Part shown: one piece after another, positions 1 to 52,118 of the stretch
Layout of the letters: each line of letters starts with the position of its first letter
Numbering within the stretch: the first letter of the stretch is position 1
Position numbers and translations under genes: made by a program
Assembly (NCBI GenBank): GCA_022843745.1
Contig: JALHNB010000050.1
Location: 1-52,118, forward strand
Origin: Anaerolineae bacterium
GTDB lineage: Bacteria; Chloroflexota; Anaerolineae; Aggregatilineales; Phototrophicaceae
DNA length: 52,118 bases
Direction: 5' to 3'
Notes under the pieces: model-generated
Told to the model about the DNA's origin: nothing
Databases searched by the model: none
What the model saw: the letters and a program-made list of their open reading frames with translations, nothing else

Positions 1-1
1 G

Positions 2-625
2 ATCGTCGATGACCATGTGTTGTTCCGTGATGGCATTCGCACCCTTCTGCTGGAAAGTGAACAACTGCATCTGGTGGGCGAAGCCGCAACCGGTGAGGAA
101 GCCATCGTGCTGGCAGAGCAGCTTCAGCCAGACATCATCCTGATGGATATTCAACTCCCAGGTATCAACGGGATCGAAACGGCGCGTCAGGTCGTGCGGA
201 ACAGCCCACATATCGCTATCCTCATGCTGACCATGTTCGATGATGACCAATCTATTTTCGCCGCGATGTGCGCCGGAGCGCGTGGCTATGTCCTCAAAGG
301 TGTGGCACATGACGAAATGGTACGCGCGATACAGGTGACGGCGCATGGTGGGGTGATCTTCAGCGCTGGCATCGCCGCACGTATGGTCACTTACTTCGCG
401 CGGATTCAGACCGCGAATAGTCGGAGTATTTTCCCCGAACTGGGTGAGCGTGAGCGTGAGGTGCTTACGCTGATCGCACGCGGGCAAACGAACCAGGACA
501 TTAGCCGCACCCTGAACGTGAGCCTGAAGACTGTCCAGAATCACGTCAGCAACATCCTGAACAAGCTGCAAGTGGTGGATCGTACCCAGGCGATCCTGCG
601 GGCACAGAACGCGGGACTGACATGA
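2..625 (+). CDS. NarL/FixJ-type response regulator, 5' end cut by window
   Basis: Two-component response regulator that would bind DNA when phosphorylated by a sensor kinase not in this window. The frame is open to base 2 and begins with the receiver's acidic pair (IVDDH), so the true start is just upstream; the GTG at 17 is internal. The phospho-acceptor Asp is in ILMDIQLPG. The receiver ends with the usual GARGYVLKG (conserved Lys). A LuxR helix-turn-helix follows (LGEREREVLTLIARGQTNQ through LKTVQNHVSNILNKL). The C-terminus is intact. The 150 bp after it hold no recognisable gene before the TIR-WD40 protein on the same strand; whether the two are functionally linked cannot be told. Confidence 0.93.
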   Translation: MVDDHVLFRDGIRTLLLESEQLHLVGEAATGEEAIVLAEQLQPDIILMDIQLPGINGIETARQVVRNSPHIAILMLTMFDDDQSIFAAMCAGARGYVLKGVAHDEMVRAIQVTAHGGVIFSAGIAARMVTYFARIQTANSRSIFPELGEREREVLTLIARGQTNQDISRTLNVSLKTVQNHVSNILNKLQVVDRTQAILRAQNAGLT

Positions 626-775
626 AATTTTTCGAGAGCGCGACCAATCAGGAACGGAAATAAACAACCTGGAAAATTGAGGACTGGCAAAGGTAGAGTT
701 GGATTGGGTAGTCTATTATCCATCGGCGGAATTCACTCTTTTCACTCCGTCCTTTGTCCTGGAGCATCCTGACCC

Positions 776-3586
776 ATGACCGATCTGTTCATCTCCTACT
801 CGCGCAAAGACATCGACTTCGCCCGACTGCTCACCAGCGAACTCAAGCGTCACGGACAGGGCGCGTGGATCGACTGGCAGGACATCCCCGGCGGCGCGGA
901 CTGGCTGGCAGAGATTCACCAGAGCATCGAAAACGCCGACGCGATTGTGTTCATCGTCACGCAGCACTCGCTCACGTCGGAAATCTGCAATCATGAGTTG
1001 GAATACGCCCGCCGCTATAACAAGCGCATTTTGCCTGTCATTCGCCAGCGCATCGAGGGTGATATTCAATTTATCGTTAAAGGGATGTGGTCAGAACAGC
1101 CCTGGCAAACCCTTGCCCTCGAAAATTGGGCAATATTGGGCAAATTCAATTGGCTCTTTTTTGACACCGATTTTGAAGCCGCACTCAAAAACTTATTGGA
1201 TGCGCTTGCCGCCGACCCCAACCACCTACGTCAGCACACCCGCCTGCTGCAACTCGCGCTCGATTGGGAGCGCAACGACCACGCCGAAAGTTACCTGCTC
1301 GTCAGTGCAGGAATAGATAATGGCGAAGCATGGCTGAACCTTGCCGATGTCAAAAATCCACCACCCACTGATCTTCATTACAACTTTGTCACCGCCAGCC
1401 GCATGGCCGATGATCGCCGCCGTGACCAGTTACGAGGTATTGAAAATCGCATCGAGTCTCTAAACCTCGCCTCGTCAGCCATCGAAGTTTTGAACGAGAA
1501 TGGCAACGTCGAAACTGCCGCAATTCTGGCTATCCGCGCTCTCAAGACTGCGAATACACTTCAAGCCAGCGCCGCGCTGGAACTGGCTTTAGATCGCCTC
1601 CACACCCGCCAAATCTTTAGGCATCCTGATTACGTAACTGGCGTGACATTTAGCCCGGATGCTCGATTTATTTTAACCGCCAGCAATGACGATTCTGCCC
1701 GTATTTGGGATGCAGAGGATGGCAGCGAACTTCGACAGTTCATGGGGCATACCAGCACGGTGAATACAGCCGTTTTCAGCTCAAATGGTCAATATGCCCT
1801 GACCGCCAGTTATGATGGCACTGCGCGCCTCTGGGACGTTGAAAGCGGCGATGAGATTCAGCGTTTCACAGATCATCGCGATGCAGTCATATCCGCTATC
1901 TTCAGTCCCGATGGCCGTTATATCCTCATAGCCCACGACACACCTTTTGAACATATGGATAACCTCGTGCGGCTTTGGGATGCCGAGACAGGAAAAGAAA
2001 TTCGAAAGTTTATCGGGCATAAGGACGATGTCACCAGCATCGCCTTCAGCCCAGATGGAAAATTCATCGTTACTGCCAGCAGCGGCTCTTATAACACAAA
2101 TGATTATGCAGTGCGGTTATGGGACGTGGATACAGGGCAAGAAATTCGCCAATTCAAGGGACATACCGACGCGGTAACCTGTGTCGTTTTCAGCTACAGC
2201 GGACGAAGCATTATCACCGCTAGCGCTGACCAAACGGCGCGCTTATGGGATATGAGTACCGGACAGGAAATTCGACAGTTTATTGGGCACACAAATACCC
2301 TTACAGGCGTTGCCATTAGTCCTGATGGGCAGTTTATCCTTACATCAAGCTATGACAACACAGCACGAATCTGGGAATCGACAACTGGGCGCGAAATCCG
2401 CCAATTAAGCGGACATACCGATGCTGTGACGGGCTGCGCCTTCAGCCTAGATGGGCATTTTGCCGTGACCGCCAGTGATGACCATACTGTCCGAATGTGG
2501 AATTTGGCTTACGAATCTCGTACGTTCAGTGAGCATAAATATGAGGTACAGAGTGCAGAATTCAGCCCCGATGGCCTTCGTGTAATAACAGCAGATGACG
2601 ATGCTACCCGAATCTGGGAGGCTTCAACCCGCAATGAAGTCAAAGAGATCGATGGGGGATACGGGGAGCATAACACAGCCGCAGTTAGCCCGGATGGGCG
2701 ATATATCCTGATGTCTAGCAGCAGATCTTATATGGAGGGAGTAAAAACAATAGTATGGGATACCGCAACTAACTCTGATATTCATCGTTTTGATGCACGT
2801 ACCCTCCAGCTATCTCATGCAAATTTTAGCCCCAATGGTCGTTTTATCCTAACAACGTCGAGTTATTCTATCTCCTATTTTCAACTCTCAACTCATAGAC
2901 ATACTATTTACGGAAACGACAATAACATACCCCAAATATGGGATATTCAAACAGGAAAAGAAATTCAAGAACTTGTAGGGCACACCTCTACTGTAACCAG
3001 TGCGGGCTTTAGTGCAGAGGGGATTTTCATTGTCACCGCAAGTAACGATAATACCGCTCGTCTGTGGGAAGCCCAGACAGGGCGTGAAGTTCGGCAATTC
3101 AAAGGTCACACCCTCCCACTGAACCATGCCAGCTTTAGTCGCGATAGTCAATATCTTGTCACCGCGAGTTGGGATCGCACTGCAAAGTTATGGGATGTTG
3201 CTTCGGGACGCGAAATTCGTCAACTTGCGGGGCATACCGCGCCATTGACAACGGCACATTTTAGCCCTGATGGGCGATATGTTCTCACGACAAGTCACGA
3301 CTCGACCATGCGCCTATGGAATATAAAAACCGGTGAGGAGGTTCGCCGTTTTGCGGGACACACGGGCGCAATTCTCAGTGCCGCATTCAGTCCAGATGGG
3401 CATCATATCGTTACCGCAAGCTCTGACGGTACTGCCCGCATTTGGGACACCGACTATCGTGATTTCATCGACTACGCCTGCACGCGCGTCTTCCGCGACC
3501 TTACCGACGAGGAACGCCAGCGCTACGGCATCCCCGCCGACTCCCCCACTTGCGACCATTTCGGCCCAAAATCACAGCGAGAATAA
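776..3586 (+). CDS. TIR domain - WD40 repeat protein (14 blades)
   Basis: 936 aa. Residues 1 to about 140 are a TIR domain of the bacterial TIR_2 type (DLFISYSRKD start, WIDWQDIPGG, then SEICNHELEYA, where a catalytic Glu of TIR NADases would sit). Residues of about 150-275 are a helical linker with the PPPTDLHYNFVTASR motif seen in TIR/caspase-WD40 proteins. From about 280 on there are 14 WD40 units (GHT..V...FSPDG..I.TAS.D.TAR.WD), enough for two seven-bladed propellers; units 9 and 10 are degenerate. The tail (RVFRDLTDEERQRYGI) is a common end for such proteins. No signal peptide. An ATG with CTGGAG upstream sets the start. Family knowledge suggests an NAD-cleaving or signalling effector with a propeller sensor; the immune role is inference. 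DNA of the middle repeats is more AT-rich than the ends. Confidence 0.9.
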   Translation: MTDLFISYSRKDIDFARLLTSELKRHGQGAWIDWQDIPGGADWLAEIHQSIENADAIVFIVTQHSLTSEICNHELEYARRYNKRILPVIRQRIEGDIQFIVKGMWSEQPWQTLALENWAILGKFNWLFFDTDFEAALKNLLDALAADPNHLRQHTRLLQLALDWERNDHAESYLLVSAGIDNGEAWLNLADVKNPPPTDLHYNFVTASRMADDRRRDQLRGIENRIESLNLASSAIEVLNENGNVETAAILAIRALKTANTLQASAALELALDRLHTRQIFRHPDYVTGVTFSPDARFILTASNDDSARIWDAEDGSELRQFMGHTSTVNTAVFSSNGQYALTASYDGTARLWDVESGDEIQRFTDHRDAVISAIFSPDGRYILIAHDTPFEHMDNLVRLWDAETGKEIRKFIGHKDDVTSIAFSPDGKFIVTASSGSYNTNDYAVRLWDVDTGQEIRQFKGHTDAVTCVVFSYSGRSIITASADQTARLWDMSTGQEIRQFIGHTNTLTGVAISPDGQFILTSSYDNTARIWESTTGREIRQLSGHTDAVTGCAFSLDGHFAVTASDDHTVRMWNLAYESRTFSEHKYEVQSAEFSPDGLRVITADDDATRIWEASTRNEVKEIDGGYGEHNTAAVSPDGRYILMSSSRSYMEGVKTIVWDTATNSDIHRFDARTLQLSHANFSPNGRFILTTSSYSISYFQLSTHRHTIYGNDNNIPQIWDIQTGKEIQELVGHTSTVTSAGFSAEGIFIVTASNDNTARLWEAQTGREVRQFKGHTLPLNHASFSRDSQYLVTASWDRTAKLWDVASGREIRQLAGHTAPLTTAHFSPDGRYVLTTSHDSTMRLWNIKTGEEVRRFAGHTGAILSAAFSPDGHHIVTASSDGTARIWDTDYRDFIDYACTRVFRDLTDEERQRYGIPADSPTCDHFGPKSQRE

Positions 3587-3713
3587 CCGCCGCGACGACC
3601 TCATTCCCCGAAAAACTTGACCAATCGCGAAACTCGTTGGAAAATAACTGCGTTCAGACATTCCAGGATCAGTATTCCATCACAGGATCAGATAGTCCAG
3701 GAGATGAAAGAAT

Positions 3714-4031
3714 ATGGGCTACGATTTAGTCAACCAGAAAAACGAAGTCTATCACTCCCCATTGATCGCATTCAGGGAAATGATCGACCTGGCCGAGCGT
3801 TATGGCTGGCAGCCGATGGGAACACTCCCGCCGGAAGATGCCCAGGAATGGGACGGCAATTACTTTTATGACAATGGGCAGATCGTCACTGGGGAAGATT
3901 TAAAAGCGATGGCGGATGGTCTTGAACGCGCCCTGAGCATGTCACCACAGCTTTTCCTCGAAGAAGATAAGGCGCAGATTCGGGATTTTATTAATTTCTG
4001 CCGCGAAAGCGACTATCTCTTCATTTACTGA
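3714..4031 (+). CDS. Small hypothetical protein (105 aa)
   Basis: Unrecognised acidic cytosolic protein with no signal peptide or membrane segment. The start ATG has an AGGAGA-like site a few bases upstream. Visible features are a helical N-terminal half containing LIAFREMIDLAERYGWQP and an acidic helical C-terminal half (LEEDKAQIRDFINFCRES). It lies 127 bp downstream of the TIR-WD40 gene on the same strand, so cotranscription is possible but unproven. The base composition and codon use look like normal coding DNA of this genome. Confidence 0.65.
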   Translation: MGYDLVNQKNEVYHSPLIAFREMIDLAERYGWQPMGTLPPEDAQEWDGNYFYDNGQIVTGEDLKAMADGLERALSMSPQLFLEEDKAQIRDFINFCRESDYLFIY

Positions 4032-4083
4032 CACTGGCCTGCGTTCAAACTGGGAATTCTTCCTCACCCTACCAGAATCAAGA

Positions 4084-4107
4084 GGGTGCACGGCTGTGCG
4101 CCCCTAC
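4084..4107. repeat. Family B palindromic repeat copy
   Basis: Imperfect palindrome GGGTGCACGGCTGTGCGCCC followed by CTAC: the CCCCTAC flank of family B with a self-complementary core. It lies between the convergent small hypothetical gene and the FtsX-type permease, followed by low-complexity CACTCAGCACT-like DNA up to the permease stop. Confidence 0.6.
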
Positions 4108-4174
4108 AATATCATGATGTGTCAAAGTTTCCGAACTCAGCACTCAGCACTTTAAACTCATCACTTTTGACTCA

Positions 4175-6709
4175 TTACTCATACTGCAATGCGCGGATAA
4201 TATCGAGCTTCGCGGCACTCCGCGCAGGCAAAATACTCGCGAACAGCGCCAGCACCACGCCCAGAATCACCGCCGCGACGATGCCCACCAGCGGGAACGT
4301 GTATGGCACAGACCAGCCGACAATCGAAAACGCCTGGATAAACCCGTAGCTCATCGCCACGCCCGCCAGCACACCCATCGCCGCGCCGAAAACGCCGAGC
4401 AGCAGCGCCTCGCCCATCACCATGCGCCGCACCTGCCCGCGACTGCCGCCCACCGCCCGAATAACGCCGATTTCGCGCGTCCGTTCGAGGATATTGATCG
4501 TCAGCGTGTTCAGCAGGCCGAGCGCCGCCGGGATCAGAATCAGCAGCCCCAGCACGTAGAACATGCTCATCGCGCCGGTGGTCAGGTTCATCAATTCCTC
4601 GCGATATTCGCCCGTTAACTGCGGCGTGAACTGCGGGTAATCCGTCAGAATCGCCTCAATTTCGCCCATCGCCGCCGTTTTGTCCGCGTCCGGCTTCAGG
4701 TCGATCATCAGCATGATGTCCTCGGATTTATGAAAATCCGCTGCCAGATTCGCCTGCGAGATGAAAACCACGGCGATTTTGAAGGTCAGCAGGTCATTCG
4801 CCACCGCGCTGATGCGGTATGTCTGCGGCCCGTCCGCCGTCTCCATCACAAATTCATCACCGACATTTTTCTTCAAACTCTGCATCGCCAGCGACGTGAT
4901 AATGGCGTTCCGCCCGCTGCCCAGCGCCGCGAATGCTTCGTCCGCCGTGCCTGCGCTGAAATCGAACGATGCAACATTGGGGTATTCCGCCGGGTCAATG
5001 CCCATAATTTGCAGGCTTTGCCCATCCCCGATGCCCTTTGCATAGCGTAACGTGCCAATGCTCTCAACGTCCGGCAGCGCCCGCACCTGATTGGCGAGAT
5101 TTTCGTCCGCGCCAATCACATTGTCATACACAGCAATCGACTGCGGCAGCAGAATCACATCACTGGAAAAATTTCGGTTCGCCAGATTCGTTACCAGATC
5201 GCCCAGCGCTGTCACCAATGCCGCCATCAGCACCAGGGTCGCCAGCCCGATCATCAGCGTACTGGCCGTGATCGCGGCCCGCCCCGGCTGCCGCACCAGA
5301 TTCCCACGCGCCAGATCACCCTCCCGCGCGAACCATAGTGTCAGCAGCGGGCTGAACAGACGCGCCATCGGGATCACCAACCCCGGCGCGGCGATCACCA
5401 TGCCCACCAGGAACAGCACCGCCCCGCCAACTGCACCCCGGCTGCCCACCAACAGCAGCACAACCGAAAGCACCATGATGCCCACGCCCACGACCAAACT
5501 CCAACGCGCCGCGCGATCAACGTTGGTGTTACTGGCAGGGCGCAGCGCTTCCAGCGGCGACGTTTGTCCGGCCTTCCGCGCAGGCCAATAGCCCGACAGC
5601 AGCGCCGTCAACAGCCCCAGCACCACCGCCACCAACACCGCCGAAGCGTTCAATTGCAGGTGCAGGTTGCCGCGATTCAGATAAGTTCCCCAATACTGAT
5701 TCACGGCATTGACACCCGCCCACGCCATTGAAAAGCCGAGAATCAGCCCGATCAGCGTCCCCAAAAACCCCTGAACCAGGCTCTCGATGACGATCATGGA
5801 GGTGATCTGCCGCCGTGTCGCGCCCATCGCCCGCAGCATCCCCAGGTCGCGCTTGCGTTCGATAATCACGGTTCGGAACGTGTTAAAGATCAGGAACGCG
5901 CCCAAAAACAGCGCCAACAGGCCAAACAGGTCGAACATGGCGAGGCCAATTTCCATCGCTGCGAACGCACTCGTCGCGTCGCTGCTGGCGCTCATCTGGT
6001 AGCCGCTGCCCAGCGCACTCTGGATTTCCGCGCTCACCGCTTCCCGATCCGCGCCCGGATTAACCGCTACTTCGACGGTGTTAATCAGACCCGGCTGGTT
6101 GAGCGCCGCCTGCGCATCGGCCAGCGTCACATAAAATTGCGGAGTCGCGCCGCCCTGTTCTGCCAGAATGCCGGAAACGGTGTAAATTTTCAGCCCGCCC
6201 GCCGTAATCAGCGGAAAGGTCGTCCCCACTTTGAGATCGGGCGCGAGTTCCGCCAGACCTGCTGGAATCAACACCTTGCCCGTGTCCCCCGGCTGCAAAA
6301 ATTCCCCTTCGCTCATCACAAACTGGCGCACGTCCTGAATAGTCGCCGCGTCAAGTCCGATCAGTTCGATCTGCGCCACTTCGCTGCTGATTATTGACGG
6401 GATAGTGAACTGCCGCCGCAGAATCCCGCTGACAGCCTTCACATTCTGCACACCCGCGATTTGCTCCAATACGGCGTTCGGCTCAAACGATTCGCCAGAT
6501 GTGCTGGTGACGCTCGTATCCGCGCCCGTCACCGAGGTCATCGTCTGTTGAAACGTGCTGTATGCGCTCGGCAGCACCAGGTTAATCGCAAAAATCAGCG
6601 CCACGCCGAACACAATCGCCAGCGTCGTCAGCGCCGTCCGCAGCTTGCGCCCATTCAGATAGCGCAAACCCATCAATGTCATTTGCCAAACGCCTGCTCC
6701 TGCGTTCAT
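4175..6709 (-). CDS. ABC transporter permease, FtsX/MacB-like, double FtsX domain
   Basis: 844 aa from the ATG at 6709, chosen because AGAAGGT lies about 8 bases upstream; an upstream ATG would add a basic 14-residue tail. Topology: a first membrane helix (ALTTLAIVFGVALIFAIN), a large extracytoplasmic MacB-type domain, a three-helix FtsX block (LFLGAFLIFNTFRTVIIERK, RDLGMLRAMGATRRQI), further helices, then a second half repeating this plan (second external domain, NTLTINILERTREIGVIRAV, C-terminal helices, PARSAAKLDIIRALQYE). Two FtsX blocks in one chain is the architecture of LolC/E- or MacB-related permeases that work with a LolD-type ATPase, here encoded just upstream on the same strand. 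Likely exports or extracts lipids, peptides or an antimicrobial; the substrate is unknown. Confidence 0.92.
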   Translation of the reverse strand: MNAGAGVWQMTLMGLRYLNGRKLRTALTTLAIVFGVALIFAINLVLPSAYSTFQQTMTSVTGADTSVTSTSGESFEPNAVLEQIAGVQNVKAVSGILRRQFTIPSIISSEVAQIELIGLDAATIQDVRQFVMSEGEFLQPGDTGKVLIPAGLAELAPDLKVGTTFPLITAGGLKIYTVSGILAEQGGATPQFYVTLADAQAALNQPGLINTVEVAVNPGADREAVSAEIQSALGSGYQMSASSDATSAFAAMEIGLAMFDLFGLLALFLGAFLIFNTFRTVIIERKRDLGMLRAMGATRRQITSMIVIESLVQGFLGTLIGLILGFSMAWAGVNAVNQYWGTYLNRGNLHLQLNASAVLVAVVLGLLTALLSGYWPARKAGQTSPLEALRPASNTNVDRAARWSLVVGVGIMVLSVVLLLVGSRGAVGGAVLFLVGMVIAAPGLVIPMARLFSPLLTLWFAREGDLARGNLVRQPGRAAITASTLMIGLATLVLMAALVTALGDLVTNLANRNFSSDVILLPQSIAVYDNVIGADENLANQVRALPDVESIGTLRYAKGIGDGQSLQIMGIDPAEYPNVASFDFSAGTADEAFAALGSGRNAIITSLAMQSLKKNVGDEFVMETADGPQTYRISAVANDLLTFKIAVVFISQANLAADFHKSEDIMLMIDLKPDADKTAAMGEIEAILTDYPQFTPQLTGEYREELMNLTTGAMSMFYVLGLLILIPAALGLLNTLTINILERTREIGVIRAVGGSRGQVRRMVMGEALLLGVFGAAMGVLAGVAMSYGFIQAFSIVGWSVPYTFPLVGIVAAVILGVVLALFASILPARSAAKLDIIRALQYE

Positions 6710-6801
6710 GTTTTTTACCTTCTTACTAGACCGATTTTTCGGCCACATCAACCGTTGGGCATCTATGTCACGCCCAAAATTTTCACCTAATCGACATCTT
6801 C

Positions 6802-7014
6802 GTAGGGATGCACAGCCGTGCGCCCTGCAATCTCATACAGTCGGCATCTTCGTAGGGGTTTGATACATCAAACCCTTCTCGTTGTCGGTCTGCCTGGGCA
6901 TGTTGATGCGATGAAGCAAAATAATCAGGTAACGTTTGCGTAGGGGCGCAATATATTGCGCCCTTTGTTTTCCCGTTTATGTCTTCATACGGGCGGGTCT
7001 GAGACCCGCCCCTA
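6802..7014. repeat. Cluster of family B palindromes in the permease-ATPase gap
   Basis: The 366-bp gap between permease start and ATPase stop holds no gene but four palindromes: 6802-6828 (GTAGGGATGCACAGCCGTGC...), 6852-6877 (GTAGGGGTTTGATACATCAA...), 6940-6963 (GTAGGGGCGCAATATATTGC...) and 6991-7014 (GGGCGGGTCTGAGACCCGCC...). The outer GTAGGGG/CCCCTAC is kept while the inner arms change yet remain self-complementary. They may form hairpins in the mRNA of the PadR-ATPase-permease set and affect downstream expression (inference). Confidence 0.8.
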
Positions 7015-7075
7015 CAATCAACCGCGCCGGAATTTCGCTGACTGGCTGACCAGCTGACCTGCTTCTGCTTCTCCG

Positions 7076-7819
7076 CTACCCGCTGATCGCCACCCGGCCC
7101 AACTGTTCGCGAATCTGATCGGCCTTGCCCTGCCCCTTGAGGCGATTTTCGTCCACAATCGTGCCATCCTTGAGAAACACGATCCGGTCAGCATACGCCG
7201 CCACACGCGGATCATGCGTCACCAGAATCAGCGTCTGATGCCACTGATCGACGGCCTTGCGCAGCATTTGCACGACTTCATCGCTGGATTTCGAATCGAG
7301 GTTGCCCGTCGGTTCGTCCGCCAGCACCACAGCCGGTTTCGTCACCAGCGCCCGCGCCAGTGCCGCCCGCTGCTGCTGCCCGCCGGAAAGTTCAGAAGGC
7401 CGATGGGTCGCGCGTTCCGCCATCCCCACCTGCGCCAGCGACGCATTCGCCCGTTGCAGCGCTTCGGGTCGCGGAACACCGTCCAGAATCAGCGGCATCG
7501 CCACGTTTTCCTGCGCCGTCAACACCGGAATCAGATTGAAAAACTGGAACACGAAGCCCAGCGATTCCCGCCGCAGCGCCGAAAGCGCGTCGTCATTCAT
7601 GACGCTGATGTCCTTGTCGCGTATCCACACTTTGCCGCTGCTGGGCGTGTCCAGCCCGCCGAGCAGATACAGCAGTGTGCTTTTACCGGAGCCGCTTGGC
7701 CCCATAATCGCAACAAATTCGCCCTCCTCCACGTCCAGATTCACCTTATCCAGCGCGTAAATCGGCTGGCTGGCCTCCCCGTACAGTTTCGTAAGCTGTT
7801 CCGTCCGTACAATCGTCAT
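7076..7819 (-). CDS. ABC transporter ATP-binding protein, LolD/MacB type
   Basis: 247-aa cytoplasmic ATPase. It has Walker [18 protein letters not shown]-loop [16 protein letters not shown] signature [15 protein letters not shown], Walker [14 protein letters not shown] and H-loop [11 protein letters not shown]; the length and the FQFFNLIP motif are typical of the LolD/MacB/FtsE-like subfamily that energises FtsX-type permeases. It lies between the PadR regulator (upstream) and the permease (downstream) on the same strand, so it is very likely the ATPase of that transporter. The C-terminal extension ([20 protein letters not shown]) is short and charged. Confidence 0.95.
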
Positions 7820-7887
7820 GTTGCCCTTCCCGTTCTGTTGTCTGCTTTAATATCCAGGGTGATTTCGCCCCGGCGTGTGTTTGTTTA

Positions 7888-8000
7888 CATGATTTCCGTA
7901 GGGGCGACGCATATCCACCCGCATGATTTCCGTAGGGGCGACGCATATCCACCCGCATGATTTCCGTAGGGGCGGCTCGCGAGCCGCCCCTACAATACGT
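7888..8000. repeat. 34-bp tandem repeat built from family B half-elements
   Basis: Units starting CATGATTTCCGTAGGGGCG begin at 7888, 7922 and 7956 (exact 34-bp period). The first two units continue as ACGCATATCCACCCG; the third changes into a full palindrome GGGGCGGCTCGCGAGCCGCC followed by CCTACAA. It lies between the PadR stop and the ATPase start, so it would be in the transcript if the genes are cotranscribed. Confidence 0.85.
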
Positions 8001-8016
8001 TTTCACTCATCACTTT

Positions 8017-8613
8017 TTACTCCACCCCCTCCGCCACCTTCCGCTTGGGTCGCCCACGCGCTTTCGGCGCAGGCTTCGGCGGCTCGTAGCGCTTCAAGGC
8101 AGGCAAACGCGCCTCGCACATTTCGATCCAGCGCAAATCGGCTTCCAGGTGCATCGTCGCGCTTTCCAGCAGCAGTATCCAGGGAAGCTGTGTTTGCGGA
8201 TCAGCCTCGCGCATCAGTTCTGTCACCTGATGAAGCTGTTGAAAAAGCTCGCGCCGCTGCGCCATCAACACTTGCTCGGCACTCACCGGCCCGCCCACAA
8301 GACTCAACACAAACTTGATGTAAAACGCATCACCCAGCCGATAATCGCGCACTTCCGCGCTCAGATACCAGCTTTCGAGTTCGCGCTGCCCTTCCTCGGT
8401 GATGCAATAGACTTTCCGATCCGGCGCGTCGTCGATTTCCTCGACTTCATAATCGACGAGATTGGCCTCTTTCAGCCGCGTCAGTGTGCTGGCGATCTGC
8501 CCCGGCTTGACATCCCATTCGGCATTGACCACCGTGTTAAGCTGCTTGCCGAGTTCGTAGCCGTGCATCGGATGCTGGTAAAGGAGTGCGAGGAGAGTGT
8601 ATTTGACCGACAT
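8017..8613 (-). CDS. PadR-family transcriptional regulator
   Basis: 198 aa. The N-terminal PadR winged helix is recognisable from YTLLALLYQHPMHGYELGKQ, the ATLTRLKEANLVDYE recognition region and the KVYCITEEGQRELESW wing and linker; a C-terminal helical Vir-type dimerisation domain follows. The last residues (KARGRPKRKVAEG) form a basic AT-hook-like tail, unusual for PadR. PadR proteins usually repress a neighbouring transporter; here the LolD-type ATPase and FtsX-type permease follow on the same strand, and two inverted repeats lie 30-80 bp upstream of the start, suggesting autoregulation of the whole set (inference). Confidence 0.93.
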   Translation of the reverse strand: MSVKYTLLALLYQHPMHGYELGKQLNTVVNAEWDVKPGQIASTLTRLKEANLVDYEVEEIDDAPDRKVYCITEEGQRELESWYLSAEVRDYRLGDAFYIKFVLSLVGGPVSAEQVLMAQRRELFQQLHQVTELMREADPQTQLPWILLLESATMHLEADLRWIEMCEARLPALKRYEPPKPAPKARGRPKRKVAEGVE

Positions 8614-8641
8614 TTTGACCTATAAATTCGCCGCTAAAAAC

Positions 8642-8693
8642 CTATACACTGCGTAGCTAATTTCGATAAAATAAACTATACACCCGGTGTCTA
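8642..8693. promoter_or_regulatory. Two candidate PadR operator sites
   Basis: Two related 18-mers: CTATACACTGCGTAGCTA (8642-8659) and CTATACACCCGGTGTCTA (8676-8693), 34 bp apart, upstream of the PadR start at 8613. The second contains the perfect inverted repeat ACACC-C-GGTGT. Shared CTATACAC...CTA and the location fit autoregulatory PadR sites, but no binding evidence exists. Confidence 0.5.
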
Positions 8694-8949
8694 ATTTCTG
8701 TCAAGCGATTTTCGGTGGTCTTGATGCGTTCTTGATGCCCACCTGTCTCTGCATATCATATTGACCGGATTCCGATCTTGATACCACTTACACCCATTCC
8801 CTGATTCCGCGCTACAATAAATGTCAAATGTTCATGTACTGAGTTTTTGACGCAGCACTTTTCACGCAGCACTTTTAACTGAAAGCTCTGTTTTCAGTCC
8901 TTAGCCTTTAGTCCGTAGTCCGTAGCCCTTTATTTCTTAAGGAGCAATT
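8694..8949. other. Intergenic: low-complexity leader of the first PhyH gene
   Basis: No gene seen. Toward the 3' end are degenerate short repeats (GCAGCACTTTT twice, then TTAGCC/TTAGTCC/GTAGTCC units at about 8898-8931) ending in TTAAGGAGCAATT before the ATG at 8950. The same TTAAGGAGCAATT leader and AGTCCTT repeats precede the second PhyH copy. Confidence 0.6.
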
Positions 8950-9759
8950 ATGCAAACCGAACTCCAAAAGTCTGCCCTCCGCCAGCAGTATGATGTCGAA
9001 GGTTACTGCATCGCCCGCAATGTCATCGACCCCGGCCTCGTGCAGGAAGTCCGCGATCACGTCGCGTGGCTTGCCGAAAAACACCCCGAAATGCGCCCGG
9101 AGCAGTATTATCACCAATTGGTGCAGCACGACGCTTTTTGGGTGCGCCTGATCTCCGATGATCGCCTGCTGGATGTCGCCGAGCAGTTCATCGGCCCGAA
9201 TATCGCCCTGTTCGCCTCGCACTACATCGCCAAGCCGCCGCGCGATGGTCAGCCCGTTTTGTGGCATCAGGACGGCGCGTACTGGCCGCTTGACCCGATG
9301 GAAGTGGTCACGCTCTGGCTGGCAGCGGACGACTCCACGCCCGAAAATGGCGGTATGAAAGTCATTCCCCGCACGCAAAATCTGGAATTCTTTGAGATCA
9401 AAGAGCGCAAGGATATTGCCAATGTGCTGAGTTCCGGCATTGACGAAAACGTCGTGGATGCCGATCACGCGGTTGACATCGTCCTCAAGGCAGGCGACGT
9501 GTCCATTCACCATCCCAACATCATTCACGGCTCGGATGCCAACACGTCGGACAAGTGGCGGCGTGGCTTGACGATTCGCTATATTCCCGCCAGCACGCGC
9601 ATTGTTACGCCGGATAATCGCCTGTGGGAAGCGGCCTTCCTGCTGCGTGGCGAGGCTGTCCCCGGCATCAACCAATACAACCCCTGGCCGAAATATGATC
9701 CCGAAACGTCGGTCTATTTCAAGGGCAGCGAAAACTGGCCGCCCGCCGGAAAAGGCTAA
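8950..9759 (+). CDS. Phytanoyl-CoA dioxygenase (PhyH) family protein, copy 1
   Basis: 269-aa Fe(II)/2-oxoglutarate-dependent oxygenase. The metal triad is visible as HxD in VLWHQDGAYWPLDP and the distal His in DVSIHHPNIIHGS; the Arg of RRGLTIRYIPAS would bind 2-oxoglutarate. AAGGAG lies 7-8 bases before the ATG. It is near-identical in length and closely similar in sequence to the next gene, including the leader, so the pair is a tandem duplication. PhyH enzymes hydroxylate diverse small molecules; the substrate here is unknown. Confidence 0.92.
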   Translation: MQTELQKSALRQQYDVEGYCIARNVIDPGLVQEVRDHVAWLAEKHPEMRPEQYYHQLVQHDAFWVRLISDDRLLDVAEQFIGPNIALFASHYIAKPPRDGQPVLWHQDGAYWPLDPMEVVTLWLAADDSTPENGGMKVIPRTQNLEFFEIKERKDIANVLSSGIDENVVDADHAVDIVLKAGDVSIHHPNIIHGSDANTSDKWRRGLTIRYIPASTRIVTPDNRLWEAAFLLRGEAVPGINQYNPWPKYDPETSVYFKGSENWPPAGKG

Positions 9760-9775
9760 AATTTGGCGCGTGTTT

Positions 9776-9851
9776 GTAGGGGCGCAATAATGTGGTTTAA
9801 CAAAATGACACGGGTAAAGATTTAGAAGGGCACGATACATCGTGCCCCTAC
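9776..9851. repeat. Family B copies between the PhyH paralogs
   Basis: A half-element GTAGGGGCGCAATAATGTGG at 9776 and a full palindrome GGGCACGATACATCGTGCCC followed by CTAC at 9828-9851. They separate the duplicated PhyH genes and may have arrived with, or after, the duplication. Confidence 0.7.
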
Positions 9852-9990
9852 GAAGATGTGATCGTGTTATCCATATTTAATCACTAAATCGCATGATTGC
9901 GCTCCTACGGAAATATACCGCCATGATTTCTGTGATTCTACTTAGTCCTCAGTCCTTAGTCCTTAGTCCTTTATTACTTAAGGAGCAATT

Positions 9991-10800
9991 ATGCAAACGG
10001 ATTTACAAGTCTCTGAACTTCGCCGCCAATATGATATCGAAGGCTACTGCATCGCCCGCAACGCCATCGACCCTGAACTGGTGCAGGAAGTCCGCGATCA
10101 TCTCGATTGGCTGGCGAAAAGACATCCCGATGTCCGCCCGGAACACTATCACAATTGGATGATCGCGCACGATGCTTTTTGGGTGCGCCTCATCTCCGAT
10201 GAACGCCTGCTGGACATCTGCGAGCAGTTTATCGGCCCGAATATCGCCCTCTTCGGCTCGCACTATATCGCCAAGCCCCCGCGCGATGGTCAGGCCGTTT
10301 TGTGGCATCAGGACGGCGCATACTGGCCGCTGGACCCGATGGAAGTGACCACGCTTTGGCTGGCAGCCGATGACTCGACACCCGAAAACGGCTGCATGAA
10401 GGTCATCCCACGCACCCAGCATCTGGAATTTTTCGAGATGAAGGAACGCACCGACGTTGCCAATGTGTTGAATTCCGGCATCGACGAAAACGTGGTGGAC
10501 GTGGAAAGAGCCGTTGATATCATCCTTAAGCCGGGCGATGTGTCGATCCATCACCCCAACATCATTCACGGCTCGGAAGCCAATCTGTCGGACAAGTGGC
10601 GGCGCGGCCTGACGATCCGTTATATCCCGACCTCCACACGCATTATCGTACCCGAAGGCAAACTGTGGGAATCGGCTTTCCTGCTGCGTGGCGAGGCTGT
10701 CCCCGGCATCAACAAATATTACCCCTTCCCGAAATACGATCCTGAGACTTCGATGGATTTTAAAGGCCGCGAAAACTGGCCTCCGCCCGGAAAAGGCTAA
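9991..10800 (+). CDS. Phytanoyl-CoA dioxygenase (PhyH) family protein, copy 2
   Basis: 269 aa, the same length as copy 1 and aligning without gaps as far as can be judged by eye. It keeps HxD (VLWHQDGAYWPLDP), the distal His (HHPNIIHGSEA) and the 2-oxoglutarate Arg (RRGLTIRYIPTS), so it should be active. Differences cluster outside the metal site (for example AKRHPDVRPEHYHNWMIAHD against AEKHPEMRPEQYYHQLVQHD), consistent with divergence in substrate preference. The leader TTATTACTTAAGGAGCAATT and the start MQT match copy 1, so the duplicated segment included the ribosome-binding region. Confidence 0.92.
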   Translation: MQTDLQVSELRRQYDIEGYCIARNAIDPELVQEVRDHLDWLAKRHPDVRPEHYHNWMIAHDAFWVRLISDERLLDICEQFIGPNIALFGSHYIAKPPRDGQAVLWHQDGAYWPLDPMEVTTLWLAADDSTPENGCMKVIPRTQHLEFFEMKERTDVANVLNSGIDENVVDVERAVDIILKPGDVSIHHPNIIHGSEANLSDKWRRGLTIRYIPTSTRIIVPEGKLWESAFLLRGEAVPGINKYYPFPKYDPETSMDFKGRENWPPPGKG

Positions 10801-10805
10801 ATCTA

Positions 10806-10910
10806 ACCTCACCCCCAACCCCTCTCCGAATTCAGAGAGGGGAAAAACAGCGTCTTCAAGTCCCTCGCCCCTGTGTGGGAAAGGGACGCTTCGCGAGGGT
10901 GAGGTTGATT
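10806..10910. repeat. Family A composite repeat
   Basis: Begins CCTCACCCCCAACCCCTCTC and ends CGAGGGTGAGGTT, forming terminal inverted repeats around an inner palindrome (CCTCTCCGAATTCAGAGAGG) and a second segment containing CTCGCCCCTGTGTGGG. It fills the space between PhyH copy 2 and the convergent ABC exporter, whose stop codon is at its edge; it could act as a bidirectional terminator (inference). Confidence 0.8.
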
Positions 10911-12645
10911 AGATTTCTAATTGCACGTTATACAGATTCGCATACGCGCCACCCAACGCGATCAACTCGTCGTGCGTCCCCTGTTCATCAATCCCGTTGT
11001 CCGTCAGCACCACAATACGCTGCGCATTGCGGACGGTTGATAAACGATGAGCGATGACCAGCGTCGTGCGGTTGTCGGAGAGCTTTTCCAGCGACTCCTG
11101 AACCGCCTTTTCGCTTTCATTATCCAGAGCGCTCGTCGCCTCATCAAAAATGATGACGGGCGGGTCTTTTAAGAAAACGCGGGCGATGCTCAAACGCTGC
11201 TTTTGCCCGCCGGACAATTTCACGCCGCGCTGACCAATATCCGTGTCGTACCCATCCGGCAGCGACATGATGAAATCATGGGCATTCGCCATTTTGCCCG
11301 CCGCAACAATTTCATCCTGCGTGGCATCAAGTTTGCCGTAGCGGATATTGTCGGCGACAGTTCCGGCAAACAGATAGACATCCTGCTGGACAACGCCAAT
11401 CTGCCGCCGGAGTGAGTCGAGGCAAATACCCTTGATATTCTGACCATCGAGCAGGATTTCCCCCTCATTGACCTCATAAAAGCGCGGGATGAGCGAACAC
11501 AGCGTTGTTTTGCCCACGCCGGAAGACCCCACCAGCGCCACATATTCCCCGGCTTTGATGTCCAGCGAGATATTTTTGACCACATAGTTATGGTCTTCCT
11601 TGTACTTGAAGCTGACATTTTTGAAGACCACATTTCCGTGAACGTGCTTCAGTTCGACGGCATCGGGAAAGTCCTGAATATCCGGCTGTACCTCCATCAT
11701 TTCCATAAATCGGTTAAACCCGGTGATGCCTTCCTGGTAATTTCTGGCGAGATTCACCGTCCGTTGGATCGGCTCAACCAGCAGGCCGACACATAGCAAA
11801 GCCGTCAGCAGGTCAGCCAAGTCCAGCGACGTACTCACAATCGCAGCGCCGCCAAAGATGATGACGGCGATGGTCATGAGATGTGTGAACGCGATCATAC
11901 CGCCAGAAAAATGGGCATCACTTTTATAAATATCGTCTTTGCTCGCCACAAAACGGGCGTTTTCGGCGGCGAATTTCTGGATTTCGATGGCTTCGTTGGT
12001 GAAAGACTTGACGACACGGATGCCCGCCAGCGTATCTTCAACCTGCGCGTTGACATCCCCCAGCCGTTCATAACTTCTGCTCAGGGCGATATTCAGGCGC
12101 TTATTGAAATAAAACGCATAGGCCGCCATGATCGGCAAAAACAGAAAGATAATGAGCGTCAGGGCAACATTGATATGGAGCAGGATGATAAACACGCCAC
12201 CAAACGTCAGCAGCGAAATGGCGAAGTCTTCCGGCCCGTGATGATAGAGTTCGGAAATCGAATTGAGATCATTGGTGATCCGCGACATGAGCTGACACGT
12301 TTGTTGTTCATCATAAAAACTGAACGACAGCTTTTGATAATGTTCAAACAGTTCGCGGCGCATATCCGCTTCCATCAGCGCCCCCATCACATGCCCATGA
12401 TGCTCAAAATAGATGTTGCAGGCCGTATGCACGATCACCAGCGCCAGCATTACAGCGCCCACCCCATAGATTTGATTGAGCGCGTCGGGTGTATCGCTTG
12501 CCAGCACGATTTTGGTGATGATGTTTGCGCATAACGGCAGTGCCAGCGCTGCCGCCGACACGACCAACGAGCAGGCCATATCCACAGCAAACAAGCGCAG
12601 ATACGGCTTGTAGTAAGACAAGAATTTCTTGCTTCGGGAATTCAT
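10909..12645 (-). CDS. ABC exporter half-transporter (membrane domain + ATPase)
   Basis: 578 aa, the usual length for a homodimeric type IV exporter (MsbA/LmrA-like). Residues of about 15-300 carry six membrane helices with the coupling-helix segment AQVEDTLAGIRVVKSFTNEA. The nucleotide-binding domain has the A-loop FKYKEDHNYVVKNISL, Walker A GSSGVGKTTLCS, signature LSGGQKQRLSIARVF, Walker B VIIFDEATSALD and H-loop LVIAHRLSTVR. The preceding 501 bp contain no gene. It converges on the PhyH pair and is not in an obvious operon. Lipid, peptide or drug export is possible; the substrate is unknown. Confidence 0.94.
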   Translation of the reverse strand: MNSRSKKFLSYYKPYLRLFAVDMACSLVVSAAALALPLCANIITKIVLASDTPDALNQIYGVGAVMLALVIVHTACNIYFEHHGHVMGALMEADMRRELFEHYQKLSFSFYDEQQTCQLMSRITNDLNSISELYHHGPEDFAISLLTFGGVFIILLHINVALTLIIFLFLPIMAAYAFYFNKRLNIALSRSYERLGDVNAQVEDTLAGIRVVKSFTNEAIEIQKFAAENARFVASKDDIYKSDAHFSGGMIAFTHLMTIAVIIFGGAAIVSTSLDLADLLTALLCVGLLVEPIQRTVNLARNYQEGITGFNRFMEMMEVQPDIQDFPDAVELKHVHGNVVFKNVSFKYKEDHNYVVKNISLDIKAGEYVALVGSSGVGKTTLCSLIPRFYEVNEGEILLDGQNIKGICLDSLRRQIGVVQQDVYLFAGTVADNIRYGKLDATQDEIVAAGKMANAHDFIMSLPDGYDTDIGQRGVKLSGGQKQRLSIARVFLKDPPVIIFDEATSALDNESEKAVQESLEKLSDNRTTLVIAHRLSTVRNAQRIVVLTDNGIDEQGTHDELIALGGAYANLYNVQLEI

Positions 12646-13146
12646 AAATTGTTCCTCAAACAGCCAGTCCGGTATCGGCGACAGATCGCGCCGATGTGCT
12701 TCAGACTTAGGAGCAAAGCGCGGCGTTCAGCCTATGAACAGGCAGCGCAATACCACCTCACGTCATAAAATGGTCAGGCACGTCAGATTGGCGATTTGAG
12801 GAGAATCAAAAACGATGGGGAATTATCCAGGGGATTTAAAATCGGCGGCGGGCGATGGGCGACATGCGTCAACCATCACGCCGGAGCATGTTCGATCTAC
12901 TCTGGATAATGCCTAAGCGTCGGAATACAGGCGTACCTGATTCGACATTGGATATGATAGGTTGAGGACTGCCACTCAGATTATTTCCTGTGCAATAATT
13001 TATACAACAAGAGACATCGTAGTGTAAAAAGAGTTTTCCGTCAATCAGAAAGGATCATTGAGGGTCACGGCATGTAAAACGGCGGAACTTTTCCCCGTCC
13101 TCCGGCGTAAATAAGGTGTAAATACATCGCCGAAAGGACTCCCGTA
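12646..13146. other. Intergenic, 501 bp between divergent genes
   Basis: No gene, RNA or palindromic repeat recognised. It holds the divergent upstream regions of the ABC exporter and the solute-binding protein. AT-rich DNA at about 12985-13040 is a plausible promoter area. GAAAGGA at 13133-13139 is the ribosome-binding site of the next gene. Confidence 0.6.
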
Positions 13147-15618
13147 ATGTTCCGACGATTCTTATTTTTGCTAGCGACGACAATATTTTTACTGACCGTT
13201 GGCCTCGCACAAGCCCAGGACAACCCGATCACCATCACGCTCGGCATCCCAGCCGGATTGGATGCCATCTACAAAGATACGGTTCTCACCCGATTTCACG
13301 AGCAGCATCCCGATATTCACGTCGAAGTTGTCACGCTCGATTCCAGCTTAACCCTCTTAACCGACCCGGCTACTGATCCGATACAACATTTTCAGGATGC
13401 CGCTGCGTTGGCGAACACCGCCGATGTCCTCTATGTCAGCCGCTACAACCTCAGCCTGGAGGCCACCCGCGCGGGCAATATTCTCGATCTCGAGCCGCTG
13501 CTCAGTATCAGTACGACCTTTAACAGCGACGATTTTGAACCCGCCGTTTACGATTCGTTCCAGTGGGATGGCAGCACATGGGCAATTCCGACCATCATCG
13601 ACGCGATGGGTCTGATGTACAATCCCGCCGAATTTGATGCAGCCGGAGCGCCCTATCCCCAGCGGGATTGGACGCTTCAGCAGTTGGGTGATGCCGCGCG
13701 TCTGCTGGAAGGCGGACTCGTGGTTTACGATTTCTCGCTGCCAGCGGCTTTACGCGCATTTTCTGGCGCGAATTTTTACGATCTGGACACGCCGCGACTC
13801 GCAACGCCTGAACTCGCCGACCTCCTGACACTATGGGTGAAGCTTGAATCTGATGGCGTGATCTCGTCGCAATTTCCTGGCCCGGAGGAAACGCCCTTTC
13901 AACTCACGTCCAGCTATTTAATCGCCGGAGACGCGGAACTCGCCGCCCTGCCTCTGACGCTGGAGCCATTCGGATTTGCCGTCAGTGCCGGAACAGCCAA
14001 TCCAGAAGCCGCTTTCGCCCTGGTCGAATATTTATCGCAATCGCCGGAAGTCACGCAAGCGCAGTTTGGCGGCGTTCCTGCGCGGATCAGCCTGCGCACT
14101 GAGTCGCGATTTCCCGAAGTCGATGCCTATATGAACGAGGCCATCGCCAATGCCAGTCCCGCGCCCGATGTGCTGCTGGGCAACACTGTCGCCGCTGCCC
14201 TCAACCGTGTCCGCGCGGGTGAAGATGCGCTCACGGCATTGCAGACTGTCGAAGCTGGTGCCATCAACGCGCTTGCCGCGGCCGATTCCCAGCGTGATAC
14301 GACCACCGTTGCCGTCGCTACTCTCGTACCGACACCTGTCGTCGCCGCTGACGAAATCGCGCTCAATTTTGGACTTGTCTCGTCCAGCCCCGGCACAACA
14401 GACCGCGCCGCGTGGCAGCGTGTCATCGACAATTTTGTCGCGCAAGACCCGCAAATCGCCGCGATTACCCTGAACGTGATCGAGCCGACCAGCCCCAATT
14501 GGAATGACGGTATCGAGGTCGCAAATGACTGCTTTTTCTGGCCCTACAGCGCCATCAGCCAATATAATCCGTCGCAGATTCTCGACCTGCAACCGCTGAT
14601 CGACGCTGATCCAAATTTCAGCGATGACGACGTGTTGGCGGGGGTCATGTCGCAGCTTCAGCGTGAGAATGGCACATGGGCGCTCCCGGTCAGCATCTAT
14701 CCCACCGTGCTGCGCTACAACGCCCAGATGTTAGCCGACGCGGGCGTGACGATCCCCGAAAATGGCTGGACAGCAGGCGAATTTTTAGACGCGCTCAACC
14801 AGCTTAAAACGGCTTTTTCGGGTCGGCCTCTGTTCGCGCCGGACATCACCGGCAATGCCTACTCGATGCTCATGGCGGGTTTTGGTGCGCTGCCGATTGA
14901 CACCCGCACCAATCCACCGACCTATAATTTTTCTGTTCCGACCACCGTCGAGACGATCCGGCAGGTCTTAAATGCCGCCAAAGACGGTACGATTCTGTAT
15001 AGTCCGCTGGCGGCGTTTCGATTTACGAACTATCCAACCGAGAATCCAGTCGCCTTTTACGTCGATGAGTTGATGTACGGCAGCACAGGTTATGCGTTTG
15101 GCGATCAGGCCAATGCCTACGCCATGATGACCTTCCCATACGGCGATGAGTTCACGCCTGTCGCTTACGAGTTGTCGATGCTGTTCATCAGCGCCAACAC
15201 GCTCAACCCGGAAGCCTGCTACCGCTTCATCAGCACCATGGCGCGGACACCGGAATTATTTACGGGGATGCCTGCCTATCAATCAGTTCTGAATGCGCCG
15301 GAAACCGCTGCCTCACGCGGCGAAAATGCCATCGCGACATTCCAGAAATTCGCCGAGCAGCTTGAATCGCCCAATCTGATCGTGGTCGATAATCCGCCGT
15401 TCGAGTCGCTGTTTCTCAAGTTCGTCTTTGATCGCTACGTGATCGACAACGCCGATCTCGATGCTGGACTCGCCCAGGCGCAGCAGTCGGTAGCGGATTT
15501 TCGAGCCTGCGCGGAGGGCATCGACACGCTGCACTCCGGCCTCGATGATCGCCTCTTAAAATGCGTCGATCAGGTCGATCCGGCAGTTTTCGATAGTTTG
15601 GGGATTCCCAGAGGTTAA
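13147..15618 (+). CDS. Secreted protein with two fused extracellular solute-binding domains
   Basis: 823 aa. Signal peptide 1-23 (FLFLLATTIFLLTVGLAQAQ, ending AQA-Q); there is no lipobox Cys. The first family-1-like solute-binding domain spans about 26-360 (ITLGIPAGLDAIYKDTVLTR; TPEVTQ-type end FALVEYLSQSPEVTQAQFGG). After a Thr/Val/Pro-rich linker (VAVATLVPTPVVAADEI) a second, divergent domain runs from about 400 to 800 (LNFGLVSSSPGTTDRAAWQR; GTWALPVSIYPTVLRYNAQM). ABC sugar-binding proteins normally have one such domain and sit next to permeases; here no permease follows. It may be a sensor or scavenging protein rather than a transporter subunit (inference). Cysteines near the C-terminus (YRACAE-type DFRACAEG, LLKCVDQ) could form a disulfide. 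Confidence 0.85.
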   Translation: MFRRFLFLLATTIFLLTVGLAQAQDNPITITLGIPAGLDAIYKDTVLTRFHEQHPDIHVEVVTLDSSLTLLTDPATDPIQHFQDAAALANTADVLYVSRYNLSLEATRAGNILDLEPLLSISTTFNSDDFEPAVYDSFQWDGSTWAIPTIIDAMGLMYNPAEFDAAGAPYPQRDWTLQQLGDAARLLEGGLVVYDFSLPAALRAFSGANFYDLDTPRLATPELADLLTLWVKLESDGVISSQFPGPEETPFQLTSSYLIAGDAELAALPLTLEPFGFAVSAGTANPEAAFALVEYLSQSPEVTQAQFGGVPARISLRTESRFPEVDAYMNEAIANASPAPDVLLGNTVAAALNRVRAGEDALTALQTVEAGAINALAAADSQRDTTTVAVATLVPTPVVAADEIALNFGLVSSSPGTTDRAAWQRVIDNFVAQDPQIAAITLNVIEPTSPNWNDGIEVANDCFFWPYSAISQYNPSQILDLQPLIDADPNFSDDDVLAGVMSQLQRENGTWALPVSIYPTVLRYNAQMLADAGVTIPENGWTAGEFLDALNQLKTAFSGRPLFAPDITGNAYSMLMAGFGALPIDTRTNPPTYNFSVPTTVETIRQVLNAAKDGTILYSPLAAFRFTNYPTENPVAFYVDELMYGSTGYAFGDQANAYAMMTFPYGDEFTPVAYELSMLFISANTLNPEACYRFISTMARTPELFTGMPAYQSVLNAPETAASRGENAIATFQKFAEQLESPNLIVVDNPPFESLFLKFVFDRYVIDNADLDAGLAQAQQSVADFRACAEGIDTLHSGLDDRLLKCVDQVDPAVFDSLGIPRG

Positions 15619-15815
15619 GTAGCGCCGGATGCTGGAAGAAGTTTGTCCGCAAATTGAATATGGCCTGTCTGTATAGGGATGCGGGATACCCGTTACCAAA
15701 AACACGCACGTGTTTGCGAACATTTCGGATAGTGTGAAGCCGTCATTACCCGCACCCTACAAGGCAAATCGTTTCGATAGGCTACCTGATGGCTATCGAC
15801 GAACAGCTTCCTCGC

Positions 15816-16190
15816 TCACCGCGTTGGCGGATTGTGCGTCGCCAGAATTCGGAGTTCAATATCGCCGATATTTTCCAGGCTGTGATAAAGCCCCGGCGGA
15901 ATGCTGCCGCCCATCCCTGCCTTAAGCGTCGTCTCGGTGTCCTCGTCGCCGATCTTCACCCGCAGCAGGCCTTCACCCTCCAGGATGTAAACCGTCTCGG
16001 TTTCAATCGGATGCACGTGCGTCTGGATTGTCCTGCCGACATCCACCCGCGCCAGCGCGACACTGATGGCTTGATGAGGATGAGTGAGGCGTGTCTCCAG
16101 AACTTTAAACGCGATCCCCGGAAAACGCGCGTCCTCCGTCCAGTCCATGCTGTTCGCGTCAAAAAGATGTGGCGTTTGTTGATTGGTCAT
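15816..16190 (-). CDS. Cupin domain protein
   Basis: 124-aa single-domain cupin. Motif 1 is THVHPIETETVYILEGEG (His, His, Glu metal ligands) and motif 2 is SIPPGLYHSLENIG (His). Probably binds a divalent metal; small cupins serve as isomerases, dioxygenases or sugar-binding proteins and the sequence does not decide. It starts 46 bp after the PhyH gene upstream on the same strand, so the two are probably one transcript and may act on the same pathway. Confidence 0.9.
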   Translation of the reverse strand: MTNQQTPHLFDANSMDWTEDARFPGIAFKVLETRLTHPHQAISVALARVDVGRTIQTHVHPIETETVYILEGEGLLRVKIGDEDTETTLKAGMGGSIPPGLYHSLENIGDIELRILATHNPPTR

Positions 16191-16236
16191 GTTTTTATTC
16201 GCTTCTGATGTGTAAATAATGCCGATAATTGAACAC

Positions 16237-16965
16237 CTACCCCGGAAACCGATTCTCGTTCACTTTCCCCAGGCTGGCGGGATTGTAGGTGTAGATGATG
16301 CAGCGGCGCGGCGAACGGGTGCGGTTGATCGCCGAATAGTGCAGCAGATACGGATCGAAAAAGATCATCTCCCCGGCCTTTAACGGGCAAGGCACGATCT
16401 TCGTCTGGTCTACATAAGCCGGGTCAATTTCGAAAGTGCTGCCCTGTTTGAACGGCAGCATCGGTTTCCCCAGGTGACTGCCGGGGACAACTTTTAAGCA
16501 CCCGTTTTCCTCGTTGGCATCGTCCAGATAGATGAAACAGGTAATCAACTGATCGGTATGGGCGCGCCAGCAGCAGTTCCAGTCCTGATGCCAGGGATAG
16601 GGCGAGCCATTCGGCAGCTTGAGATTGAGCTTGTCTTCGAAAAGCTCGACAGGTTCGCCGAAAATCGCGCTGACTGGCTCGATGATGCCCTTGTGAAAAG
16701 CCATCTCCGCGAAAATCGGGCTGATGTCGATGATCGGCTCCAGCTTGCGGATCACGCCTTCCATACCTTTGGCTTCTTCGCGGGTCAGATAGTTCTTTTC
16801 CCATTGGATGCGCGGCTCATGCTGTCCCAGATCGCTCAGGCACAACTCGACCAGACGGTCTGATTCGACGCGCAGAACTTCAAGCTCCTGCTCAGAAAAT
16901 ATCGCCTCGGATGTCAGATAGCCGTCTTCCAGATATTGTTGAACATCAACCTGCTTTGTGTTCAC
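16237..16965 (-). CDS. Phytanoyl-CoA dioxygenase (PhyH) family protein, third copy
   Basis: 242 aa, distinct from the tandem pair. HxD is in SPYPWHQDWNCCWRAHTDQL, the distal His in FDPYLLHYSAINRTRSPRR and the 2-oxoglutarate Arg in that same segment. The WHQDW and ENGCLKVVPGSHLG motifs are standard for PhyH family hydroxylases. The start lies at a repeat-containing gap; the cupin follows 46 bp downstream. Substrate unknown. Confidence 0.92.
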   Translation of the reverse strand: MNTKQVDVQQYLEDGYLTSEAIFSEQELEVLRVESDRLVELCLSDLGQHEPRIQWEKNYLTREEAKGMEGVIRKLEPIIDISPIFAEMAFHKGIIEPVSAIFGEPVELFEDKLNLKLPNGSPYPWHQDWNCCWRAHTDQLITCFIYLDDANEENGCLKVVPGSHLGKPMLPFKQGSTFEIDPAYVDQTKIVPCPLKAGEMIFFDPYLLHYSAINRTRSPRRCIIYTYNPASLGKVNENRFPG

Positions 16966-16997
16966 ATTCGTTCCTTTCTACGTCCCGCTGTGTTTTA

Positions 16998-17038
16998 CTC
17001 CCCTCTCTGAATTCGGAGAGGGGTTGGGGGTGAGGTTG
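16998..17038. repeat. Family A repeat
   Basis: CTCCCCTCTCTGAATTCGGA followed by GAGGGGTTGGGGGTGAGGTT. Contains the inner palindrome CTCTCTGAATTCGGAGAG and lies between the beta-lactamase-fold gene and the PhyH-cupin pair, all minus strand. Confidence 0.8.
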
Positions 17039-17059
17039 CATTTTCACTTTAGACGCGCA

Positions 17060-18184
17060 CTACTCGCCCACTGCGTATATCGCGTCCTCGGTAATCCATT
17101 CGACCACCTCGGAGTCAAAATTATTCGTCAGCACCACTACGACCACATCCGCATCGGGGATGTAAATAGCGTTCGATTGAAAGCCGCTGCTCGCGCCGGA
17201 ATGCCCATAAGCATTGCCGAACTCGGTTTCGATATTTTCCAATCCTAGTCCGTACAGGCCGTCCTCGCCATCATCCACCCAGTCCATTATCGCGTCGAGC
17301 GACTTCAACAGCTTCCCCTGGAACAGCCCTCGCATAAACAGCGCCAGATCGTCAGCAGTGGTGATAACCCCGCCATCGCCAAGTCCCACGCCGTCGTTCA
17401 TCAGCGTCACATCGTCGAGACTGCCATCACCGTCATCATCGCCATAACCATGCACCAGCTTCGCACCCAACTGCGTCCCCGATTCAACAAACGAATTTTT
17501 CATCCCCAACGGCTGGAAAATCCGCGCATCGACCTGCTCGCCCAGCGTCGATTGGGTGACATTTTCGATAATCAGTTGCAGCAGGTTGTAATTGGTGTTG
17601 CTGTAATAGTAGCCCTCGCCGGGTGCAAAATACGCATCTTCATTATAAGCATAACGCACCGTTTCCGCTGCCGTCCACACATGCTGCGGATCATCATAAA
17701 CCGCGTCATAAAAATCATCGCTCTCGGTATAATTGAAAATCCCGCTGGTCATGTTCAACAACTGGCGGATGGTCATCGCTTCACCGTTGGCAATCTGATC
17801 GGAAATTTCGGCATCGAGATAGCGGCTCATCGGGTCATCCAGCGTGAGTCTGCCTTCCTCGGCAAGCTGCTGCACCACCACCGACACGAACATTTTGCTG
17901 GTGCTGGCGATGCGGAAATGATCACTGGTTTTGATCGGTGTATTCTGCGATAAGTCTGCCAGTCCCCGCGCCTCGACCCATGTCCCCGCCGGATTGCTCA
18001 CCAGCAGCACCACTCCCGGCTCATCCGCGCCCACATAATCGGCAAGAATCGCCTTCAAGTCCGGCGCTTGTGCCATGTATGCCACATGTGCCACGAATGC
18101 GACTTCGGATTTTTCTGCCAGCGCTGGTCGTAAAATAAAGAGACTGAGTGCTGCCACAATCAGCAGCGATTTAAACCCACGCAT
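17060..18184 (-). CDS. Secreted serine hydrolase, beta-lactamase class C / D-Ala-D-Ala carboxypeptidase fold
   Basis: 374 aa from the ATG at 18184, preferred over an upstream start because AGAGGGA precedes it and it opens a signal peptide (MRGFKSLLIVAALSLFILRP, cleavage after ALA). Active-site motifs are SxxK in IASTSKM, YxN in YYYSNTNYN, and HSG in GHSGASSGF replacing KTG, as in many S12 family esterases and peptidases. A DDDGDGSLDD loop may bind Ca2+. Likely periplasmic or extracellular; peptidase, esterase or beta-lactamase-like activity cannot be distinguished by sequence. Confidence 0.9.
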   Translation of the reverse strand: MRGFKSLLIVAALSLFILRPALAEKSEVAFVAHVAYMAQAPDLKAILADYVGADEPGVVLLVSNPAGTWVEARGLADLSQNTPIKTSDHFRIASTSKMFVSVVVQQLAEEGRLTLDDPMSRYLDAEISDQIANGEAMTIRQLLNMTSGIFNYTESDDFYDAVYDDPQHVWTAAETVRYAYNEDAYFAPGEGYYYSNTNYNLLQLIIENVTQSTLGEQVDARIFQPLGMKNSFVESGTQLGAKLVHGYGDDDGDGSLDDVTLMNDGVGLGDGGVITTADDLALFMRGLFQGKLLKSLDAIMDWVDDGEDGLYGLGLENIETEFGNAYGHSGASSGFQSNAIYIPDADVVVVVLTNNFDSEVVEWITEDAIYAVGE

Positions 18185-18357
18185 AAGATTTCCCTCTAAT
18201 CCATTTTCATGCCACAATATCAGTCTCATTTTATTTCGATACCTGCCATCTTTTGTGTGGGATTTCCAGATATTCACAACCTTTGCCTCTTTGCGCTCTT
18301 TGTGTTACGTTTTTTGCATTATAGATTTTTGTTTTTTGAGCTTTAGGAGATTTTTTA

Positions 18358-19200
18358 ATGCGCCTCACCGTCAGCAACTACACATTTGAAGCCATTCCGC
18401 TGGAAGGCACATTCGCCATTTGTCACTCAATGGGCTTTAAGGGTGTCGTCGTTTCTGCTTTCAAGGAGCGCGGGAACGGCGGCTACGACCCCGATGAAGT
18501 CGCCGCCCATCCGCAAAAATACGCCGACCACCTGAGCGCCCTGCTCGACAAATATGAATTGGAATGTGTCGATTTTTTCCCGCAGTTTTCGCCCAATTTT
18601 TATGACCGCGCACTCAACCACCCCGACTCTGCCGTCCGTGACAGCACTATAAAAGGCTTTCGCGGCATCGTGCAGTTTTGCAAGCTGGCAGGCATTCATG
18701 GCGTAACCATGCTTCCCGGTGCGCAGTTTATGGATCGCACCCAGGAGCAAAATCTCGATCTTTCCGGGCAGATGCTTCAGCAGTGCGCCGAAATCGCGGG
18801 CGAAAACGGCGTGGAACTTTATTTCGAGCCTCATGCTGAATCGGTCTGCGACAAGCCAGAACTCGCGCTCTCGATCATCGAACGCGCACCCGCCGCAAAA
18901 TTCGCGCTCGATTATTCGCATTTCCTGGTTCAGAACATCGCGATGGAGCGGATTCACCCCCTCCTGCCACACGCCGGGACATTCCATATTCGTCAGGCGC
19001 GCAGAGGCAAAATCCAGGCACGCTATAAAGACGGGATCATCGACTTCGTGGACATCATCCAGCGCCTGAAAGCTGTCGGCTACTATGGCTGCCTGACCAT
19101 CGAATACATCTGTGCGGATTGGTACGGCGGCAACGAAATGGACACACTTTCGGAAACGATGATTACCAAAGCGGCGCTCGAACGCTACGTGGACGTATGA
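18358..19200 (+). CDS. Sugar phosphate isomerase/epimerase-like TIM barrel
   Basis: 280 aa of the AP-endonuclease-2/xylose-isomerase-like superfamily. Metal ligands of the family are seen as Glu in ELYFEPHAES, Asp/His in FALDYSHFLV, His in GTFHIRQARR and Glu in LTIEYICADW. A TTTAGGAG site lies upstream of the ATG, and the preceding DNA is T-rich low-complexity sequence. The stop overlaps the next gene's start (ATGA), implying translational coupling. The substrate is probably a sugar, inosose or hydroxypyruvate-like compound; not determined. Confidence 0.88.
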   Translation: MRLTVSNYTFEAIPLEGTFAICHSMGFKGVVVSAFKERGNGGYDPDEVAAHPQKYADHLSALLDKYELECVDFFPQFSPNFYDRALNHPDSAVRDSTIKGFRGIVQFCKLAGIHGVTMLPGAQFMDRTQEQNLDLSGQMLQQCAEIAGENGVELYFEPHAESVCDKPELALSIIERAPAAKFALDYSHFLVQNIAMERIHPLLPHAGTFHIRQARRGKIQARYKDGIIDFVDIIQRLKAVGYYGCLTIEYICADWYGGNEMDTLSETMITKAALERYVDV

Positions 19201-19577
19201 GAATCAACGACATTACCCTGGCCTCCGAGCTGGAAAACGTGCTGAAAAGCCATCTCATGATCGGCAACGCGACTTCCGCCAATGTTCAGGCGTTTTTACA
19301 GGCGCAGGATTTGGAGTGCAGCCCAGCGATACGCCGCAGCGACGGAATTCGCGCCGGAGGTTCGTCCTACTGGCGCTTTTTACAGGCGGATTGTGACAGC
19401 TATCGCTCGTGCAGCATCCAGGGCAAAGTCCGCTGGACACGTTTCGAGCGCAAGGGAAGATGGCCCTGGCAGTGGCTGCTGAACTGGATTTTCTACGATG
19501 CCGACGATCTGGATCGTATGCTTCTTTTCAGCTTTCGAAGCGACATCCTGGTCGAAATCAAGGTGATTAGCGCTTAA
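19197..19577 (+). CDS. Unknown small protein, paralog of the gene at 19827
   Basis: 126 aa from the ATG at 19197 that overlaps the previous stop by ATGA. Shares a recognisable pattern with the 119-aa protein at 19827: L..HL...AT..NVQ.FL, then I.G.V.WT.FER..RWPW.W...W, then F.F...ILVEI.V at the end. The clustered Trp (RKGRWPWQWLLNWIFYD) and single compact domain suggest a small soluble fold; there is no signal peptide. Function not recognised. Coupling to the sugar-isomerase-like gene suggests coexpression. Confidence 0.75.
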   Translation: MRINDITLASELENVLKSHLMIGNATSANVQAFLQAQDLECSPAIRRSDGIRAGGSSYWRFLQADCDSYRSCSIQGKVRWTRFERKGRWPWQWLLNWIFYDADDLDRMLLFSFRSDILVEIKVISA

Positions 19578-19611
19578 ACGGGTGTTTAAGAATCTCTTTG
19601 AATATTCGCGC

Positions 19612-19722
19612 AACCTCACCCCGTAACCGCATTCGTGTCTCCAATACGTTGGAGAGGGGGAGTCAGGCGGGATTTAAGCCCCTCCCTATTGCTATGAGGA
19701 GGGGTTGGGGTGGGGATGCACC
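19612..19722. repeat. Family A two-unit composite repeat (forward)
   Basis: Two units separated by GGAGTCAGGCGGGATTTAAG: CCTCACCCCGTAACCGCATT... with TCTCCAATACGTTGGAGA, then CCCCTCCCTATTGCTATGAG followed by GAGGGGTTGGGGTGGGGA. The same two-unit arrangement occurs in the opposite orientation at 32815-32925, which suggests a mobile composite rather than chance composition. It lies between the two small paralogs. Confidence 0.8.
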
Positions 19723-19826
19723 TTCACTATCGGACAACGCTATTTAGGGTGAGGGTTGAGTGCGCTTTCCAAAACTCAGGTTATACAGGTCTTTAACAGG
19801 AACAAACTTTTTATGGTCGTCTGTGT

Positions 19827-20186
19827 ATGAAAATTCGGTTTCTCGTCGCTGCCCAATCCGCAGAAGTCGAACGGATTTTAAAACACCATCTACTGAACGC
19901 GACATTGACCGATGTCCAGACGTTCCTGGAGGAGCGTCGTTTGGGCTATGGTCTGCGGAAGCCGGACGGCGTGAAAGCCGACTTTGACAGTGCGATTGTC
20001 TGCATGATAAACGGAGTCAAAATCCCCTGGACGAAATTCGAGCGCGTCCGGCATTGGCCCTGGGAGTGGATGTGGTACTGGCTCGTCGATCACGCCTACG
20101 ATGGCGATCATACGGTTCAGTTCAATTTTCGCGACAATATTCTGGTCGAAATCACAGTGACGGCAAACGATGTACCTCTCCCCTAA
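19827..20186 (+). CDS. Unknown small protein, paralog of the gene at 19197
   Basis: 119 aa. Pattern shared with the 19197 protein: ILKHHLLNATLTDVQTFLEE, IPWTKFERVRHWPWEWMWYW and FRDNILVEITVTAN align with the corresponding segments of the paralog. Compact, Trp-rich, no signal peptide. Separated from its paralog by a family A composite repeat, so the local duplication and repeat insertion are separate events. Function unknown. Confidence 0.72.
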   Translation: MKIRFLVAAQSAEVERILKHHLLNATLTDVQTFLEERRLGYGLRKPDGVKADFDSAIVCMINGVKIPWTKFERVRHWPWEWMWYWLVDHAYDGDHTVQFNFRDNILVEITVTANDVPLP

Positions 20187-20254
20187 ATAACATTGTTGAT
20201 TTATCTGTTCATGCTGGCGAACTTTTATCCCGCTCAGCCTGTTTTGTAGGGGGA

Positions 20255-21391
20255 TTATCCCACCACCGCCTCCATACCTACGAATGCGCCAAATCTGGCC
20301 GCGCCCGCCGCGAATCCCGCCATTTCATCAGCATTGAGTGTCGTAAACGGGCTGGGTGTGACGATCACGCTGCCTTTTTTGAACGCCCGTTTCCACGTCC
20401 CGACCACGCGCCCCTGGCTCACAATCGTCGGATAAAATACGCCGTTGCCGCCGGGACAAACCTGATTCGCGTACTCAGCATCCAGCACCGCGCTGCGATC
20501 TTTGTAGCCCAGAATATATTCGTCAAACCCCGACAGCAAATGAATCGGATCGTGATTTTTCGCCTTCGATTCTTGCGGCATCCAATAGGTCTGATCGCCA
20601 ATTGTTTCCGCGACAAATTCTGATTTCACCGCCTCAAAACCTGCTCTGGCATCGCTGGTTTTTAATCCAGTCCACCACACAAAATCCTGAAAAGTCGCCG
20701 GGCCGTGACTGCTGAAGTAGCGCCGCGCAAATTCCGCCAGCGCTTCGTCCTGCGCCAATGTTTTCGCCGATGCCGGACGCAGCGCCCTATACAGATCATC
20801 ACCGCCGCGCGTCAAACCCCGGCACAACAGACCATCCAACGCCGCCCGTTGCAGGATATAGATGCCGCGCTGCCCTTTTGTCACGATGCCGTTTTCTTCC
20901 AGCCTCGCCAACAATTCCGCACGGCTGAAAGTTCTACTTACTGTATTACTCCCCCTCTCTAAAGCATTGGAGAGGGGGTTGGGGGGTGAGGTTTGAGTTT
21001 CGCCGTCTAGCCACGACGCCAGCAGATCATTGGAGCGCATCATGGTTGGCTCGTCCAGTTCGAGTTCCCGATAGCGTCGTGCATAGCCCGCGATCAGTTT
21101 TGGCGCGAGGAGCGAGAGCATCCAGCCGACATCCGCACCCGCCACGATATGCAGCGTCCCGCGCAGCAGCCATGTTCGGACGATGCTCCCGTCATCGAGC
21201 GCCCGGTCAACCGTAGCCTGTGTCGCGCCTGCTGACTGTGGCAATCGCAGCCCAATCGACCATTCCACGCTGGCATAATCCTGCGCCTGGATCGCGCCCA
21301 ACCAGCTTGCGACCTCCGCCGCCGTCTGAAATTCCGAATGCGCAATCCGCTGATTTTTGAGCCTTTGCGCGGGAATATTGGGTACTGTCAT
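20255..21391 (-). CDS. Winged-helix DNA-binding domain protein (HTH_42/YcaQ-like family) with repeat-encoded insert
   Basis: 378 aa. Start MTVPNIPAQRLKNQRIAH; WLGAIQAQDYASVEWSIGLR and VRTWLLRGTLHIV are typical of the winged helix DNA-binding domain-containing family (HTH_42, related to YcaQ/AlkX). Three winged-helix units are expected; GFDEYILGYKDRS in the C-terminal part is a family hallmark. Residues of about 132-150 (QTSPPNPLSNALERGSNT) are encoded by a family A repeat and look inserted between family-like segments. The function of relatives includes DNA interstrand-crosslink repair glycosylases; assignment here is only by family. Confidence 0.85.
   Translation of the reverse strand: MTVPNIPAQRLKNQRIAHSEFQTAAEVASWLGAIQAQDYASVEWSIGLRLPQSAGATQATVDRALDDGSIVRTWLLRGTLHIVAGADVGWMLSLLAPKLIAGYARRYRELELDEPTMMRSNDLLASWLDGETQTSPPNPLSNALERGSNTVSRTFSRAELLARLEENGIVTKGQRGIYILQRAALDGLLCRGLTRGGDDLYRALRPASAKTLAQDEALAEFARRYFSSHGPATFQDFVWWTGLKTSDARAGFEAVKSEFVAETIGDQTYWMPQESKAKNHDPIHLLSGFDEYILGYKDRSAVLDAEYANQVCPGGNGVFYPTIVSQGRVVGTWKRAFKKGSVIVTPSPFTTLNADEMAGFAAGAARFGAFVGMEAVVG
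20948..20994. repeat. Family A repeat inside the winged-helix gene (in frame)
   Basis: ACTCCCCCTCTCTAAAGCAT followed by TGGAGAGGGGGTTGGGGGGT and GAGG. Its complement is nearly the same as the intergenic copy at 40742-40797. The host frame is kept, encoding SPPNPLSNALERGSN. Confidence 0.85.
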
Positions 21392-21436
21392 GGTGGCACT
21401 TCCTTAACTGATAAATTCATACAAACGCAAACGGGC

Positions 21437-22462
21437 TTATACAAGCGCAAATGGAACATTGTCAACGAGTTTTCTGCAAAAAACATCGGCAAACTCATGG
21501 GTATTCCTTATAAAGAGTGGAGAATTTCGCTCACTGGGCAGCATCACCTGAAAAGCCAGATTTTCCAGCGCGGCGGCACATAAGAAAGCTTCCGCAGCCA
21601 TGTGCGGGAGTTGTGTTCCCGTGCGCGTCACCTGATACCCTGCCATGAGGGCTTGCCGCACACTGACATCGAGATACATAAAATGATAGAGCGTGACACC
21701 CAGATCATAAGCAAAATGACCGGCTCGTAGACTTCCGAAATCAATGGGGCGCGGTTCGTCATCCTTAAAGATGATGTTGTCGTGGTGTAAATCGCCATGA
21801 ATCGACCCCCAGACAGATGGTTCTTTGCCTAATGTCTGCATCATGGCGAAAATCCGTTGACTCGCCGCTTCTACTACAGCCCATGCCGACGATGACAGGA
21901 TTCCCCAATCAACCACGATACTCAGGCCGTCAAGCCACTTTTTAAGCGATGCCGGATCAGAATCGTAGGTTGGCAATTTCCTGGGTGGCGTCCACTGGCT
22001 GGCGTGGTTGTGTAATTTCGCCATCATTACGCCGATCAAGTGAGCCTGCTTTGGCGACGGCTCACGGGGATGTTCGCCATCCAGCCAATGTTGCAGCGAA
22101 CAGTAGAAGGGTGTCGTCAGGTCATGGAAATTCACACTTGTGAGCAGTTCGCCAGCGTGGTTGGTGAGGGGCTGCTGCACGGTTAGATCAGTTTGACGTG
22201 CCAGGTTGTCTAACCATAGTAAACCAGCGCGAATACTTTCGGGCGAGTAACTTGCTACCTCCCCTGCGGGCTGCGCGATTTTCAGCAGCAAAGGTCGCTG
22301 CGGTGTTTCGATGTGATAGGCGACTCCGGCATTGTGACCAACACAGCGGATGCCTTCGACCTGCACTGGATAGTGTTCAAGGCAAGCCAGCGCCAATTGA
22401 TGATAACGCTGCTGTCGCTGTTCTTCACTCATACCCGCAAACTTGTCGTTAAATTCTCCCAT
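21437..22462 (-). CDS. Phosphotransferase, aminoglycoside/choline kinase-like fold
   Basis: 341 aa from the ATG at 22462; GAGG lies 7-10 bases upstream, better than the TTG four codons earlier. Kinase-fold motifs: catalytic loop WGSIHGDLHHDNIIFKDDEP (HGDxxxxN) and metal-binding IDFGSLRAG, the order found in APH/HipA/fructosamine kinase-like proteins. The N-terminal lobe has VAYHIETPQRPLLLKIAQPA (Lys). The small-molecule or protein substrate is unknown. It is divergent from the methyltransferase gene with about 100 bp between, containing AT-rich promoter-like DNA. Confidence 0.87.
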   Translation of the reverse strand: MGEFNDKFAGMSEEQRQQRYHQLALACLEHYPVQVEGIRCVGHNAGVAYHIETPQRPLLLKIAQPAGEVASYSPESIRAGLLWLDNLARQTDLTVQQPLTNHAGELLTSVNFHDLTTPFYCSLQHWLDGEHPREPSPKQAHLIGVMMAKLHNHASQWTPPRKLPTYDSDPASLKKWLDGLSIVVDWGILSSSAWAVVEAASQRIFAMMQTLGKEPSVWGSIHGDLHHDNIIFKDDEPRPIDFGSLRAGHFAYDLGVTLYHFMYLDVSVRQALMAGYQVTRTGTQLPHMAAEAFLCAAALENLAFQVMLPSERNSPLFIRNTHEFADVFCRKLVDNVPFALV

Positions 22463-22560
22463 GATCTGCCTCAAAACATGCCAAAGATGATGAGATTATA
22501 ATAATTTGGAGTGTACAATAACGTCCCAAACCTTATCTTTTCCAGGGCGGTACACCAACC

Positions 22561-23289
22561 ATGACCAACGGCCCCGATTTTTACGACCAGGAAAACGTAT
22601 TTGACTATTATACGAAGCGGCGGCAGCGCGACGATAATCCCAATGATACGCTTGAAGCGCCGATTTTCATGGAGATGCTGGGCGATTTTCACGGCGCGGA
22701 CATCCTCGATCTCGGCTGCGGTCAGGGTGGTTTTGGCATAAAACTCCTGGCGGATGGCTGCCGATCCTACACGGGGTTGGAAGCGTCTACGCGCATGTTC
22801 GCCGCCGCCGATGCGCTGAAATCCGCCGGGGGACAGATCATTCTCACGCCAATGGAAAGCTGGACTTATCCAGAGGCCGCCTTTGATGTGGTCGTTTCGC
22901 GGCTGGCGCTGCATTACATCAGCGACATCGCGCAAATTTTTAACCGCGTTCATCACACGCTCAAACCGGGTGGACGGTTGATATTTTCCGTCGAACATCC
23001 GGTGATAACCTCCTCCAACCATTCTGCGACGGCGACAGGCAAGCGCCATGACTGGATTGTCGATGATTATTTCGTGACAGGGCCGCGCAACGTCTCCTGG
23101 ATGGGCAGCGAAGTCATCAAATATCACCGCACCGTCGAAGATTATTTTAGCGGCCTTCAGCAGGCGCATTTTGCCGTCGAGCAGCTTCGCGAATCACGCC
23201 CACGCCCGGAAATGTTCGCGGACGAGGCGCTCTATGCCCGCCGCCAGCGCATCCCACTTTTCCTGATGCTCGCCGCCCGCCGGATTTAA
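22561..23289 (+). CDS. Class I SAM-dependent methyltransferase
   Basis: 242 aa. Motif I is ADILDLGCGQGGFGIKLL, post-I acidic TGLEAS, motif II/III region AAFDVVVSRLALHYISDIAQ and the LKPGGRLIFSVEHPV strand typical of Methyltransf_11 proteins. The N-terminal YDQENVFDYYTKRRQRDDNP is consistent with small-molecule methyltransferases. Divergent from the phosphotransferase and convergent with the P450 gene (14 bp between stops). Substrate unknown. Confidence 0.92.
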   Translation: MTNGPDFYDQENVFDYYTKRRQRDDNPNDTLEAPIFMEMLGDFHGADILDLGCGQGGFGIKLLADGCRSYTGLEASTRMFAAADALKSAGGQIILTPMESWTYPEAAFDVVVSRLALHYISDIAQIFNRVHHTLKPGGRLIFSVEHPVITSSNHSATATGKRHDWIVDDYFVTGPRNVSWMGSEVIKYHRTVEDYFSGLQQAHFAVEQLRESRPRPEMFADEALYARRQRIPLFLMLAARRI

Positions 23290-23303
23290 ATACGAATACG
23301 GCC

Positions 23304-24788
23304 TCAATCCACCAAATCGACCATTTCGCGCACGTTGCCCACCACGCCACCGACTCCGCGCTCAAATTCGCGATCCTGCGCGTTGACCAGCATCGGCAGA
23401 TCGCTGGTCGGCATCAGCACCAGAAAACCTCTGCGGTTGATGAGTTCCCCAGGCAGCAGTTCCAGCCGGAAACGCTGGATCAGCATTGCCAGCACAATCT
23501 TCATTTCCATCATTGCGAAGGTCGCGCCCAGGCACATGCGTGGCCCGACACTGAAGGGGCTAAATTCAAAGGGCGACGGATTGATCGACTCCCAGCGCTG
23601 TGGGTTAAACCGTTCCGGTTCGGGGTAAAGTTCCGGCATGTGGTGGGTGTAATAGGTGCTGGTGATGATTTCCGTCCCGGCTGGCAATAAATATCCCCCC
23701 ACTTCAATATCCTCGCCTGGGCTGCGGTAGACATTTGGCACAACCGGGATCACACGCATACTTTCCTTAATCACGTTTTCCAGCAGCGGCAAGTGTTGAA
23801 GCTGTTCGATGGTTGGCGCGTCCCCGTGCAGCACACCGTCCAGTTCGTCCATCAGGTCAGCCGCAATTTGGGGGTGCTGGCTCAAAATCAGCAGCGTCCA
23901 TGACATGGTATTGGCTGCGGTTTCGAACCCTGCCGCGAAAAGCGCCCCCACATGGCTGATAACTTCCTCATCACTCAGCGCTGAATCGGTTTCGGCATCC
24001 CGCGCATACAGCAGCATCGAAAGCACATCGCTCTGGTCATTCCCGGCTGCCAGTCGTCGCACGATCAGTTTTCGGATGTCATTTTCATACTCGCCAATCA
24101 GGTTAAGCATCTTGTGGAAGGCTGTCCCCGGCACGTCATGCGGCAGCAGCATCGTGACAGGATTGGCAAGCTGACTGACAGCCTGTTCTAGCACGCTGCC
24201 GATCCGAGTACCTTCCCCGCCGACATCCTCGCCAAACAGCGTCTTGCTCATGATCCGCACCGCGATCAGTTTCATCTCCTGGGTGAGATTGATGGGCGCG
24301 CCAATTTTCCAACGCCCCATGACTTCATCCGCCAGCGCCACCATATCATCGCGGTACTCGTTAATGCGTTTGGCATGAAATCCGGGCATCATCAGGCGGC
24401 GATGACGGCGATGTTCATCTTCGTGCAGCCCCCACAGCGACACAAAAAATGTGTTTAGGGGCGCAAGTCGTGGTGTATTCGCCCGCTGCGCATGGAGCGC
24501 ACCCGTTAGCGGGTTCTGGTGAAACGTGTTGTGCTGTGTCCGCACCTGGCGCAGCAGTTCCGGCCCGTAGAGGATCACCGAGCCGGGGCAAACGTCCTGC
24601 GAAGACAAAACTCGTGTCCCACCGCCGACTGCAATCGAGACGATTGGCCCATATTTCCGAAACAATTCCCGCTGTGCGCCGATACTATCGCGGATGATGG
24701 CATAGGCCGCCTGCGTTCGCTGTATAAATGTCGTCCGCTGTGGCCCTGGCACGTTCAATAGGGCCTGCCCAGTCATGTCCGCCATCAT
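23304..24788 (-). CDS. Cytochrome P450
   Basis: About 494 aa from the ATG at 24788 (several in-frame ATGs follow GAGGA, so the exact start is uncertain). Haem-ligand loop FSPFSVGPRMCLGATFA (Cys near residue 419), ExxR in ESMRVIP (near 342), oxygen-binding I-helix FAAGFETAANTM (near 286-290), and FNPQRWESIN before the haem loop. No N-terminal membrane anchor, so a soluble bacterial P450; the length and motifs resemble CYP102/CYP4-like fatty-acid or terpene oxidases, but without a fused reductase. No ferredoxin gene is adjacent. Confidence 0.95.
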   Translation of the reverse strand: MMADMTGQALLNVPGPQRTTFIQRTQAAYAIIRDSIGAQRELFRKYGPIVSIAVGGGTRVLSSQDVCPGSVILYGPELLRQVRTQHNTFHQNPLTGALHAQRANTPRLAPLNTFFVSLWGLHEDEHRRHRRLMMPGFHAKRINEYRDDMVALADEVMGRWKIGAPINLTQEMKLIAVRIMSKTLFGEDVGGEGTRIGSVLEQAVSQLANPVTMLLPHDVPGTAFHKMLNLIGEYENDIRKLIVRRLAAGNDQSDVLSMLLYARDAETDSALSDEEVISHVGALFAAGFETAANTMSWTLLILSQHPQIAADLMDELDGVLHGDAPTIEQLQHLPLLENVIKESMRVIPVVPNVYRSPGEDIEVGGYLLPAGTEIITSTYYTHHMPELYPEPERFNPQRWESINPSPFEFSPFSVGPRMCLGATFAMMEMKIVLAMLIQRFRLELLPGELINRRGFLVLMPTSDLPMLVNAQDREFERGVGGVVGNVREMVDLVD

Positions 24789-24893
24789 TTCATTCCTCGT
24801 CTGCAATCTGCCTACCCAACGATACTGCATCTGTGGTGAGCATATTCCAGTATTCTACCCCCAATCGACGCGCGGGAACGATTGCGTCTCAAT

Positions 24894-25697
24894 TTATGAA
24901 AACAGCTTATACGCCTCTGGATAGGTGAACGGATACGCGCCAATCAGCCCATACGTTCCCGTTTCGCGCAGTTCCTTCGCGATCTCCCGCACCAGCCCCA
25001 TCGTCGCCAGCATCGCCGCCGAGCCGATGCTGATCCGCGCCACACCCAGCTTAAAGAGTTCCGGCGCGGACGGCGCACCTGCCCCCGCCAGAATATTCAG
25101 CGGCGCGGCGATTTCGCGCACCAGTGTTTGAATAAGCGCGGGATCGTGAACCCCCGGCACGAAAATACTGCTCGCCCCGGCCTGCATATACGCCTTCGCC
25201 CGCATCAGCGTTTCGCCCAGCCGCAAGTCCGGCTCACCCACCTGGAACAGATAGCTGTCGATACGCGCGTTAATCACCAGCGCCAGATCGCCAGCAGCGG
25301 CGCGGGCTTCGGTGATGCGCTGGGCTTGCGTTTCAATCGGCACGAGTTCATTTCGTGTTACGCCATCTTCCAGATTCACGCCGACTGCCCCGGCTGCGAT
25401 CACGGCGCGGATCGTACCAGCCACGTCGCCATATCCCGCTTCCACGTCCGCCGTCACCGGCACATCTACCGCAGCGGCGATCCGCCCGACCACGCCGAGC
25501 ATCTCGTCGCGGCTGATCTTCTGCCCATCCGGGTAGCCATTGGCGAAGGCGATCCCGCCGCTGGTGGTGGCAATCGCCGGAAACCCCGCGTCCTCAAATA
25601 TCCGCGCACTGGCGATGTCCCAGGCGTTCGGCAGCAGCAGGCCGCCCTGCCGATGCAAATTCATCAGCGTTTCAGCTTTTTCAAATTGTGTCGCCAT
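24894..25697 (-). CDS. Isocitrate lyase/phosphoenolpyruvate mutase family protein
   Basis: 267-aa TIM barrel. Family markers: LLLPNAWDIASARIFEDAGF, ATTSGGIAFANGYPDG, metal-binding DVEAGYGDV and VGVNLEDGV. It is shorter than true isocitrate lyase and lacks its KKCGH motif, so it belongs to the PEP mutase/carboxyvinyl-carboxyphosphonate mutase-like or oxaloacetate-hydrolase-like group, acting on small alpha-oxo or carboxylate substrates with Mg2+. A GAAGGT site precedes the ATG. Substrate not determined. Confidence 0.9.
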   Translation of the reverse strand: MATQFEKAETLMNLHRQGGLLLPNAWDIASARIFEDAGFPAIATTSGGIAFANGYPDGQKISRDEMLGVVGRIAAAVDVPVTADVEAGYGDVAGTIRAVIAAGAVGVNLEDGVTRNELVPIETQAQRITEARAAAGDLALVINARIDSYLFQVGEPDLRLGETLMRAKAYMQAGASSIFVPGVHDPALIQTLVREIAAPLNILAGAGAPSAPELFKLGVARISIGSAAMLATMGLVREIAKELRETGTYGLIGAYPFTYPEAYKLFS

Positions 25698-26026
25698 ATT
25701 TTTTACCTTCTATTTTGTGTCAAATCGTCCAGCGCAACTATAGCACCGTCGCGCCGGAAATGCACATGCGTTCTAAGATTTGGCGTGGCAGAGGAGGCAT
25801 ATCTTAAATGGCGATGTTCACAACACGACATAGGAGGTATTTTGGCGTAGGGGCATGATAATGTTTTTCCATCATCAAATACGGGGTACGCTGTAGGGTC
25901 ATGATATATCCTGCCCTGGCAAACCGACCACGAAAAGGGTTTGATGTATCAAACCCCTACAAGGCGTTTATCCGTCTTTATTTTTTAAAGATCATGATTG
26001 CGCCCCTACAGACCCATGTATGGTCA
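25698..26026. other. Intergenic, 329 bp with family B repeats
   Basis: No gene. Family B elements: half-copy GTAGGGGCATGATAATG near 25850, GTAGGGTCATGATATATCCT at 25892-25917, palindrome AGGGTTTGATGTATCAAACC followed by CCTAC at 25936-25960, and a CGCCCCTACA end near 26000. The 25936 copy has nearly the same core as 6852-6877. Confidence 0.75.
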
Positions 26027-28702
26027 TCACCCCACCGTAATCGTGATTTCGTGGCGGTATGAGCCGGGTGCGTAGTTTAAAGTGCCATCAAAAATGCCGC
26101 CTGCCAGCGAATATTGGAGATCGACAAAGACCGTTTCGCCGGAACGCCAGCCGCTAAGAATGGTGTCCCAGATGCGGCAGTTGGTTCTATCAGTCTGCAA
26201 AATCTGTGATGCCACCAGCTCGACACCAGAAACATAGAATCGAACCGAAAGTGGCCCCAAAATTTCCCGAAGCCGCGTGGCAGTATCGGCGCACCACGTA
26301 AACGAGAGCCGATAGGATGAGCCGGGGAGAACGAAAACCTCGTAGGTCTGCACACCCGGTGAAGTCATGTCGCGGAACTCGTTCAGCGTCCAGATGCTGG
26401 CGACATCCCTTGCTGCATCATAGCTGCCAGGACGGTTAATCGTGACCGACGCGGCCACAAAACTGGTCTCGGCATCGGCGGGAGTTTCGGCGCTGAACGC
26501 TGGAATATTGGCACAATCGCCGCGCAGTTCAATGACATCTTCGCGCACCCAGAAGCCGTTGGTCAGTTGATACCAGACAGTACCCGACTGACCCGCCTGC
26601 TGCCCGATAATCAATTCGTCGGCGGTCATCTGCCCCGCCACGTCAAAATCTATACCCGGCCCCGTGCGCATATTGATCGTCCTGGCGGCTGAGGCGAAAC
26701 AGGTGCTTTCAACGGTCTGGTTGTTCTCGCTGGTCACAGGCGTGGGAACGTCCGGCACAGGTGTCGGAGCAGTGGCTTCCGGCGCAGCGGAGTCTTCACA
26801 TGCCCCGTTGTAATTCACCTCCGGCTGGAAGTGGAAGCCATCCCCGCGCGTGAACCGTACACCATCGGCAGTTGCGCACATCGTATAGCTGACAGGCTCG
26901 GATGGCAGGCTGGCGGTGCTGATCGAACGGATGATTTCGTCGGCGTTATAGGCAAAACCCTCGTCGTTTTCCAGGCGTTGGCGCGTGACAATCCAATAAA
27001 TCTCGCCGTTCAGTTCAACCGTGACCTGCACACCGGCAGCTCCTTCAGTGCGGTAACTGAATATGATGGCGTAACGTCCATTCATGTAGGTCATGTACGG
27101 GAGGTAGTTGATGATTTCCTCCGGCTCTATTTCTGCGACAAACTGGTTAAATGTCAGTTCCGCCAGCCGCCCGATGTCGGTGATCGGTTCGCCAAAAAAG
27201 GCCGCGATCTGCTCTGGCGGGTAAATGTGCAGGCGGGGCAGCGACCCCTCGGAGTCCGGCGGGCTGATGACCAGCGAATCCGCCGCTTCGGTGATAAGCC
27301 AATCGCGCTGATATTCGAAGGTGATGTCGCGCCAGGTATAGATTTCATCCGGCCAACCGCCAATCGGCTCTGTTGACGAGCCGCCCTGTGCCGAAAGCGG
27401 ATCCGTGTAGATTTGGAAGGTCGGTTCATCCAGCAGCGGCATATTGAACACGCCGGGTGGGTTGCGCAGGTCGATTGGGTCGGGTTCGGCGTTCAGGCCA
27501 CTTTCGACGATGATGCTGTATTCGCCGCTGTCCTTGCCGCCGTAGTCATAGATCGCGATCAGGTACACGCCGTCTTCCTCCAGCGTATAAGGTATCGTCA
27601 CCTTGCTCCGGTTGCCCTCCCCGCCGGATGAATCAAAAAGCGAGTTTTCGTCATACCCAAGCACGACATACGGGTCAAAATTTTCCGTCTCTACCGTGAT
27701 GGTAATCTCGTCGCCGGCCTGCCCCACGATATGCCAGTAGTCAATTTTGGGGCTAATGACCGCGCCGACAGCCGCCGTACCAATTTCCAGCGGGTCGGCG
27801 TTGTACAGCATAATCATGCGTTGATCTTCACTGTCGATATTGCCAGCAATCGTAAATGGCGTGGCGGTTGGGGCAACAACGACCTCCACAGGATTAGATT
27901 CCCGTTGAATCACGATGGTATACGCGCCCACGTCGTCCCAGGCGCTATCTCCCACACCGATCATCCATGTGCCAGCCTTCGTGACGGAAAGGACGAGGGT
28001 ATTGGTCGCTCTGCCACCATCTGGAGTCTGCTGCATATCGATCAGATCGCCATAGTAACCGAGCGTAATCACGGGGTCGAAATCGTCACTGGATACCGTG
28101 ATTGTCACTTCATCGCCAACCTGGGCTTCAAACGTCCAATAAGTGCCTGTCGTCGCCAGGGTATAATCGGCGCTGGTGAGCGTATCAAATTCAAGCGGTT
28201 TGGTGTCGAGCTGTTCCATAATGGCCTCCCCGCCGACGGGCGTACTTTGGTCGGGATCGAGGATTGGGGGTGGCGTGGGTGACGGCAGCGCGTTATCGGA
28301 CAGCAGGGTCAGAGTGTAGCTGCCGCCCTCGCTGCGATCAAAAGATTCGATGGTAATCATGTAATAATCGGTACTCGACAGCATTTCGTTAATCTCCACG
28401 CCATCCGGCTCAACAGCGTTGGTGATGAGCGTGTCTGACATCGGGCCGAACAAGACGAAAGGTTCGAAATCTTCCGATGTTACCTGAATATTCACGTTGT
28501 CGCCTGCGCTGCCTTCGAATAACCAGTATTGCTCCCCGCCCGGCTCGATTTCCCCGGTCACGGTTTCGCCGTAACGGATTTGACTGGCCTGTGCTGAGAC
28601 GGGTAGCTGAAGGATCGCCAACGCGACCAGCAGCGCCACACACATGATTGCGCGAAGCAAGAAGACTCCGCGCGTAGAGCAATGGCGAGATTGGTAAGAC
28701 AT
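26027..28702 (-). CDS. Large secreted protein: three PPC-like domains, SH3b, unknown C-terminal beta domain
   Basis: 891 aa; AAAGGA upstream of the ATG. Signal peptide with hydrophobic core IMCVALLVALAILQLPVSAQ. Three pre-peptidase C-terminal (PPC)-like beta domains follow, each with GEIEPGGEQYWLFEG / GTYWTFEAQVGDEVTITVSS / IDYWHIVGQAGDEITITVET type strands and a D.Y...V. end. A PsbP/alpha-beta-like domain (WRDITFEYQRDWLITEAADS) leads to a Pro/Thr linker and a bacterial SH3 domain (RTINMRTGPGIDFDVAGQMT, about 690-750). The last 150 residues are beta-rich with paired Cys. Probably a cell-surface or matrix protein binding glycans or peptides; no catalytic motif seen. Confidence 0.85.
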   Translation of the reverse strand: MSYQSRHCSTRGVFLLRAIMCVALLVALAILQLPVSAQASQIRYGETVTGEIEPGGEQYWLFEGSAGDNVNIQVTSEDFEPFVLFGPMSDTLITNAVEPDGVEINEMLSSTDYYMITIESFDRSEGGSYTLTLLSDNALPSPTPPPILDPDQSTPVGGEAIMEQLDTKPLEFDTLTSADYTLATTGTYWTFEAQVGDEVTITVSSDDFDPVITLGYYGDLIDMQQTPDGGRATNTLVLSVTKAGTWMIGVGDSAWDDVGAYTIVIQRESNPVEVVVAPTATPFTIAGNIDSEDQRMIMLYNADPLEIGTAAVGAVISPKIDYWHIVGQAGDEITITVETENFDPYVVLGYDENSLFDSSGGEGNRSKVTIPYTLEEDGVYLIAIYDYGGKDSGEYSIIVESGLNAEPDPIDLRNPPGVFNMPLLDEPTFQIYTDPLSAQGGSSTEPIGGWPDEIYTWRDITFEYQRDWLITEAADSLVISPPDSEGSLPRLHIYPPEQIAAFFGEPITDIGRLAELTFNQFVAEIEPEEIINYLPYMTYMNGRYAIIFSYRTEGAAGVQVTVELNGEIYWIVTRQRLENDEGFAYNADEIIRSISTASLPSEPVSYTMCATADGVRFTRGDGFHFQPEVNYNGACEDSAAPEATAPTPVPDVPTPVTSENNQTVESTCFASAARTINMRTGPGIDFDVAGQMTADELIIGQQAGQSGTVWYQLTNGFWVREDVIELRGDCANIPAFSAETPADAETSFVAASVTINRPGSYDAARDVASIWTLNEFRDMTSPGVQTYEVFVLPGSSYRLSFTWCADTATRLREILGPLSVRFYVSGVELVASQILQTDRTNCRIWDTILSGWRSGETVFVDLQYSLAGGIFDGTLNYAPGSYRHEITITVG

Positions 28703-28829
28703 TTTTTATCCTTTGACTGGGCGACAGGCATAGACACTGCATTGCACAGGGCGCTGATTGGAGTCTAGCGGAGGTCGAAATTTTCCACAATCAGAATAGG
28801 CTGACCGAGTTTTAGCGGCGCACCAACAT

Positions 28830-29357
28830 TTAGCCCTGAACTTTATAATCGGCCTTCAGGCTGGCGACATGGTGGATGACATGCCCGCCGAGCGTATACA
28901 GCAGCGCCCGCACACTGAAGGGGTAGCCGCTGGCAGTACCACGCCGATCAATTTCTTCGCGGGTCAAGGCTCGAAAGCACAGAATATTGGCACGGCGCTG
29001 CAATTCAAATTCTTCGACCAGGTCAGGCAGACTGCGGGCATTAAAATCGGTAGCGCGGACATAATCGTCCTGCTCGAATCCCGGCAGGGGCTTGGTATCG
29101 GAGCGGGCGATGCACAACGCGCGATAGGCGAAAATGCGCTCGACATCACACAAGTGTCCAACCACCTCCTTGACACTCCATTCCCCCGGCGCGGGGCGGA
29201 AATTGGCCTGCTCGTCCGAGACATTTTGCAGCAGGTTTCGCAGTTCGTCCGGCTGCTGGCGCAACAACGCGAAAATATCGCTGTCCGGCGGCACACGCTG
29301 GATATACGCGCCGTAGTACGAGAAATATTCATCCGTTTGTGGAAAAGCGATCATCAA
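28830..29357 (-). CDS. DinB/YfiT-family four-helix protein
   Basis: 175 aa. DinB-like bundle with the metal-binding His pattern: VVGHLCDVERIFAYRAL and the C-terminal LGGHVIHHVASLKADY; EWSVKEVVGHL is the usual first-His segment. Such proteins include thiol-dependent transferases (bacillithiol or mycothiol S-transferases) and many of unknown role. It follows the VOC gene by 20 bp on the same strand, so the pair is probably one transcript. No secretion signal. Confidence 0.9.
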   Translation of the reverse strand: MMIAFPQTDEYFSYYGAYIQRVPPDSDIFALLRQQPDELRNLLQNVSDEQANFRPAPGEWSVKEVVGHLCDVERIFAYRALCIARSDTKPLPGFEQDDYVRATDFNARSLPDLVEEFELQRRANILCFRALTREEIDRRGTASGYPFSVRALLYTLGGHVIHHVASLKADYKVQG

Positions 29358-29377
29358 TGCACCTAAATATTTGAACT

Positions 29378-29767
29378 TTACTCAAATGCCGACAGCAAAA
29401 CCGTGTTGCCGTCCGGGTCATTAATCATGGCGAAATAAGTGTTAAAGGGCGTGTCGTAGGGTGCGACGTGGCTCTCGTAGCCATAAGCGATCATTTCGGC
29501 ATACTTCGCGTCCAGCGCCTCGCGTGTCTTGAGATAAAATTCGAGGATCATGCGGTAGCCGCTGCCGGATATTTCTTGTCGCGCCGGGTCCCAACGGGCA
29601 TTCACGTTTTTAGTCGTCAGAAAAAACGTCAGCCCACTCATTTTAACCTCGACATGCCCTTTGCCTTCGCTGCCTTCGGGGATGTCCACCCCCAGCCGAC
29701 GGTAAAATTCCAGCGCACGGGGCATATCTTCGACGATCACGCCGATCATGTAAATTTCGAGTCCCAT
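29378..29767 (-). CDS. VOC (glyoxalase/bleomycin-resistance) family protein
   Basis: 129 aa, one glyoxalase-fold unit pair. Opens IYMIGVIVEDMPRALEFYRR, and ends NTYFAMINDPDGNTVLLSAF, the family pattern for the last metal-side strand. Expected to dimerise and bind a metal or a hydrophobic ligand; specific chemistry is not evident. It shares a 160-bp upstream region with the divergent TIR-NB-ARC gene, and DinB follows 20 bp downstream. A link among the three is possible but not shown. Confidence 0.9.
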   Translation of the reverse strand: MGLEIYMIGVIVEDMPRALEFYRRLGVDIPEGSEGKGHVEVKMSGLTFFLTTKNVNARWDPARQEISGSGYRMILEFYLKTREALDAKYAEMIAYGYESHVAPYDTPFNTYFAMINDPDGNTVLLSAFE

Positions 29768-29927
29768 GATTTTCCTTTCTCGATATCTCCAGCGTAATTT
29801 TAGCGCATCTGGTATCTGGCGCGTAATTTTGACGCATGATGAACCGTTTGACCCACCCTTACAATTCAGGCTAAAATACTGTTATCAAATGGGTGTATCA
29901 CGATGCACCACTATGAAAAGGAATCCA

Positions 29928-32492
29928 ATGCCCGCTATCTTCCTCAGCCACGCGACCAAGAACGATGCCGAGGTTACACAAATCCATGACGCGCTCGAAA
30001 AATTGACAGGTGTTGAAATCTGGGTCGATCACAAGGACATCCGCAACGGCGAAAATTGGGACAAAACGATTGAAAGAGCCGTCAGCGACTGTCCCTATAT
30101 GCTGCTGATAATTTCGCGCGACTCCATGAAAAGCGACGAGGTACACGCGGAATGGCGGGCAGCGATAACCTACGGACACGCGCTACTACTCGCGATCATT
30201 GACGACATCCCGATTGAGGACATCCCTCAGCGTTTACGCCTGCACCAGTGGGTCAACCTGAGCACAGATTGGGACGCTGGGATCGCCAAAATTGCCGCGT
30301 CGATTAGGGGTGAAAAAACCGACTCGGCGCCAGCTTTCACGCCTTGGCCGATCATCACCCGTAGCCCGATCTCGCGCAAATTGACCGGGATCGCCATGCA
30401 AGGGCGCGATGATGACTTAAACGCCGTACAAAGATTGGTCAAACTCGGCCCAACACAGATCATAGGCATCGGCGGACTGGGGAAATCACGCCTTGCCGTC
30501 GAAATAATGTTGCGTTTAGACGATGTGGGCGGAGCAGTATGGCATGTGTGCAGCGATGTTTCACGCCCTGATGAAGTGATCGAACTTTTGCGCGACCATT
30601 TTGGCCTCGATGTGACGGCTGAGCGCACGATCGTGCTAAATCAATTGCGTAGGCATCGCCGCCTGATAGTTTTCGATAATGCCGAATCAGTGCCCGAAGG
30701 CCACCCGCACCGCAAAATTTATGCCGAATTAATCGAAGCCCTGATCGCACACGGTTCGTTCGTGCTACTCACCACCCGCGTCATATGGAACGAGATCAGT
30801 CCACCGCGCCGCAAATATCAGCCTTCGCAGTTGACGCTGGAGGCTGCGCGTCAGGTGGCGATTGAAATGCTCACAGCATTCGGTCTAGAAGGATTAGAAG
30901 CGAGTGTGCTGGAAATTGCCAAAGCTGCGCGGCTGCATCCCAAATTAATCGAGTGGGCTGTGGGACAAGTCGAGAACAGAGGTGTTACGAGAGTTTTGGC
31001 TGACCTAGATGACTTGAAAAGCAAGAATGTACAAGAAGCACTGGACGAGATGATCCATAAGACACTGCGCCAGATGGAAGCCAAGGAAGCAGGGGAGGCG
31101 GCAGTCTGGGCGCTTCGTCGTTTGAATGCCTGTCGTGGTGGGTTTACCTATGACGCAGCAAAAGCGCTCTGCATTTTATCTCCTTTCTCTGATGACACCG
31201 TAGGGATGGGTCTGAGACCTACCCTAACAACACCCATCACCAATACCGACGATCTCGACACTGCCCTCCACCTACTCCAAACCTACCGCTTCGTCACCTT
31301 CGCCACGCACGTCGAACGCTATGATGTCGATCCTCTAGTACAGGAGATCATCGGCGCGGAGGGTTTTGACGCGCATTATGATTACTATGGAACACTAGCT
31401 TGGCAGCATCGTGAAAAGCAGGATTATGCTCATCTGGATATCGAATCAGCCAATCTGGAAGTTGCCTTCGAGCGTATGTTCGACGTGGATGCCTTCGAGC
31501 AAGTATTTGCGCTTTATACTGCTTGTTCCGATTTTCTTTCCAACCGAAGACGCGCCGAACAGCGCAAAGAGTGGCTAGAACGCGTTGCACCAAAATTACT
31601 TATACATCCTGATAAATATATAGTTGGAGCTGTTCATGATGCTTTAGGCAGCCTTTACGCACAACGCCCTACCGGTGAACTCAAGAAAAACTTACAGTTT
31701 GCTATTTACAACTATCAACAAGCCTTAATCTATGCTGACCTTCATAAAAATCCACAAAGTTATGCCGTTACTCAACTTAATTTGGGAAGTGCTTGGCGAC
31801 AGTTATCAGAAATAGAAAACGCTACAGGCAACCTACATCAAGCGATTGAAGCCTATGAGGAAGCATTAATCTACTTCACATCTCAGATTGCCCCTCAAAC
31901 TTATGCTAAAATCCAATATGGTTTAGGGAATGTTTATCGTCACTTGTCAGCTTTTGAAGATCGTGCCGATAACCTTCACCGAGCCATAACTGCCTGTAAA
32001 CATGCCTTAGACTACCTTACACCTGATGTCAATCCCCTGGATTATGCTGCGACACAAAACAACCTTGGGGCTACCTATGCTGACCTAGCAAATGTCGAAG
32101 AACGCCTAGATAATTTGCTTCGCTCTGTTGAAGCCTACGAGAAAGCTCTAAGATATTACACATCTGAAGCCGCCCCATTAGAATATGCTAAGGCACAGCT
32201 TAATCTGGGAAGTGCGTATTTGGGTTTATCAACAATCCAGAACGATAATATTAACTTGCGCCATGGGATTAACTCCTTCGCGAAGGCCTTGATCTACTTT
32301 ATCCCTGAAAAAAATCCATTATTTTATGCTAGGACGCAACACAACTTGGGCATAGCTCATAAACTCTCGAACACTCATGACTTGGCGATTCTGTGCTGGC
32401 GCGAGGCCGAGCATTATTATCGACAGACAGGCTATATCGAAGACGCAGATAAAATGCTGCGCTTAATTTCCGAGGTGGGGGAGTCATCATAA
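29928..32492 (+). CDS. TIR - NB-ARC - TPR protein (bacterial NLR-like)
   Basis: 854 aa from the ATG at 29928, with AAAAGGA 5 bases upstream; an open frame extends further upstream without a good site. Residues 1-135: TIR (PAIFLSHATKNDAEVTQIHD; WVDHKDIRNGENW; Glu in DEVHAEWRAA). About 155-450: STAND/NB-ARC ATPase with P-loop IIGIGGLGKSRLAVEI, Walker B RRLIVFDNAESV, sensor FVLLTTRVIW and a winged-helix region. About 560-854: TPR-like helical repeats (NLHQAIEAYEEALIYFTSQ, YAKIQYGLGNVYRHLS). Residues of about 425-434 come from a degenerate family B repeat. The TPR half is markedly more AT-rich than the N-terminal half. Family knowledge predicts a ligand-triggered oligomeric NADase-like defence protein; the trigger is unknown. 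Confidence 0.88.
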   Translation: MPAIFLSHATKNDAEVTQIHDALEKLTGVEIWVDHKDIRNGENWDKTIERAVSDCPYMLLIISRDSMKSDEVHAEWRAAITYGHALLLAIIDDIPIEDIPQRLRLHQWVNLSTDWDAGIAKIAASIRGEKTDSAPAFTPWPIITRSPISRKLTGIAMQGRDDDLNAVQRLVKLGPTQIIGIGGLGKSRLAVEIMLRLDDVGGAVWHVCSDVSRPDEVIELLRDHFGLDVTAERTIVLNQLRRHRRLIVFDNAESVPEGHPHRKIYAELIEALIAHGSFVLLTTRVIWNEISPPRRKYQPSQLTLEAARQVAIEMLTAFGLEGLEASVLEIAKAARLHPKLIEWAVGQVENRGVTRVLADLDDLKSKNVQEALDEMIHKTLRQMEAKEAGEAAVWALRRLNACRGGFTYDAAKALCILSPFSDDTVGMGLRPTLTTPITNTDDLDTALHLLQTYRFVTFATHVERYDVDPLVQEIIGAEGFDAHYDYYGTLAWQHREKQDYAHLDIESANLEVAFERMFDVDAFEQVFALYTACSDFLSNRRRAEQRKEWLERVAPKLLIHPDKYIVGAVHDALGSLYAQRPTGELKKNLQFAIYNYQQALIYADLHKNPQSYAVTQLNLGSAWRQLSEIENATGNLHQAIEAYEEALIYFTSQIAPQTYAKIQYGLGNVYRHLSAFEDRADNLHRAITACKHALDYLTPDVNPLDYAATQNNLGATYADLANVEERLDNLLRSVEAYEKALRYYTSEAAPLEYAKAQLNLGSAYLGLSTIQNDNINLRHGINSFAKALIYFIPEKNPLFYARTQHNLGIAHKLSNTHDLAILCWREAEHYYRQTGYIEDADKMLRLISEVGESS
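31200..31228. repeat. Family B repeat inside the TIR-NB-ARC gene (in frame)
   Basis: GTAGGGATGGGTCTGAGACC followed by TACCCTAAC. Matches the free copies with GGGCGGGTCTGAGACCCGCC at 6991 and 40998 but has point changes in both arms. The frame stays open and encodes VGMGLRPTLT. Confidence 0.75.
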
Positions 32493-32509
32493 AATTTCAG
32501 CTATTCGCC

Positions 32510-32700
32510 CTAATGCCACAACATCTGCACATTGAGCAGTTGGCTAAAGGCGCTGTTGCTGTCGGAAATGATGACCTAACCATCCGGCAGCACTGCCAGC
32601 GAAACTGTGAAGCCTAATTCTTCCGGCTTGAAAGCCGAACTCCAGTTCATCAGCTGCTGAGCTTTGCCGAACTGCCCTGGCAACTCACTATCCTCAGCCG
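32510..32700 (-). pseudogene. Decayed beta-propeller-blade-like fragment
   Basis: On the minus strand one frame reads ELPGQFGKAQQLMNWSSAFK, PEELGFTVSLAVLPDG, stop (TAG), then VIISDSNSAFSQLLNVQ and stop. SLAVLPDG-VIISDSNS followed by LLNVQ resembles a WD40 or NHL repeat blade with the Arg after PDG mutated to a stop; an upstream in-frame TAA closes it on the other side. No start or flanking blades were found. It is best read as a remnant of a propeller-repeat gene next to the NLR-like gene, on the opposite strand. Confidence 0.35.
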
Positions 32701-32814
32701 TTTATTTCAAGCCGCATGACACATTCTACAACTGATAAACAGGCGCGGCAATTTTCATGAAACAACGGGCGTTCACGGCGAGCCATTTAAAGTCTTGTCC
32801 GATACTGAAAGCGT

Positions 32815-32925
32815 ATCCCCACCCCAAACCCCTCCCCATAGCAATAGGGAGGGGCTTAAAATCGGTCTGACTCCCCTCTCCAAAGCAATGGAGAAGCGCA
32901 GCGGTTGGGGGTGAGGTTGGGTTCA
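32815..32925. repeat. Family A two-unit composite repeat (reverse)
   Basis: TCCCCACCCCAAACCCCTCC, then CCATAGCAATAGGGAGGGGC, then TTAAAATCGGTCTGACTCCC and a second unit ending GGTTGGGGGTGAGG. It is the inverse of the composite at 19612-19722 (same order of units and same TTAAA...TC(T)GACTCC spacer). It occupies the rest of the 497-bp gap between the NLR-like and SDR genes, which otherwise holds only the decayed fragment. Confidence 0.8.
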
Positions 32926-32989
32926 TGGCTGACTTTATAACCTTTTGTGACCTCAATGCAAGCTGGCTAGTAGAATCGGACAACGCCAT

Positions 32990-34045
32990 TTATCCCCTGG
33001 CAACAGGCGATTGGCGGCTTGTGGACTCAACCGTTCGTTTATCCATCTTGACGTATCCACGCCCGATATACCAGTCCACCTCATCCCGCAGTGTATCCTC
33101 AAACGCCCGCGCGGAAAAGCCTAATTCTCGCCGTGCCTTGTCCGCCGTAAGCTCCACCCGTTTGTTCAAAATTCGTACCGCGTTTACGGTGACAAGCGGC
33201 TTTGCCCCGGTCAGGCGGGTGCGGGCTTCGCTGATGAATGCGAAAAACATCGCCATCATGTATGGGATACGGCGTGTCGGTGCTGGAACGCCCGTAATCG
33301 TTTCCAGATGCGCGAAAATCTCGCCCAGGCTGTAATACTGGTTGTTGAGGATATACCGTTCGCCACTTTTACCGTGCTGCACGGCACTTATCATAGCCTG
33401 CGCCACATCGCGCACATCGACCACGCTAAAGCCACCCGGCGGGATTATCGACAATTTTCGCGCCATGAAATCCAGCACAATCTGCCCAGCGGCGGTGGGC
33501 GCGGCATCCCCTGGTCCAAACATTGCCGACGGCAGCACAAGCACCACTGGCAGCGTGTGACTTTTTAGAAATTCCGCAATCGCCGTCTCTGCCAACACTT
33601 TACTTTTGGCATACAGGTTCTCATACGAATAGGCATCCGGCGGGGTCGATTCGTCACTCAACCGACCATCCTCTCGTGCGCCGATGACGGTGGATGAGCT
33701 GACATAAATCACTTTTTTAACCCCGTGCCTTTGTGCTGCGGTCAGGAGTTTGATGGTCGCCTGCACATTGATTTTTTCGAGTGTCGCCCAGTGATCGCCC
33801 ACCGTAAAATATTCGCGGAAGTAGGCGGCGGTGTGAAACAGGACATCGCAGCCCGCCAATTCTGATGCAAATCCATCCACCGCTTCCATATCGCCCACAA
33901 CGATCTCCGCCCGTGTGTCGCCGAGCAGCTTTGCCGCCTTTTCTTTAGATCGCGCCAAGGCCTTGACTTCATAGCCCGCTGCCAATAGCTGATGAACCAG
34001 ATTACTTCCCAATAAACCCGTGCTTCCCGTGACAAATGCCTTCAT
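32990..34045 (-). CDS. NAD(P)-dependent epimerase/dehydratase (extended SDR)
   Basis: 351 aa. N-terminal Rossmann motif FVTGSTGLLGSNLVHQLLAA (GxxGxxG); VIYVSSSTVIGA carries the catalytic Ser/Thr strand and YENLYAKSKVLAE gives the YxxxK active site. Extended SDR family related to dihydroflavonol reductase/sugar epimerases; substrate unknown. Divergent from a TetR gene, with two matching palindromes between the starts, so the TetR protein probably controls it. Confidence 0.92.
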   Translation of the reverse strand: MKAFVTGSTGLLGSNLVHQLLAAGYEVKALARSKEKAAKLLGDTRAEIVVGDMEAVDGFASELAGCDVLFHTAAYFREYFTVGDHWATLEKINVQATIKLLTAAQRHGVKKVIYVSSSTVIGAREDGRLSDESTPPDAYSYENLYAKSKVLAETAIAEFLKSHTLPVVLVLPSAMFGPGDAAPTAAGQIVLDFMARKLSIIPPGGFSVVDVRDVAQAMISAVQHGKSGERYILNNQYYSLGEIFAHLETITGVPAPTRRIPYMMAMFFAFISEARTRLTGAKPLVTVNAVRILNKRVELTADKARRELGFSARAFEDTLRDEVDWYIGRGYVKMDKRTVESTSRQSPVARG

Positions 34046-34083
34046 GCTGACCTTCCATGATGTATAATTGAGTCGACAGAATA

Positions 34084-34125
34084 TGAGCTTATACTCACAT
34101 TTTACATAATATGAGCATTTACTCG
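34084..34125. promoter_or_regulatory. Two candidate TetR operators
   Basis: AATATGAGCTTATACTCACA and AATATGAGCATTTACTCGCA start 28 bp apart. Each contains TGAG-N6-CTCA (34084-34097) or TGAG-N6-CTCG (34112-34125), an imperfect palindrome of TetR-like type. They lie in the 128-bp gap between the divergent SDR and TetR starts, near a TATAAT at about 34065. Confidence 0.65.
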
Positions 34126-34173
34126 CATTTTCAAGCGTGATTCATAGGATGCTCATGTTGGAAGCGAAACCTT

Positions 34174-34746
34174 ATGCCAGATGACCAACGCCGTACCCCG
34201 AAACAGGTGCGCGGACAGCAGCGTGTCAGCCAGATACTCGACGCGGCGGCGCTCGAATTTGCCGAAATCGGAATCGAAAACGCCACGACTAACGCGATAG
34301 CGGCACGGGCGAATGTGCCGATTGGCTCGCTCTATCAATTTTTTCCGCATAAAGAGGCGATTCTGGATGCGCTGGTCGAGCGCTATCTCACGGGGCTGCG
34401 CACGGTCTTCGAGAACACACTCAGCGCCGATAGCCTGCCCATCGAAGTCGTGATCGAGCAAATGCTGACAGGATTAGCGAATTTTGAGCTATCACACCTG
34501 GGGTTCAGTACGATTTTCGTGAAGTCCGAGACTATTCATGCAGAAATCGTCCAGCGTGTCGAGGATATGCTGACGCGGCGTTACCCGCATCTCACGCCGG
34601 AAACCCGACACATATCTGCGGCAGTCGGTGTCGGCATCGTCAAGGGTGTGCTCCCGCTAACTGCCCACCTTCCCGTCGAATTGGTTTTAGTCGAGATCAA
34701 AACGGCGATCCTGTCGTATCTCGGCGCGGTTCTGAATCGGCACTAA
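34174..34746 (+). CDS. TetR-family transcriptional regulator
   Basis: 190 aa. The N-terminal TetR helix-turn-helix is clear: QILDAAALEFAEIGIENATT, NAIAARANVPIGSLYQFFPH, KEAILDALVERYL. The C-terminal part is the ligand-binding/dimer domain and does not match a specific subfamily by eye. The divergent SDR gene and paired palindromes in the shared gap point to repression of both genes in the absence of an inducer (inference). Confidence 0.94.
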   Translation: MPDDQRRTPKQVRGQQRVSQILDAAALEFAEIGIENATTNAIAARANVPIGSLYQFFPHKEAILDALVERYLTGLRTVFENTLSADSLPIEVVIEQMLTGLANFELSHLGFSTIFVKSETIHAEIVQRVEDMLTRRYPHLTPETRHISAAVGVGIVKGVLPLTAHLPVELVLVEIKTAILSYLGAVLNRH

Positions 34747-34773
34747 TTGCTGTGTCCCACAATTAGTTCGGTT

Positions 34774-34824
34774 TACCCCTCCCCCAGCCCCTCCCCATTT
34801 CGCAAGCTCATGGAGAGGGGAGCA
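34774..34824. repeat. Family A repeat, CTCCCCATTTCGCAAG subtype
   Basis: CCCCTCCCCCAGCCCCTCCC then CATTTCGCAAGCTCATGGAG then AGGGGA. The CTCCCCAT...ATGGAGAGGGG hairpin subtype also occurs at 38222, 42121, 46909 and 50694. Between the TetR stop and the convergent zinc-finger gene. Confidence 0.85.
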
Positions 34825-34863
34825 AGGCAAATTTCATATCCGAGTTATTTGCGGGACAGACCA

Positions 34864-35172
34864 CTAATGTCCTTTTTCGACCTCCATTGAATCGACATAG
34901 CACCACATCCAGTCCTCGCCCTTCTGGAAGGACTTGATGATGGGATGCCCTGTCGCGTGGAAATGCGCCGTCGCGTGTTTATTTTTCGAGTTATCGCAGC
35001 AGCCCACATGCCCACAGGTCATGCAAATCCGCAGGTGAACCCATCTGTCGCCCGTTTTGAGGCAGTCCTCGCAGCCCTGTGCGCTGGGTGTCACCTCCTG
35101 AATCTGATCAAGGTGGGTGCATTTCGGCGCTTCTTCGCGCTTTCCTAATAGTCGGTTTATCAAATTCATCAT
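34864..35172 (-). CDS. UBP-type zinc finger protein
   Basis: 102 aa. Zn-ligand pattern of the ZnF-UBP domain: C-x-H at CTHLD, CEDC, CMTCGHVGCCD, then HATAHFHATGHP and WCYVDS. In eukaryotes this domain binds the ubiquitin C-terminus; bacterial stand-alone versions are known as short proteins of unknown role, common in actinobacteria and Chloroflexota. GAGGCG lies before the ATG. No fused enzyme domain. Confidence 0.9.
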   Translation of the reverse strand: MMNLINRLLGKREEAPKCTHLDQIQEVTPSAQGCEDCLKTGDRWVHLRICMTCGHVGCCDNSKNKHATAHFHATGHPIIKSFQKGEDWMWCYVDSMEVEKGH

Positions 35173-35219
35173 TTTTACGCCTCAAGACTCACGACGATTA
35201 TTTCTGGTCAGAAGATTAT

Positions 35220-35282
35220 TCAAGTCTATTTTGTATTCAAGCGATTACTGCTGTCCGGTCACTCAAGTCTATTTTGTATTCA
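35220..35282. repeat. Exact 20-bp direct repeat
   Basis: TCAAGTCTATTTTGTATTCA occurs at 35220-35239 and again at 35263-35282, a 43-bp period, in the gap between two minus-strand genes. Function unknown; it may be a residue of a local duplication or protein-binding sites upstream of the zinc-finger gene's neighbour. Confidence 0.8.
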
Positions 35283-35339
35283 CAGGCTGGTCAAATTTCC
35301 GTATTTCATGGCGAAAATCAGATTCCCAATGTCCGCCTC

Positions 35340-35984
35340 CTACTCCTCCAAATCGAGGGTGCGAAAGCCGACCCAGGGGCGATAAAATTTTTGCTCGACA
35401 GGTTTTTCGAGAAAAATATGGGTGTTTTCGGTGAGCGCGGCGCGGTTTGTCGGCGTGTAAAATGTGGCATCCAGGCCGCTGTACTTGAGGCTGATCTCGA
35501 AGCCGATGGTCGTGAATGCCTCGACGACAATGCCGTCCGGCGGACCAAAAGCACCCAGAATATCGGCTACCGTCGGCGCACTGGACTGACCATCCTGGCT
35601 CGATTGAAACAGGTCAATCGACTGCACAACCTCATTTTGTCCATCCGTGTACTGTGCAAGATGCAGTTGGACAACAAGATAGAAATTATCGCCTTCAATT
35701 GTATATTCAAGCGTCGTAAAAGGCCGTGAGCGATCTGTAAAACTGGTATCGCGGATCGTCAGGTCGCCGTCCTCGATAAACGCCGCCATGATTTTCGCTT
35801 TGGCATCGGCAATGCTCGTCTCCCCCGGCATGATGCCCACCCAGCATGGTGGCGCACACTCATTCAGCCGGAGCTGCATGATGCTCGACGGCGCGGGCTG
35901 CATCTTGCCCACCAGAAGCACCCCGCAAACAACACCAAGCATCAACATCCAGATTCGAAATGATTGGGCAAGTACGGCTGTCAT
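35340..35984 (-). CDS. Membrane-anchored protein of unknown function
   Basis: 214 aa. An N-terminal hydrophobic segment (IWMLMLGVVCGVLLVG) is either an uncleaved anchor or signal peptide. The mature part starts with LRLNECAPPCWVGIMPGETS, a Cys-Pro-Pro-Cys-Trp motif that I recognise as recurring in secreted proteins of unknown function in this kind of genome, then a beta-rich domain. No catalytic motif seen. Function unknown. Confidence 0.75.
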   Translation of the reverse strand: MTAVLAQSFRIWMLMLGVVCGVLLVGKMQPAPSSIMQLRLNECAPPCWVGIMPGETSIADAKAKIMAAFIEDGDLTIRDTSFTDRSRPFTTLEYTIEGDNFYLVVQLHLAQYTDGQNEVVQSIDLFQSSQDGQSSAPTVADILGAFGPPDGIVVEAFTTIGFEISLKYSGLDATFYTPTNRAALTENTHIFLEKPVEQKFYRPWVGFRTLDLEE

Positions 35985-36063
35985 CTGTCACACTTTCATC
36001 CGATTAGCGCTTCACACCGCGTCTCACCCGATTTCCAGCATTATGATCCGGTGCTGAATGCGC

Positions 36064-36148
36064 ATCCCCACCCCAACCCCTTCACAAGGGTAAGTATTTA
36101 ATACAACCTCACCCCCAGCCCCTCTCCGCAAGCGAGAGAGGGGAGAAA
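36064..36148. repeat. Family A repeat
   Basis: Two linked units: CCCCACCCCAACCCCTTCAC and CCTCACCCCCAGCCCCTCTC with CCGCAAGCGAGAGAGGGGAG. In the gap between the membrane-anchored unknown and the ABC exporter. Confidence 0.75.
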
Positions 36149-36210
36149 ATCAGAGGCTTTGGAGTGAGGAAACGATACGTGATTATTGATTTATTAGCAG
36201 GATATAGCGT

Positions 36211-38040
36211 TTAGTGAGCCGATGATGTCTCGCCTACCGCCCCAAGCTGCGATTCGTAAATCTGGCGATAGACGGGACTGGAAACGATCAATTCCGCGTG
36301 TGTGCCTTCGGCTGCCAAGCGCCCGTTATCCAGTACCAGAATTTTATCGGCGTTCAAAACCGTGCTGATACGCTGCGCGACGACAAAGGATGTGCGTCCT
36401 TTCATGATCGTCGCCAATTCCTGCTGGAGGCGGCTTTCGGTTTCCATATCGACGGCGCTGGTGCTGTCGTCGAGGATCAGAATCGCAGGCTGACGCAGGA
36501 GCGCCCGCGCAATCGCCAAGCGCTGCTTCTGCCCGCCGGAGAGATTCACGCCGCGCTGCCCGACCATAGTGGCGTAGCCCTCCGGCAGTGTCGAGATAAA
36601 TTCCTGCGCCTGGGCTGCCCGCGCCGCCGCTTCGACCATCTGATCGCTGGCATCGGCATCCCCCTGCCGGATATTTTCGGCAACTGTCCCAGAAAACAGC
36701 ACGGCTTCTTGCAGTGAAATACCGATATTTGCGCGCAGCGCCGCCTGAGTCATGTCGCGCACATCCACGCCGTCAATCGTGATGCGCCCGCCCGTGACAT
36801 CGTAAAATCGCGCGATCAGGTGAACCAGACTGGTCTTGCCCGATCCGGTTGTCCCCAGAATCGCTACGGTCTGTCCCGGCTCGGCTATGAAGCTGACATC
36901 TTTTAAGACAGCGTGGTCGTCTTGCCCCCTCACCCCCAACCCCTCCGCTGGCGCGACAAGGGGCGAGGGGAGTAAATTACGCGGGTTTGCATTAAGCTGA
37001 TCGCTAAAAACTGATCCATAGCCAAAGGTCACATGCTCAAACGCCACGCGACCCTGTGCGTGAAAATCCGTTAGCGCGTTCGGGTGATCCTGCACTTCGG
37101 GCATGTTTTGCAGCACTTCCGCGATCCGATCCGCCGAAGCCTGCGCCCGCGAAATGCGCATCAGGAGCATACTGAACGACACCAGCGTCGAGAGCATTTG
37201 TGACAGATAGGTGATTACCGCGATAATTTCGCCAACCGTCATCGAACCTTGATTGACGTTGATGCCGCCGAACCAGACTATCGCCGCCACACCGATGTTG
37301 AGCAGCAGCAGCGTGACCGGGCTGGTGATCGCCGTCAATTGCAGAGCCGCGATGGAGTCGCGCGTCAGGCTGCTATTCGCCGCGCCAAAGCGCTCATTTT
37401 CATGATCCTCGCGGACAAAAGCCTTAATCAAGCGCACACCCGCGAGATTTTCCTGAATGACGGTGTTGACGCGATCCAGGCTGCCCTGCATTTTGGTGTA
37501 CAGCGGATGGGCACGTTGGATGACAAACCACAAGACGATCACCAACGGCGGGATCAGCACCAGCAGTACCAGCGCCAGCGTCGGGCTGGTCAAAAACGCC
37601 ATAAGCAGACTGCCCACGCCCAGCAGCGGCACACGCACCAGAATCCGCAAGGCGATCAAAATAAGTTCCTGCACCTGGGTGATGTCGTTCGTCAGGCGTG
37701 TCACCAACTGCCCCGTGCCAAGCGTATCCAGATTGCCGAACGAGAGCGTCTGAATTTTGCGATACACCGCGCCGCGTAAATCCGTGCCGGTGTAAACTGC
37801 CGCCCGTACCGCAAAAATCGTACAGCCGATGCCGCCAACTGCGCCCACCAGCGCGAAAACGATCATCACCAATCCGGTTTCCAGAATCAGGTTTTGATTC
37901 CCCTGCCGGATGCCCTCGTCCACAATGCGCTGCATCATCCTCGGCTGAAGCAAGTCCATCGTGACTTCGAGGATCATGAGCAGCGGCGCGATGATCGCCA
38001 GTTTCCAATACGGTTTTAAATAGACAAGCAGTTGCCGCAT
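36211..38040 (-). CDS. ABC exporter half-transporter with repeat-encoded insert in the ATPase domain
   Basis: 609 aa: six-helix membrane domain (about 15-305) followed by the nucleotide-binding domain. Motifs: A-loop VTFGYGSV, Walker A ILGTTGSGKTSLVHLI, signature LSGGQKQRLAIARAL, Walker B ILILDDSTSAVD, H-loop FVVAQRISTVL (Gln in place of His). Between the A-loop Tyr and HAVLKDVSF, where homologs have a short turn, residues of about 343-375 form an extra loop encoded largely by a family A repeat (LPSPLVAPAEGLGVRGQ). The reading frame is intact, so the protein is probably made. Not adjacent to an obvious partner; likely a homodimer. Confidence 0.92.
   Translation of the reverse strand: MRQLLVYLKPYWKLAIIAPLLMILEVTMDLLQPRMMQRIVDEGIRQGNQNLILETGLVMIVFALVGAVGGIGCTIFAVRAAVYTGTDLRGAVYRKIQTLSFGNLDTLGTGQLVTRLTNDITQVQELILIALRILVRVPLLGVGSLLMAFLTSPTLALVLLVLIPPLVIVLWFVIQRAHPLYTKMQGSLDRVNTVIQENLAGVRLIKAFVREDHENERFGAANSSLTRDSIAALQLTAITSPVTLLLLNIGVAAIVWFGGINVNQGSMTVGEIIAVITYLSQMLSTLVSFSMLLMRISRAQASADRIAEVLQNMPEVQDHPNALTDFHAQGRVAFEHVTFGYGSVFSDQLNANPRNLLPSPLVAPAEGLGVRGQDDHAVLKDVSFIAEPGQTVAILGTTGSGKTSLVHLIARFYDVTGGRITIDGVDVRDMTQAALRANIGISLQEAVLFSGTVAENIRQGDADASDQMVEAAARAAQAQEFISTLPEGYATMVGQRGVNLSGGQKQRLAIARALLRQPAILILDDSTSAVDMETESRLQQELATIMKGRTSFVVAQRISTVLNADKILVLDNGRLAAEGTHAELIVSSPVYRQIYESQLGAVGETSSAH
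36927..36973. repeat. Family A repeat inside the ABC exporter gene (in frame)
   Basis: CCCTCACCCCCAACCCCTCC then GCTGGCGCGACAAGGGGCGA then GGGGAGT. It encodes the extra loop LLPSPLVAPAEGLGVRG on the minus strand. Confidence 0.85.
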
Positions 38041-38221
38041 AGTCTGAGATTCTTCACTTTTTGACGGTGTTGAGCCTATTTATTATACATGCGGCGGTGG
38101 CAAAAGCTGGCCTTGTATGGTGAGATGTTTTGCTCCCTCGCCTCTCACCGTCCATTCGATCTATAATGAGATTGTAGGGCGCATCGCGGCGATATGGGTA
38201 CAGGGAAGCATAGTGGAGACT

Positions 38222-38276
38222 TACCCCTCCCCTAAATCCCCTCCCATTTCGCAGGCTCATGGAGAGGGGACTTTCC
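38222..38276. repeat. Family A repeat, CTCCCATTTCGCAGG subtype
   Basis: CCCCTCCCCTAAATCCCCTC then CCATTTCGCAGGCTCATGGA then GAGGGGACTTTCC. In the 374-bp gap between divergent ABC exporter and ATPase genes, which otherwise holds no recognisable feature. A family B-like half copy (TTGTAGGGCGCATCGCGGCG) lies just upstream near 38174. Confidence 0.8.
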
Positions 38277-38414
38277 AGAGCCATTGCAAATTTCTGTGAA
38301 CTGAATACAGAGTCGCGTGAGTGTTAGAAAAACGTTGCCACGCTATCCTGTGGAGGTATTACAACCATGCTCCCTATTTTTCCTGCCCGATTCGTTTGAA
38401 AGGCGCGTGTAACC

Positions 38415-39542
38415 ATGCTCACCAATCGTATCAATCGCCTGACCGTCCGCAACTACCGCAGCCTCGCCGATGTCACCGTCGATTTCGAAGACCTGACCGT
38501 GCTTGTCGGCCCCAACGGAAGCGGCAAAAGTAATATCCTCGACGTGCTGCGCTTCGTGCGCGATGCCCTCACGCTCGGCCTGGATAAGGCTTTGCAGGAT
38601 CGAGGTGGCATCATGTCCATACGCCGCTTTTCACCGAATGGTGAGTTATATGATATTGAGATTACGCTCGATCTGAAATTTGGAGAGCAACATGCGTCCT
38701 ATGCCTTTGTGCTTGCTAGTAGTGAGCAAAACACATATCAGGTAAAAAGCGAGAAAGCATCTTTAGGCTCATTGCAGTATGAAATTACAGACGACAAATT
38801 TGACAAGTTTAACTTGGACTCACCTTCTTCAAGTCACATTATCAATGTTGGACGTCTAGCATTATCGTTACGGCGTATGGGATATTTTATGCAGTTAACG
38901 CCGCTTCATGAGTTTCTAGGACGTTTCGAATCATATTCAATCATTCCTGAAACTTTTCGTTTGCCACAAAAAATGGAAAATGTTTATCCACTTAGCGAAA
39001 CAGGAGATAATCTAGCAACTTTCCTTCGCTACACCATTAAATAACAATCGCATTATTGGCGCGAAACTTTTTTCAATTCTCTTAACCGAATTATACCAAG
39101 CCTAACAATCGACAACCCAATCAATGTTGATTCGCTAGGTAGTTTCCTAATTGTCAAGCTTAAACACACTAACGGAGCCGAATTTGATCTCTCCCAAGAA
39201 TCGGATGGCATACTCCGAGTTCTTGGCTTGCTCAGCGCGTTATATCAGGATCCGCCTTTATCATGTATGGCTATCGAAGAACCCGAATTAATGATCCACC
39301 CAGGAGCTTTAGATGCTTTAAGTGATATCATCATCGAAGCCTCTCACCGCAGTCAGGTCATACTCACCACACACAGCCCAGATATGATTAGCCGTTTCCC
39401 GCCCGAATCGCTGCGTATTGTTGAGCTTGAGGATGGCGAGACAAAAGTCGGCCCGGTACGCGAAGATCGCCTCAAAGCGCTCAACGATCAATTATTCAGC
39501 AGTGGGGATTTGCTGCGCATCGGCGGTTTGGCTCGTGACTAA
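38415..39542 (+). pseudogene. AAA ATPase (RecF/OLD-like), interrupted by an in-frame TAA
   Basis: One frame covers 375 codons with a single internal stop, TAA at 39042-39044. Before it: Walker A VLVGPNGSGKSNILDVLRFV and the AAA_21-type start RINRLTVRNYRSLADVTVDF. After it: DLSQESDGILRVLGLLSALY (signature-like), Walker B MAIEEPELMIHP, and VILTTHSPDMISRFP (H-loop). Both halves are family-complete, so this is a nonsense mutation, a sequencing error or suppressed stop, not two genes. The middle is AT-rich. The end overlaps the DUF4276-like gene by 8 bp, implying a two-gene unit. Such ATPase-TOPRIM pairs are often phage defence genes (inference). Confidence 0.8.
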
Positions 39543-40176
39543 AGCGCTTCATCTGATTGTCGAAGGCAGCGGCGAGAAAGAGGCTGCACCACTCTTGATA
39601 CGGCGTTTTCTGCACGAGCATTATCAGCTTTTCGACTATAGTATCGGTGAAACTTATAATGCCAGAGGTCGCTACAATATTCTCAAATCGGGTGGTTTTG
39701 AAAATTTTCTCAATTTAGCACGTGGCGCACCGAACTGTGCTGGAGTGATTGTGCTTCTGGATACAGAGCGAGAAAATCGGGACTGTCCACCGAGCTTGGC
39801 CTACAACCTTGCACAGCGAGCGCAAAATTTAAACCTTCACTTTCCCGTTGTAGTAGTTTGCGCCACTTGCGAATACGAATCCTGGTTTTTATATAACCTC
39901 GCGAACATCGCGCCCAAATATCTGCAACCAGACGCACATTATGACGATGACCCCGAACAGGAATGTGATGCCAAAGGCTGGCTCACGCGCAATATGCCCG
40001 AGGGACGCATTTATAAGGGGACGCAAAATGCACCAGGAATGACGAATTTAATTGACCTCCCCCACACCACCCAGCATTCGCGATCCTTTCGCCGCCTCGA
40101 CCACGCCATCACCGAGCTTCTCGCCGCCATCGACACAGGCGAAAATAGCGTAAGCCCGCTGAATCTAGCTAAGTAG
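39535..40176 (+). CDS. DUF4276/TOPRIM-like protein partnered with the AAA ATPase
   Basis: 213 aa from a GTG at 39535 that overlaps the ATPase stop by 8 bp (CGTGACTAA); a longer frame upstream only shadows the ATPase. LHLIVEGSGEKEAAPLLIRR has the IVEGxGE motif typical of DUF4276 (TOPRIM-like catalytic Glu), and GVIVLLDTERENRDCP is the likely acidic motif. FPVVVVCATCEYESWFL and the final SRSFRRLDHAI (S-R-S-F-R-R) segment also match DUF4276 proteins. Would be a nuclease-like effector controlled by the ATPase; function inferred from family and overlap. Confidence 0.8.
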   Translation: MTKALHLIVEGSGEKEAAPLLIRRFLHEHYQLFDYSIGETYNARGRYNILKSGGFENFLNLARGAPNCAGVIVLLDTERENRDCPPSLAYNLAQRAQNLNLHFPVVVVCATCEYESWFLYNLANIAPKYLQPDAHYDDDPEQECDAKGWLTRNMPEGRIYKGTQNAPGMTNLIDLPHTTQHSRSFRRLDHAITELLAAIDTGENSVSPLNLAK

Positions 40177-40207
40177 TATCACGACCATGCGCCCCTACCT
40201 TATTCAC

Positions 40208-40654
40208 CTACCATCCCACTTTCAGTCGTGTCGCTTCCACGCGGCGGATGCTATTGACTGTCCAGGGTGGGACATCCGGCCAGGTTTCGACTTCCGCCGC
40301 TGTCAGCCAATGCGTGGAGGCCACTTCGCCGGGGTCGCTGATGACGATTTCACCGCCAGCATATTGGCACAAAAACACCACGTCGATTACAGAATCGCCC
40401 TGGCTGGTCACGAATGAGTTGCAGGAGACATAGGCCAGTTCGCCTACTTTCAGCCCGATTTCTTCGCGGAGTTCACGGCGCAGTGTCATTTCCATCACAT
40501 CCTGAATCTCGCCCACATCCCGATCTACTTTGCCACCCACGAGACTCAACGTCCCGGCGGCATGATCTTCGTCTTCGCCGCGCACGATCATCAGATAACG
40601 CCCATCGTGCGTGATCGCCCCTTCGATATTGACGATAAAAAGATTTTCAAGCAT
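40208..40654 (-). CDS. Nudix hydrolase family protein
   Basis: 148 aa from the ATG at 40654 (AGAGG 7 bases before; an upstream ATG adds 10 residues). Nudix box is visible but imperfect: GGKVDRDVGEIQ, then TLRRELREEIGLKVG with the REUxEExGU part intact and an Asp where the first Glu is usual plus extra residues. This divergent spacing is found in some NUDIX members acting on nucleotide sugars or unknown pyrophosphates. Substrate unknown. Convergent with the DUF4276 gene, 31 bp apart. Confidence 0.85.
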   Translation of the reverse strand: MLENLFIVNIEGAITHDGRYLMIVRGEDEDHAAGTLSLVGGKVDRDVGEIQDVMEMTLRRELREEIGLKVGELAYVSCNSFVTSQGDSVIDVVFLCQYAGGEIVISDPGEVASTHWLTAAEVETWPDVPPWTVNSIRRVEATRLKVGW

Positions 40655-41221
40655 AAACGGCCTCTGATTACGGTAATGGTTCAATTTTTATATGATTATA
40701 TTCGTGTTCTTTTGCCTCATAACCTGTTTGGAAATTCACTCAACCTCACCCCCCAACCGCTGCGCGTCTCCAATGCGTTGGAGAGGGGGAGTTAAAACAG
40801 GTTTTCTGAGGCAGATGCCGATGTAAAAACGAATATTCAAACAGGTTCTCAATACCCCCTACATACAACCCCTGCCGCGCCAAAATCGCTCAAAAATTCT
40901 CATGATAAGCGATTTCCTGCTGTGCATTATGCAAGCATTATCGCGAGATTTACGACAATTTATGAGGGACATTTTGGGAAGTCCATGTTTTTGCGCAGGG
41001 CGGGTCTGAGACCCGCCCCTACAGTCCACATTTGGCGGGCATCTCTGAAAGTGTCATAGACTGAAACCCTCTATAGGCGCAAATGGCTCAATAAGGTAAG
41101 CGGGCTGCGTTTTCCATGTCATTTCTTGCCCGATACCACCCCTATTTCTTGCCCTATTCGCCCACATCGTGTTAAAACATGGCTGAATCCACCCGTTTTA
41201 ATGTTCAAGGACTCAAAACTC
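40655..41221. other. Intergenic, 567 bp with one family A and one family B repeat
   Basis: No gene recognised. Holds a family A copy at 40742-40797 (CCTCACCCCCCAACCGCTGC ... GGAGAGGGGGAG) flanked by inverted arms (TTGCCTCATAACCTGTTT at 40712 and AAACAGGTTTTCTGAGGCAG at 40795) and a family B palindrome GGGCGGGTCTGAGACCCGCC followed by CCTAC at 40998-41022. Confidence 0.75.
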
Positions 41222-42097
41222 ATGGCAGAACTGGATCGCGTTCAACTACAAAAAGATATTTATGCGCTCTACACGCGCGAACATGCCGAACTCGGCGAAC
41301 AGGGTACGCTCGAACACCTTCAGCGCGGCAGAGAGTGGCACTTATCCGGTACACTCAAGGCAGGCGGTGTGCTTGTTTTCCCACACGCGGGGGTTAAGGA
41401 CTGCGGCTACCAGATCGCGGCCTGTGTCCATGCCTGCCTCGACAGCGGCGCGGATCAGGTACTCGTCATCAGCGTCCTCCACGCCTTCACCGAGGATATG
41501 GAACAGGCGCGGCGCAGGGTCGCGGCGGGTGGCGATTTCACCAAAGAGCCGTCCTGGGGCATCCAGGGGCCGGGAATCCCGGGACTCGATGACTATACAC
41601 GTGATCATGTGCTGATAAGCTGGCATCATTTCTGGGACGCGGAAGTCAAACGGCGCGGCATCCGTCCACCCAAAGTGATCGAGCGCTTCCCTTATCTGGC
41701 GGGTGGACACCCCGAACAACTCCCTGGCATAGAAGACCTCGCCGCCATTGCCAAAGATTCGGTCATCGTCTCGACGGCGGACGCTTTTCATCACGGCCTC
41801 GGCTATGGCGATTCGCTCGAAAATTCGTTTGACCCTGACGAGGCAGGCCTGCGCCGCGCCCAGGAAGTCATCGAGGACGGCATTCGCATTCTCGAAAAAG
41901 GCGATTACTGGGGTTATAACCAGCACTGTGTCCAGGCGAAAAGTGACGCGCGGGATGCTGGACAGGTGTTTCGTTACCTGCGCGGGCCAATGACCGGGCG
42001 CGTTATCGACATGAGCTATACCGATGCTTCCGAGCTTTACAAACAGCCACCCCCCACGTGGGTCGCGGGTGCGCTGATGGAGTGGCAAAAGGTGTAG
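41222..42097 (+). CDS. Memo-like (AmmeMemoRadiSam B family) protein
   Basis: 291 aa from the ATG at 41222. Order of motifs matches Memo/MEMO1-type proteins, which share a fold with class III extradiol dioxygenases: AGGVLVFPHAGVKDCGYQIA (PHAG), ISVLHAF, the AGGHPEQLPGIEDLA segment, STADAFHHGLGYGDS (the metal-site His pair), ILEKGDYWGYNQHC, and a final DMSYTDASELYKQ. In the AmmeMemoRadiSam cluster this protein pairs with a radical-SAM enzyme, but none is nearby. The family call rests on motif order by eye and needs a profile match. Confidence 0.6.
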   Translation: MAELDRVQLQKDIYALYTREHAELGEQGTLEHLQRGREWHLSGTLKAGGVLVFPHAGVKDCGYQIAACVHACLDSGADQVLVISVLHAFTEDMEQARRRVAAGGDFTKEPSWGIQGPGIPGLDDYTRDHVLISWHHFWDAEVKRRGIRPPKVIERFPYLAGGHPEQLPGIEDLAAIAKDSVIVSTADAFHHGLGYGDSLENSFDPDEAGLRRAQEVIEDGIRILEKGDYWGYNQHCVQAKSDARDAGQVFRYLRGPMTGRVIDMSYTDASELYKQPPPTWVAGALMEWQKV

Positions 42098-42120
42098 ACA
42101 TGCGTTGCGCGGCGTAAGAA

Positions 42121-42178
42121 CCTACCCCGCCCCTCAATCCCCTCCCCATTTCGCAAGCTCATGGAGAGGGGACTTTGC
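42121..42178. repeat. Family A repeat, CTCCCCATTTCGCAAG subtype
   Basis: CCTACCCCGCCCCTCAATCC then CCTCCCCATTTCGCAAGCTC then ATGGAGAGGGGACTTTGCAG. Just downstream of the Memo-like gene stop. Confidence 0.85.
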
Positions 42179-42296
42179 AGAACTGTTAAGGACTTCGTGA
42201 ACCCTGTGAGGGATCAAGCGAGGGATTGAAAATCGCGATCATTGCTAGTGTGTGCCGTGCGCCCTTATTTTGTCATTTCTCACGCACATTCAATTG

Positions 42297-42938
42297 TTAT
42301 TTCTGCTTGTTTTGCTTCTTTTCATATCTTTCAATTCGCTTATCCCAATCACCAGCCCATCCCTGTTTTTTGGCTTCTTTTGCCACTTGAATAGCGTCAG
42401 AATATTTACTCTGTTTGCCATAAATAATCGTCAATTGTTCAAATCCAACATGAGATGGGAGATGATTTTTAGGGTACTCTTTTTTGAAAGCTTTAGCTGC
42501 TTGAGGTGCAATATCAATTTGTCTCTTACATGCGTTCACAGCTTCATCAAGGGCATGAGATACTGTATCTCTATCTCGATACCAAACCTCAATCAAAGCT
42601 TGAAACGTAAAATGCAAGCCCATCACATCATTTTTAGAATCTATAATTTCGGTGGCTTTTTTAAGAATTCGGCGTGCAATATCACGATCTTCTATTGAGT
42701 CGCTAAACCACGTAGAAAGTCCACTCAAAAACATACCCACCGTCTGTGTTGTGGAAAGAATTTTTCCTTCAGTTAGGCTGTTTCGGTCAGCGCCTGTCGT
42801 GCCTCCTGCCATAGGTCGATATTTCTTTACAATATAGTTGCGCTCTTTTTCTGTAAAGGTGTTAACCCACCACTCAGATAGATTAAAGTATCCTATCTGT
42901 CCCTCAATTCTTGGTTTTCCCCATCCAAAAATTCTCAT
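42297..42938 (-). CDS. Unknown AT-rich protein, helical
   Basis: 213 aa from the ATG at 42938, with GAGGAAA about 8 bases upstream. Opening MRIFGWGKPRIEGQIGYFNL, then basic, helical sequence ending AIQVAKEAKKQGWAGDWDKR and a Lys/Gln tail. Repeated helical segments suggest a TPR-like or solenoid fold. The gene is visibly more AT-rich than its neighbours (AAA/TTT-rich codons), consistent with recent transfer. No family recognised. Confidence 0.7.
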   Translation of the reverse strand: MRIFGWGKPRIEGQIGYFNLSEWWVNTFTEKERNYIVKKYRPMAGGTTGADRNSLTEGKILSTTQTVGMFLSGLSTWFSDSIEDRDIARRILKKATEIIDSKNDVMGLHFTFQALIEVWYRDRDTVSHALDEAVNACKRQIDIAPQAAKAFKKEYPKNHLPSHVGFEQLTIIYGKQSKYSDAIQVAKEAKKQGWAGDWDKRIERYEKKQNKQK

Positions 42939-42976
42939 GTCGGATTTCCTCACTTTGTATTCACATTTATTGTGCG

Positions 42977-43918
42977 CTATTTTAGCTCACCCACGAACGC
43001 ATCAATCGCGGCGCGGATTTCCGGCACGTGCGTCCCGCCGATCAGATGCGTGCCGCCCTCAATCGTCAGCAAACGTGCGTCGGAGATTGCGCCTGCCGTC
43101 GCCTGCGCCACAGTGTATGGAACGGCGGTATCATTTGTCCCGTGAATGACAAGTGTCGGCACACTCACCTGTTGAGTGAGATTCGGATTCATGTCGTAGA
43201 CCTGCTCGATGTCGTTGATCGTTCCTGTGCGCCAATCGCTGGATGGGATAAATCCTTCCAGCATCTGATCAACTATTCTCCTGTTTTGCGAACTTTGCAA
43301 CTGCGCCGGGTCAATTTTTCCCATCGACAACATTAACGCGCGTGTTCCGAGGCGGAGTATCAGCCAAAGGACGTAATCCGATGACATCAACAGGCGCATC
43401 AGCGGCACCATATGAGCGCCGGGAAGATTGGTCAGAATCGCCGGAGTCACAGCCGAGAGCAGCACGAGCGCCGCGCAGCGATCCGGGTGGCGGACGGCCA
43501 ATTGCAGCGACGACAACCCGCCTGCTGAGATCGCCAGCACTATGGCACGCTCGATGCCGAGATGGTCGAGTAATGTACAGGCAGCGTCAGCCTGATCTTC
43601 CGGCCTGATCCCCGTCGCGAGCGGTGTTAGCCTGTAACCGGGGCGCGAAATGGCGATAATCTTGTAACGTGTCAGGTCGAAAACTTGCGTCAACAGCATC
43701 CCCTGCTCATAACCGCCACCTGCGCCATGTATCACCAGAATGGGCTGCCCGTCTCCGGCGACCTGATATTCCAACTCTCCTGACGGCGATTGAAAAATCT
43801 GGCTTCCGGCACGAAGTCGATCAAGCGCGGCTTTTTTCTCGCGTTGGTAGCGCGGATAGGTATATGCAAAGCCGACTCCAGCGAGAACGGCGGCGAATTT
43901 TAGCAAGCGATGTGTCAT
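42977..43918 (-). CDS. Alpha/beta hydrolase
   Basis: 313 aa with an N-terminal hydrophobic segment (LLKFAAVLAGVGFAYTYP), possibly a membrane anchor. Fold motifs: oxyanion strand PILVIHGAGGGYEQG, nucleophile elbow AISAGGLSS (Ser131, A-x-S-x-G rather than the usual G-x-S-x-G), acid PTLVIHGTNDTAVPYT and His EGGTHLIGGTH. Likely hydrolase with small esters or lactones; substrate unknown. Confidence 0.9.
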   Translation of the reverse strand: MTHRLLKFAAVLAGVGFAYTYPRYQREKKAALDRLRAGSQIFQSPSGELEYQVAGDGQPILVIHGAGGGYEQGMLLTQVFDLTRYKIIAISRPGYRLTPLATGIRPEDQADAACTLLDHLGIERAIVLAISAGGLSSLQLAVRHPDRCAALVLLSAVTPAILTNLPGAHMVPLMRLLMSSDYVLWLILRLGTRALMLSMGKIDPAQLQSSQNRRIVDQMLEGFIPSSDWRTGTINDIEQVYDMNPNLTQQVSVPTLVIHGTNDTAVPYTVAQATAGAISDARLLTIEGGTHLIGGTHVPEIRAAIDAFVGELK

Positions 43919-44118
43919 CGTTGTTGACTCCAGATAACTAAGCTTCTGCTATTTATCATTGAAAAAGTTATTCTAGCATAATCACGGGTTTATGCTCGGA
44001 TTGATTCGTGGTCAGTAACTATCCATAGAAAGACTGCTGAAAGGTAATCGCTTATGCTCAACTCTTCATCTTTGTGTTAGGATACATATTATAAGTACGT
44101 TTTATGGGGGGATTCACA

Positions 44119-46848
44119 ATGTCACGCCATTACTTACTTCCTTTTATGCTCCTCTTCGTCGTAATCATCCCAGTTATATCTGTAACACCGCTCCATGCTG
44201 CGCAGGCGGCAACACTTACAGTGACGAACACGGATGACACGGGATCGGGATCGCTGCGAGACGCAATTTCAAGTGCCTCGGCAGGCGATACCATTGCCTT
44301 TAACATTCCCGGCAGCGGAGTCCAAACGATTATTCCCCAATCTCCGCTCCCTGCCCTTCCCAATTCAGTCATCATTGACGGCTACACCCAACCGGGCAGC
44401 AGCGCCGCAACAGGAAGCACATCTGCAACGGTGCTGATCGAAATTGACGGTGAAGAAGCGGGTAACTCGGCAAACGGTTTGACGTTAACCGATAGTAACA
44501 CCGTGCGCGGCCTGATTATCAATCGTTTTGACAGTTCTGGCATTCAAATTAATGGTGGCACTGACAATGTAATTGAAGGCAACATTATCGGACTGAATGC
44601 CGCAGGTACAGCAGCGCTTGGTAATGGGGCTGTGCAGGGCGGTTTCGGGATATATCTCTTTAATGCTTCCGGCAATACTATCGGTGGAACAACTGCGGCA
44701 GCCCGCAACATCATCTCCGGCAATGGCAACAGCGCCGGATGGAGCGGCGGTATCCTGCTCACGACTGGATCAACCAGTAATCTGATTCAAGGCAATTATA
44801 TCGGCACAGACATCAGCGGTACGCTTGCGCTCGGTAATGTGAGCCAAGGCATCAACGTGGATCATGCCGCAGGGAACACCATCGGTGGCTTAACGGCTGG
44901 CGCACGCAATATTATTTCCGGCAATGATGGCTCGGGCATCAACATTTTTGATACAACGGCCACAAATAACTCCATCCTGGGTAATTATATTGGGACGAAT
45001 GTCACCGGGACGGCAGCACTTGGAAATACCCAGAGCGGCGTGAGTATTTGGGCAGCTCCTAACAACATCATCGGGGGAACAGAACCGGGAGCGCGAAACC
45101 TCATCTCTGGAAATGGCAGCGACGGCATCTCGCTTGGGGGCACATTATCGGGCACACGGGTTCAGGGCAACTATATCGGCACCGATGTCACCGGAAACCT
45201 GGCGCTCGGCAATGGCTACCAGGGGATTTTTATGAGCAACGCAGCCAACAGCATTATTGGAGGGACTGCCGCCGGAGCAGGTAATGTCATTTCTGGCAAC
45301 GATGGCGGCATCATGCTCTTCGACACCTGCGACGGCACAGTGATCCAGGGAAACCTGATCGGCACGAATGCAAGCGGCACGGCGGCGCTCGGCAACTATC
45401 ATATGGGTCTGTGGATCGCGAAGGTGCAGAATCTGCTGATTGGCGGAACCGACCCTGGCGCGAGAAATGTGATTTCCGCGAACGGCAGCACAAACCCATC
45501 TCATTTTGGCTTTGGCGTTTATCTCAACGAAGATTCGCAGAATAACACGGTGCAGGGAAATTACATCGGCACTGACATTACGGGAACGATAGCGATTGGC
45601 AACGCGATTGCTGGTGTCGCGATGATGCGCTCATCGAGCAACCTGATTGGCGGTAATACTGCCGCTGCTCGTAACATTATTTCCGGCAACGCTGTCGGTG
45701 TGGCTATCAGCGGCAACGGCTTACCCGGCGAACCTCTCGAACCCTCCGACGACAATATTATCCGGGGCAATTATATTGGCACGGACGTGACCGGAACGCT
45801 GGCGCTTCCCAATCTGGATGGTGGGATCAATGTCTCAAATGGCTTCGGCAACGGCATTCACAACAACATCATCGGCGGCAGCGGCGCTGGCGAGGGTAAT
45901 GTGATCTCCGGCAATGGAAACGCGGGCATTATCATCGACAATGGTGCCGTCGGTACACAGATTCAGGGTAACACCATCGGGACGGATGCCACAGGGACGC
46001 TCAATCTTGGCAATGACCTCAGGGGTGTCATCATACAAGACTCTCCAGAAACTACGATTGGCGGGACGACGACCAGCGCCAGAAATGTGATCGCCAACAA
46101 CGACAGAGGCATCGTGATTGTTGGAAATGACGCAACGGGAAACCAAATCCTGGGCAATTCGATTTTTTCCAATGCCGAGGTGGGCATTGATCTCGATTAT
46201 GATGGAATCAGCGACAATGATCCTGACGACGCGGACACAGGCCCCAATAACCTGCAAAATTATCCGGTACTGTCGAACGCGAAAGCAACCAGCACAACGA
46301 TTCAAGTCAACGGGACGATGAATGCTGGGGCGGGCATCAGCTACCGCCTAGAGTTCTTTGCTAATCCACAATGCAGCCCATCTGGTAATGGCGAAGGTAA
46401 AACCTATCTCGGATTTGCCAATGTGGTGACCAATGGTAATGGTGATGCTGCATTCACGAAAATGTTCACTGCCAGCGTTCCAGTCGACCAATTCATTTCG
46501 GCAACTGCCACAGACCCCGATGATAATACATCCGAATTTTCAGCGTGTGTAGCGGTAATGGAGCTGTCTCCACCTGATGCTGCCCCCGCTCGAAATTTCT
46601 CGCAAACTGTTGATGTGACTGTATCGTGGTCAGGCATTTCATGGGCGGTCAGCTATATCGTCCAATGGGACGACAACAGCGCATTCAACAGCCCCATCTC
46701 CCTTCCGACCATTGCGGAGTCAGAGCGGTCTGCGGTCATCACGGTGCCGGGTGATGGAGTCTACTATTGGCGTGTCCGTGCGCAGACTGACCCGGATACG
46801 ACCACAGCGTGGAGTGCTAAGGAGTCGTTCACCGTCGCTGTGCCGTGA
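44119..46848 (+). CDS. Secreted right-handed beta-helix protein with C-terminal Fn3-like domain
   Basis: 909 aa from the ATG at 44119, where GGGGGGA precedes; the upstream ATG at 44104 is also possible. Signal peptide (LLPFMLLFVVIIPVISVTPL then HAAQA). CSLREA-like start LTVTNTDDTGSGSLRDAISS and many near-regular beta-helix turns of NTIGGTTAAARNIISGN / IQGNYIGTDITGTLALGN type, up to about residue 700. A spacer domain (LEFFANPQCSPSGNGE) leads to a Fn3/cadherin-like C-terminal domain with SPPDAAPARNFSQTVDVTVS and YYWRVRAQTD. Probably an adhesin, matrix or polysaccharide-acting surface protein; no lyase active site seen. Its last domain resembles the TolB-like protein's end. Confidence 0.9.
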   Translation: MSRHYLLPFMLLFVVIIPVISVTPLHAAQAATLTVTNTDDTGSGSLRDAISSASAGDTIAFNIPGSGVQTIIPQSPLPALPNSVIIDGYTQPGSSAATGSTSATVLIEIDGEEAGNSANGLTLTDSNTVRGLIINRFDSSGIQINGGTDNVIEGNIIGLNAAGTAALGNGAVQGGFGIYLFNASGNTIGGTTAAARNIISGNGNSAGWSGGILLTTGSTSNLIQGNYIGTDISGTLALGNVSQGINVDHAAGNTIGGLTAGARNIISGNDGSGINIFDTTATNNSILGNYIGTNVTGTAALGNTQSGVSIWAAPNNIIGGTEPGARNLISGNGSDGISLGGTLSGTRVQGNYIGTDVTGNLALGNGYQGIFMSNAANSIIGGTAAGAGNVISGNDGGIMLFDTCDGTVIQGNLIGTNASGTAALGNYHMGLWIAKVQNLLIGGTDPGARNVISANGSTNPSHFGFGVYLNEDSQNNTVQGNYIGTDITGTIAIGNAIAGVAMMRSSSNLIGGNTAAARNIISGNAVGVAISGNGLPGEPLEPSDDNIIRGNYIGTDVTGTLALPNLDGGINVSNGFGNGIHNNIIGGSGAGEGNVISGNGNAGIIIDNGAVGTQIQGNTIGTDATGTLNLGNDLRGVIIQDSPETTIGGTTTSARNVIANNDRGIVIVGNDATGNQILGNSIFSNAEVGIDLDYDGISDNDPDDADTGPNNLQNYPVLSNAKATSTTIQVNGTMNAGAGISYRLEFFANPQCSPSGNGEGKTYLGFANVVTNGNGDAAFTKMFTASVPVDQFISATATDPDDNTSEFSACVAVMELSPPDAAPARNFSQTVDVTVSWSGISWAVSYIVQWDDNSAFNSPISLPTIAESERSAVITVPGDGVYYWRVRAQTDPDTTTAWSAKESFTVAVP

Positions 46849-46908
46849 AAGCGCTCGTCTGCGAAGTTACCTTGTCTACTAATTCTCACGGGAAGGTTTT
46901 GGGGATAT

Positions 46909-46962
46909 AACCCCTCCCCCTATCCCCCTCCCCATTTCGCAGGCTCATGGAGAGGGGAAAAG
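46909..46962. repeat. Family A repeat, CTCCCCATTTCGCAGG subtype
   Basis: CCCCTCCCCCTATCCCCCTC then CCCATTTCGCAGGCTCATGG then AGAGGGGAAAAGG. Lies between the beta-helix and terminase small-subunit genes. Confidence 0.85.
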
Positions 46963-47112
46963 GCTGAGAACGGGTTTCGATAGGCAACCTGACATCACAC
47001 TGGAGTTTGAAATGCCGCCGATACAGTTGGGGGCTTGACAGGACTCGTATAATAAGAATAGAACTAATGTTCATATTTTCCGGGAGGACGACCACCCAAC
47101 AACGGAGACGAT

Positions 47113-47490
47113 ATGCCATCCCCACCCAAACAGCCCGAAGAATGGGCGCTAAAATTTATCGCCTCGCTCCGCACAATGCCCATCGTGAGTCACGCCTGCG
47201 ATGAAGCGGGTATCACGCCTTCAAAAGCCTATCACCAGCGGAAGAAAGCCAAATGGTTCGCTGAAGCGTGGGATGAAGCAATCGAAGAAGGCATCGACCA
47301 CCTTGAACAGGCCGCATGGCAGGCCGCCCAGGACGGAGATCGCCAGCTTCTGATGTTTCTGCTCAAGGCGCTGCGCCCGTCCAAATATCGCGAAAACCGC
47401 CGTACACGCACCAACGGTGACGACAAAAATGACAAAATCGAAATCGTACTGACGCGAGTCCCGGCGCGTGAAGATGAGTCAGGGGAATAA
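47113..47490 (+). CDS. Phage-type terminase small subunit
   Basis: 125 aa. GGAG 5 bases before the ATG. Helical N-terminal DNA-binding segment (EEWALKFIASLRTMPIVSHA, CDEAGITPSKAYHQRKKAKW) of the helix-turn-helix type found in small terminase subunits, then WDEAIEEGIDHLEQAAWQAA and LLMFLLKALRPSKYRENRRT, a typical phrase of this family. In phages it recognises the packaging site and stimulates the large subunit, encoded next. No other phage structural gene is nearby. Confidence 0.85.
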   Translation: MPSPPKQPEEWALKFIASLRTMPIVSHACDEAGITPSKAYHQRKKAKWFAEAWDEAIEEGIDHLEQAAWQAAQDGDRQLLMFLLKALRPSKYRENRRTRTNGDDKNDKIEIVLTRVPAREDESGE

Positions 47491-47492
47491 AT

Positions 47493-47586
47493 ACACAACG
47501 CAGAGGCGCAGGGTGGCATGAGGCGTAGAGAAGTTTTTTAAATTTTCTCTGCACCTTTGTTTCTTTGCGTCCCTGCATTGTGTTTT
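47493..47586. repeat. Long imperfect hairpin between the terminase genes
   Basis: Left arm 47493-47532 (ACACAACGCAGAGGCGCAGG ... GTAGAGAAG) pairs imperfectly with right arm 47543-47586 (CTCTGCACCTTTGTTTCTTT, GCGTCCCTGCATTGTGTT) across an A/T loop TTTTTTAAATTT. It ends three bases before the large-subunit ATG, so it would mask translation initiation or be a terminator-like stem in RNA. Confidence 0.7.
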
Positions 47587-47589
47587 ACA

Positions 47590-48960
47590 ATGACGAAAAT
47601 CGACATCAAACTCTATGACGCGCAGGACGATTTTGTGAACGATCCACGTCGGTTTTCCTGTTTCATCGGCGGCGTAGGATCGGGCAAGACGGTAGCGGGC
47701 GCTGCACGGGCGATCTCAGCCGCTATGGGCGATATAAACGGCGCGAAAATCAAAACGCCCAACACGGGCATGATTACTGCGCCGACCTACAATATCCTGC
47801 GTGACGCGACGATCCCGACCTTTCGCGAACTGGCGGGCGACCTCATCGTCAAAATGAACACGTCAAATCCGATCAAAGCCCTCCTGAGCAATGGCAGCGA
47901 AATTTACTTTCGCAGCGCTCACAACCCGGAGAACCTACGCGGCCCGTCGATCTCGTGGTGGTGGGGCGATGAAGCGGCGCTCTATGGTCGTAAAACCTGG
48001 CACATCATGATCGGGCGCTTACGTCAATTTGGTAAGCCGGGATACGCCTGGCTTACCACCACGCCCAAAGGTCGCAACTGGATTTACCAGGAATTTTTGG
48101 GCAAGGAACGCGCCAATTACACCCTATTTAAAGCAGCTACCCGCCAGAATCCGTTTATCGACCTCGAATATTAGGAATTTCTGCGCGAAAGCTACAGCGG
48201 CGATTTTGCCCGGCAGGAACTCGATGGCGATTTTGTGGCCTACGAGGGACTCATCTACTGGGAATTTGATCGCGCTGAACACGTTATCACCCCCGCACCA
48301 CTCGCACTATCCCCACAGGATGCCCCTTCATCCAACCCCTCCCCTTCGCCCCTCCCCTTGAAAGGAGAGGGGTTGGGGGTGCGGTTAATTTCGCATAAAA
48401 AGTTGAGTAGTGAGCGTCCGTTTGCATTGGTCGTCGCAGGCGTCGATTGGGGGTATGCCAACCCCGGCGTGATCGTCGTTTATGGTGTCGATGGTGACGG
48501 CGTGATGTACGGACTACACGAAGAATATGCCCGCCGCCGCCATGTTGGTGAATGGGCAGAGATCGCGCAGCAGCTTCGCAATGAATACGAAATCGACCTC
48601 TTTTTCTGCGACCCCAGCGAGCCGGAATTTATCGCACAATTTCAACGCGCAGGCTGCAACGCGATTGCCGCTAACAACGATGTGATCGCCGGAATCCATG
48701 CCGTCAAAAATCGTCTCGCGCGTGGAAAAAATCTCAGTCCGCGCCTGCTGCTCACGCCGGATTTTGTGCAAACAGCGCTGGAATTTGAGCAATATGAATG
48801 GATGAGCAACCGCGAAGGCTTGCAGGACAGGCCGAAAAAAGCGCACGATCACGCGCTGGATGCGACTCGCTACGCCTGTGTTGGCGTTGATTCGCAGTTC
48901 GGTGGCGAGGTTGCGGGTGCGATGTTTGATGCTGAAAGCGTGATGATCGGGGGGTATTAG
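47590..48960 (+). pseudogene. Terminase large subunit, in-frame amber codon and repeat insert
   Basis: One frame of 457 codons from the ATG at 47590. ATPase part: Walker A CFIGGVGSGKTVAGAARAIS, Walker B ISWWWGDEAALYGRK, and LTTTPKGRNWIYQEFLG. A single TAG at 48172-48174 interrupts LEY-stop-EFLRESYSGDFARQELDG, a well-conserved segment. The RNase H-like nuclease follows: VVAGVDWGYANPGVIVVYGV (Asp), DLFFCDPSEPEFIA (Asp) and KKAHDHALDATRYACV (His/Asp). Residues of about 245-265 (SNPSPSPLPLKGEGLGVR) come from a family A repeat. All active-site residues survive, so the loss is recent, a read error, or the amber is read through. Confidence 0.8.
48331..48386. repeat. Family A repeat inside the terminase gene (in frame)
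   Basis: TCCAACCCCTCCCCTTCGCC then CCTCCCCTTGAAAGGAGAGG then GGTTGGGGGTGCGG. Encodes SNPSPSPLPLKGEGLGVR between the ATPase and nuclease domains, without a frameshift. Confidence 0.88.
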
Positions 48961-49000
48961 GCGGTGGAAGTAGCGGGCATTGTAATCATGCCAGCATATA

Positions 49001-49024
49001 AGGGCGCACGCCATGCGCCCCTAC
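49001..49024. repeat. Family B palindrome
   Basis: AGGGCGCACGCCATGCGCCC followed by CTAC, between the terminase and the convergent TolB-like gene; a second CGCCCCTACA end lies at about 49048. Confidence 0.75.
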
Positions 49025-49062
49025 ATAAACGTATCCAATACCTGCTGCCGCCCCTACAAAGT

Positions 49063-50619
49063 TCACTCGGCTTCGACTTCAAAGGTTTGGACGGCGCTCC
49101 AACTGCCCCACACATCGGCGGCATCGCGGGCGCGGACACGCCAATAATAGGTGTCGTTTTCCAGCGTGGTCAGGTCGTATTCCAGAATGCCAACCGCAGC
49201 GTAATAGCTGGTCGCTGAAACGAAAGCGGCATTATCCGCGACCTGGATTTCGTATTCCTCCGCCCATGAGATCGCATTCCAGGTGAGCGTGACAGGTAGC
49301 GCGTCAAAATAATCCGGCTCTGGCACAGCATTGAAGGGACTGGCATTCGGCAGGAAAATATTCGATGCCAGATAGAGTGTGTCAAAACTGCCGCCATCGA
49401 CCAGTTCCGCGCTTGAGTAAAAGACAATAGACCCTCCATCCGGGCTGATGTCGGGAGAATTCGCGCCAGAAGTTGGCTGGCCTCCCGCCTCGGTCAGGTT
49501 GACCTGGGTGGTCAGGTTCGCTTGCAGGTCACGCACGAAAATATCGGTTGTGGAGGCGTTATTGGGTGAAACGAGATTAGACGACATCGAAGAAAACGCG
49601 ACAAAACGACCATCATCGGTGATCGTCGCGGCGCTGCTGACACCGTTACCATCGTCAAGGCCATCCGGTGTAACGCTTATCAGTGTGTTCTGCTCGAGTT
49701 GCATGTCACGAATGATGATTTGAGTCGCGCCTGTTGCGAATGATACCAGATTGCCAGCCTGCGACTGGAAGGCCACATAGCGCCCGTCTGAAGTGGTAGA
49801 GGCGTAGGTGCTGGGGCCATTACCTTGAACACTTGCGTTGGAAACACTGACGCGGACAATTTCGGCAGACTGCATATCGCGACGAAATACGTCTATCGTA
49901 TTATTGGTATCGCCTGTCACCAGATTATTGGCGTTCGAATGGAAGTAGATGTAGCGTCCATCATCGCTGATAACAGGTGCTTCGGCACGATTATTTCCTG
50001 GTGTGCCCCCGACTGCATTGACCAACGCAAACTGGTTCGTCTGAAGATCATAGCGGAAAATGTCCTCCTGGTTGTTGCTATCCCCAGTAACCAGATTGTT
50101 GGTATCGGACGTAAACACGATGTAGCGGCCATCAGGTGTAATGTCAGGCGGATCATTATTGAGGTAATCTGCCGGAGCGACAAAAAATGTGGTGCCTGTT
50201 TCAAGATCGCGCACGAATAAATCGGATGTTGAAGGCGTATCACCGCCATAGAAATTACTTGCGAACGAGAAAAATACGACATAACGCCCATTCCCGCTGA
50301 TCGTCGGCAGATAACTGTTGCCGACACCCGGTGCGCCCGTGTTCGACGCGCTGACGAGAATGGTCTGGTTGGTGGCGCGGTCACGCACATAGATGTCCTT
50401 ATACGAGATCGTATCGGATGGGGTGAGTCGCTGGGTGGACTCAAATGCAATCCGCCGTCCGTCATCGCTCACGGAAGGCTCGAAGCCGCGTCCCAACGTG
50501 GCGTTCTGATAGAGGCTGATGATCTCGATGCGGAAATCGCCCGCGTGAAGTGTGCCGACGAGAGTCAAGGATATTCCGACGAGAATCAAGCGAGAAATAT
50601 GGCGGCGCAGGAGTGGCAT
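49063..50619 (-). CDS. Secreted TolB-like/WD40-like beta-propeller with C-terminal Fn3-like domain
   Basis: 518 aa. N-terminal signal-like segment (LILVGISLTLVGTLHAGDFR). Propeller built of PD40/TolB-type blades: FEPSVSDDGRRIAFESTQRL, YLPTISGNGRYVVFFSFASN, PPDITPDGRYIVFTSDTNNL and similar, each followed by DIF.RDL. The last 90 residues (LPVTLTWNAISWAEEYEIQV, YYWRVRARDAADVWGSWSAV) form a Fn3-like domain resembling the beta-helix protein's end. Probably extracellular; no catalytic domain. Confidence 0.88.
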   Translation of the reverse strand: MPLLRRHISRLILVGISLTLVGTLHAGDFRIEIISLYQNATLGRGFEPSVSDDGRRIAFESTQRLTPSDTISYKDIYVRDRATNQTILVSASNTGAPGVGNSYLPTISGNGRYVVFFSFASNFYGGDTPSTSDLFVRDLETGTTFFVAPADYLNNDPPDITPDGRYIVFTSDTNNLVTGDSNNQEDIFRYDLQTNQFALVNAVGGTPGNNRAEAPVISDDGRYIYFHSNANNLVTGDTNNTIDVFRRDMQSAEIVRVSVSNASVQGNGPSTYASTTSDGRYVAFQSQAGNLVSFATGATQIIIRDMQLEQNTLISVTPDGLDDGNGVSSAATITDDGRFVAFSSMSSNLVSPNNASTTDIFVRDLQANLTTQVNLTEAGGQPTSGANSPDISPDGGSIVFYSSAELVDGGSFDTLYLASNIFLPNASPFNAVPEPDYFDALPVTLTWNAISWAEEYEIQVADNAAFVSATSYYAAVGILEYDLTTLENDTYYWRVRARDAADVWGSWSAVQTFEVEAE

Positions 50620-50693
50620 GTCGATTCTTTCGTTGTAGGGACGCGATTAAATATTCTGAGATTTCTGCCGATTTTGTAGGATTGCAGCGAATT

Positions 50694-50746
50694 CAACCCC
50701 GCCCCCGACCCCTCCCCATTTCGCAAGCTCATGGAGAGGGGAGCAA
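50694..50746. repeat. Family A repeat, CTCCCCATTTCGCAAG subtype
   Basis: CCCCGCCCCCGACCCCTCCC then CATTTCGCAAGCTCATGGAG then AGGGGAGCAAC. Between the PhyH and TolB-like genes, both minus strand. Confidence 0.85.
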
Positions 50747-50770
50747 CAACCCTCATACCCGCCCCAAATA

Positions 50771-51532
50771 TCAGACCAGTTGCGGCTCTTTCCAGATGGG
50801 CGCTTCGTTGGTGAGAATCTCGCGCTGAAGCGGTGAGACGGATTCCAGCGTTTTCGAGTATGGCGTATACCCAGGCCAGGGGCCAGCATCGCGGCGACCA
50901 AAATTGACGATCATGGTTTTGCGCGTTTTGTCCGAGGTGTTAGGCCGTCCGTTGTGGAGCAGTGCCTCGTTGAAAATAATGATGTCGCCGGTTTTCACGT
51001 CATCGAAAATGTGCTGCGCGGGCTGATCCATGCGCTTCATATCGACCTCAAACTGCGCACGATGTGAGCCGGGGATGACGACAAATTCGCCGCCGCCAGG
51101 GCCGACATCGGTCATGCAGTAGAAAATTTTGACCATCGGGCAGATAAATTTGCCCTCGACCACATGGCCTGTCGGGTGCGCCTGGACACCGCGATGCCAA
51201 CCGCCGCCTTTATAGCCGGGATAGGTGTAGTACAGGTCGTTGTCGATATGGCGATAATCTTCGCCCAGAAACTCGTCCAGAAACGGCTTCGTGACGGGAT
51301 GATCGAGAAAGACCGCAAAGCGCGTATCCAGATCCATCACGCGCGAGACGGGACGGTTGAGCTGGTGCTTCAGGTTATCGGGGTTATCGACATTGAGCGC
51401 ATTCAGATCGGCATCCTGCGCTTCGTTCATCCAGCGCGTATATTCAGCAACTTCGTCGGCGGTCAACGCACCGCGCAGGTGCAGATAGCCCTGCACGTCA
51501 AAAGCGAATCGTAAATCATCGGAAATGGACAT
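50771..51532 (-). CDS. Phytanoyl-CoA dioxygenase (PhyH) family protein, fourth copy
   Basis: 253 aa from the ATG at 51532, with GGAG about 8 bases upstream; a longer open frame starts at 51571. Metal triad: GGGWHRGVQAH is in the first-His position (His, with Arg-Gly in place of the Asp of HxD) and the distal His is in LLHNGRPNTSDKTRKTMIVN, which also holds the 2-oxoglutarate Arg. FVVIPGSHRAQFE is the standard PhyH strand. The missing HxD Asp resembles halogenase-like or inactive members and deserves attention. Confidence 0.85.
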   Translation of the reverse strand: MSISDDLRFAFDVQGYLHLRGALTADEVAEYTRWMNEAQDADLNALNVDNPDNLKHQLNRPVSRVMDLDTRFAVFLDHPVTKPFLDEFLGEDYRHIDNDLYYTYPGYKGGGWHRGVQAHPTGHVVEGKFICPMVKIFYCMTDVGPGGGEFVVIPGSHRAQFEVDMKRMDQPAQHIFDDVKTGDIIIFNEALLHNGRPNTSDKTRKTMIVNFGRRDAGPWPGYTPYSKTLESVSPLQREILTNEAPIWKEPQLV

Positions 51533-51611
51533 CTTAGAAACTCCAAAAATCGACCAAACTTCGCGAATCAATTGATCTTATTTTATCAAAGATACGGAAA
51601 ACTGTCCGCTG

Positions 51612-51992
51612 TTATTGCTTGATTACGAGCGTTTCGTCCTTGGTTGCGAGAAATTCCAGTGCCTGATCTGTCGTCTTGAATGCGCGGTAACGGGCGGTAA
51701 TGACCTGCATGACGATGCTGCTAAAGGCCTGAAGCAGCGCCGGGCCGCCCACAGTCGCCGCCCAACCGATTTTGGGATGCTTCCAGGAAAAAATGCTTCT
51801 CAGCGGAACAACATTCGTCGGAAATTTCTTCACCTTGCTGAAATCAATGATCAGGTGGACGGGCGCGATTCCGTCATCCAGGTAGGTCATCAATTCGGCG
51901 GCATAAATTTTAATCTCGTCGATTGTGACTTCGCCTTCCAACACGGCGGAAACGATCCGTTTGTCCTCATACCAACTAATTTTATATGCCAT
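51612..51992 (-). CDS. STAS/SpoIIAA-like protein
   Basis: 126 aa. Single alpha/beta domain with ISWYEDKRIVSAVLEGEVTI, VHLIIDFSKVKKFPTNVVPL and TTDQALEFLATKD, resembling SpoIIAA-like (STAS-like) proteins. The conserved phosphorylatable Ser position of anti-anti-sigma factors is not obvious. No partner kinase nearby. The 126 bp to the window end hold no visible gene. Confidence 0.7.
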   Translation of the reverse strand: MAYKISWYEDKRIVSAVLEGEVTIDEIKIYAAELMTYLDDGIAPVHLIIDFSKVKKFPTNVVPLRSIFSWKHPKIGWAATVGGPALLQAFSSIVMQVITARYRAFKTTDQALEFLATKDETLVIKQ

Positions 51993-52118
51993 ATTCCATT
52001 ACCTCATCGAAAAAGAGCTGCTTTGTCCCGATCATGGTTCAGCTTCATGCTCATTGATAACCATCAAATTGTTGGTTCAGAAACGGTTGACAACATTAAG
52101 TTATAGGTCAAAATTCGT

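What the first reader, a model, noticed from the sequence alone, without database searches (positions are those of the whole stretch)
6802..7014. Family B: fixed ends, changing but self-complementary core
Across copies the outer GTAGGGG/CCCCTAC is constant, while the inner arms differ: GTTTGATACATCAAAC, CGCAATATATTGCG, CGGGTCTGAGACCCG, CACGATACATCGTG, CGGCTCGCGAGCCG. Both arms change together, so pairing is preserved. This compensatory pattern implies selection for a hairpin or copying by a hairpin-templated process, not random repeats.
Basis: seen in the sequence. Interest (0 to 1): 0.75.

Follow-up and report, generated by a model that had tools for sequence, protein, structure and literature searches.

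The report
GTAG-tagged REP hairpins with cognate transposases
These short DNA hairpins are REP elements, tiny repeats thought to be copied around bacterial genomes by a matching single-strand transposase, and here the transposase gene carries the same kind of hairpin inside its own coding sequence; the kind is already known, and it explains why the ends stay fixed while both arms of the core change together.

Summary
Copies there have one GTAG 'foot' plus a hairpin; the window's only double-footed copy is 7966-7993. Genome-wide the pattern is strong: 135 GTAGGGG-N4..34-CCCCTAC sites against 5 in the backward control. With only the ends fixed, cores pair far above shuffles (56 of 60 cells, mean 25.5). 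Pfam Y1_Tnp misses the relevant RAYTs. A divergent RAYT family, found through nearby REPs, occurs in 84 of 150 class genomes, this one included. Its genes carry such hairpins nearby and inside the ORF, between HUH and tyrosine motifs: 20 of 27 and 13 of 24 genes in two sets, 0 of 9 in other RAYTs. This is the published TnpA-REP subclass 2.4 REPtron with 'double foot' REPs (PMC6006769). Best explanation: non-autonomous ssDNA elements recognised through GTAG, stem base and pairing; the core may change if it still pairs. Movement itself is inferred, and RAYT-linked arms account for only 28 of 98 dispersed copies sampled here. New member of a known kind.

The parts
6802..6825 (+). Single-foot REP, partly decayed: GTAG + GGATGCACAGCCGTGCGCCC (one arm changed)
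   Evidence: Sequence; same right arm and loop as the GGGCGCACAGCCGTGCGCCC core of this genome. Not found by the hairpin finder.
6852..6875 (+). Single-foot REP: GTAG + GGGTTTGATACATCAAACCC
   Evidence: second copy at 25937-25960(-).
6940..6963 (+). Single-foot REP: GTAG + GGGCGCAATATATTGCGCCC
   Evidence: the same core occurs double-footed on contig C9.
6991..7015 (-). Single-foot REP: GTAG + GGGCGGGTCTCAGACCCGCCC
   Evidence: same core at 40998-41022(-).
7898..7920 (+). Decayed REP, first copy of a 34-bp tandem duplication
   Evidence: fold only -4.8 kcal/mol, RNA parameters, 30 nt.
7932..7954 (+). Decayed REP, second copy of the tandem duplication
7966..7993 (.). Double-foot REP GTAGGGGCGGCTCGCGAGCCGCCCCTAC, the only one in the window
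   Evidence: same core inside the RAYT fragment on contig C15 (L328) and on contig C6.
9828..9851 (-). Single-foot REP: GTAG + GGGCACGATGTATCGTGCCC
25937..25960 (-). Single-foot REP: GTAG + GGGTTTGATACATCAAACCC
40998..41022 (-). Single-foot REP: GTAG + GGGCGGGTCTCAGACCCGCCC
49002..49024 (-). Single-foot REP: GTAG + GGGCGCATGGCGTGCGCCC, the same body as a REP beside the C49 RAYT
   Evidence: L327 position 4963.
4084..4107 (-). Probable decayed REP of the GGGCGCAC type (GTAGGGGCGCACAGCCGTGCACCC)
   Evidence: fold -12.9; not found by the hairpin finder.
31200..31224 (+). Probable decayed REP (GTAGGGATGGGTCTGAGACCTACCC)
   Evidence: fold -14.3; not found by the hairpin finder.
4175..6751 (-). Neighbour gene: MacB/FtsX-type ABC permease, not part of the element
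   Evidence: Pfam PF02687 and PF12704.
7076..7819 (-). Neighbour gene: ABC-transporter ATPase; REPs lie on both sides of it
   Evidence: Pfam PF00005.

Best explanation
The repeats are GTAG-tagged REP elements, non-autonomous single-strand DNA elements of a TnpA-REP (RAYT) subclass 2.4 REPtron. Shown: a fixed GTAG foot plus a G-C stem base; a core that varies but stays self-complementary; single-foot and double-foot forms; intergenic location; and a homologous HUH/tyrosine transposase gene in this genome and its relatives, with REPs beside it and one in frame inside it. Inferred: the transposase folds the ssDNA hairpin, reads GTAG and the stem base, requires an intact stem, cuts beside it and copies or moves it. 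Broken stems then stop spreading while any matched pair of arms can spread. Each RAYT lineage drags along its own core, so one genome that has hosted several lineages holds many cores with the same ends.
For: Element. Location: 16 of 95 sites inside ORFs against 84 expected; of 74 intergenic sites 33 convergent, where convergent gaps hold 18% of intergenic bases. RAYT: alignment A1 found in 84 of 150 class genomes, own genome included. A1 presence goes with REP presence (68/84 against 33/66, Fisher p 9e-5; 10 or more copies 26/84 against 5/66, p 4e-4). REP in the HUH-Tyr linker in 20 of 27 RAYTs (query A1, one row of which has a linker REP) and 13 of 24 (phylum, query L344 without a REP; the sets share one locus); 0 of 9 for NF047646 top hits. 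Linker and flank REPs of one locus share a stem arm in 13 of 15 loci, shuffled mean 1.6, 0 of 2000. Own genome: the C49 RAYT has REPs at L327 4963, 5271 (internal, VGAHGCAP), 5604 and 5669; arms found at the two RAYT loci account for 28 of 98 REPs elsewhere. Over nine genomes, the mean matched fraction is 0.335 against 0.101 permuted, 0 of 20000. Residues that PMC6006769 discusses for GTAG recognition in E. coli (W, Q, E, H, R) stand at the same spacing; profile hit to PDB 4er8 TnpArep, E 7.6e-6.
Against: No movement was observed and no empty site was found; no same-genus genome was listed. In 4 of 9 genomes (G040, G058, G141, G080) the RAYT-linked arms I had explain 1/13, 0/10, 0/9 and 1/7 REPs, though not all RAYTs of those genomes were read. 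In the own genome 70 of 98 entries have no RAYT found with their arm. Five genomes with 10 or more copies have no A1 hit: G026 44, G034 12, G051 71, G054 16, G125 11; of these G051 and G054 have an NF047646 hit, and at least 42 of 74 sites in G051 ride in a MITE. PF01797 shows no association (p 0.17). Association tests are not corrected for shared ancestry. RAYT identity and linker-arm distance are only weakly related (rho -0.19, 6 of 1000). The enzymology known for other REPtrons (PMC8266576, passages) fits only in part: the E. coli enzyme needs a bulge in the stem, and in S. maltophilia changes in the lowest three stem positions even improved cleavage while one loop base was critical, whereas here the stem base is the constant part.
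Confidence: 0.85

Rival explanations
1. Arms stay matched mainly by hairpin-templated copying: during replication the nascent strand switches to the other arm and rewrites it (quasipalindrome correction), so cores change in pairs without selection. Not exclusive with REP transposition.
For: In relative G051 a MITE carries the palindrome in fixed flanks. Among 47 copies matched, one (C460) has both arms changed in concert, and another copy, C46, has +1 base in both arms. Template switching is argued in print to create and maintain stems (PMC8794818, abstract and start of the introduction). RAYT pair L320/L323 has a matched A-T/G-C swap at the homologous linker position, which either process could give.
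Against: Five of the six deviant copies among the 47 have a one-arm change only, and L384 shows a one-arm difference from L380 at 94% N-terminal DNA identity. It does not explain the fixed GTAG foot or the match of cores to RAYTs.
Confidence: 0.3
2. The hairpins are kept for an RNA role at 3' ends of transcripts (termination, mRNA stability, RNase barrier).
For: Bias to convergent and tandem gaps and away from divergent ones (33, 35 and 6 of 74); single-foot copies are somewhat T-rich just after the hairpin (31 and 34 of 68 at the first two positions).
Against: Double-foot copies are followed by CTAC, not a T run; a pure terminator role predicts no constant GTAG foot and no copies inside the transposase genes. 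The same bias is reported for REPs generally (PMC3733652). No terminator scan was run.
Confidence: 0.15
3. They are operators for a dimeric double-strand DNA-binding protein.
For: Perfect symmetry and constant outer half-sites in double-foot copies.
Against: Most sites are single-footed (30 double-foot sites among 95), few lie in divergent gaps (6 of 74), and the centre varies; does not explain RAYT linkage.
Confidence: 0.03

Closest known systems
TnpA-REP (RAYT) subclass 2.4 REPtrons, Quentin et al. 2018 (PMC6006769; abstract, outline, sections 12 and 13, and passages seen)
   Different: That paper names Cyanobacteria, Bacteroidetes and various phyla; here an Anaerolineae-related genome and class-wide counts. 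Added here: tests of linker/flank core identity and of match to the genome's dispersed copies. Motif letters differ slightly (NHLH; YIxxNP).
GTAG REP superfamily, Di Nocera et al. 2013 (PMC3733652; abstract, start of the text, sections 5 and 16, part of 17, and passages seen)
   Same: GTAG terminus, subfamilies with complementary stem changes, intergenic 3' bias; GTAG repeats reported in Chloroflexi, and GTAG-23 in T. roseum (that this is the Chloroflexi case is my inference).
   Different: There GTAG is an unpaired motif at one end; here about a third of the sites also carry CTAC. The family sequences (Figure 1) were not held, so identity with GTAG-23 was not tested.
REPINs, Bertels and Rainey 2011 (PMC3116915; passages seen)
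   Same: REP-derived mobile units with compensatory changes and a RAYT.
   Different: REPINs are inverted REP pairs with a spacer; the elements here are mostly single hairpins, though inverted pairs occur inside some RAYT genes (L300, L313, L315, L332).

Membership tests
GTAG REP element | Tetranucleotide GTAG at the 5' foot of a stem-loop | tested here: met
   128 of 480 GTAGGG start a hairpin; control hexamers 0 of 967, 1 of 1012, 3 of 287, 6 of 504.
GTAG REP element | High copy, mainly extragenic, downstream of genes | tested here: met
   95 sites in 1.65 Mb, 16 inside ORFs against 84 expected; convergent excess.
TnpA-REP subclass 2.4 REPtron | Stem base of three consecutive G-C pairs | tested here: met
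   GGG..CCC stem bases; in part imposed by the search motif GTAGGG.
TnpA-REP subclass 2.4 REPtron | Double-foot REPs (GTAG..CTAC) | tested here: met
   118 in own genome, control 0; 60 of 128 strand-wise hairpins followed by CTAC.
TnpA-REP subclass 2.4 REPtron | Cognate HUH-Y1 transposase gene flanked by the same REPs | tested here: met
   Own C49 RAYT (L327) with REPs; 13 of 15 loci that have both share a linker and flank arm.
TnpA-REP subclass 2.4 REPtron | REP inserted in frame between HuH and Y motifs | tested here: met
   20 of 27 and 13 of 24 RAYT ORFs; own C49 gene included.
TnpA-REP subclass 2.4 REPtron | Protein motifs NH[IFV]H, WQ, YIxNNP | tested here: inconclusive
   Own protein NHLH, WQ, YIQVNP; relatives NHVH, NHIH, NHLH or NHFH and YIxxNP: close, not letter-perfect.
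TnpA-REP subclass 2.4 REPtron | Residues discussed for GTAG recognition: W, Q, E, H, R | tested here: met
   Own protein W147, Q148, E153, H154, R157 at the E. coli spacing; in 13 proteins W, Q, R invariant, E in 12 (D in L329), H in 9 (R in 4). The paper calls the role of W unclear.
TnpA-REP subclass 2.4 REPtron | Phylogenetic placement in the published tree | not tested
TnpA-REP subclass 2.4 REPtron | ssDNA cleavage or transfer of the REP | not testable with these tools
   Needs biochemistry.
NCBIfam NF047646 REP_Tyr_transpos | Score over curated cut-off 80 bits | tested here: not met
   Own C49 protein 60.1 bits, C15 fragment 38.7, L169 63.4, L176 67.6: homologous, below cut-off.
IS200/IS605 insertion sequence | TnpA scoring over the IS200 cut-off (NF033573, 55 bits) | tested here: not met
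   Own C49 protein 16.9 bits.

The most novel reading that the evidence does not exclude
The REP embedded in frame in the transposase linker is the lineage's own identity tag or master copy: the gene carries the substrate its protein recognises, so element and enzyme travel and diverge together, and new cores arise there by arm-templated rewriting that keeps the hairpin and the reading frame (GTA|GGG|GC.) before being spread through the genome.
Probability: 0.15. Interest if true: 0.7.

Novelty: new member of a known kind. Interest (0 to 1): 0.4.

Why it matters
It explains in one stroke a pattern that looks like puzzling compensatory evolution, extends the subclass 2.4 REPtron to a class of bacteria in whose sampled genomes it is common, and shows that the usual Pfam model misses relevant transposases. 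The many natural core/RAYT pairs are a ready set for asking which part of a REP its transposase reads, and whether cores change by selection or by hairpin-templated copying.

Tried and rejected
Pfam PF01797 as RAYT detector: 110 of 150 genomes hit, no association with repeat number; G110 with 108 copies and G124 with 93 had no hit. Rejected as the wrong model; two of its weaker hits (L169, E 3.9e-4; L176, E 1.1e-8) had GTAGGGGC hairpins close by and led to the right family. Three other PF01797 loci (L157, L158, L161) also had a GTAGGG hairpin in their stretch and were not followed.

Own IS200-type TnpA on contig C101: no GTAG hairpin in its 3.3-kb locus, 79.6 bits to the IS200 model; rejected as the cognate enzyme.

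Orthologous-site or empty-site test with the same-genus genomes G051, G124 and G185: at least 42 of 74 sites in G051 turned out to be inside a MITE, so no insertion boundary could be read. No empty MITE copy was found with gap lengths 5-35. No same-genus genome for the window was listed among 40 relatives.

Intrinsic terminator and dsDNA operator readings: see rivals. Text search for the sequence itself returned 995 papers, 40 listed, none of which looked relevant from the listing except perhaps a cyanobacterial one (PMC9030849), which I did not open. A paper search on template switching was used only for the rival.

First genome-level cognate test (second part) held hand-typed lists with errors (two extra G122 entries, one missing G080 entry, G174 miscounted); it was redone, and only one search is used. 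G017 was dropped from that test before counting because its listing was truncated (5 of 25 sites listed), and G106 because none of its sites was listed. REPs within about 300 bp of the RAYT loci read were left out of the genome lists. In one search, loci without an ORF that fits my two motif patterns were left out: 3 of 30, 21 of 30 and 6 of 30 in the A1, NF047646 and L344 sets. Some RAYT loci were picked by hand for reading; they are used for examples and for the RAYT-linked arms, not for the census.

Full report
Source. The window is positions 1-52118 of contig C50 of an 8.0-Mb, 117-contig genome, 98.6% complete. The one named relative found, by the permease next to the repeats (67% identical), is an 'Anaerolineae bacterium' MAG.

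What is in the window. Between a MacB/FtsX-type permease gene (4175-6751, minus) and an ABC ATPase gene (7076-7819, minus) lie four GTAG-hairpins: 6802(+), 6852(+), 6940(+) and 7015(-). Upstream of the ATPase gene lie two decayed copies in a 34-bp tandem duplication (7898, 7932) and one perfect double-ended copy (7966-7993). Further copies are at 9851(-), 25960(-), 41022(-) and 49024(-), with probable decayed ones at 4107(-) and 31200(+).

Anatomy across the genome. In 1.65 Mb (80 stretches plus the window), 128 of 480 GTAGGG hexamers start a hairpin, against 0 of 967, 1 of 1012, 3 of 287 and 6 of 504 for control hexamers. These are 95 sites. Sixty of the 128 strand-wise hits are followed by CTAC ('double foot', 30 sites); 68 are single-footed, some with a near-CTAC end. 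The hairpin body is 20 or 21 nt in 113 of 128. Thirty-six different 8-base arms occur among 98 entries. In this sample some cores are seen only single-footed (e.g. GGGCGCACAGCCGTGCGCCC, 6 copies) and others only double-footed (e.g. GGGCGAGGCATGCCTCGCCC, 4). The base just upstream of GTAG is T or C in 117 of 128.

Covariation. Using only patterns with fixed ends and free centres, to avoid selecting hairpins: own genome N12 type, 15 distinct cores, 56 of 60 cells paired (1000 shuffles: mean 25.5, maximum 39); N13 type, 7 cores, 22 of 28 (mean 13.7, maximum 22, so not beyond the best shuffle).

Location. Sixteen of 95 sites fall in greedy ORFs where 84 are expected; the 74 intergenic sites that could be classed are 33 convergent, 35 tandem and 6 divergent, while convergent gaps are 18% and divergent gaps 25% of intergenic bases. 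This is the published habit of REPs (PMC3733652, abstract and discussion passages).

Distribution. GTAGGGGC-N10..15-GCCCCTAC occurs in 101 of 150 genomes of the class; the backward-read control is 0 or 1 in each. A relative of the same family (G167) has 236. The genomes whose sites were listed differ in their sets of cores, with some cores shared.

The transposase. PF01797 hits 110 of 150 genomes without significant relation to repeat number. But two of its weaker hits, L169 (G174) and L176 (G055), had GTAGGGGC hairpins close by. Their proteins resemble NCBIfam REP_Tyr_transpos below its cut-off (63.4 and 67.6 of 80 bits). Their alignment A1 finds 84 of 150 class genomes, including this one and genomes without a PF01797 hit (G110, G124, G046, G080, G106, G122, G015). 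A1 presence goes with repeats: at least one copy 68/84 against 33/66 (Fisher p 9e-5); five or more 31/84 against 9/66 (p 0.0015); ten or more 26/84 against 5/66 (p 4e-4); genomes are not independent. Genomes with ten or more copies but no A1 hit: G026, G034, G051, G054, G125; G051 and G054 have an NF047646 hit.

REPs in the transposase genes. Of 27 A1-found genes with both motifs (30 best loci), 20 have a GTAG-hairpin between the HUH and tyrosine motifs. Because one row of A1 itself has such an insert, I repeated the search at phylum level with a protein that has none (L344): 13 of 24, 5 more with a flanking REP only, 6 with none. The best NF047646 hits, other RAYT groups, gave 0 of 9 (3, 6 and 21 of 30 loci without my motif patterns were left out; the first two sets share one locus, L311/L389). 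The hairpin has GTAG on the coding strand in frame GTA|GGG|GC. (V-G-A..) in 18 of those 20 and 7 of those 13. Linker and flank REPs share an arm in 13 of 15 loci that have both (shuffled mean 1.6; 0 of 2000). In this genome the C49 gene (L327 5013-5570, minus) has VGAHGCAP from an internal REP and REPs on both sides; the C15 locus (L328) is a C-terminal fragment with an internal CGGCTCGCGAGCCG (the core of window 7966-7993) and a flanking CGAGGCATGCCTCG. Arms found at these two loci account for 28 of 98 dispersed entries. Over nine genomes the mean matched fraction is 0.335 against 0.101 permuted (0 of 20000), but the fit is uneven: G174 16/21, G046 9/12, G122 10/15, G055 4/12, own 28/98, G080 1/7, G040 1/13, G058 0/10, G141 0/9. 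I had not read every RAYT of the last genomes. Similar RAYTs tend only weakly to share linker arms (33 RAYTs, rho -0.19, 6 of 1000 permutations).

Identity of the enzyme. A 13-protein alignment keeps M-P-x-H-x-H, W147, Q148, R157 and Y168-I-x-x-N-P. E153 is kept in 12 of 13 and H154 in 9 (R in 4). W, Q, E, H and R stand at the spacing of the E. coli residues that PMC6006769 discusses for GTAG recognition; it calls the role of W unclear and notes H-to-R replacement in two other subclasses. The profile hits PDB 4er8 'TnpArep' at E 7.6e-6.

Known kind. [quoted passage not shown] The sequence features I tested fit, except exact letters of two protein motifs. So this is a member of a known kind, in a phylum that the paper's distribution figure lists only in a pooled category.

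How it works. Reported for other REPtrons (PMC8266576, passages): GTAG is essential or important for cleavage; in the S. maltophilia system a mid-stem mismatch affected or almost eliminated cleavage. That fits a core that may vary if it pairs. The same passages fit less well elsewhere: changes in the three lowest stem positions improved cleavage there, one loop base was critical, and the E. coli enzyme needs a bulge. Subclass 2.4 enzymes were not among those whose results I saw. Movement of the present elements is inferred. Double-foot copies offer a GTAG hairpin on either strand; PMC6006769 suggests that they could arise by central deletion of an inverted pair. Inverted pairs do occur inside some RAYT genes (L300, L313, L315; L332).

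Templating. In relative G051 the palindrome rides inside a roughly 200-bp MITE. Of 47 matched copies, 41 have an intact palindrome, five have a one-arm change and one (C460) has both arms changed in concert. Another copy, C46, has +1 in both arms. This hints that arms can be rewritten together without transposase selection, but it is two events. At the homologous linker position, L380 and L384 (94% N-terminal DNA identity) differ by a one-arm change and the central base, and L320 and L323 (78%) by a matched A-T/G-C swap and the central base.

Papers. PMC3733652: abstract, start of the text, sections 5, 16, part of 17, passages. PMC6006769: abstract, outline, sections 12 and 13, passages. PMC8266576 and PMC3116915: passages. 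PMC8794818: abstract and start of the introduction. PMC3686654 and PMC2817692: search listing only. Searches for prior reports; I make no claim that any part is absent from print.

Noticed in passing
relative G051, loci L128, L132, L134 and others: A MITE of about 200 bp (end sequence CAGGGCTGTTGCAAAGT) carries the double-foot palindrome at a fixed place; 47 copies matched its flanks in one genome, 41 of them with an intact palindrome.
   Followed up: partly
own genome C1:189201-189533 (L006); also G179, G072, G168, G172 and others: A weak Y1_Tnp domain match inside very long open frames (about 700-1300 aa), seen repeatedly in the class.
   Followed up: no
own genome C101 (L026), about 2300-3700: IS200-type TnpA gene with GCCGGATGGCTTTTAGCCTCCGGC-type hairpins on both sides and other small inverted repeats with varying cores (AGCCTGCT..AGCAGGCT).
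   Followed up: no
L301 at 1783 and L302 at 1342: A REP nested inside another REP within a RAYT open frame, which may mark an insertion point.
   Followed up: no
L155, L161, L174: Other Y1/RAYT loci have GTAG-hairpins of different stems (GTAGCC.., GTAGCATTG.., GTAGCCGCGCC..) close by, so other REP families seem to exist in the class.
   Followed up: no
IMG/VR contigs, L177-L256: At least 120 viral-contig stretches hold the fixed-end 28-base pattern (scan stopped at its limit); whether they are prophage or host flanks was not checked.
   Followed up: no
own genome sample: Other dispersed near-perfect palindromes: CCCCTTTCTCCATGCAATGGGGAAAGGGG-like copies and AATTGTTCTGGNCCAGAACAATT.
   Followed up: no
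window 7898-7965: 34-bp tandem duplication of a decayed REP plus flank ahead of the double-foot copy.
   Followed up: partly
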